Source: a virus
Strand: one strand, 5' to 3'
DNA: 28,752 nucleotides
Virus record (IMG/VR): IMGVR_UViG_3300027759_000329
Span: 1 to 28,752 of that record
The position numbers and the translations under genes are program-made. Position 1 is the stretch's first letter, and each line of letters opens with the position of its first letter. The notes under the pieces were generated by a model. It worked only from the letters and a program-made list of their open reading frames with translations. It had not been told where the DNA came from and did no database searches. Below are positions 1-28,752 of the stretch, piece after piece.

Positions 1-1288
<1,288 letters not shown>

Positions 1289-2035
1289 TTATAGCGGCCC
1301 CGTCTGCGGTATCTGATCGGTATCGTATGGAAGGCCGACATTCGTCGTAACCATCTTAGTCGTTCCGGTCAGTAAAGATCCCGCCGATAATACAGGATTT
1401 AATTGGTATGTGAAAGCTGTAGCTGTCGTAACCGTGACAGTATAAAAGCCATTTGCGGTCGCCGTTGATAAGCCTTCAACAGAGATTTGATCTCCAGTTG
1501 CAAGGCCATGAGCGGAAGAACAAGTAACAGTCGCTAGACCTGCGCCATTGGAACTAACAGAAACAAGCGGCAATGTTACATAATATGCAGTTGTTCCTTG
1601 AAGAGGCATAACAGCATTTTGATCAAGACCTGGTTGCTGACTGCGATCGGCTCTTGTTCCGCCAACTTGCTGCGTCACGCGCGTATTGCTGTTTTGTGTA
1701 ATACGCGTATCGCCGCCAGGAACAGGTATGCCTGTCTGCGTATTGGTCGTATTGCCTTGCGTAATACGATAGTCAGATTCAGCCGTATTATAGTCTTGGA
1801 TGCGTGGATTCAGAATTGGCACTGGATCTGCCGGAACGACAATAGCGCGCAACTGTGATTGAGGCACATCATTGCACTCATCACAAACTAAAATACGTTT
1901 ATTGATTAGAGAAGCGCCAGCCCAATCAAACTGCCACTGTAAATTGACATGATTATATAGAAATCCGCATCGATCGCAGATACCAAATGCTCGCGGATTA
2001 CGCGAACTGACTTTGGCGCGACCGTGTGGCCTCAT
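1289..2035 (-). CDS. Structural protein with N-terminal zinc ribbon and C-terminal FCCH-like domain
   Basis: 248 residues. Near the N-terminus two CxxC pairs, CDRC (residues ~20-23) and CDEC (~51-54), fit a zinc ribbon. The middle (~80-140) is low-complexity and Thr/Gln/Asn-rich (RITQ and RVTQ repeats). The C-terminal part has a run of the type SSAHGLATGDQISVEG...NGFYTVTV. This resembles the domain often annotated in phage virion proteins as ubiquitin-activating-E1 FCCH-like, a small beta-barrel with no enzymatic role implied. The start overlaps the end of the gp4-like gene by 4 bp (ATGA), and the stop abuts the fibre start. A head-tail or tail component is likely from position; the exact role is unknown. 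Confidence 0.75.
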   Translation of the reverse strand: MRPHGRAKVSSRNPRAFGICDRCGFLYNHVNLQWQFDWAGASLINKRILVCDECNDVPQSQLRAIVVPADPVPILNPRIQDYNTAESDYRITQGNTTNTQTGIPVPGGDTRITQNSNTRVTQQVGGTRADRSQQPGLDQNAVMPLQGTTAYYVTLPLVSVSSNGAGLATVTCSSAHGLATGDQISVEGLSTATANGFYTVTVTTATAFTYQLNPVLSAGSLLTGTTKMVTTNVGLPYDTDQIPQTGPL

Positions 2036-2712
2036 CTAAAATAACCACTAATTTGAGGTGAGATGTATTGCTGTGCCGTCTCGATATTCTGCGATGCGGC
2101 AATTTGATAAGCTTCATCAGCCATTGGCTTCATAATGGCGACCTTATCTGGCGCCCATATCATTGCAAGGCGTTCAGCAAGCCCGTAAACCATTGCTTCA
2201 AGCCAAATTGGCGGCACATCGACTTCTTCATTGCCGTTCATATTGGCGTCTTGAAGACGCAAAACAGAGTAATATTTTAGCGATGTTTGCGTCCCGTCTG
2301 GCACTGGCCACAAATAAAGACCAGGGTTTAACGTTCTATCAAACCAGAAAGTAGTTGGGAAACCTTGCTGCGTTTTATTTGGATAAGATGCATATTCAGT
2401 TCTACTAATTGGCAGAATAATACGATCAATCGCTGGAGATCCATATGAAATATATGCGTCCAATATAACAACATTACTTGCATCTACTGAATAAAACGAT
2501 GTTCCAGCAACAAGCGGAACGGTAGTAAGATCAACTTGCCAAAGATTTACGCCTTGATTGCTCCAACGCGTAAACATCATGTTTGTCGCTGTGCGAGCGG
2601 CATCCATATGCTCTTGCAAAAGAGCAGTCGGGCGAACGCCAATCAGCTGATAAGCATAAACCGTAAGCTCGCCCAGCGATGGGTTGAAGGTATATGTGCC
2701 GGACGTAGCCAT
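2032..2712 (-). CDS. P22 gp4-like tail accessory factor (head-to-tail adaptor)
   Basis: 226 residues. The N-terminal helix-rich half (ELTVYAYQLIGV..., ARTATNMMFTRW) and the conserved FWFDRTLNPGLYLWPVPDG segment, followed by VDVPPIWLEAMVYGLAERL, match the pattern of P22-type gp4/adaptor proteins. These bind the bottom of the portal ring after DNA packaging and provide the site for tail attachment. P22 gp4 is 166 residues, so this copy is longer. The start is 21 bp downstream of the preceding gene's stop with a GGAGACC ribosome site. Position downstream of capsid genes and upstream of fibre genes fits the role. The family assignment is by motif recognition only. Confidence 0.6.
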   Translation of the reverse strand: MATSGTYTFNPSLGELTVYAYQLIGVRPTALLQEHMDAARTATNMMFTRWSNQGVNLWQVDLTTVPLVAGTSFYSVDASNVVILDAYISYGSPAIDRIILPISRTEYASYPNKTQQGFPTTFWFDRTLNPGLYLWPVPDGTQTSLKYYSVLRLQDANMNGNEEVDVPPIWLEAMVYGLAERLAMIWAPDKVAIMKPMADEAYQIAASQNIETAQQYISPQISGYFR

Positions 2713-2733
2713 GCGGTCTCCTTATCCGGCAAA

Positions 2734-3390
2734 TTAGATTGGGCCATTGCTTGATTGTAAGAAGATTACAGAAGCAGAACCAGATCCGCTATTCAGCAAG
2801 ACGCGCGCATATGCTGGCGCGTAAGCAATATAACCAGATTTTGCCGTTGATTCTGAAACAAGATTTGCATCCAATGCATCAAGCCAAGTCACAGATCCAA
2901 TCGCAACAGGATTGAAAGGATCATTTGGATCTTCCAACGTCGTCTGCACACTATAATTTACAGTGCCTGTCACATCACCTTGAACAGTGATTTGACCAGG
3001 AGCGAAGTCATCAAAGCGAACCCAGCGAGATCCAGCAACGCCATTTGTGCCTACGGTAACGCCACTCACGCTTGTCGCGGCGCTTGTTGCAACGCGCGTA
3101 ACAGTTGAAAAGTCCAATGTTGTTGCAACTGAACTGCCGCTTGTGCCTTGGACAGTTTCAGAAATCGTCTGCCCATTAAACCAAGTGCCGTAAACGGTAA
3201 ATGTGACTGCGCTATCATTACCGACATTCGTAATTAAAATCTGGCGCGGCTTATCAAGAGTAGCAACGCCGCCTGATACAAGAGAGCCATTTAAGGTAAG
3301 ATTCGCCGCACCGGCTGTCGTCTGACTTAAAGCAATATTATTTGCAGAGGCAGAAGCAAGAGGGCCAACAGTAACGGTAATAGGCTGCAT
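2734..3390 (-). CDS. Hypothetical virion protein, beta-rich
   Basis: 218 residues, rich in Ser, Thr, Val, Ala and Gly and poor in charge. It starts MQPITVTVGPLASASANNI and contains alternating hydrophobic beta-strand patterns throughout (QILITNVGND, VTFTVYGTWF). This composition is typical of phage decoration, tail-tube or fibre-base proteins, but I do not recognise the family. A good ribosome site (AAGGA) precedes the ATG, which overlaps the preceding stop by one base (TAATG), suggesting translational coupling. Its place in the operon supports a structural role. Confidence 0.7.
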   Translation of the reverse strand: MQPITVTVGPLASASANNIALSQTTAGAANLTLNGSLVSGGVATLDKPRQILITNVGNDSAVTFTVYGTWFNGQTISETVQGTSGSSVATTLDFSTVTRVATSAATSVSGVTVGTNGVAGSRWVRFDDFAPGQITVQGDVTGTVNYSVQTTLEDPNDPFNPVAIGSVTWLDALDANLVSESTAKSGYIAYAPAYARVLLNSGSGSASVIFLQSSNGPI

Positions 3391-3563
3391 TATCGTTTTC
3401 CTTTTGTATGGCCGGCTCTAGCAGCAGCCACGTTATCTACTAAATTTGGATAAGGGCGCCCTGCGGCCCGTGCTTTAGCCTTGGCCACCTTAACACCCTT
3501 TGCGCTAAGAGCTTTGCTCTTTGCATCTTTAGGTGCATCTTTTTCCCAAAATGGCTTGCTCAT
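3390..3563 (-). CDS. Small basic hypothetical protein
   Basis: 57 residues (MSKPFWEKDAPKDAKSK...), strongly Lys/Ala-rich, ending GHTKGKR. I chose the ATG at 3563 because it overlaps the stop of the preceding gene as TGATG. The in-frame GTG 12 bp upstream would add four residues. It belongs to a cluster of three consecutive small basic proteins downstream of the capsid genes. High charge and small size would suit a DNA-contacting or packaged protein, but this is inference. Confidence 0.65.
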   Translation of the reverse strand: MSKPFWEKDAPKDAKSKALSAKGVKVAKAKARAAGRPYPNLVDNVAAARAGHTKGKR

Positions 3564-3832
3564 CAGCAATCCCACTTTCTCAACGCTTTATTTATTCGGC
3601 TATTTGGGTCAGCTGCTGCGGCAGCGCCTGTTAATTTCTTTTTAGCCCCAGTCATTCTAGCGCAAAATGAAGAGCGACGCGAAGCGGATTTATCGCTTTT
3701 GGCTGCCTGCTCTTTAGAAACCGGCGGCTTCAGGTTGTGACCTTCAGCCTTGGCGGACGCCCTACCTTTGGCATTAAGGCCACCAGATTTGCTTTTGCCT
3801 TCTGATCGCTGCCAAGCGGGTGTTTTCGCCAT
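3563..3832 (-). CDS. DUF6321-type small phage protein
   Basis: 89 residues. The start MAKTPAWQRSEGKSKSGGLN, the central SFCARMTGAKKKLTG and the C-terminal PNSRINKALRKWDC match a small basic family widespread in phages and annotated DUF6321, of unknown function. A GGAGAAGAGAT ribosome site lies before the ATG. Single Cys residues in the SFCARM core and at the extreme C-terminus are notable. It is encoded next to other basic small proteins in the virion operon, suggesting co-expression with structural genes. Confidence 0.75.
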   Translation of the reverse strand: MAKTPAWQRSEGKSKSGGLNAKGRASAKAEGHNLKPPVSKEQAAKSDKSASRRSSFCARMTGAKKKLTGAAAAADPNSRINKALRKWDC

Positions 3833-3850
3833 ATCTCTTCTCCGAGAAAC

Positions 3851-3875
3851 CGACGGGACTTTTTCAATCCCGTCG
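3851..3875 (-). terminator. Hairpin in the 3833-3892 gap, terminator-like but without a U tract
   Basis: CGACGGGA (3851-3858) pairs perfectly with TCCCGTCG (3868-3875) around a 9-nt loop. It sits in the short gap between two small minus-strand genes. On the minus strand the following bases are GTTTCTC, so there is no proper U run. It may be a weak terminator, an RNA-stability element or a processing site. Confidence 0.4.
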
Positions 3876-3892
3876 ACTTTATAACGGACAAC

Positions 3893-4141
3893 TCAGTAGT
3901 GAGATGCCTTACCGCGTGGCGTGCCAGGTTTTGCTGACGAAAATACGCCGCCGCCAGAAGCGCGAGCAGGCTTCTTGCCAGCAGCAGCAGACGACATTAC
4001 TTTTCCGCCTTTTTTCATGCAGCCGCCGCCTTTTTTGAAGCCGTCTTTCGCGTCAAAAGTATCTTCTTCAGTGCCAGATTTGCGTGAAGAAATCTTAGCA
4101 CCTTCTACTTTTTTACTATCAGTTCTTGTGTAAGCACCCAT
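3893..4141 (-). CDS. Small Lys/Gly-rich protein with KKGGK motif
   Basis: 82 residues from the second of two tandem ATGs. AGGAGG lies 5 nt before the ATG at 4141 and only 2 nt before the one at 4144, so 4141 is the better start. It contains GGGCMKKGGKVM and ends RASGGGVFSSAKPGTPRGKASHY-like. The KKGGK core also occurs repeatedly in the 454-residue protein at 8640-10004, linking the two. Function is unknown; a basic, glycine-rich virion-associated or DNA-binding protein is plausible. Confidence 0.7.
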   Translation of the reverse strand: MGAYTRTDSKKVEGAKISSRKSGTEEDTFDAKDGFKKGGGCMKKGGKVMSSAAAGKKPARASGGGVFSSAKPGTPRGKASHY

Positions 4142-4153
4142 CATGGCCTCCTA

Positions 4154-4609
4154 TTAGGCGTTTTCAGCTTGAATATAACGGACGATAAGATCGCCAACGC
4201 CAACAGGTGCGCCACTGGCAGCAGACAAGGCGTAAATGATCACATCAGACGCGCCAACATTCGACCAATTGGCTGTGCGTGTCGCATCTGTTCCCGGACC
4301 GGCAGAAACCTGACCAACCGTTGCAAGGCTTTGGCCAACGACAAGCTCAGTCGCCGTTGCAGACGTTCCAATGCTGATCGTTGCAGTTGCAGCCCATCCA
4401 GTCGTAACCAAAAATTGAATGTTAAGGATATGGCTATACGCTGGAATGACGATGCTCGTTTTATACGCAGTCAAACTGCCAGCCTGTGTAATAGGAGCGG
4501 TTTGAGCCATCGCGACGAAACCAACATTCTTAACCGTTCCGGCAGTTGTGCCAGTCGTATTGAGAACATTGCCGGCCTTTATTGGGCCGGTAAAAGTTGT
4601 AATTCCCAT
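4154..4609 (-). CDS. Hypothetical virion protein, decoration/fibre-like
   Basis: 151 residues starting MGITTFTGPIKAGNVLNTTG, rich in Thr, Ala, Gly and Val, with alternating beta patterns and few charged residues. It ends with a VGDLIVRYIQAENA-type strand. The ATG has a strong AGAAGGAG site. The FTGPIKAGNVLNTTG opening is typical of small beta-rich phage structural proteins that decorate heads. No catalytic motif is visible. It is the first gene after the terminator that follows the major capsid gene, so it is probably expressed at a lower level. Confidence 0.7.
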   Translation of the reverse strand: MGITTFTGPIKAGNVLNTTGTTAGTVKNVGFVAMAQTAPITQAGSLTAYKTSIVIPAYSHILNIQFLVTTGWAATATISIGTSATATELVVGQSLATVGQVSAGPGTDATRTANWSNVGASDVIIYALSAASGAPVGVGDLIVRYIQAENA

Positions 4610-4695
4610 TTAAATTACTCCTTCTGCACAAGGTTTAATTACGTCGTCTGTGCAGCGTCCGCTTGGCCGGTCGACGTAAATGATGTTCCAAGGTG

Positions 4696-4725
4696 AAAAG
4701 CGGACTCGCTATTGAGCCCGCTTTT
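4696..4725 (-). terminator. Rho-independent terminator after the major capsid gene
   Basis: A 12-bp stem, AAAAGCGGACTC (4696-4707) with GAGCCCGCTTTT (4714-4725), encloses a 6-nt loop. The single mismatch becomes a G-U pair in the minus-strand RNA. The stem ends in an A/T tract in both directions. It lies 10 bp past the capsid stop codon. A terminator here is common in phages: it boosts capsid expression relative to downstream tail genes. Confidence 0.8.
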
Positions 4726-4735
4726 CATTGCTATT

Positions 4736-5647
4736 TTATGTTGGGAACGAACCGAAGATTGATCTCCAGTTATAGTACCCGAAGCTGTAGCGTTCATAAC
4801 CTTTAACAAGGAGGTTATCGGTTACGAAATCGACTTGCATATCGCTCTCGAACTTAACGCGCTCCATGTAGGAGAGACCGTCAATGTTCGTCAGCAAGAA
4901 CCAAGCAGAAGCAGACGTCAGATAATCGTTGACCATGTAGCCTTCTGGCAAGCCGCCAGCAGTCATCATGATAGCATTGACGTCATTATCCGCAGTGCCT
5001 GGGCGCAATTCGGTCTTCGTCAGACGAATTGCAGTTGGCTCGAGAGCAGGCGGAACAACAAGACGACGACCGCGAGCAAACACCTTCAGACCTGCTTGGT
5101 CTTTGAAGTTTGTTCTGATCGAAATCATTGCGTTGAGCAGCGTGCTTTCGTTGAGGTCAACATCCACTGCAGGACGATTTGCAATCGTGCCGCCATCGAT
5201 CGGATGGTTCGTTGCAATAAGAGCAACGCCGTCACCGCCGACAGAAGCATTATACGTCGTGGCCGTGTTCAACACGTTCGCGCCGTAGATTTCTTTCGTC
5301 TGCTGGAAAGACTCAATCAGGCCAAGGTTTGACGGCATAAACTGTGATTTATACAGATTGTCGTCGATTGCCTTGCGCGTAATCGAATAGCCGAGAGCAA
5401 TTTCAGTATGCTCTTGGTTATAAACGTAACGCTCGCCGGCAGCGTTATCAAACGCCGTCTGCGCACCTTCGGTCTTTAACTGAGCAAGACCCAAGAAACG
5501 CATTTCCGCAGTGCGCTCGAGCGCCATTTTGGAATCGTGTTTCGTGAAGATCTTGTCGTATTGAGATGGGATCATCTCATACTTGCCTTCAATCCCGCGG
5601 AGACCGGGGAGGAGAAGGTCTTTGATGGCAGAGAGATTAACAGCCAT
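4736..5647 (-). CDS. Major capsid protein
   Basis: 303 residues. It starts MAVNLSAIKDLLLPGLRGI and ends KGYERYSFGYYNWRSIFGSF. It contains ALGYSITRKAIDDNLY, IATNHPIDGG and the VFARGRRLVVPPALEPTA segment. These match HK97-fold major capsid proteins of the Mu gpT-like type. Its place directly downstream of scaffold and decoration genes, a strong ribosome site (AAGGAG) and a terminator right after it all fit a highly expressed capsid subunit. At ~33 kDa it is in the usual range; there is no obvious N-terminal delta domain, in agreement with a separate scaffold gene. Confidence 0.85.
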   Translation of the reverse strand: MAVNLSAIKDLLLPGLRGIEGKYEMIPSQYDKIFTKHDSKMALERTAEMRFLGLAQLKTEGAQTAFDNAAGERYVYNQEHTEIALGYSITRKAIDDNLYKSQFMPSNLGLIESFQQTKEIYGANVLNTATTYNASVGGDGVALIATNHPIDGGTIANRPAVDVDLNESTLLNAMISIRTNFKDQAGLKVFARGRRLVVPPALEPTAIRLTKTELRPGTADNDVNAIMMTAGGLPEGYMVNDYLTSASAWFLLTNIDGLSYMERVKFESDMQVDFVTDNLLVKGYERYSFGYYNWRSIFGSFPT

Positions 5648-5660
5648 TGGTCCTTACTCC

Positions 5661-6245
5661 TTAGATTGTGACAAGCGTCTTGGTTGAGACGTTCAAGAAG
5701 CCAACGATAACGTAGTTGGCGTTCGAGGCCGTATCAGTGCCATTCGAGCCTGGTGGATCAGTGACAAGACTGATGACGCGGAAAGGAGCCGTCGAAGACG
5801 TTCCAAGCGTTTCAACATACATGCCAGAGATGCCGTTTGAAGTATTGCCGCTTGACCCGCCAGCAAGCGAGATCGAAGCGCCAACGCCAGTTTGCGTCAC
5901 GTTAGTGGTGCTACCAGCTTGGACAAGAAAACGAGCGTTTGGATCGTTTACGACGTAGGCATAGACAACGCCATTGTTGTCTGAACCTGGCCAAAAGTTC
6001 GACCAAACAGTTCGCTTCTGGGCGACTGAAAGATATTTGCAGCCCTGGAAAACACCGGCAAGCTGCGTCGTCGGCGCGTCACCCGCGCGTGTGATCGTGC
6101 CATTGGTGTCCTGAAGGACGGCATCACCGTAGAAAATAGGCGTCGTATAGTTAGAAGCGATAAGCATCTCGACCTGTTCGTAGGTCGGGGCAGAACCGTT
6201 CCCGCTATACTGACGAAAACCGAAAGGCGCAAACGTATTCGCCAT
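5661..6245 (-). CDS. Capsid decoration/head protein (putative)
   Basis: 194 residues starting MANTFAPFGFRQYSGNGSA. It has a conserved-looking core GVFQGCKYLSVAQKRTVWSNFWPG, a VVNDPNARFLVQAG strand, and a Gly/Ser/Thr-rich C-terminal half. It is encoded 13 bp upstream of the major capsid gene and shares its promoter region. In comparable phages the gene at this position makes a head decoration or cement protein. That role is inferred from position and composition. A GGAGAACCCGTC ribosome site precedes the ATG. Confidence 0.7.
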   Translation of the reverse strand: MANTFAPFGFRQYSGNGSAPTYEQVEMLIASNYTTPIFYGDAVLQDTNGTITRAGDAPTTQLAGVFQGCKYLSVAQKRTVWSNFWPGSDNNGVVYAYVVNDPNARFLVQAGSTTNVTQTGVGASISLAGGSSGNTSNGISGMYVETLGTSSTAPFRVISLVTDPPGSNGTDTASNANYVIVGFLNVSTKTLVTI

Positions 6246-6358
6246 GACGGGTTCTCCTTATATAGGAGGCTCATCATCGCGCGCCGGGGCGAATTTAGAA
6301 CCGGAAGATTGTTAATGCTCCACGCCGGGGGAGCTCGAGCTATTAAAAGCTTATGTAT

Positions 6359-6387
6359 ATTATCGCTTGACAAGGCACAAAAGTAAA
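6359..6387 (-). promoter_or_regulatory. Candidate promoter for the capsid transcript
   Basis: On the minus strand TTTACT (-35, 6382-6387), a 17-bp spacer and GATAAT (-10, 6359-6364) give a reasonable sigma70-type promoter. It lies directly after a terminator and ~115 bp upstream of the decoration-protein start. This is the only sizeable gap inside the head-gene series, and a dedicated promoter for capsid proteins is expected there. Assigned by consensus match only. Confidence 0.45.
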
Positions 6388-6409
6388 GGGGCCGGCAAAC
6401 CGACCCCTT
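6386..6409 (-). terminator. Rho-independent terminator upstream of the capsid promoter
   Basis: AAGGGGCCGG (6386-6395) pairs with CCGACCCCTT (6400-6409) around a CAAA loop; the one mismatch is G-U in minus-strand RNA. The minus-strand tail is TTTACTTTTG, a broken U tract. It lies 25 bp beyond the stop of the 188-residue accessory gene and ends the upstream packaging/scaffold transcript. Confidence 0.65.
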
Positions 6410-6433
6410 GAAACGCATTTATTTATAGAGAAA

Positions 6434-7000
6434 TTACTTCTCAGGGATCGGCATAGCTTCATATGATTTCTTAATGTTTGGCTTAACGCGAGCGTCGTCA
6501 CGGGTCATCGTGCCGTCAGGCGTGCCAGCAATTTGCTGCTCTTTTGCCCTTACCTGCATGCGTGCTTTGCGTAAGTCAGACGCGCGGCGCTCATCAATAA
6601 TCTCCGTCGGGCATTGCATCAGGATCATGCCTTTACGCAAAATCGTCTGCGTCGATGTATTGTTTGGCATCATCCAGGGATGGCGCGCGACAGGCACAGG
6701 CTCCCAGCCAGCTCGAGCCAGCTGGATCTGATATGCAGGATCTTCCTGGCCGTAAATGGTGTGCCGCTTCCATTCATACGTCCAGCCATCAGGGATTTCA
6801 TCCAGCGGGATGTAGAAATCATCTTGCGCGTCTACCACGTCGCCAAGATGCTCACGCAGCTGGGCTGCGCGCTTGGCAGCCGTTGCGCGTGAATCTTCTT
6901 CACGTAGCTGAGGCCGCAATGGCGCTTCTTCTACAGCTTCGATGCTCTTGGCTGCATTTGTAAATTTACCGCCCCGGCGGCTTGTATTGATAGGTTCCAT
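6434..7000 (-). CDS. Conserved phage head-region protein, function unknown
   Basis: 188 residues from the ATG at 7000, which has AAGGA at good spacing; an in-frame TTG two codons upstream is less likely. The central block DDFYIPLDEIPDGWTYEWKR, followed by YGQEDPAYQIQLARAGWEP and ILRKGMILMQCP, looks like a conserved domain I associate with proteins encoded between scaffold and capsid genes in other phages. The C-terminal third is helical and charged. No enzyme motif is visible. It may be a minor head protein or assembly factor. A terminator follows. Confidence 0.7.
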   Translation of the reverse strand: MEPINTSRRGGKFTNAAKSIEAVEEAPLRPQLREEDSRATAAKRAAQLREHLGDVVDAQDDFYIPLDEIPDGWTYEWKRHTIYGQEDPAYQIQLARAGWEPVPVARHPWMMPNNTSTQTILRKGMILMQCPTEIIDERRASDLRKARMQVRAKEQQIAGTPDGTMTRDDARVKPNIKKSYEAMPIPEK

Positions 7001-7009
7001 TGTCAATCC

Positions 7010-7930
7010 TTAATGACCGTAGCGGCCTTCTTTCTGGAGCAGAGACTTGTTCTTCGCGTATTCTTCCGGCGTCATGCCAAGAGCAGAAGCCGTTTCGGCC
7101 TCGGCTGCAGATAGCCGCATGACGTTAGGCCTGGAAGATCCACGAGAGACAGGCGCAGGCGATGGTTGCACAGCTCTCTTAGGAGCCGCAGCTGCAGACA
7201 TCGGGCTTTCTGCAGACGTATGCGTTTCGCGCTCATCCATATTTTTGCGTATGCCAAGACGCGTCTCGATATACTCAAAATATTCATCCGAATCAGCACG
7301 AATGCCATCATCGATCGCATCTTCATGGGCGCGAAACATTTTACGAATATCTTTCGCGTTTCTAAAATGCTCTCTTGTCTCTTTTAACCAAGCAGCAGAC
7401 CGGGCAGAAACATCTGGCAAGAGCTGATCGATAAGATCGCCTTGTTGTGCAGGCGGAGGAGCCTTTTCGGCAGCCTCTTTCTGCGCCTTCATGGCTTTCT
7501 CGCCCTTCTTCAGCTCAGATAGCTGCTGCGCATTGGCGCTAAGAGCTAATTGAACTTCTGCAGCTCGAGAATAATCCTGCGCAGACATTGCATCCGCATA
7601 AGCATTCTTTAATTGCTCATTTCTAGTGTTTACCGTTTCAATTGCATTGACGACCAGCTGATAATCAGACTCGGTTTTATCTGCATTCGCCTGATGCGCT
7701 TGATAATATGCTTCCTGGGCTCGCTTTTCCGCCTCTAATCGCGCTGTTTTCTCGCGTTCAAGGTTCTTTTTAAGCTCAAGAATGCCTTCTTCAGGGGAAA
7801 CCTCTGGCTTTTCCTCTTTCTTTGCATGTTTTTCTACTTTTTCATCAACGATTTCTATTTCAGGTGCGCTATCATCAGCTTTTTTCGTCTCTTCAAGCAC
7901 AACATCAATACCATTTTCATCATCAGCCAT
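7010..7930 (-). CDS. Head scaffolding protein (putative)
   Basis: 306 residues from the ATG at 7930, chosen because AAGGAG lies 7 nt upstream; the ATG at 7948 lacks a site and would overlap the upstream gene. The N-terminal third is very acidic (VVLEETKKADD, EIEIVDEKVEK). The centre (residues ~55-165) is a long Lys/Glu/Ala/Gln coiled coil (LEREKTARLEAEKRAQEAYY), and the C-terminus is conserved-looking and basic (MRLSAAEAETASALGMTPEE). This profile, together with its position upstream of the capsid gene, is the signature of an internal scaffold that nucleates the procapsid and later leaves. Scaffolds diverge fast, so the assignment rests on architecture and synteny. Confidence 0.75.
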   Translation of the reverse strand: MADDENGIDVVLEETKKADDSAPEIEIVDEKVEKHAKKEEKPEVSPEEGILELKKNLEREKTARLEAEKRAQEAYYQAHQANADKTESDYQLVVNAIETVNTRNEQLKNAYADAMSAQDYSRAAEVQLALSANAQQLSELKKGEKAMKAQKEAAEKAPPPAQQGDLIDQLLPDVSARSAAWLKETREHFRNAKDIRKMFRAHEDAIDDGIRADSDEYFEYIETRLGIRKNMDERETHTSAESPMSAAAAPKRAVQPSPAPVSRGSSRPNVMRLSAAEAETASALGMTPEEYAKNKSLLQKEGRYGH

Positions 7931-7941
7931 TGGGTTTCTCC

Positions 7942-8334
7942 TTACCATGCAGCATCTGGAGACTGAATGCGCATTTTAATCTGCGTATCCGACAGCATGC
8001 GGCACAAAACACCGTTCACCGTGATGCTCCAGCCGTCAGAAGGCCTGAAAACAAGCCAATCATGCAAACTAAAGCTCTCGTTGTTGAACCATTGGCCGCT
8101 GTCATCTTGAAATGCAGCAGGCCCCATCTTTACAAGCAGGCCAACTTTGCCCTGATATCGATCTTCGTCGGCATATTTGTCGGTTAGATACAAACCGCTC
8201 TTGGTTTTTGTTGGTCTAATATAGACCGCAACCAAGATCTGATTATTAAAGATCTCAACATCTGACAAATCACCTATGTCAGCAAGCAGTTTTTGCTTTG
8301 GATCTGACTCATGTTCCATAATCATTGGTGGCAT
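7942..8334 (-). CDS. Phage GroES-like co-chaperonin (Cpn10 fold)
   Basis: 130 residues from the ATG at 8334, chosen for its AAGGGGAAAATA site; an upstream GTG would add 13 residues and overlap the preceding gene. The segment NQILVAVYIRPTKTKSGLYL corresponds to the first strand and start of the GroES mobile loop, and GKVGLLVKMGPAAF and SFSLHDWLVFRPSDGW match the beta-barrel core. GroES-like proteins in phages (T4 gp31 is the classic case) replace host GroES so that GroEL can fold large capsid subunits. Its place among head genes, with no GroEL in the window, fits that use with the host chaperonin. Confidence 0.75.
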   Translation of the reverse strand: MPPMIMEHESDPKQKLLADIGDLSDVEIFNNQILVAVYIRPTKTKSGLYLTDKYADEDRYQGKVGLLVKMGPAAFQDDSGQWFNNESFSLHDWLVFRPSDGWSITVNGVLCRMLSDTQIKMRIQSPDAAW

Positions 8335-8347
8335 TATTTTCCCCTTC

Positions 8348-8554
8348 TTATCGATACTTCTCTGCACAAACACGATCTGCTTCTCGCATCAAATCGAGCG
8401 CAGCTTTTAATCCGGCAATCTTGCCAGATTGACTCTTATATTCTTCATGCGTTTCGATGAAACCGTTGGCCATTGGCTCAATCAATCTTTCAATCTCAAT
8501 CGCAATAATAATTTCCAACTCGCGTTGGTATGCTTGCACTGTTGTAAGCGCCAT
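8348..8554 (-). CDS. Small helical hypothetical protein
   Basis: 68 residues, MALTTVQAYQRELEIIIAIE..., largely alpha-helical (EYKSQSGKIAGLKAALDLMREADRV) and mildly acidic. A GAAGGGG site lies upstream, and the stop is 14 bp before the GroES-like start. Small helical proteins of this kind are often encoded among head genes. I do not recognise the family. The upstream gap contains a potential RNA pseudoknot (8578-8628) that could influence its translation. Confidence 0.65.
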   Translation of the reverse strand: MALTTVQAYQRELEIIIAIEIERLIEPMANGFIETHEEYKSQSGKIAGLKAALDLMREADRVCAEKYR

Positions 8555-8577
8555 ATATCCAGCCCCTTCTAACTGGC

Positions 8578-8628
8578 CTTCTCTATGTAATAACGGGGGT
8601 GGCCTTAGAGAAGGGGACAGCCACCCCC
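8578..8628 (-). other. Potential H-type RNA pseudoknot in an intergenic leader
   Basis: In minus-strand RNA GGGGGUGGC (8628-8620) pairs perfectly with GCCACCCCC (8603-8595). The hairpin loop contains CCUUCUCU (8614-8607), which can pair with AGAGAAGG (8585-8578) just beyond the stem. Linkers of about 5, 3 and 9-10 nt are sterically reasonable for an H-type pseudoknot with 9- and 8-bp stems. It starts 11 nt after the stop of the 454-residue gene and ends ~23 nt before the next start codon. There is no U tract, so a simple terminator is unlikely. Confidence 0.45.
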
Positions 8629-8639
8629 TATCGCTTCAG

Positions 8640-10004
8640 TTACCTTCCGCGACCTTTTTTCGCTTTCGCGATATCTTCTTTCTGCAAACGACCTTCGCCA
8701 GAAGCAGCGCCAGCTGTCATATCTTTATATGATTTGGCAACCCTGCTGATCCGACCGCCCGCTTTGCGAGCAGGTGCGTCTTTATGAAGCTTGGCAATAT
8801 CCGTCTTTTGCAAACGGCCCTCGCCGCTTCCAGAGCCAGCCTGCATGTCCTTATAGGACTTTGCAACCTTGGTGATTCGACCACCAGCCTTGCGACCAAT
8901 TGGCAGACCTGGAGGCAGCATAGGACCAGCACCAGGAGGGCCCATAGGAGGCATAGCAGGCGCAGCAGCGCCAACATCCATTGGAGGAGGAGGAGGAACC
9001 ATGTCTGGAGCCGGACGACGCATTGCTGCTTCAGGATGACGCGGCTCAGACTTGCCAGCATTGATGACAATGTTAATGTCTGTCTTGCCGCCCTTCTTGG
9101 ATACTTTCTTGGCTGCGCCCTTCAACGCGCCAAATAAGCCGCCACCGGTCGCTTTAGCCGTGCGGCCGCCCTTCTTGTAGTTTTGATACTTGCCAGAACG
9201 TTCAGCAGCCTCACCAGCTGCGGGAAGCGCATCGTCGCCCCTAAGAGCGCGATTAAGAGCGCCTTTATCTTCCTGCGTATAATTCGCTGTTCCTGACTTG
9301 CCGACATCGCGCATGGATCGAGCTTGTTTCTCTCTCTCCGAACCGCCAACCATCTTCTCGAGGAAGCTGCCACCGCCGGCTTTCTTGATCTTGCCGCCAG
9401 CCGCTCGTTTTATTTTTCCACCTTTTTTATAAAGGCTTCCCTCTGCCGGCATTGGCTCATTTTCAGATGACGACGGCCCCATTCCTCTTGCAATATCTGC
9501 AGCTTGTCTAAAATCTGCAATTTTTCTATTGCCAACGTTAGAAGGACCTAAAACTTTTTGCAAAGCCCCATATCTACTATCATCAAGCGTTCCACCGCCG
9601 GCTTTCTTGATCTTGCCGCCCTTCTTGTAGTGCTGGGCAGCGCCACGAACAGGCTTAATCTTCATCGAGCCAAGTCGCGCTTTGGTGTCTTCTGTTTCAG
9701 CAGCGGAAGGAACCGAGCCGCCGTCTTTACGCTTTACAGCGCCGCCGGCCTTGAATGCGCCGCGCTTCATGTCCTTGCCAATGGCCGCTTTCGTGTCGCG
9801 GGCAGCGTATGACTCGCCTGTGCCCTTCGCCGATGGCTTCATAATTGGACGCGCGCCGGTCTTCATCTCTGTCCTGAGAGGAGGCGCTGGCGACCAGTCT
9901 GCGCTCGAGACTTCTTGGTCTTTGGCATAGTTACCAGGATTGGCAAGCGCGCGAGCTTTTGCTTTCGCCTTCTCCCTAAGTGTTTTCGCAGAATATTCAG
10001 ACAT
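8640..10004 (-). CDS. Lys/Gly-rich repeat protein of the virion operon
   Basis: 454 residues, strongly basic and low-complexity. YKKGG(K/R) motifs occur at ~126, 192 and 276, with AGGG, AGGAV and AGGRI motifs in between. A Pro-rich segment lies at ~332-370 (VPPPPPMDVG, MPPMGPPGAG). A tandem C-terminal repeat covers ~371-405 and ~413-447 (RKAGGRI..VAKSYKDM..G...GEGRLQK.DIAK). No enzymatic motif or membrane segment is seen. The composition suggests an unfolded, nucleic-acid-binding or virion-packed protein. Position between the giant polyvalent-type protein and scaffold genes suggests it is packaged with them. A GGAGAATGAA site precedes the ATG. Confidence 0.7.
   Translation of the reverse strand: MSEYSAKTLREKAKAKARALANPGNYAKDQEVSSADWSPAPPLRTEMKTGARPIMKPSAKGTGESYAARDTKAAIGKDMKRGAFKAGGAVKRKDGGSVPSAAETEDTKARLGSMKIKPVRGAAQHYKKGGKIKKAGGGTLDDSRYGALQKVLGPSNVGNRKIADFRQAADIARGMGPSSSENEPMPAEGSLYKKGGKIKRAAGGKIKKAGGGSFLEKMVGGSEREKQARSMRDVGKSGTANYTQEDKGALNRALRGDDALPAAGEAAERSGKYQNYKKGGRTAKATGGGLFGALKGAAKKVSKKGGKTDINIVINAGKSEPRHPEAAMRRPAPDMVPPPPPMDVGAAAPAMPPMGPPGAGPMLPPGLPIGRKAGGRITKVAKSYKDMQAGSGSGEGRLQKTDIAKLHKDAPARKAGGRISRVAKSYKDMTAGAASGEGRLQKEDIAKAKKGRGR
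8664..8894 (-). repeat. Tandem 35-residue coding repeat at the 3' end of the Lys/Gly-rich gene
   Basis: Two in-frame copies encode residues 371-405 (8790-8894) and 413-447 (8664-8768). They share RKAGGRI, VAKSYKDM, SGEGRLQK and DIAK, separated by a 7-residue linker. The nucleotide sequences differ at many silent sites, so the duplication is old or maintained by selection on the protein. Confidence 0.8.
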
Positions 10005-10045
10005 TTCATTCTCCGGCCAGATTTACGGGCGTCCCCGTGTCCGCT

Positions 10046-13000
10046 TTATCGCGGAAGTTTCGATAATACCTTAAAGGCGTGATCAATTATAGGGCTTTCG
10101 CCAACATCGCCGCCAGATTTAAACGCGGGCAGCCCTTTGAGGATTGCGGCACGCAGCTTGGGGGTGATCTCGATGGAGTGGGCTTTTACTTCGCCATCCT
10201 CTCCTTTTAGTGAATGAGAATGCGGAGCAACTTTTGCATCTTTATCATATTGCGAAACAAGCTTGCTGAGACGCTGCGGCAAAAGCTTATCATAGAAGGA
10301 TTTCATTCCTTCGCCGCCGACTTGTAGATCGCCGCCGATTAATGAATGCACCGTATCGCCCTCAACATTCTGCGTATTAGGCAATGGCTTGGTAGAAACA
10401 AGCTTATTGGCAAGGTCTTTTCCAATTACATCAGGAAGATCCTTTTGATCAACTTTCTGATTAAATACCGCATAGCCATCATGATCTAATGCATGCAAAT
10501 GATTTGAATCTGGAGACCAATGAACGGCGCTTAATTTTCTGCTAAGATCATATCTTTTTGCTTGCTCGTTACCCGGCGTCCAAACCAGCTTATCATAACC
10601 GCCTTTTGCAGCCTCCATCAATGCACGCTTCAAGCCAAGGTCGACCCATTGGTTGGTGTCAGTGACGTAAGGGCCTGATGGAACCGCAGAAGATACATCT
10701 CTAGACATTTGCCCTATAATAGATTTTTCTTCTGGTCTATTCGGATCATAAAATCCCTTTTTCCTTCCCTCTTGTCCCCAATCGCTTTGCAGCTCTTCAA
10801 GATGCAATGTCTTGCCATTATCGCGATCAGACATACGGAGATGAGCAAGAGGATTTGGAATACCCATCCAATGAGAAGATTTATATGGTTCGTTGATAGG
10901 CTTATTTTCTGTAACAATATTCATTGGAAATCTATCAAGCTTGTGCGCAATATTGGGGTTTCTCTCAGCCTTTTGACGCAATTCCTGAATATAACTTTCT
11001 GCTTCTTCTTTGCTATCAAAGATATCAGGAAGCGCACCTGTTACGCGAAATTGAGCTTTTGTTCCTCCCTGCTGAGGCAAAGCCATTACAACTTCGCGAT
11101 AGTTTTCACCACCGGGAACAGTATATTCTTTATATAAAGGCTGCTCAATATTGTTGATGCTATTGTTTGCATGCTCAACTGCATCAGCTAACGTAAAATA
11201 TGTTGAATGAAATCCTGATGGACCATGCACAGCATATTGATGCGGCATAACAGAATCATAATTTGTTTTTACGCTGATTAAATGAGGAGGCTTCCCATAC
11301 GGCCCGACCTCATAAACATCATCAGCGTCTTCAAAACCTTTAGGTCTTTCCAATAATGCTTTTGGTTCATACTGGATCGGCGGCTTGCCACCATAAACTC
11401 GCTCTTTTATTTGAGGAACATTCTCTTGTAGATGCCGCGCAACTTCCTTCGGGTCCACGCTCCTCTGTCCAGCAAATGCGTCTGCAAGATTAGCATTATC
11501 AAGCTCCGCTGCTTTGACATTGGGCTGCCCTTTGATCTTGTTAATGATCTGATCGATGGGAGCTCGCTGAGGTATTTTGCTGGCCGCCTCAGCTGCGGCG
11601 CTGTAAAAACCCATTGGCGTCAGGTTGCGGGCTGTATCTACAGCCGACGTCGGCGACGATCCCGCCCCAACAATATCGAGAGCTTTATTAACAGGATCAT
11701 CAACTGCGCCGCCCTCAGCGCGAGAAAGTGGACGAACAAGCGGTGCCGCAGCATACGACCATAATATCAGACGACGCGCCTGATCCTCAAGATCGTCATA
11801 TCTAAGCTCGACCGGGTTGATAGCGCCACCGTAGGCTTTTGCAGGTTTTTTCTCTCTTGACTTTACGCGATATAGCTCGCCTTTCTTGATTGTTTCCATC
11901 GCGTTTCTAGCAGCGTCTTCATAGTCTGCCGGCTGCGCGCGCTCCGGAGCAACGCCAAGCTTGCTAAATAATTCTTTCTCATGAAACCAAAGAGCCGCTT
12001 GAATATCTGCAACGCTAATGTCCAAACCATATTTCTTTTTAAGAACTCTCTTTGCTTCTTCTACTGTATTTTGTTGGAAATCACGTTCCTTATCACCGCG
12101 TGGAGCGGCAACAGGTAAATCGCGATTTTCCATCCAGTTCTTTGCGCGTCGGCGAATATCTGATTTATCTTTGAATCCACCATCCTTATAAGCTTTATAT
12201 AATTTACTGGCCAATTCCTGCATGCTTTCAGGATTATTTATAAGTTTATCAAAATCGTCATGAGACATATCTTGCATATCATTGCCGAAAGTCCACGGTT
12301 TAACATTTCCTGAAGCGTCTCGATTGTATTGGCCGTTAGTCGTCTTACCGGCATACTGCTCATGCGGTAACCCATTATGATGCAGAAATTCTGCTTTTAC
12401 TGCGTCTTTAAAATCCTGATATTGTTTTTGCTCGGCAATTGGTGAATGGATAAAATTATGGCCAAGCAATCTATTCCACGTCCGGCTAAACCAAAGATCT
12501 GCCGTCAGTGTTGAATAATCGCCGTGAAGATTGTTAATGAACGAACCAATTTTTGGTCCAAACACCATCCAACCTGTAATCTTCTGGTCTCCAGCTCCCT
12601 TCATCGTGAGCTGTTCTTGACCGGGAACTTTTAACGTCGGATCTTCGCGAAGAATCTTGTTCCATTCGCTAACACTTTTCTTTTGATTAAAAAGATCCCG
12701 CATGCGTTCATAGCCATTTTGATCAAGCAAATGATGAAGCTTCATCAAATTGCCTTCAATAGCTTTTGTCTGTGCGCCAAAGCCGCCGCTTAGATCCTTT
12801 ACCGCTTCAGGAATAGATTTCCCTTCATTGCGAATCTTGTCATACATACGCGCGGCAAATATTGAATTGGAATGAACGTCATTGCCCTGCGACGTTATGC
12901 CAAGTATGGCGTCGAAAAGCATTTCCTTATCTTTATCTGTTTTTAATTCAGGAAAGATTTGATGATATAAACCTTTTGCTTTTTTCAAAGCAGCATCATA

Positions 13001-14557
13001 CCAACCTATAGCTGACTTATCGGAATTATCGACGTGATACTTCACTTCGTCAGCAATATCGCTGGCAATTAATTTTTTTGCCTGATCGCTATGATCGTCG
13101 GGATCTATCATTCCCTTTTCTGATGCGCGGTTTTGCAGCGCATAAAGGGCATCATTAACTCTTGCCTTACCACGATCCCCGGTAGGCCGGATGTCTAATT
13201 CTTCTTCGCCAGTCATAAGAGGGACCGTGGTCCGGTCCCCCGATTTCTTTGTTGGATAAAGAGCCGATCTAACCTTGTCGGTCTCGTCGTCTGTTAATCC
13301 AAATGTTTCTTTGAGGCGCTCTGGTGAGAGGCGGTATCCCTCTCCTGCGACCGCTTTGGCGTATGGCGCAAGAACATGATCGACGATCCTTCCGAATAAA
13401 TCGGGTGATCTTTGGGAGCTATCTTCCAGCCCCGTTCCTTGGCCACCTTTTCCGAATATGCCACTGAGGTAGTCTTTCGCATCGATTGCATCTCCTTTTG
13501 ACCGCGCAAGATATATGTCGTTTAAGCCAGTAGATTTCGATATGCGGTCAATCTTATCGGCGAAGTCATCATATCTCTCTTCTCCACCAAAGTGAAGAAA
13601 TTTCGCAGCTTTTTTATCTTTTGTTAAAGAAAAATCTAAACCTTCCTGGCTGGCTGCATCCATAAGCTTATCAATGTGCGTTTGAGAAAGAGCCCTGCTT
13701 CCTTTGTTGCCAATCAATACGGCAGGGATATGTTCTTCGTCCGATATGTCTGGGTTATGCCGGACGTGAATTGTCTGGTCTTGCTGGAACCCAAAGCCAA
13801 GCATATGCGCCAACTTTTCAGCATGCTCTGGCTGCATATCCGGATGTTCAACAACGAATGAAGGCTCAGCCTGCTGGTTAAACGTCCCCAGGATCGACGT
13901 AAATCTTAATTTTGCTGGATCAAGCCCGACATGATCCTTCACTAAATCTTTAAAGCCCTTGCTCTTTAAAATTCCTTGAGCCCGATCGCTAACATTCTGC
14001 AGTCTTGGTTCATTCTGCAAAGGATGTTGGACAGGAGGCGGCAATGCCGTTCCTGCTATTGCCGGCGTAGATGGAGAGAACTCAATATCTGATGTGGGAC
14101 GTTCGCCTTGAGCGCCGTAGCCTTCATATTCAGGCTGCTCATAAGGAACCTTGGCTTCAGGCGTAACGCGAGGCCCGCTGCCTTTTCCTGGCTTTGGCGA
14201 TACAACAACGCCAGGGATATTTTCTTTGGCAAATGTTTCGGCAAGTTTAGGCGACTGAACGCGGCCCTCAAACGGGCTTACAGGAGGCCTTGGCGCTATT
14301 GGTCCTGGTATCGTAGCGCCTTCTGTAGGAATTGAGCGAGCGACGTTTAAACCGCTTTCTACAGGGTTGCCCCCAGCAGCCATCACCTGCCGCCCAACTT
14401 CTGGCAAATAATGCGTTGGATATTCGTCCTGCAAAACTTCTCCACCACGCGCCATGCTCTTGCCAGCAGCAAGTGGCGATGCAACTTGAAACGAAGACGT
14501 CTGGTCTTTTAAATGATCGTTGATGATGTCAAGTGCGCGGTCAATTATGCTGCCCAT
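10046..14557 (-). CDS. Large polyvalent-type internal virion protein (putative ejected protein)
   Basis: 1503 residues, the largest gene here. The N-terminal ~200 residues are Pro-rich and disordered. A mid-region at ~515-710 (ADLWFSRTWNRLLGHN at 686-701) and another at ~820-870 (SVADIQAALWFHEKELF) look like conserved blocks of phage polyvalent proteins. The C-terminal ~250 residues carry LHLEELQSDWGQEGRKKGFY (1251-1270), GYDKLVWTPGNEQAKRYDLS (1320-1339) and GGEGMKSFYDKLLP (1414-1427), a distinctive domain of the large polyvalent protein-associated group. Such proteins are thought to be packaged and injected to act early in infection. No membrane segment is seen. GG-containing linker motifs recur at ~37, 909, 948 and 1481. 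The start overlaps the portal stop (TAATG). Confidence 0.7.
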   Translation of the reverse strand: MGSIIDRALDIINDHLKDQTSSFQVASPLAAGKSMARGGEVLQDEYPTHYLPEVGRQVMAAGGNPVESGLNVARSIPTEGATIPGPIAPRPPVSPFEGRVQSPKLAETFAKENIPGVVVSPKPGKGSGPRVTPEAKVPYEQPEYEGYGAQGERPTSDIEFSPSTPAIAGTALPPPVQHPLQNEPRLQNVSDRAQGILKSKGFKDLVKDHVGLDPAKLRFTSILGTFNQQAEPSFVVEHPDMQPEHAEKLAHMLGFGFQQDQTIHVRHNPDISDEEHIPAVLIGNKGSRALSQTHIDKLMDAASQEGLDFSLTKDKKAAKFLHFGGEERYDDFADKIDRISKSTGLNDIYLARSKGDAIDAKDYLSGIFGKGGQGTGLEDSSQRSPDLFGRIVDHVLAPYAKAVAGEGYRLSPERLKETFGLTDDETDKVRSALYPTKKSGDRTTVPLMTGEEELDIRPTGDRGKARVNDALYALQNRASEKGMIDPDDHSDQAKKLIASDIADEVKYHVDNSDKSAIGWYDAALKKAKGLYHQIFPELKTDKDKEMLFDAILGITSQGNDVHSNSIFAARMYDKIRNEGKSIPEAVKDLSGGFGAQTKAIEGNLMKLHHLLDQNGYERMRDLFNQKKSVSEWNKILREDPTLKVPGQEQLTMKGAGDQKITGWMVFGPKIGSFINNLHGDYSTLTADLWFSRTWNRLLGHNFIHSPIAEQKQYQDFKDAVKAEFLHHNGLPHEQYAGKTTNGQYNRDASGNVKPWTFGNDMQDMSHDDFDKLINNPESMQELASKLYKAYKDGGFKDKSDIRRRAKNWMENRDLPVAAPRGDKERDFQQNTVEEAKRVLKKKYGLDISVADIQAALWFHEKELFSKLGVAPERAQPADYEDAARNAMETIKKGELYRVKSREKKPAKAYGGAINPVELRYDDLEDQARRLILWSYAAAPLVRPLSRAEGGAVDDPVNKALDIVGAGSSPTSAVDTARNLTPMGFYSAAAEAASKIPQRAPIDQIINKIKGQPNVKAAELDNANLADAFAGQRSVDPKEVARHLQENVPQIKERVYGGKPPIQYEPKALLERPKGFEDADDVYEVGPYGKPPHLISVKTNYDSVMPHQYAVHGPSGFHSTYFTLADAVEHANNSINNIEQPLYKEYTVPGGENYREVVMALPQQGGTKAQFRVTGALPDIFDSKEEAESYIQELRQKAERNPNIAHKLDRFPMNIVTENKPINEPYKSSHWMGIPNPLAHLRMSDRDNGKTLHLEELQSDWGQEGRKKGFYDPNRPEEKSIIGQMSRDVSSAVPSGPYVTDTNQWVDLGLKRALMEAAKGGYDKLVWTPGNEQAKRYDLSRKLSAVHWSPDSNHLHALDHDGYAVFNQKVDQKDLPDVIGKDLANKLVSTKPLPNTQNVEGDTVHSLIGGDLQVGGEGMKSFYDKLLPQRLSKLVSQYDKDAKVAPHSHSLKGEDGEVKAHSIEITPKLRAAILKGLPAFKSGGDVGESPIIDHAFKVLSKLPR

Positions 14558-16917
14558 TATTCAGTCTCCTGCGCGCCTTGATTACCTAATGACCGAGCAA
14601 TCTCTAAAGCATTGCGGCTTTGACGATCGGCTGACTTATGATGCGAATCAATAATGCGGTCCGCTTCGCGATGCTCCGAATCTTCGCGCAGCTTATGCAC
14701 GTCGACGTTCATCTTCATGGCCTTGAGCTCGAGCTCCTGCCGGCGCGTCTCCGCATCCATCATCTTCGCTTCTGCGTCGACGTTGCGGAACTGGCCATCT
14801 TCGCCGCCGGCTTTTGCCTGCGCCTCGATCATCTTTGCCTGCGCCATCATTTGCTTTGTCTGCGAATCCATCATGCGCGACTCGCCTTCGGCTTGAGCCG
14901 CTTGAACAGAAGCTTGCGCGACCATGCTCTTTGCGTCGGCTTCCTGCTTGAGGATCTTGATCTCTTCCATGACCTTCTGCATCTCTGGCGGGATCTGGCC
15001 AGCCTGCTCGGGCGGCGCAAGGAACTGCTCTGGATTGCTCCAGCCAATTGCCTTCATCGCGGCAAGGTCAATTGCCTTCGCGTCATACATTGCAGGATTA
15101 GAAGCCTGCAGCTGCTTCAACGCCATCACCTTCATCAGGCGTTGCGTCTGGCTTGCAGTGTTTGGGTCTGCCTGCGGGACAAGATCGCACTTATTAATTG
15201 CTTCAATAAAGGTTGCTTCATCCCACTGACGTTTTGGTTTTTTGTTTCTGCCCCAAAACGAATCCGGGTGTTCGCGGAAGCAACGAACCAGCAATTGAAA
15301 TTCTTCTGCTTGCGCAGTATGCAAGCGTTTATGCACGGCGTTTAGGATCTTCGTTGCTTGGTCAATCAACGCAAGCGTTGTTCCGACCGGCGCATCGGCC
15401 CGACCTTCGCCAACTTGCAACTCGCTCGTTGTGCCAACGCGTTGCCCAGTCTCAACCATGTTCAAGACAAGGTTCATCAAAGCCTGACCAGGCTCTTTAT
15501 ATGGTAATGGCATTACGGCTTGATTGATTGGCATGCCGCCTGTCTTCACAAGCGCGCCGCCGCCTGGCGGAACGCGGAATATATTCGTGTTCTGACGCGC
15601 GCCAGTATCTGCCATAAGAAAGCCGGGGAAGTTCGCATACATGCCGGCGTCGAGCATTTCGCGCCACGCGGCAGTAACCGCGTTTGTGGTATTACCCAGA
15701 ATATGAAGTAGACCAATATCGTAAAAACCCATACCAGGAACAAACTGATACTTGACGAAATTGATGCGAGCTTCAGGCAGCTCGTTGCCCTCTTCTCCCG
15801 TTGGCTCATCGTAGTTCCTCACAATGGAGAGAACCTCCCTCGAGCTTTTATCAATAGTCACGCGATACGGGATCTCGAGACCTGTTACCTTCCCTTTGTA
15901 TTTGTGTTCGAAGCCATGAATATCGAGCTCGCAATATACTTCATATATTTCGCGATCGCGATCGTCTGGATTGCGCGCCTCTGCAGAAATGCCTTGCTGA
16001 TCTGCCTTCTCGCGCTGCACAGAATCTTTGCCCTCATACGAAGGCGTGCCAAGATCAATGTCGCGATAAACGCCAAGGATCTGCAAACGCTTCACAGTGC
16101 TTGGGCGCAAGTAAACGCGATGCGTTATGCGCTTCGCGGTCGTTAAATCTGTCGCGGCGTTATTGACGATGAGATCGTCCGCATCAACGGACTCGCTAAC
16201 TGGTCTTCCTCTGAGAGGACAAAAATAGATTTTCTTAAATGCTGTTCCGCCAAATCCGAGCATGAAGAGCATACGATCTGTGTCGGGATAGTATTCCCGA
16301 GCAATGGCTGTGAGATAGTGATTGAGATCGGCTTGGAGAGCGTCCGCAAGTTCGTCTTCTGCGACTGTGTCATCGTCTGATTCCGTTCTTACTTTTACAG
16401 GTCCATCTGTCGGCAACAGCTCGCTGCGCGCATTCGCTTGAAAGCGCAATACAGCTTCGAGCAGAAGCGGATGGCGAACTTTCGACATGCCTTCGACAGG
16501 AGCGCCATCGCTTGCGCCTTGCAAGCCAGGTATCTCGATCTTTAATCCGAGAAGCTTGATGCCTTGCGCGCGATCTTCAATCCAATCTTGGCGGCTTGTT
16601 AAATCGTCTTCAATGCCGCGCAGCATATCGTCTGCGATTGCCGCCAGCTCGCCTTGATCAATTTCATCGACAAGATTGTTGAACCATCCTTCTGGATTGT
16701 CGGCGCTGCAGGCGCTCTCAACGGGCTGCCCGTCAAGCGATACGCTGACGGAGCCATCATCATGCTCGATACGCAGGATGTTGCCCTTGTCGTCCGTCTC
16801 AGGCTTGTCGTGGCCCTGCTCGATCTCAACAAGAATATCTTCAAGGCCGCCGAGGCCGCCGGCTGGCTCCTCCTGATGCTGACGAATTGAAGGAGAAAGC
16901 CCCGGTGTCATTGGCAT
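14557..16917 (-). CDS. Portal protein, P22 gp1-like
   Basis: 786 residues, close to P22 portal (725). An acidic N-terminal extension is followed by a portal core: PLLLEAVLRFQANARSELLP, MLFMLGFGGTAFKKIYF, and FVPGMGFYDIGLLHILGNTT with the PVGTTLALIDQATK segment. A long helical Gln/Ala/Met/Lys-rich C-terminus from ~646 (EIKILKQEADAKSMVAQA) corresponds to the coiled barrel of P22-type portals. The dodecameric portal sits at one capsid vertex, admits DNA driven by the terminase and binds the gp4-like adaptor. An AAGGGA site precedes the ATG, 2 bp after the upstream stop; the stop overlaps the next start. Confidence 0.9.
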   Translation of the reverse strand: MPMTPGLSPSIRQHQEEPAGGLGGLEDILVEIEQGHDKPETDDKGNILRIEHDDGSVSVSLDGQPVESACSADNPEGWFNNLVDEIDQGELAAIADDMLRGIEDDLTSRQDWIEDRAQGIKLLGLKIEIPGLQGASDGAPVEGMSKVRHPLLLEAVLRFQANARSELLPTDGPVKVRTESDDDTVAEDELADALQADLNHYLTAIAREYYPDTDRMLFMLGFGGTAFKKIYFCPLRGRPVSESVDADDLIVNNAATDLTTAKRITHRVYLRPSTVKRLQILGVYRDIDLGTPSYEGKDSVQREKADQQGISAEARNPDDRDREIYEVYCELDIHGFEHKYKGKVTGLEIPYRVTIDKSSREVLSIVRNYDEPTGEEGNELPEARINFVKYQFVPGMGFYDIGLLHILGNTTNAVTAAWREMLDAGMYANFPGFLMADTGARQNTNIFRVPPGGGALVKTGGMPINQAVMPLPYKEPGQALMNLVLNMVETGQRVGTTSELQVGEGRADAPVGTTLALIDQATKILNAVHKRLHTAQAEEFQLLVRCFREHPDSFWGRNKKPKRQWDEATFIEAINKCDLVPQADPNTASQTQRLMKVMALKQLQASNPAMYDAKAIDLAAMKAIGWSNPEQFLAPPEQAGQIPPEMQKVMEEIKILKQEADAKSMVAQASVQAAQAEGESRMMDSQTKQMMAQAKMIEAQAKAGGEDGQFRNVDAEAKMMDAETRRQELELKAMKMNVDVHKLREDSEHREADRIIDSHHKSADRQSRNALEIARSLGNQGAQETE

Positions 16918-16919
16918 GA

Positions 16920-17135
16920 TCAGTTCCCTTTGCCTTCCAAAAGGCGCGTAATATCTTCAACGAAACGCTCAAGGCCTTCGCGGGCCGCCATATTATCATC
17001 TTTGCCGCGGATCTCATAGACGCGCACATAGTCGTGCGGTTCCTTCCCCCAGACCGTTACTTTGAACAAGCCAAGGCCGTGGCCATGAGCTGGAGGGGCA
17101 TCGATCACATCGACGACAGCGTTTGCATAAATCAT
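16920..17135 (-). CDS. Small hypothetical protein between terminase and portal
   Basis: 71 residues (MIYANAVVDVIDAPPAHGHG...), with a beta-strand pattern (LFKVTVWG, DYVRVYEIRG) and a C-terminal helix (AREGLERFVEDITRLLEG). It has a GGGA site and is spaced 11 bp from the terminase stop and 2 bp from the portal start, so it is clearly part of the packaging operon. I do not recognise the family. A packaging accessory role is possible from context only. Confidence 0.65.
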   Translation of the reverse strand: MIYANAVVDVIDAPPAHGHGLGLFKVTVWGKEPHDYVRVYEIRGKDDNMAAREGLERFVEDITRLLEGKGN

Positions 17136-17146
17136 TTTGATCCCGA

Positions 17147-18775
17147 TTAAATTGGATAAAGCGGCTGCTCTTGCTGGCCGGTGTGCATTCTACCTTCATC
17201 GAGGCCGGCTGTGAACTCAGCACCGCGGACTAATAGGCCGATCTCGCGCAAATGTTTTAACGCCATTGACGTAGTATCGACAAGGTCGTCGTGCTTGCCA
17301 CGCGGGAACTGCGCAGCCTGGTTGATGACCATCTCGGCCCATGGTCGCTCGGGCGCATAGATCAGGCCTTCTGCAAATATATGCTGGATCGAGTAAAGGC
17401 GCGCCAACTTGTCCAGGCCCTTCGGGTCGACCAGCTGGACGGCGAACTCATCGTATCCATAGACGCGGCGGATCTCTTGCGCCACGCTGATGCCGCTGGC
17501 TTTATTCTCGATCAGGAGCTTGTCGACGCCGTAATCGTCCATCGTCTCCTGAACTTTGGCAATGAGCTCATGCAGCTCGAGGCGCTCGGCCCATGCATAC
17601 ATCAGCATGCATTTTGGGTGCTCCTCTTTGTATTGGCGATTAAGGATGGCCATCTGCCCATCTGCCCCAGGCGAGCGGGTAACGACGGCAGTTTGGTCGC
17701 CGCCTTTCCAAACGCCCCATACTGTCATGGCGCTCGGGTCATTTTCGCTTTTGGTTGTGTAGGCGGTGTCGACCGCGGCAATCACATAATCAAATGGAGG
17801 GTATGACGGCTGCTCCCACTTTTGCCACCAATCGCGCTTGAGGACGCCGCCGCCTCTTGGCTCTGGCGATTGCTGGAACTGACCTGCGGTTGCATAGGGT
17901 CCCATAGCGTTTTCATCCCGATCGACGACAGCCTCGGGAAAACGATCCGGAAAAAGAAGCTCGCCTTCTTCTTTTCGCGGGTCTTCGAGGCCGAGCATAG
18001 TTGCGAATGCTCGCCCCGGGTCGTAGCGCATCGGAAGCATGATATGGTCATAACCCAATCCCTTACTCAGGATAATGCCGCTTGTGTCTTCCTCATGCAG
18101 GCGCTGCATGATGACGATGATTGCCGATTCCATAGGCTTGTTAAGACGCGTCGGAACTGATTCGAGAAACCATTCCTTGCGGCTGTTGCGAACCGCCTCA
18201 GACGAAGCGTCGTCAACGCTGAGGGGATCGTCGATGATTACTCTGTCGCCACGAGCGCCAGTGATGGAGCCGGCCGCGACTGCCTGCCTGAAGCCTGTTG
18301 CAGTCGTTTCAAACTTTGTCTTCTGATTTTGGTCTTTGGTTATTTTTACGCGATCGCCCCATCGGGCTTGATACCATTCTGATTCGATTAAGCGTCTCAT
18401 CTTTGTTGAATCGCGGATGGCGAGATCGAGCGAGTGCGACGCGCAAACATAGCGCATGTGCGGCATGTTCTTTGGGCCCCACTCCCAAGCAGGCCAGAAA
18501 ACATTTGTGAGGAGCGATTTCATCATGCCTGGCGGCACGTTAATCAGCAGGCGATTGTAATGCGTCCCGTCTTCAAACTCGACGCCATATGTTATGGACT
18601 CGAGTGATTCGGAGATCATGTCGACGTGCCAGTTGTGAAAATATTCTGCGCCTGGTTCTATGATCGGCCACGCTTGGCGAATAAATTCCACGAGGTTTTC
18701 TTCGCACTCATCGCGGCTGATGTCGATGAGCGTTTGTTCTGCGTCGATCTTTGTCCCAAAGATCTCGACGATCAA
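17147..18775 (-). CDS. terL: Terminase large subunit (packaging ATPase/nuclease)
   Basis: 542 residues. ATPase domain: Walker A VPPGMMKS (~80-87), Walker B VIIDDP (~179-184) and the coupling region IVIMQRLHEEDTSG (~220-233). RNase-H-like nuclease: AAVDTAYTTKSENDPSA (Asp336, Asp346), LLIENKASG (Glu423) and KHDDLVDTTSMAL (Asp496/497). This is the motor that translocates DNA into the procapsid through the portal and cuts the concatemer. The start is a TTG at 18775: it overlaps the previous stop (TTGA) and has AAGGGAG 6 nt upstream, while the next in-frame ATG lies about 50 codons inside. The VPPG..KS loop and HDDLVD motif fit P22/N15-type large terminases. Confidence 0.95.
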   Translation of the reverse strand: MIVEIFGTKIDAEQTLIDISRDECEENLVEFIRQAWPIIEPGAEYFHNWHVDMISESLESITYGVEFEDGTHYNRLLINVPPGMMKSLLTNVFWPAWEWGPKNMPHMRYVCASHSLDLAIRDSTKMRRLIESEWYQARWGDRVKITKDQNQKTKFETTATGFRQAVAAGSITGARGDRVIIDDPLSVDDASSEAVRNSRKEWFLESVPTRLNKPMESAIIVIMQRLHEEDTSGIILSKGLGYDHIMLPMRYDPGRAFATMLGLEDPRKEEGELLFPDRFPEAVVDRDENAMGPYATAGQFQQSPEPRGGGVLKRDWWQKWEQPSYPPFDYVIAAVDTAYTTKSENDPSAMTVWGVWKGGDQTAVVTRSPGADGQMAILNRQYKEEHPKCMLMYAWAERLELHELIAKVQETMDDYGVDKLLIENKASGISVAQEIRRVYGYDEFAVQLVDPKGLDKLARLYSIQHIFAEGLIYAPERPWAEMVINQAAQFPRGKHDDLVDTTSMALKHLREIGLLVRGAEFTAGLDEGRMHTGQQEQPLYPI

Positions 18776-19041
18776 TGCGAGCTCCCTTCAGGCCAAACAA
18801 CAAGATTGTCTCTCTTTGCGCGATTAACAGAACGCTGGACCGCCTCGACAAACATACTAAATTCTTCTCTCGCCTCTTGCTCAGAGCTCATGACGGAACA
18901 CAAGATGCATGCTGTAACGGCCGCCATTGTTTGCATTGCTATATGCGAATCTGGCGATTGATATAATACGTGCAATATGGCGGAGGTTCCATCGACAATC
19001 GCCTGGATCTCTTCGTCTACCTCGTCGCCGTTATCGTTCAC
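18772..19041 (-). CDS. Small acidic hypothetical protein between terminase genes
   Basis: 89 residues, GTG start overlapping the small terminase stop (GTGA) and ending in a 4-bp overlap with the large terminase start. The N-terminus is acidic (NDNGDEVDEEIQAIVDG) and the middle moderately hydrophobic (MAAVTACILCSVM) within an otherwise helical protein. The unbroken chain of overlaps means the three genes are translationally coupled. No family recognised; a terminase accessory or a small cytosolic factor is possible. Confidence 0.6.
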   Translation of the reverse strand: MNDNGDEVDEEIQAIVDGTSAILHVLYQSPDSHIAMQTMAAVTACILCSVMSSEQEAREEFSMFVEAVQRSVNRAKRDNLVVWPEGSSH

Positions 19042-19490
19042 TTATTCACGACGGCACTCAGCGCCGCCTTCAATGCTTCGCGCTGACTTTCATCTAAGTC
19101 ACGCGTGTCAATGCGCGTAACGCTTTCTGTTTTGATTGCGCCGCCATCAGGCCCGCTGACTTCGTTAATCTTGCGCTCTGTGTAATCGTCGCGGAAACGA
19201 GCTTGCATGCTGGTCTTCCAAACGAGCGCGTTAAACTTCTCGGCGCGCATGCCGGAGCGCCCTTCTTGCTCCCACCATTTCTGCTCTTCCATCTTCGCAC
19301 GCGATAGAGCTGTGGAAAAATCTTCATGTGCGGCCGCCCAATCATACAACGTCGTGCGATCGACATCGCAAGCAAGCGCCCATTCGACCATACCTGCGCC
19401 CGTCTTTGCGAGGTCAACAATGGTCTTACAATATTCAGGTTTGTATTGCGTCGGCCTACCAACGGGCCGCTTTTCCTTTACTTCTGCCAT
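19038..19490 (-). CDS. terS: Terminase small subunit, P22 gp3-like DNA-recognition protein
   Basis: 150 residues, close to P22 gp3 (162). GRPTQYKPEYCKTIVDLAKT, then a helix-turn-helix at ~32-54 (GMVEWALACDVDRTTLYDWA), then MEEQKWWEQEGRSGM...VWKTSMQARFRDDYTE, is a recurrent small-terminase pattern. The small subunit forms a ring that selects viral DNA at the pac/cos site and regulates the large subunit. It is encoded two genes upstream of terL, as expected. The ribosome site is weak and the start lies 1 bp after the lipoprotein stop, so reinitiation is likely. Confidence 0.85.
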   Translation of the reverse strand: MAEVKEKRPVGRPTQYKPEYCKTIVDLAKTGAGMVEWALACDVDRTTLYDWAAAHEDFSTALSRAKMEEQKWWEQEGRSGMRAEKFNALVWKTSMQARFRDDYTERKINEVSGPDGGAIKTESVTRIDTRDLDESQREALKAALSAVVNK

Positions 19491-19491
19491 C

Positions 19492-19632
19492 TCAATTACA
19501 ATTCTCTGGTTGCGTTACAGTGCAGTGGAAGACATACTTTGCTGGCGCGCATCCTGCAAGGAACGAAAATCCTACCAGGATACAACTATAGGTCGCTGCC
19601 ACAACAAGCGCCCGCACTGTAATTTCTTTCAT
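19492..19632 (-). CDS. Small lipoprotein
   Basis: 46 residues from an ATG with GAGGA 8 nt upstream. The sequence has a short charged start (MKEITVR), a hydrophobic stretch (ALVVAATYSCILVGFSF) and a lipobox LAGC, leaving a mature lipidated peptide of only ~19 residues (CAPAKYVFHCTVTQPENCN) with three cysteines including the lipidated one. This fits a type II signal peptide and outer- or inner-membrane anchoring. Phage lipoproteins of this size include Rz1-like outer spanins and receptor-blocking lipoproteins of the Cor/Llp kind. I see no adjacent inner spanin, so the role is undecided. The stop lies 1 bp before terS. Confidence 0.7.
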   Translation of the reverse strand: MKEITVRALVVAATYSCILVGFSFLAGCAPAKYVFHCTVTQPENCN

Positions 19633-19639
19633 AACCGCG

Positions 19640-19683
19640 ATCCTCAAAAGAGAGACGCCCTGGACTATAACACATCCAGGGCG
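19640..19683 (-). terminator. Rho-independent terminator between gapR-like and lipoprotein genes
   Basis: CGCCCTGG (19656-19663) pairs with CCAGGGCG (19676-19683) around a 12-nt loop, followed on the minus strand by TCTCTCTTTTGA. It lies 14 bp past the GapR-like stop and 24 bp before the lipoprotein start. It would end or attenuate the early gapR transcript before the packaging genes. Confidence 0.6.
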
Positions 19684-19696
19684 CGTTGTTTACTGA

Positions 19697-20014
19697 TTAA
19701 AAATCTAGGTCTTCGTCGTCTGCTTGGGCTGGATTTGTTGCTCTATCCATCGCTGCCTTTCCCAGGGGGGTATCCGCCAGCATGCCCAAAGCATCCATAT
19801 AAACTGCCAGAAGAGCTTGCTCCTCTTTCCTCTTGGCGTCATCCTGCTTGCGCATTGCGATAATCTTTTTAATGATTTTCGAATCAAATCCGCTTGATTT
19901 AGCCTCGAGGTAAACTTCCTTAATATCATTTGCGATTTCTGCTTTTTCTTCTTCAAGCTTCTCGATCCTTTCGATCAAAGCTTTCAGCTGATTGTTGTTT
20001 CCCTGCTTCTGCAT
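19697..20014 (-). CDS. gapR: GapR/DUF2312 nucleoid-associated protein
   Basis: 105 residues. [20 protein letters not shown] is followed by [20 protein letters not shown] and [20 protein letters not shown], the diagnostic blocks of the DUF2312/GapR family. GapR in Caulobacter is a small coiled-coil tetramer that clamps overtwisted, AT-rich DNA and helps replication and gyrase action. This copy is longer than the ~90-residue cellular form and has an acidic C-terminal extension ending ADDEDLDF. The family is characteristic of Alphaproteobacteria, which gives the best host clue in the window. It overlaps the upstream small gene by 62 bp and is followed by a terminator. Confidence 0.9.
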
Positions 20015-20189
20015 CTTCTATTCCTTGCATGATGTGATTAGCCATGTGCCAACAATAGTCACATAGCTCGAGACAGGTGTCTGAAGGGTCTGCGGCTTGT
20101 ATACTTCCGTATCCATCTCGATTTCGATTAATCGTGGCCCCGAAGGTGCAGACGCCACGTCCTATAACTTTTCTCAAGTCTCGCGTCAT
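19953..20189 (-). CDS. Small Cys-rich hypothetical protein
   Basis: 78 residues from the ATG at 20189, chosen because AAGGA lies ~8 nt upstream; an upstream in-frame start at 20285 would run through the regulatory region and add an implausible hydrophobic leader. The sequence has [13 protein letters not shown] and a [10 protein letters not shown] cluster (CxxxCxxC), possibly a metal site, with a charged C-terminus ([10 protein letters not shown]). It is the first gene of the leftward transcript from the divergent promoter region and overlaps the GapR-like gene by 62 bp. No family recognised. Confidence 0.6.
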
Positions 20190-20247
20190 GTCAACATTCC
20201 TTCCGAAGCAACAAAAACATTTTTTTAAAAAAAATGATAGAAGGGGG

Positions 20248-20276
20248 TTTACAGGTGAAGAAACTTCATGTATCAA
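20248..20276 (+). promoter_or_regulatory. Early promoter P1 with operator in the spacer
   Basis: TTTACA (-35, 20248-20253), a 17-bp spacer and TATCAA (-10, 20271-20276) lie 40 bp upstream of the first plus-strand gene. The spacer holds the inverted repeat GTGAAG-AAA-CTTCA(T) at 20255-20269, also found in the spacer of the promoter at 21235-21262. On the opposite strand the same bases read TTGATA-17-TGTAAA, so an overlapping leftward promoter for the small Cys-rich and GapR-like genes is possible. Binding at this site would block RNA polymerase in both directions. Confidence 0.6.
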
Positions 20277-20315
20277 TATCATCATTGAGATTGAGATTGA
20301 AACGGAGATACGACA

Positions 20316-20627
20316 ATGACAAACGCTTCAAACACCGCCGCTCTTGCTGATGCCTACGCTGCTCTCAAGTATGAGGAGAAAAACCTCGCTGCTCGCATCG
20401 ACGCCGTCAAGGCCGAGATCATTTCTACCGGCGAGGAAGAGATCCTTGGCGATACCTGCGTCGTTGCTCTTGTATCCAAGAAGGGTGCAGAGACGCTCGA
20501 CAAGGCAGCTGCCATCGCTCTCCTCAAGGAGCTCGGCGCTACATCTGACCAGATCGCTGCGCTGACCAAGATTGGCAAGCCTTCGACGGCTCTGCAGATC
20601 AAGCCAAAGCTTTCCTTAGCCGTCTAA
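20316..20627 (+). CDS. Conserved phage hypothetical protein, coiled coil
   Basis: 103 residues. The N-terminal helix ALADAYAALKYEEKNLAARI with DAVKAEIISTGEEEILGDTC resembles a common phage protein with an 'A..Ea.Le.ri..lk..i...G.e...gd' pattern, followed by a small domain with KAAAIALLKELGA and a C-terminal LQIKPKLS strand. Its function is unknown to me. It is the first gene after P1, has a GGAG site 8 nt upstream and is followed by a GC hairpin. High Ala/Leu/Lys content and clean codon use suggest good expression. Confidence 0.75.
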   Translation: MTNASNTAALADAYAALKYEEKNLAARIDAVKAEIISTGEEEILGDTCVVALVSKKGAETLDKAAAIALLKELGATSDQIAALTKIGKPSTALQIKPKLSLAV

Positions 20628-20630
20628 TGT

Positions 20631-20656
20631 GAGGGGCTCCGGCCCCTCCCCTTTAT
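20631..20656 (+). terminator. Hairpin terminator/attenuator after the first early gene
   Basis: GAGGGGC (20631-20637) pairs with GCCCCTC (20642-20648) around a TCCG loop, followed by CCCTTTAT. The short T tract is weak, so it probably reduces rather than stops transcription into the next small genes. It begins 4 bp after the preceding stop codon. Confidence 0.55.
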
Positions 20657-20673
20657 ACCTGATGGAGATTGAT

Positions 20674-20877
20674 ATGGCACCGCTTACGAAACCAATCCCT
20701 GACCATCGCTTTCATGAATATCCTGATGATCTTCTCAAAAGCCTCATAAAATTCTGGCGAATGGACATGGATATATCTGACGCTGAACCCGAGGTTTACA
20801 AAACATTAACTGATAACGCCTACAAAGTTCTCGGTTACAGATGCGCTATTCAATACTTAGAAATTTATGGAGATTGA
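20674..20877 (+). CDS. Small hypothetical early protein
   Basis: 67 residues from the ATG of the GGAGATTGATATG cassette; longer in-frame starts run into the upstream hairpin. Sequence begins MAPLTKPIPDHRFHEYPDDL and is helical and acidic, with LLKSLIKFWRMDMDISDAE and a C-terminal AIQYLEIYGD. No family recognised. The last codons contain the next gene's start cassette, so translation of the pair is coupled with only a 1-bp gap. Confidence 0.65.
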   Translation: MAPLTKPIPDHRFHEYPDDLLKSLIKFWRMDMDISDAEPEVYKTLTDNAYKVLGYRCAIQYLEIYGD

Positions 20878-20878
20878 T

Positions 20879-21238
20879 ATGTCTGCTTTCGTCGTCAACA
20901 ACATGACCATCCACCGATGCTTGTATGGCCTGTTTTATGCCAAGCTTGCTTTTGGTTATAGCCCATCAGTTGGCCAGAAGCTTCTTGATTTAAATATGCG
21001 CGCCGTTAATGCGCGCTACAATGAGAATGATCCCGCTCCTAAATTTGAAAGCGTTGGCGATGTTGACGTCTCAAAAATGAGCGCCGTTAAAGCTTTGCAC
21101 TGCCTGCGTTACCAATGCAGCGAAGGCGACATCCCAAAAGATCCTTTGTTTAAGAAGATCTCGCGTGCAATTGAGATCCTTTCAGAAGACATCGTCTGCA
21201 ATCTACCAGAATGGAATCAAGTTCCCTGGGACAGTTGA
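20879..21238 (+). CDS. Hypothetical early protein
   Basis: 119 residues from the cassette ATG at 20879. It begins MSAFVVNNMTIHRCLYGLFY and is predicted mixed alpha/beta: an aromatic-rich start, FGYSPSVGQKLLDLNMRAVN, then VSKMSAVKALHCLRYQCS and a C-terminal helix (ISRAIEILSEDIV) ending NQVPWDS. Four cysteines are scattered. The stop overlaps the -35 box of the next promoter. I do not recognise the family; phage early host-takeover proteins are often of this size. Confidence 0.7.
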   Translation: MSAFVVNNMTIHRCLYGLFYAKLAFGYSPSVGQKLLDLNMRAVNARYNENDPAPKFESVGDVDVSKMSAVKALHCLRYQCSEGDIPKDPLFKKISRAIEILSEDIVCNLPEWNQVPWDS

Positions 21239-21262
21239 CAAGTGAAGAAACTTCACTATGAT
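21235..21262 (+). promoter_or_regulatory. Promoter P2 with operator in the spacer
   Basis: TTGACA (-35, consensus, 21235-21240), a 16-bp spacer and TATGAT (-10, 21257-21262), 30 bp upstream of the next start. The spacer is the perfect inverted repeat GTGAAG-AAA-CTTCAC (21242-21256). It matches the P1 operator at 14 of 15 bases. The -35 box overlaps the preceding stop codon. Confidence 0.7.
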
Positions 21263-21291
21263 ATGAATCATTAATTGATATGGAGATTGAT

Positions 21292-21540
21292 ATGACAAAC
21301 ACCGTAAAACCAGACTTCATCGTTCATGCCGGCGAATGGGCCACCCTGTGGCAGTTCCAGCCTGTTTCTGCGCAGGCTCTAGAATTTGTCCAGGAAGAGC
21401 TGAACATGCTCATCGAAGATTGGCAATGGATTGGCGGCTCGTTCGCCATGGACCACCGCCCTGCACGAGATCTTGCTCGTTACATCGTCGGCGAAGGCAT
21501 GACCGTTTACCACCCTGATTATGGATATTTTGGAGGTTGA
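21292..21540 (+). CDS. Hypothetical early protein
   Basis: 82 residues from the cassette ATG at 21292, first gene downstream of P2. It is Trp/aromatic-rich: MTNTVKPDFIVHAGEWATLW, QFQPVSAQALEFVQEEL, EDWQWIGGSFAMDHRPARDL and a C-terminal YIVGEGMTVYHPDYGYFGG. No family recognised. The gene's end contains the variant cassette GGAGGTTGATATG that begins the next gene, leaving a 1-bp gap between stop and start. Confidence 0.7.
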   Translation: MTNTVKPDFIVHAGEWATLWQFQPVSAQALEFVQEELNMLIEDWQWIGGSFAMDHRPARDLARYIVGEGMTVYHPDYGYFGG

Positions 21541-21541
21541 T

Positions 21542-21730
21542 ATGGATAAGTGGAAAATTTGGATCAAAAAAAGACAAGGTAATGGATTTGTTTGGAATGC
21601 AATGCAAACCAGCGACGGCAGAGTTTATGAATTTTTAACACGTTCAGAGGCAATGAATGTAGCTGATAAATTATATCAAAACGAAGTATACGGCGAAAAA
21701 ATTGCCGTATCAAAACATGCGCCTGAATAA
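21542..21730 (+). CDS. Small basic hypothetical protein
   Basis: 62 residues from the cassette ATG at 21542 (MDKWKIWIKKRQGNGFVWNA...), basic, with beta-type alternation at the N-terminus and a helix FLTRSEAMNVADKLYQNEVY. It is more AT-rich than its neighbours, which may signal separate acquisition. The pattern W(K)I(W)IK...G.V.....S.G..Y.F.TR.EA...A..LY resembles small phage proteins of unknown role. Coupled to the preceding gene. Confidence 0.65.
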   Translation: MDKWKIWIKKRQGNGFVWNAMQTSDGRVYEFLTRSEAMNVADKLYQNEVYGEKIAVSKHAPE

Positions 21731-21741
21731 CGGAGATTGAT

Positions 21742-22071
21742 ATGGATCAGAAACGCCCCTTTATCTTTGGCAGCTTGCAGCTTTGCTACGACGTTAATCC
21801 TAAACTCTGGAATGTGTTTTGCGCATTGACAAGCAGGCCTATTGGTCAACCCAATTACAATTGGACGGAGCATGACGTGATTATCTTTTTACTCTCTCGG
21901 GGACTTGCAAAAAATGACGCCGGAAACGCTCAGACAGATAATGAAAAAAGAGGACCTGTCAGTGAAGGATTTAGCTACGATATCCGGCGTGACAGCAAGA
22001 CAGGTAATTGCATGGCGACAAGGAGACTTTCCAATTCCGATGACGGTTGCCTTTTTATTGTTGGCTCTTGA
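21742..22071 (+). CDS. Hypothetical protein; 3' half overlaps the HTH gene
   Basis: 109 residues in this frame from a perfect start cassette (MDQKRPFIFGSLQLCYDVNP...). The first ~55 residues look genuine (PKLWNVFCALTSRPIG, YNWTEHDVIIFLLSRGL). From about 21905 on the frame overlaps the helix-turn-helix gene read in another frame, and the residues become hydrophilic and shadow-like. A run of six A (21909-21914) lies exactly where the two frames meet; removal of one base would join both into a ~130-residue protein. So this is a true overlap, a programmed +1 shift, or a sequencing indel. The N-terminal part is well supported; the end is not. Confidence 0.5.
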   Translation: MDQKRPFIFGSLQLCYDVNPKLWNVFCALTSRPIGQPNYNWTEHDVIIFLLSRGLAKNDAGNAQTDNEKRGPVSEGFSYDIRRDSKTGNCMATRRLSNSDDGCLFIVGS

Positions 22072-22138
22072 TGAAGGCCAGCTAACCCAAGACTGGCTTA
22101 TAGACGCCCTGCAAGCAGAATTAAGGGAAGGTGCATAA
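21914..22138 (+). CDS. Small helix-turn-helix DNA-binding protein (candidate repressor)
   Basis: 74 residues from the ATG at 21914 (a TTG three codons upstream is possible). The fold is a compact Xre/Cro-type helix-turn-helix: MTPETLRQIMKKEDLSVKDL, ATISGVTARQVIAWRQGDFP (recognition helix ~26-36), IPMTVAFLLLALDEGQL. The pattern LSVKDLA...GVTARQV..W is typical of phage Cro-like and antitoxin-like regulators. It lies within the operon driven by P2, whose spacer carries an inverted repeat, so autoregulation is an attractive inference. It overlaps the upstream reading frame and ends TAATG with the next gene. Confidence 0.75.
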   Translation: MTPETLRQIMKKEDLSVKDLATISGVTARQVIAWRQGDFPIPMTVAFLLLALDEGQLTQDWLIDALQAELREGA

Positions 22139-22377
22139 TGTTAAAACATTCAGGAACAGGGTGGGCAGTTGCCTGGGGTAAAAGAAGGCTTTGGACTGCG
22201 CGCCCAGACGATGCTCATGTAGACGCCATCAACGCTCCTGTCTTTAAAAGAAAACAGGATGCTCGATTCTTTGCAGATATAAGAATTGAGCAACTTAAGA
22301 AAACTGGATGGTTCTCAGAAAAAGACGCAAAAAATGTTACAATTGTAAGAGTTAAATCTTCAATTGAGTTAGTATAA
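22138..22377 (+). CDS. Small basic hypothetical protein
   Basis: 79 residues, start overlapping the HTH stop (TAATG) with AAGGGAAGG upstream. Sequence MLKHSGTGWAVAWGKRRLWT..., basic and aromatic; a strand-rich N-terminus is followed by a helix FFADIRIEQLKKTGWFSEKD and a final strand NVTIVRVKSSIELV. No family recognised. It is the last gene of the rightward block; an A run and the convergent terminator follow directly. Confidence 0.65.
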   Translation: MLKHSGTGWAVAWGKRRLWTARPDDAHVDAINAPVFKRKQDARFFADIRIEQLKKTGWFSEKDAKNVTIVRVKSSIELV

Positions 22378-22440
22378 AAAAAGGGGAGGTAAGCTGCAAA
22401 TCTCTGCGAGCTTCGCAGAAGCAAGCAGCTGCCTCCCCTT
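22374..22440 (-). terminator. Convergent bidirectional terminator
   Basis: A long stem joins AAGGGGAGG (22381-22389) plus GCTGC (22393-22397) to GCAGC (22425-22429) and CCTCCCCTT (22432-22440). The tip carries a second hairpin, CTGCGA/TCGCAG (22404-22418). On the minus strand the stem is followed by TTTTTTTATA, an excellent U tract; in the plus direction the T tract is short. It separates the rightward early genes from the leftward replication genes. The remaining 22441-22552 shows only a short CACGCAT/ATGCGTG inverted repeat. Confidence 0.85.
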
Positions 22441-22552
22441 TACACGCATGTTGTCACGCGATGCGTGCTTCTGTTACTCAGATACTCCAAACTGAACTAC
22501 CTCGCCATTTATTCGCGACCACAGGGCCGGCGGGCGTTACCCTCGTGATTCC

Positions 22553-23236
22553 TTAAAAGGGAATGTCGTCTCCCGTTTCCCAACTGAACCCTTCAATGCC
22601 ATCAATTGGCGGAGTTGCATCAAATATTCCTTCTGCCGTTGGCGGACCAATTGGCGTATCCAGTGGATCTTGCACTGCCGTCTTTGTCTTCGTTACCGTC
22701 GCGCCTGGAAACTCTTTCTTTGCCATCGCTATTTCTGGGAATGCAGAAATAATATGCGCAATTTCGTCCAGCGTATAGACGTTTATTTTACGACCTTCCG
22801 CAAGAATGCGATTCGCCAATTGAGGCTCTCTGACGACAGTTGCCACTGTGCCGTCTTCAAGACATACCTCCCATATTGCCGGGTCAAGAACTTCCGCGCC
22901 GTTTGCCTCCGCCGCTTTATCGAGCGCAGCCCAAGCCTTCGCCATACGAGCTGATTCACGCTTCACGTCCTCCAGATTGCCTGTCCAACGCGCCTGGCTA
23001 GTAAGGTAGCGTTGCCGATCGAACTTCTCCCTCAGCTCCGTGCTAACGAGTAGCCGCAGCCTATCCCTTCCCCACTTGAGCTCTAACTGCACCTCGAGCG
23101 CGTCCGCCTCATCAAGGGCAGCCCTGCCGGCGATATACATGCCGGGAGTCGCCATCCAAGGTATCGGTGTGTAGTGACTAACTGCGACGCCGCGGTCAGA
23201 CTTTGTCGGAGGTCTCCTCGCCGGTTTCTTCGCCAT
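22553..23236 (-). CDS. Replication-module protein with SSB-like DDIPF tail
   Basis: 227 residues. A basic N-terminus (AKKPARRPPTKSDRG) is followed by VQLELKWGRDRLRLLVSTEL, a helical middle (EDVKRESARMAKAWAALDKA) and a strand-rich part (AIWEVCLEDGTVATVVREP, INVYTLDEIAHIISAFPEI). The C-terminus is Pro/Thr-rich, disordered, and ends WETGDDIPF. DDIPF is the conserved tip by which bacterial SSB recruits replication and repair proteins. I see no clear OB-fold, so whether it binds ssDNA is undetermined; similar KWG..RL proteins of unknown function occur in rhizobial genomes and phages. The last gene of the leftward replication operon, it lies directly before the terminator. Confidence 0.7.
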   Translation of the reverse strand: MAKKPARRPPTKSDRGVAVSHYTPIPWMATPGMYIAGRAALDEADALEVQLELKWGRDRLRLLVSTELREKFDRQRYLTSQARWTGNLEDVKRESARMAKAWAALDKAAEANGAEVLDPAIWEVCLEDGTVATVVREPQLANRILAEGRKINVYTLDEIAHIISAFPEIAMAKKEFPGATVTKTKTAVQDPLDTPIGPPTAEGIFDATPPIDGIEGFSWETGDDIPF

Positions 23237-23240
23237 GACG

Positions 23241-23459
23241 CTAGTCCTTATCCCAGGAGAACTTTGGCAGCGTCACCTTGGCTCGAGCGGCCTTCGCCGC
23301 GTCGCCGTATAATTCATCTTTCAGCTTTTCATCCAATCGAGCCTGCCGGATCGACTTGAGCTTTGGTGGCGGTGCGTCAAGATTAGACGACCCCATTGTG
23401 TCGCCGCCTGCATGTCTGTGTATTTTTTTATTTATTACAAATGCCGGTTCCTTCGCCAT
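23241..23459 (-). CDS. Small hypothetical protein of the replication operon
   Basis: 72 residues from the ATG at 23459 with GGAGAAGAGAG upstream; an earlier in-frame TTG is less likely. Begins MAKEPAFVINKKIHRHAGGD and ends VTLPKFSWDKD, basic, with a helix IRQARLDEKLKDELYGDAAK. No family recognised. It overlaps the preceding gene by 32 bp and is followed 4 bp later by the DDIPF-tail gene, so the three are co-translated. Confidence 0.6.
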   Translation of the reverse strand: MAKEPAFVINKKIHRHAGGDTMGSSNLDAPPPKLKSIRQARLDEKLKDELYGDAAKAARAKVTLPKFSWDKD

Positions 23460-23640
23460 CTCTCTTCTCCATCTCAATATCAACAGTTCTCTGTTCAGCA
23501 AAAATCGCTTCGATGAGCAGCATCGCCGTCTCGCCGAGCTTCAGACATCCACACGACGGATCTCTTGGCGCGTTTTTGACAACCGCCATAAATCGCTCAA
23601 GCCGGCCGCCAGTAAGTTCAGGGGGAGGGTTAGTAATCAT
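23428..23640 (-). CDS. Small hypothetical protein
   Basis: 70 residues from the ATG at 23640 (MITNPPPELTGGRLERFMAV...); a TTG 15 bp upstream is possible, and neither has a strong ribosome site. A short PSCGCLKLGE segment, with CxC, precedes a hydrophobic helix TAMLLIEAIFAEQ and a polar tail. No family recognised. It is the first gene downstream of the GC-rich/iteron region on the leftward transcript and overlaps the next gene by 32 bp. Confidence 0.55.
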   Translation of the reverse strand: MITNPPPELTGGRLERFMAVVKNAPRDPSCGCLKLGETAMLLIEAIFAEQRTVDIEMEKRDGEGTGICNK

Positions 23641-23672
23641 TTCAAAATTCAACAATTCAAATTGCCGTTAGG

Positions 23673-23701
23673 TTTTAACACTATCCCGCCGCCGCCGTCA
23701 A
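23673..23701 (-). promoter_or_regulatory. Weak candidate promoter for the leftward replication operon
   Basis: Minus strand: TTGACG (23701-23696), a 17-bp spacer and TTAAAA (23678-23673), 33 bp upstream of the ATG at 23640. The -35 is good and the -10 poor. It is the best match in the gap between the helicase-primase stop and the next leftward gene. Transcripts could equally read through from the helicase-primase gene. Confidence 0.3.
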
Positions 23702-23783
23702 GCGCGTCGGCAGCGCAGCGAGCGGCGCAGCGTCAGCGCAGCCGCGAAGCGGAGCGGGGGGGATTCCCCAAAGGGGGGGGGAT
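23686..23783. other. GC-rich low-complexity stretch with G7 and G9 tracts
   Basis: About 100 bp of almost only G and C, made of short interleaved GCAGCG, GAGCGGCG and GCGAAGCGGAGCG strings. It ends in a run of seven G, then ATTCCCCAAA and a run of nine G at 23774-23782. The surroundings are far less GC-rich. No open frame crosses it convincingly. It directly abuts the ACTTCCG repeat cluster. Confidence 0.75.
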
Positions 23784-23784
23784 T

Positions 23785-23970
23785 ACTTCCGTATACTTAC
23801 TTCCGTATCTAAGTTGCTGATATATCATGTAAAACCTCACGGGAGTATACAAGCTATCTCCGTGCCCGGAAGTATGTTACTTCCGGAGCATATATTAATC
23901 ATTGTTTTCGTTAGATTCAGGCCCGGAAGTATCTATCCTACTTCCGGAATTTTTAGAATTTACTTCCGTA
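23785..23970. repeat. Iteron-like ACTTCCG repeat cluster (putative replication origin or operator)
   Basis: Seven copies of ACTTCCG(G/T) or its complement in ~186 bp. Two direct ACTTCCGTAT copies 14 bp apart (23785, 23799). A perfect inverted pair CCGGAAGT-5-ACTTCCGG (23866-23886). A second inverted pair with 9-bp spacer (23923-23947). A single ACTTCCGTA (23962-23970). Three lie within the 3' end of the helicase-primase gene. An AT-rich CATATATTAATCATT stretch lies between the two inverted pairs. Such arrays next to replication genes usually bind an initiator or repressor. Confidence 0.7.
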
Positions 23971-26126
23971 ACATTTCGGGGGTCAAAAATTATTTTCAGC
24001 CCCTTCATTTTTGTGTCCTTGTTTCTCACTTGCTCGGCAATAAATCCCGAATCAACGAGCGCACTTATCACGGCGTATGAATTTGATTCGTTTAATTTGC
24101 GTCTCGTTATGGCGTGCAATCGACGGTATGCATGACGTGGATCGAGCTTCATATTCCTCGCCATTGACCATGGTTTATTGGCGTCCCAATCCTCTTTAAT
24201 TGACGCCAGGATGCGGTCGCGCTCCTCGATCGGCATCTTGATAGGACCGGCATAATAGAAGCCTGTCTCCTGCTTATTGCCAAAGCCAACATCCCTTGCG
24301 GCCGCCTTGTCGCTCTTTTGGATTGTTGGGACCAACGACGTTTTGAACCCGTCTGTGCTGACGGTCTTCATGTTGATCGTCATCGACCAGCCATCTGGAG
24401 CGGCCTTGATCTTGTAGGCAGTCATGATGAGCTCGTCGGAGCCCTTCTCGCGATCCATCGTCATGATGCTATCTCCGTCGCCGATCAGGGCTGACGATCC
24501 ACGCATGCCGCCTTCGCCGTTTTTGGCGACGTGATGCATGCCGATATCTGCTGAGTTGAACGCCTGCCGGATCTTTGTCCTAATATCATTAAAGATCGAC
24601 ATCTCTGGAGCGCCGTTTTCGTCTGCTCCAGGAATAACCTTAGAGATCGTATCGTAAATTATTAACGCCGGATCTTTACCCTTCGATCGATAATTTATTT
24701 CCCAGGAGAGCGTTTTCATAAGCCGCAAACGATCGGCCTCACGCATAAGGTTTAACGCGTCAGGGATGACGATATAGTTCTTCCGATCAAGCTTAACGCC
24801 GTATTCGTCCTCGAATGCGCTGATGCGGTTGTAATGGTCGTATAGGCCCTCTGTAGTGATATAAATCACCAAGCCATGCGTATTGACCTTCCGGCCTAAA
24901 AAGCTATCCATGCCCGTTGCTACGGCGACGCCGAGGCCCATGCCAACGAATGTCTTGCCGACGCCTGGAGCTGCTGCGAAAAAGTGTGACCCGCCTTCGA
25001 CAATGATCCCCTCCCACAGCCAGACTGGAGGAGACATGTTTCGTAAATCCTCGATGTCCCAGACCCGAAACAAATCCGGCGGCCTTTGAACCTCACCACC
25101 GTCTGTGATATCCGGAACATCCTGGGTAAAATTTTCGAGGATTACTCTTTCATTTGTCTCATATGGCTGGGGCTTACCGGCCTCGTCGGCGATCTTTGTA
25201 TCCCACTGCTTGATTGCCGCGCGCCATTTCTGATTGAAAAGCGTAATGCCGCGGTTTTCACGCTCGAGCAGCATATGCTTCGGCGTGCCAGGCTCATGTA
25301 TCCTGGCCTCGACAGATTCGACGTATGATTCGAATAATTCCTTCTTGTGCGTCGTTTGCTCTGATTCAGTCGGAATGATCGGCGCGTCGCGATAGAGATC
25401 GATGACCTTGCGAAAGATCATGCGATGCATCAGGCTTTCGCGGCCGTCCTTGCGCTTGCCCCATTCATCGAACTCGGCTTCGGGCGTAGCGGTTTTAATT
25501 CGCTCGCCTGCAGGTGTAATAGTTGCACCTAGTGAATCTATTTCATCACATAGCCACTTTGGCATTTCTGGTATTTCGATCGTGTCCGGCTCTTGGTCGG
25601 TCAACCAATCGTAATGCTTTCCTGATTCGTGCTTCGAGGGCGGAAGCATTGCAAAGCCGCCAACGCCTCGGATGTCGACGCCTAATTCACTATTTTTACA
25701 GGTAGGACAATTCCATCCTTCAGGCGCACGGAAAAACATTTGGTAGCCGCCACCGCCTGTTCGCTGAGTGGGACATTCGGACATGATGCCGGCGTTATGG
25801 TCTGTGTGAACCCCGTCCCACCAAATTTGGGCTTTGGGGTTTTTATGGGTATCGAGATCAACAACAACGATGCGCCCAGGAGACACGCCAGTAATGAGAC
25901 CCATATTACTTCTTTGGGAATACTTCCCTGCGGCTCCATACCATCCATCGAACACCTCCTGTGATACAAGTTCGTGCGTGTATTGCTTCCATTCTTGCAG
26001 GAATGGTCGTTTCCATGACTTCGCTTCATTAGGCATGTATGCAGGAACAACCTGCATGCCTAATTGACGATAGAGCTTTGCATAGTCCGCGGGTGAGGCG
26101 AACTCTGAATCAAATTCCGGTAACAT
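23895..26126 (-). CDS. Prim-pol / RepA-type AAA+ helicase fusion (replication protein)
   Basis: 743 residues. N-terminal archaeo-eukaryotic-type primase-polymerase (~1-200): VVVDLDTH with Asp90 and Asp92 as metal ligands, TGGGGYQMFF (motif II, Gln129 where His is usual) and VDIRGVGGFAMLPPSKHESG (motif III). A CPTC pair lies at 140-143. A linker follows, then a hexameric RepA/AAA_25-type ATPase: Walker A AAPGVGKT (~385-392), Walker B ALIIYDTISKVI, sensor MHHVAKNGEGGMRGSSAL. A winged-helix-like region ends the protein (PRHAYRRLHAITRRKL). It should prime and unwind phage DNA. The 3' end contains part of the iteron-like cluster. The ribosome site is modest. Confidence 0.85.
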   Translation of the reverse strand: MLPEFDSEFASPADYAKLYRQLGMQVVPAYMPNEAKSWKRPFLQEWKQYTHELVSQEVFDGWYGAAGKYSQRSNMGLITGVSPGRIVVVDLDTHKNPKAQIWWDGVHTDHNAGIMSECPTQRTGGGGYQMFFRAPEGWNCPTCKNSELGVDIRGVGGFAMLPPSKHESGKHYDWLTDQEPDTIEIPEMPKWLCDEIDSLGATITPAGERIKTATPEAEFDEWGKRKDGRESLMHRMIFRKVIDLYRDAPIIPTESEQTTHKKELFESYVESVEARIHEPGTPKHMLLERENRGITLFNQKWRAAIKQWDTKIADEAGKPQPYETNERVILENFTQDVPDITDGGEVQRPPDLFRVWDIEDLRNMSPPVWLWEGIIVEGGSHFFAAAPGVGKTFVGMGLGVAVATGMDSFLGRKVNTHGLVIYITTEGLYDHYNRISAFEDEYGVKLDRKNYIVIPDALNLMREADRLRLMKTLSWEINYRSKGKDPALIIYDTISKVIPGADENGAPEMSIFNDIRTKIRQAFNSADIGMHHVAKNGEGGMRGSSALIGDGDSIMTMDREKGSDELIMTAYKIKAAPDGWSMTINMKTVSTDGFKTSLVPTIQKSDKAAARDVGFGNKQETGFYYAGPIKMPIEERDRILASIKEDWDANKPWSMARNMKLDPRHAYRRLHAITRRKLNESNSYAVISALVDSGFIAEQVRNKDTKMKGLKIIFDPRNVTEVNSKNSGSRIDTSGPESNENND

Positions 26127-26252
26127 GCTGAGGGGCCTTTATATCGATTGATTTATGTTAATGAATACTGTATCTATTCATGGTCGTTTTGCTTTCGTCA
26201 TTACGACACCTCCCTTGAGACTTTATGGCGTCCAGCAATGGGCGCTTATTTT

Positions 26253-26705
26253 TTATAAGTTTATCCTTGCACCATACAGTGCGAGAAGAGCTGCTTCCGC
26301 GCGGCCATTATCTTTCTTCCTGCGAAAGTGCTCGCTGAATGGCCACGTTGAAATAGCAAGAGCGCGTGCTTGTTCTTTGTCGGCCGTTAAACCAAAATGC
26401 TTTTTCCATTTTGTCGGCGCAACATTTATTGTTGGAATATGCAAAGAGCCAACAACGCCCTTTGCAATTCCATAACTCATGCCAAAATTAAAACTGCTTG
26501 CGACGCCTTGCTTGGGCATAGAATGGACAATCTCGATAACGGCTAAGTCAGGCGCGTATTGATGAATTAAATCATGCAATGCTGATGCATTTATTTCCTT
26601 GCCAACAATAGGAACATCATATGCCGATATGCCTGCACGTTGATCGGGAAAATAAAATGCTACTGCGCCGCTTATGCCGGGATCAATGCCCATAATGCAT
26701 TTCAT
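26253..26705 (-). CDS. RuvC-like Holliday junction resolvase
   Basis: 150 residues, close to phage RuvC-family enzymes. MGIDPGISGAVAFY gives catalytic Asp8, AVIEIVHSMPKQG gives Glu58, and KKDNGRAEAALLALYG near the C-terminus supplies Asp132 and Glu137, in the RNase-H-like order D-E-D. SSFNFGMSYGIAKGVV and VAPTKWKKHFGL are the usual family blocks. It would resolve branched DNA before packaging. It overlaps the GIY-YIG gene by ATGA. In the 126-bp gap before the helicase-primase gene a strong AAGGGAGGTG site precedes a 7-codon frame (MTKAKRP) of doubtful meaning. Confidence 0.85.
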   Translation of the reverse strand: MKCIMGIDPGISGAVAFYFPDQRAGISAYDVPIVGKEINASALHDLIHQYAPDLAVIEIVHSMPKQGVASSFNFGMSYGIAKGVVGSLHIPTINVAPTKWKKHFGLTADKEQARALAISTWPFSEHFRRKKDNGRAEAALLALYGARINL

Positions 26706-27250
26706 TCCGATTCCTTATTTTGATTTGCAAAAGGAAATTCTCCAAATTTTTGAGAGTATTCAATAAAATCTATAAGCTGCCATCCTGAAACTACATATTT
26801 TTTAAATCTTCGAGCGCCAAATCTAGTATTTTTAATTTTGTCATATGTTTTAATTGCCCCTAATTTATTAGTTTCTATAAGCTGTTTAATAGAATTAGTG
26901 TTCGTAAAAAACATGTCTGCAACTTGTTGAGTGGAATACAAAATGCCAAAATTAACAATTTTCCTTGTTACTTCATTTCTAGATCTTTCAGCGGCTTCAT
27001 ATTTAGTCTCTCCTTTATCTTTAGTTTTTTTATGAATATTATAAACAGGCCGCTCTTCATTAATCGCTATTGTTTCGGCAGTTAGAGCTCCATCTCTGGA
27101 ATCAAATGTTTCAATTTTTACTGTAGCTATTTCATCAAACCATGAGGAATGCTCTCTGTGTTGTGCGAGCCTGTTTACAGCAGATAAAGATACTCCGACA
27201 TAAAGCAGCGTCCCTTCTTGATTATAATGCCGATATAAATTTGTCTTCAT
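26702..27250 (-). CDS. GIY-YIG nuclease-like protein with C-terminal HTH
   Basis: 182 residues from the ATG at 27250, which has the cassette GGAGATTGAG; an upstream frame through the regulatory region is unlikely to be coding. The N-terminal domain follows the GIY-YIG pattern: LYRHYNQEGTLLYVGVS (Tyr6, Tyr17-Val-Gly), Arg27/His31 and Glu59 within AETIAINEERPVYN. The C-terminal part has an excisionase-like helix-turn-helix, STQQVADMFFTNTNSIKQLI. The gene is clearly AT-richer than its neighbours, with many AAA/TTT codons, a sign of recent acquisition. A homing-type or regulatory nuclease is possible; activity is not proved. Confidence 0.75.
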   Translation of the reverse strand: MKTNLYRHYNQEGTLLYVGVSLSAVNRLAQHREHSSWFDEIATVKIETFDSRDGALTAETIAINEERPVYNIHKKTKDKGETKYEAAERSRNEVTRKIVNFGILYSTQQVADMFFTNTNSIKQLIETNKLGAIKTYDKIKNTRFGARRFKKYVVSGWQLIDFIEYSQKFGEFPFANQNKESE

Positions 27251-27385
27251 CTCAATCTCCATATGATTCCCGGTCCGGGCCTTAAACGCTAATGCTAAAT
27301 CTAAAAAAATGTCAATGCCACAAAATATAGATTGACTGAAGCTTACCGGGCCGCTAAATCTAGACCGAATCGATATTGAGGCTTT
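27251..27385. promoter_or_regulatory. Divergent regulatory region with direct repeats
   Basis: Separates the leftward GIY-YIG gene from the rightward nuclease. A leftward TTGACA (27310-27315, reverse) has a 17-bp spacer to TTAGCG; a rightward TTGACT (27332-27337) has a 17-bp spacer to TAAATC. Both -10 boxes are poor. GCTAAATCTA occurs twice in the same orientation (27294-27303 and 27353-27362), and CCGGGCC precedes it in both cases. A CCCGGTCCGGG palindrome sits at 27269-27279. These look like operator sites. Confidence 0.5.
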
Positions 27386-28141
27386 ATGAACAACGATCCT
27401 TTTACCGCTCACGGCATCAAACATCTGTCTCCATCAACCTGCAACCTATTCATTGGGTCGCAGGCCGCATTTGTTTTGGACAAATGTTTAAAGAAAAAAG
27501 GCCAGGTGGGCGCAGCCGCACATAGAGGGACGGCTACGGAGAAGGGCGTTGTGCATGGCCTTGTAACGGGTGCCAATGATGAAGAGTGTATAGGGATAGC
27601 CAAGGATGAGTTCTGGAGACTTACCGCTTTATCCGGTGATCCTGCCCGAGACAAAGAAGAAGCCGCAGTTCCTGAAATGGTTAAAATCGGCCTTAAAGAA
27701 TTGCGACCGTATGGACAGCCAACATCAACCCAGGGTGCGATTGAGTATCATTTTGACTCGATCGCGGTCCCCTTTATTGGTTTCTATGATATTGAATGGG
27801 CGAACCATAACATACTGGTAGATCTGAAAACGACGCATGCCTTACCAAGTAAAATTAGCACAAATCATGCGCGACAGGTTGCGCTCTATGCTGCTGCGCG
27901 CGGCAATGCGATTGACCCAAGAGTTACTTATGTCACGCCGAAAAAGTCTGCGACGTATCGGGTCGATAATGTATCTGAACATGTCGCGTCTTTGGAGCGA
28001 ATCGGTCTTGCAATCCAAAGGTTTTTATCGATAAGCGAAGATCCGCATGAACTGGCTAGATATGTTATGCCAGACGTTGAGAGTTTTTACTTCAAAGATC
28101 CAATGTCGAGACAGGCTGTTTTTGAAATATGGGGAGTTTAG
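27386..28141 (+). CDS. PD-(D/E)XK superfamily exonuclease (RecB-like)
   Basis: 251 residues. KHLSPSTCNLFIGSQAAFVL is the usual start of this phage nuclease family. RGTATEKGVVHGL supplies Glu52, PFIGFYDIEWAN and ILVDLKTTHALP give the core Asp135 and Asp146-Leu-Lys148, and NHARQVALYAAARG matches the Q...Y motif (Gln164, Tyr168). Such enzymes trim dsDNA ends for phage recombination or Cas4-like roles. GAGG lies 4 nt before the ATG. It is the first gene of a rightward block that continues off the right edge. Confidence 0.8.
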   Translation: MNNDPFTAHGIKHLSPSTCNLFIGSQAAFVLDKCLKKKGQVGAAAHRGTATEKGVVHGLVTGANDEECIGIAKDEFWRLTALSGDPARDKEEAAVPEMVKIGLKELRPYGQPTSTQGAIEYHFDSIAVPFIGFYDIEWANHNILVDLKTTHALPSKISTNHARQVALYAAARGNAIDPRVTYVTPKKSATYRVDNVSEHVASLERIGLAIQRFLSISEDPHELARYVMPDVESFYFKDPMSRQAVFEIWGV

Positions 28142-28142
28142 C

Positions 28143-28388
28143 ATGCAAGTAATGCCGGGGAATAAATTTGGGTTTTTATGTCTTAGCCACATGGTTGATG
28201 GCGAGTTAAGCAAATTACTGCTTAAAGCAAGATCAGTAAAACATATTTGTATTAAAGATGAGGACGATGAAGAAAACTATCCATGGTCAAAATCTGTAAT
28301 TTTTATGGATTATGGAATTTCTCCAGTTATGGAATCAATTGATGAAATTCTTGAGCAGCTGGAAAACATTCATCCTAGCATGCTTTGA
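28143..28388 (+). CDS. Small acidic hypothetical protein
   Basis: 81 residues from the ATG at 28143, with GGGGAG 6 nt upstream, 1 bp after the nuclease stop. MQVMPGNKFGFLCLSHMVDG..., with an acidic IKDEDDEENYP turn and a helical end ESIDEILEQLENIH. No family recognised. The AT-rich base use resembles the GIY-YIG gene. Its stop overlaps an ATG of a 12-codon frame (MARFPAMGRGKR), which in turn overlaps an 11-codon frame that ends on the next gene's start. Confidence 0.65.
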   Translation: MQVMPGNKFGFLCLSHMVDGELSKLLLKARSVKHICIKDEDDEENYPWSKSVIFMDYGISPVMESIDEILEQLENIHPSML

Positions 28389-28457
28389 TGGCGAGATTCC
28401 CCGCTATGGGGAGAGGCAAGCGGTGAGCCAGATCATCGCACAAAGTGGAGAAGTATA

Positions 28458-28752
28458 ATGGCTTTTGATGGGTTTTTTGATAGTGTCGGCGAAGGCAATA
28501 GTTTTCTGCCGATCATTAAATATGATGCGCGTTCTGGTCGCCTCTCACGTCGCGATCGTGAGAATGGCGAAAACAATGACGTTGATATCACGCGCAGCTT
28601 CAAGGCAATTTTTGACTTTGATAATGTCGAGATTGGCTGGATTAATTTTAATACGGGTGGCGCTCCAGACTACCGCGTGCGTCGTTACGCTGATGGCGTG
28701 AAGGTTGATAAGCCATCGGAAGAAGGATTTAAGCGCGGCTTCCGTCTTGTAT
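28458..28752 (+). CDS. Conserved phage hypothetical protein, possibly ssDNA-binding (3' end outside window)
   Basis: The frame is open from ATG 28458 to the right edge, at least 98 residues. It has GGAG 7 nt upstream, and the ATG shares a base with the stop of an upstream 11-codon frame. It begins MAFDGFFDSVGEGNSFLPII and continues KYDARSGRLSRRDRE, then ITRSFKAIFDFDNVEIGWIN and FNTGGAPDYRVRRYADG. This looks like a conserved phage protein I have seen near recombination and primase genes. Its beta-rich, aromatic composition would suit an ssDNA-binding protein, but that is inference. Truncated only by the window. Confidence 0.7.
   Translation, partial: MAFDGFFDSVGEGNSFLPIIKYDARSGRLSRRDRENGENNDVDITRSFKAIFDFDNVEIGWINFNTGGAPDYRVRRYADGVKVDKPSEEGFKRGFRLV

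Follow-up and report, generated by a model that had tools for sequence, protein, structure and literature searches.

The gene for a predicted primase-helicase in this viral DNA ends within a cluster of short repeats, which raises the question of whether the cluster is a replication origin and which protein would read it. The window analyzed (the whole stretch of DNA), a virus record that is linear, measures 28,752 bases, and may be a fragment, encodes an SU10-like portal protein and a terminase large subunit at 14557-18775, pointing to a tailed phage. The primase-helicase, our proposed initiator, is a protein of 743 aa encoded on the minus strand (23895-26126) with Prim-Pol (PF09250, E = 2e-21) and AAA_25 (PF13481, E = 6.5e-22) domains; neighbors of its gene encode a RuvC-like resolvase and a GIY-YIG nuclease. 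Two other kinds of repeats were noticed in the window. On the minus strand, 378-1153 codes for collagen-like Gly-X-Y repeats, probably part of a tail-fibre or surface protein. An 18-nt element (ATGGAGATTGATATG...) occurs in six copies at 20284-21747, each located where one in a series of small plus-strand genes begins, and since a GGAG ribosome-binding motif lies within it, a few nucleotides before the second ATG, it looks like a repeated translation-start cassette.

Seven exact copies of ACTTCCG (CGGAAGT on the other strand) were found within 184 bp, at 23785, 23799, 23867, 23879, 23924, 23940, and 23962, spanning the 3' end of the primase-helicase gene and the gap beyond. A preliminary description of this DNA had reported seven ACTTCCG(G/T) units arranged as a direct pair, two inverted pairs, and a single site, three of them coding, and all proved to lie exactly where it had placed them; the base after ACTTCCG is G in four cases and T in three. 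Read on the minus strand, i.e., in the direction of the gene, the word is CGGAAGT(A), the order of the copies is ++-+-++, and the final copy runs into AATCCCCCCCCCTTTGGGGAATCCCCCCC. Numbered in this direction, iterons 1 (ACGGAAGTA, 23962-23968, minus), 2 (CCGGAAGTA, 23940-23946, minus), and 3 (CCGGAAGTA, 23924-23930, plus) fall within the prim-pol coding sequence, followed by iterons 4 (CCGGAAGTA, 23879-23885, minus), 5 (CCGGAAGTA, 23867-23873, plus), 6 (ACGGAAGTAAG, 23799-23805, minus), and 7 (ACGGAAGTAAT, 23785-23791, minus), the last being conserved in L152. The inverted iterons 5 and 3 pair with iterons 4 and 2, respectively, through 9-bp arms, with loops of 3 and 7 nt. The coding sites may plausibly constrain the disordered C-terminus of the protein, as had been proposed; residues 719-743 showed a pLDDT below 50 in the AlphaFold2 (AF2) model.

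The whole window contains 10 matches to the 7-mer, against 2.83 expected, a number that none of 100 shuffles reached. CGGAAGT was also the most clustered 7-mer of the window, with 7 copies in less than 200 bp (the runner-up, with 6, lies in the collagen-like coding repeat), and a Poisson estimate for seven copies in 190 bp anywhere in the window gave ~3e-8. The locus thus has the compact group of several short repeats seen in iteron-type origins, and its relatives typically have 5-13 sites. The search for further copies, suggested as a check in the preliminary description, placed seven of the 10 matches in the cluster and revealed one perfect 10-mer outside it (20102-20111, minus strand; TACGGAAGTA / TACTTCCGTA), inside an ORF at 19953-20285. 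This lone copy, ~3.7 kb from the cluster and beside a divergent gene pair (starts at 20285 and 20316), is possibly a regulatory site.

The same stretch of the window occurs in two further contigs at 100% identity and in one at 97%, and the latter keeps all seven 7-mers. Between the two closest phages, there were 0 changes in 49 iteron bases vs ~9 in 135 flanking bases (p ~0.06). When we scanned for the hairpin itself (CCGGAAGTA-loop-TACTTCCGG), we retrieved the window's own contigs and single hairpins without clusters.

Much more distant relatives showed the same arrangement. The two best annotated homologues, which were not picked for repeats, were those of EBPR siphovirus 5 and Rhizobium phage RHph_N65. 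The former, whose protein is 28% identical, carries 9 copies of GCGGAAGTA (CGGAAGT), starting ~10 bases past the primase-helicase stop codon; the latter has 12 copies of GCGGAGAT (CGGAGAT) directly after the homologous gene, with no more than scattered copies in the rest of its complete genome. A search of plasmids with the C-terminal domain alone yielded a single match, a Caenibius phage-plasmid (E = 0.3, 26% identity), and here the gene stop is followed by 12 copies of TGCGGAAG (TGCGGAA copies), so that a weak protein match receives strong independent confirmation from the array in the 3' flank. Overall, the array is conserved next to homologous primase-helicases that are as little as 16-40% identical.

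For a controlled comparison, relatives were gathered by protein only (119 loci, 97 with the C-terminal domain) and identical C-termini were removed, leaving 74 proteins, some of them first met through the motif. In equal stretches of DNA, we then looked for the most clustered 7-mer of any kind, with a threshold of at least 5 copies within 300 bp. Such arrays were present in 58 of 70 downstream stretches (within 1.5 kb), in 0 of 45 upstream stretches, and in 0 of 70 in-gene stretches, attesting to a conserved adjacency between the cluster and the gene of its proposed initiator. These counts are not independent, as many A2 loci are related, and it was the motif that first led to the groups serving as queries, though not to the majority of their relatives. 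All winning words belong to one family, CG[G/A][A/T][A/G][G/A]T; in place of CGGAAGT, some loci had CGAAAGT in the same layout (-++++++-), CGGAGGT, or CGGTGG. The adjacency is not universal, because in the L037/L070 group the array stands 1-3.3 kb from the gene. Four domain-bearing loci (L165, L172, L157, and L249) had no clear array in the stretch covered.

Scans that started from the repeats led to the same gene. Three CGGAAGTA in close order were found in 120 stretches of viral contigs, 73 of which were in-frame coding repeats; a domain-bearing primase-helicase accompanied 29 of the 47 others vs 0 of the 73 coding repeats. Several of the remaining 18 non-coding clusters showed the same mixed-orientation layout, and for these the primase-helicase gene possibly lies beyond the fetched stretch. 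The CGAAAGTA triplet scan alone added 23 new loci, 17 with the domain gene and 6 consisting of in-frame coding repeats. In 12 longer virus records (19.8-60.7 kb) that were searched whole, most concentrate the word in one cluster, and the remaining records had only 0-3 exact 8-mers. In bacterial genomes, GCGGAAGTA triplets gave 88 stretches, mostly in-frame coding repeats and none with the domain, meaning that the triplet alone is not diagnostic and that the module is not seen in bacterial genomes in this way. Similarly, none of 120 stretches with GCGGAGAT triplets in viral contigs had the domain, so the RHph_N65 word has not yet been seen elsewhere.

The preliminary description had recognized in this locus the classic layout of a phage origin, namely iterons, AT-rich DNA, and a GC-rich/poly-G flank beside a replicase gene. 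The poly-G flank turned out to be a real and conserved part of this layout. Its G-runs (G9 at 23773-23781 and G7 at 23756-23762) are there because a conserved C-tract (23756-23784, minus strand, AATCCCCCCCCCTTTGGGGAATCCCCCCC) follows the last iteron. Among the relatives, CCC occurred at most 9 nt after the last direct iteron at 54 of 66 loci vs 17 of 381 other iterons, the usual form of the element being GCGGAAGTAAACCCCC(G/A)TACCCCC; it was absent from the group (L256) with a CHC2/Toprim primase. The C-tract of the window adjoins a very GC-rich block (23690-23755, of the GCGCAGCG/GCGAAGCGGAGCG type), which is almost the same in the 97% identical relative, whereas the sequence on its far side varies.

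The other two expectations fared less well. Local AT-rich patches (0.7 AT) do exist in the window, at 23810-23839 and 23870-23899, but the family as a whole showed no clear enrichment: over the 66 relatives, the mean AT was 0.515 for the cluster vs 0.507 for the loci. The proposed GC-skew check gave the origin no support. Along the window, the cumulative skew declines steadily in step with the genes on the minus strand and has its lowest values near 27 kb instead of 23.8 kb; in RHph_N65, for which the genome is complete, no minimum coincides with the iterons. Since the skew tracks gene strand in the window and shows no minimum in RHph_N65, we regard it as uninformative here. The claim of an iteron origin beside a replicase gene draws strong support from the conservation of the array next to divergent homologues, and none from the skew.

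The candidate reader of the repeats is located at the end of the protein. Behind the Prim-Pol (AEP) primase domain (residues 19-191; 25554-26072, minus) and the RepA-like AAA_25 helicase domain (residues 350-538; 24513-25079, minus), a C-terminal domain (residues ~632-715; 23982-24233, minus) was modeled by AF2 as a canonical winged helix, with the topology H1-S1-H2-H3-S2-wing-S3 and a core pLDDT of ~90. The tip of the wing is NKDTKMKG (residues 702-709; 24000-24023, minus). The full-length model (pTM 0.39) served for domain limits only. Foldseek searches of the PDB returned only weak matches (best E 0.6, none below 0.001), many of them winged-helix DNA binders, and the best named structural match among viral models was a phage-plasmid RepB DNA-primase, at 2.2 Å. 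By sequence, the domain had no Pfam family in the window protein and none that was consistent over 50 members; its best PHROGs match had E = 0.0096, and no Pfam, NCBIfam, or PHROG profile scored above the cut-off. Our literature search, which left most subscription journals outside, found no description of the domain or of a CGGAAGT iteron family.

These ~80 C-terminal residues are nevertheless common to proteins whose identity between groups is as low as 16-25%, with the pattern R.W....PFS...N....R....W....GM....A......W......I......sK.KGLrV. In the L256 group, the same domain is attached to a primase-helicase of the CHC2 zinc finger/Toprim type, with no Prim-Pol. AEP and DnaG-type (CHC2/Toprim) primases hence share both domain and word, and reader and site appear to travel as a unit.

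An alignment of the domains revealed that the iteron word varies together with the wing. Column 73, occupied in the window by K706, was Lys in 52 of 53 CGGAAGT proteins and Asn or His in 10 of 10 CGAAAGT proteins, and the adjacent column 72 was Ser or Thr in 48 of the 53 and Lys in all 10; the two words differ at position 3. In a tree of the remaining protein, one CGAAAGT clade (L217) was sister to CGGAAGT siblings, and L247 is a separate, more distant protein that stands off that tree. A motif-only CGAAAGTA scan supplied three more CGAAAGT lineages, with His, in line with the prediction, in L366 and L370, and Lys in L358 at the wing position. Four of the five CGAAAGT lineages distinguished by sequence thus fit and L358 does not; as L366 and L370 are alike and could be treated as a single lineage, the tally may become three of four. 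This joint change of word and domain suggests that the small C-terminal domain reads the iteron words. Lys-guanine and Asn-adenine pairings agree with common protein-DNA contacts, and we infer a direct contact of the wing residue with iteron position 3.

The layout was also seen with other words and other C-termini. Among 22 RepA-like helicase genes without the domain under study (top database matches, not a random sample), 13 showed, in the 500 bp beyond the stop, an array in which a different word is repeated five or more times, the words being TTTATAC, TTTGTAG, GTTCCCA, TGGTTCA, CGGTACA, CGCAACA, GGCTGGA, TTCCACC, and TTCCAAC. No arrays were present in upstream or in-gene stretches of equal size across all 25 genes tested, and the six last-fetched phage or plasmid genes (three from actinobacterial phages) had no downstream array. 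Part of this helicase class therefore seems to share the layout, with readers and words that look exchangeable. At some loci with domain-free primase-helicases (L500-L508 and L263-L268), the iteron words are often followed by CCC-TATA-GGG hairpins or CCCCCTTATACCCCC. In Vibrio phage 1.076 (L511), many GTCCG/GGACA words and a CCCCCCCCTATATATAGGGGG hairpin occur past base 3984, after a DnaB-like helicase gene; these repeats fell below the 7-mer threshold.

Might the repeats be operators, through which the prim-pol or another phage regulator controls the downstream small genes or the prim-pol gene itself, while replication starts elsewhere? The array does occupy an intergenic gap upstream of further minus-strand ORFs, the lone copy at 20102 is close to a divergent gene start, and plasmid initiators often act as both initiator and regulator. 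We nonetheless judge this explanation unlikely, given that 7-12 copies in ~200 bp, with a polar end and a C-tract, go far beyond what an operator needs, that the array is found after the initiator gene even where the phages differ widely in the neighboring genes, and that the covarying partner is a replication helicase rather than a repressor.

Another protein, from the host or the phage, could also bind the iterons, the tie to the prim-pol C-terminus then reflecting linkage within a replication module, which alone could hold gene and array together. Such linkage would leave unexplained why the word changes with the wing residues in three of four CGAAAGT lineages and why helicase relatives lacking the domain carry other words (e.g., TTCCACC, TTTGTAG, and CGGTACA). 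A host factor, in particular, would not track the C-terminal domain as the word does, and a different binder appears quite improbable to us.

It is very doubtful that the two inverted pairs serve as terminators of transcription or as RNA hairpins ending the prim-pol transcript: both fold as 9-bp hairpins, one followed by AATTTTT on the plus strand, but a T-run is missing after both of them on the minus (prim-pol) strand, one is within coding sequence, there is no Rfam match, and most relatives have mainly direct repeats, unable to form such hairpins. Terminator, Rfam RNA, and promoter readings of the cluster all went without support. Just as implausible is a partition centromere or packaging site, since the gene partner is always a primase-helicase and the annotated neighbors shown include no partition gene, even though iteron-like arrays also act as plasmid centromeres and one relative is a phage-plasmid.

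Taking the evidence together, we think it probable that the cluster is the replication origin of the phage, bound by its own prim-pol/helicase via the C-terminal winged helix. Similar logic is found in the alpha protein of P4, a single protein that joins a primase, a helicase, and a C-terminal winged helix binding repeated origin words (the ori/crr iterons) (PMC4234260). The window protein resembles alpha in this combination and in the repeated words at its predicted origin; however, alpha combines a Toprim primase with a helicase that is unrelated, and reads another word, whereas here an AEP Prim-Pol (CHC2/Toprim in the L256 group) is joined to AAA_25. With PF09250 and PF13481, the window protein falls outside the P4 alpha family (Toprim, P4-type helicase, and winged helix), and the P4 alpha entry matched L256 in residues 153-337 only, mainly the primase region.

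The ORF904 protein of the crenarchaeal plasmid pRN1 likewise combines an AEP prim-pol, a helicase (of SF3), and a C-terminal winged helix, and the essential origin directly downstream of its gene is a 100-nt stem-loop stated to be without iterons (PMC4234260). The domain combination and the site just downstream of the gene are shared with the window, but the AAA_25 helicase and the iteron array set the latter apart from a pRN1-type replicon. In RSF1010, a RepA-like helicase and a separate primase work with the oriV iterons, which are read by RepC (RepA/RepB'/RepC) (PMC4234260). Helicase type and iterons are as in the window, although there three proteins share the jobs and here helicase, primase, and proposed reader are fused. 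In phage lambda, iterons overlap the gene for the initiator O, which is not a helicase or a primase; this overlap is also found at our locus, with the difference that the lambda iterons are inside the gene and ours at and after its end. The system most likely represents a new variant of the P4-alpha type of initiator and iteron origin, outside the P4 alpha family because primase and helicase differ.

In the mechanism that we propose, one protein, composed of an N-terminal archaeo-eukaryotic primase, a RepA-type AAA_25 ring helicase, and the C-terminal winged helix, would act as its own initiator. Several copies of it would use the winged helix to bind the CGGAAGTA iterons that lie just downstream of the gene, and this binding would load the helicase on the array. 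The duplex would presumably open at or beside the array and expose a strand on which primers would be synthesized, perhaps where the C-tract follows the last iteron; that the C-tract is a primer start site is a guess.

For most phages, and especially for those never cultured, it is not known where replication starts, and our results offer a rule by which to look for the origin, i.e., a repeated word ending in a C-tract downstream of a RepA-like primase-helicase, with the unnamed C-terminal domain marking which word to expect. The covariation of wing and iteron also points to a DNA-reading code that is directly testable with natural protein pairs. More generally, comparing these sequences, we give about an even chance to the idea that RepA-like primase-helicases carry exchangeable C-terminal readers, each with its own 7-8 bp downstream word, and that in the present family the wing tip reads position 3 (Lys-G, Asn/His-A). 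If this is true, the origins of uncultured phages would be locatable, and their words partly predictable, from protein sequence.
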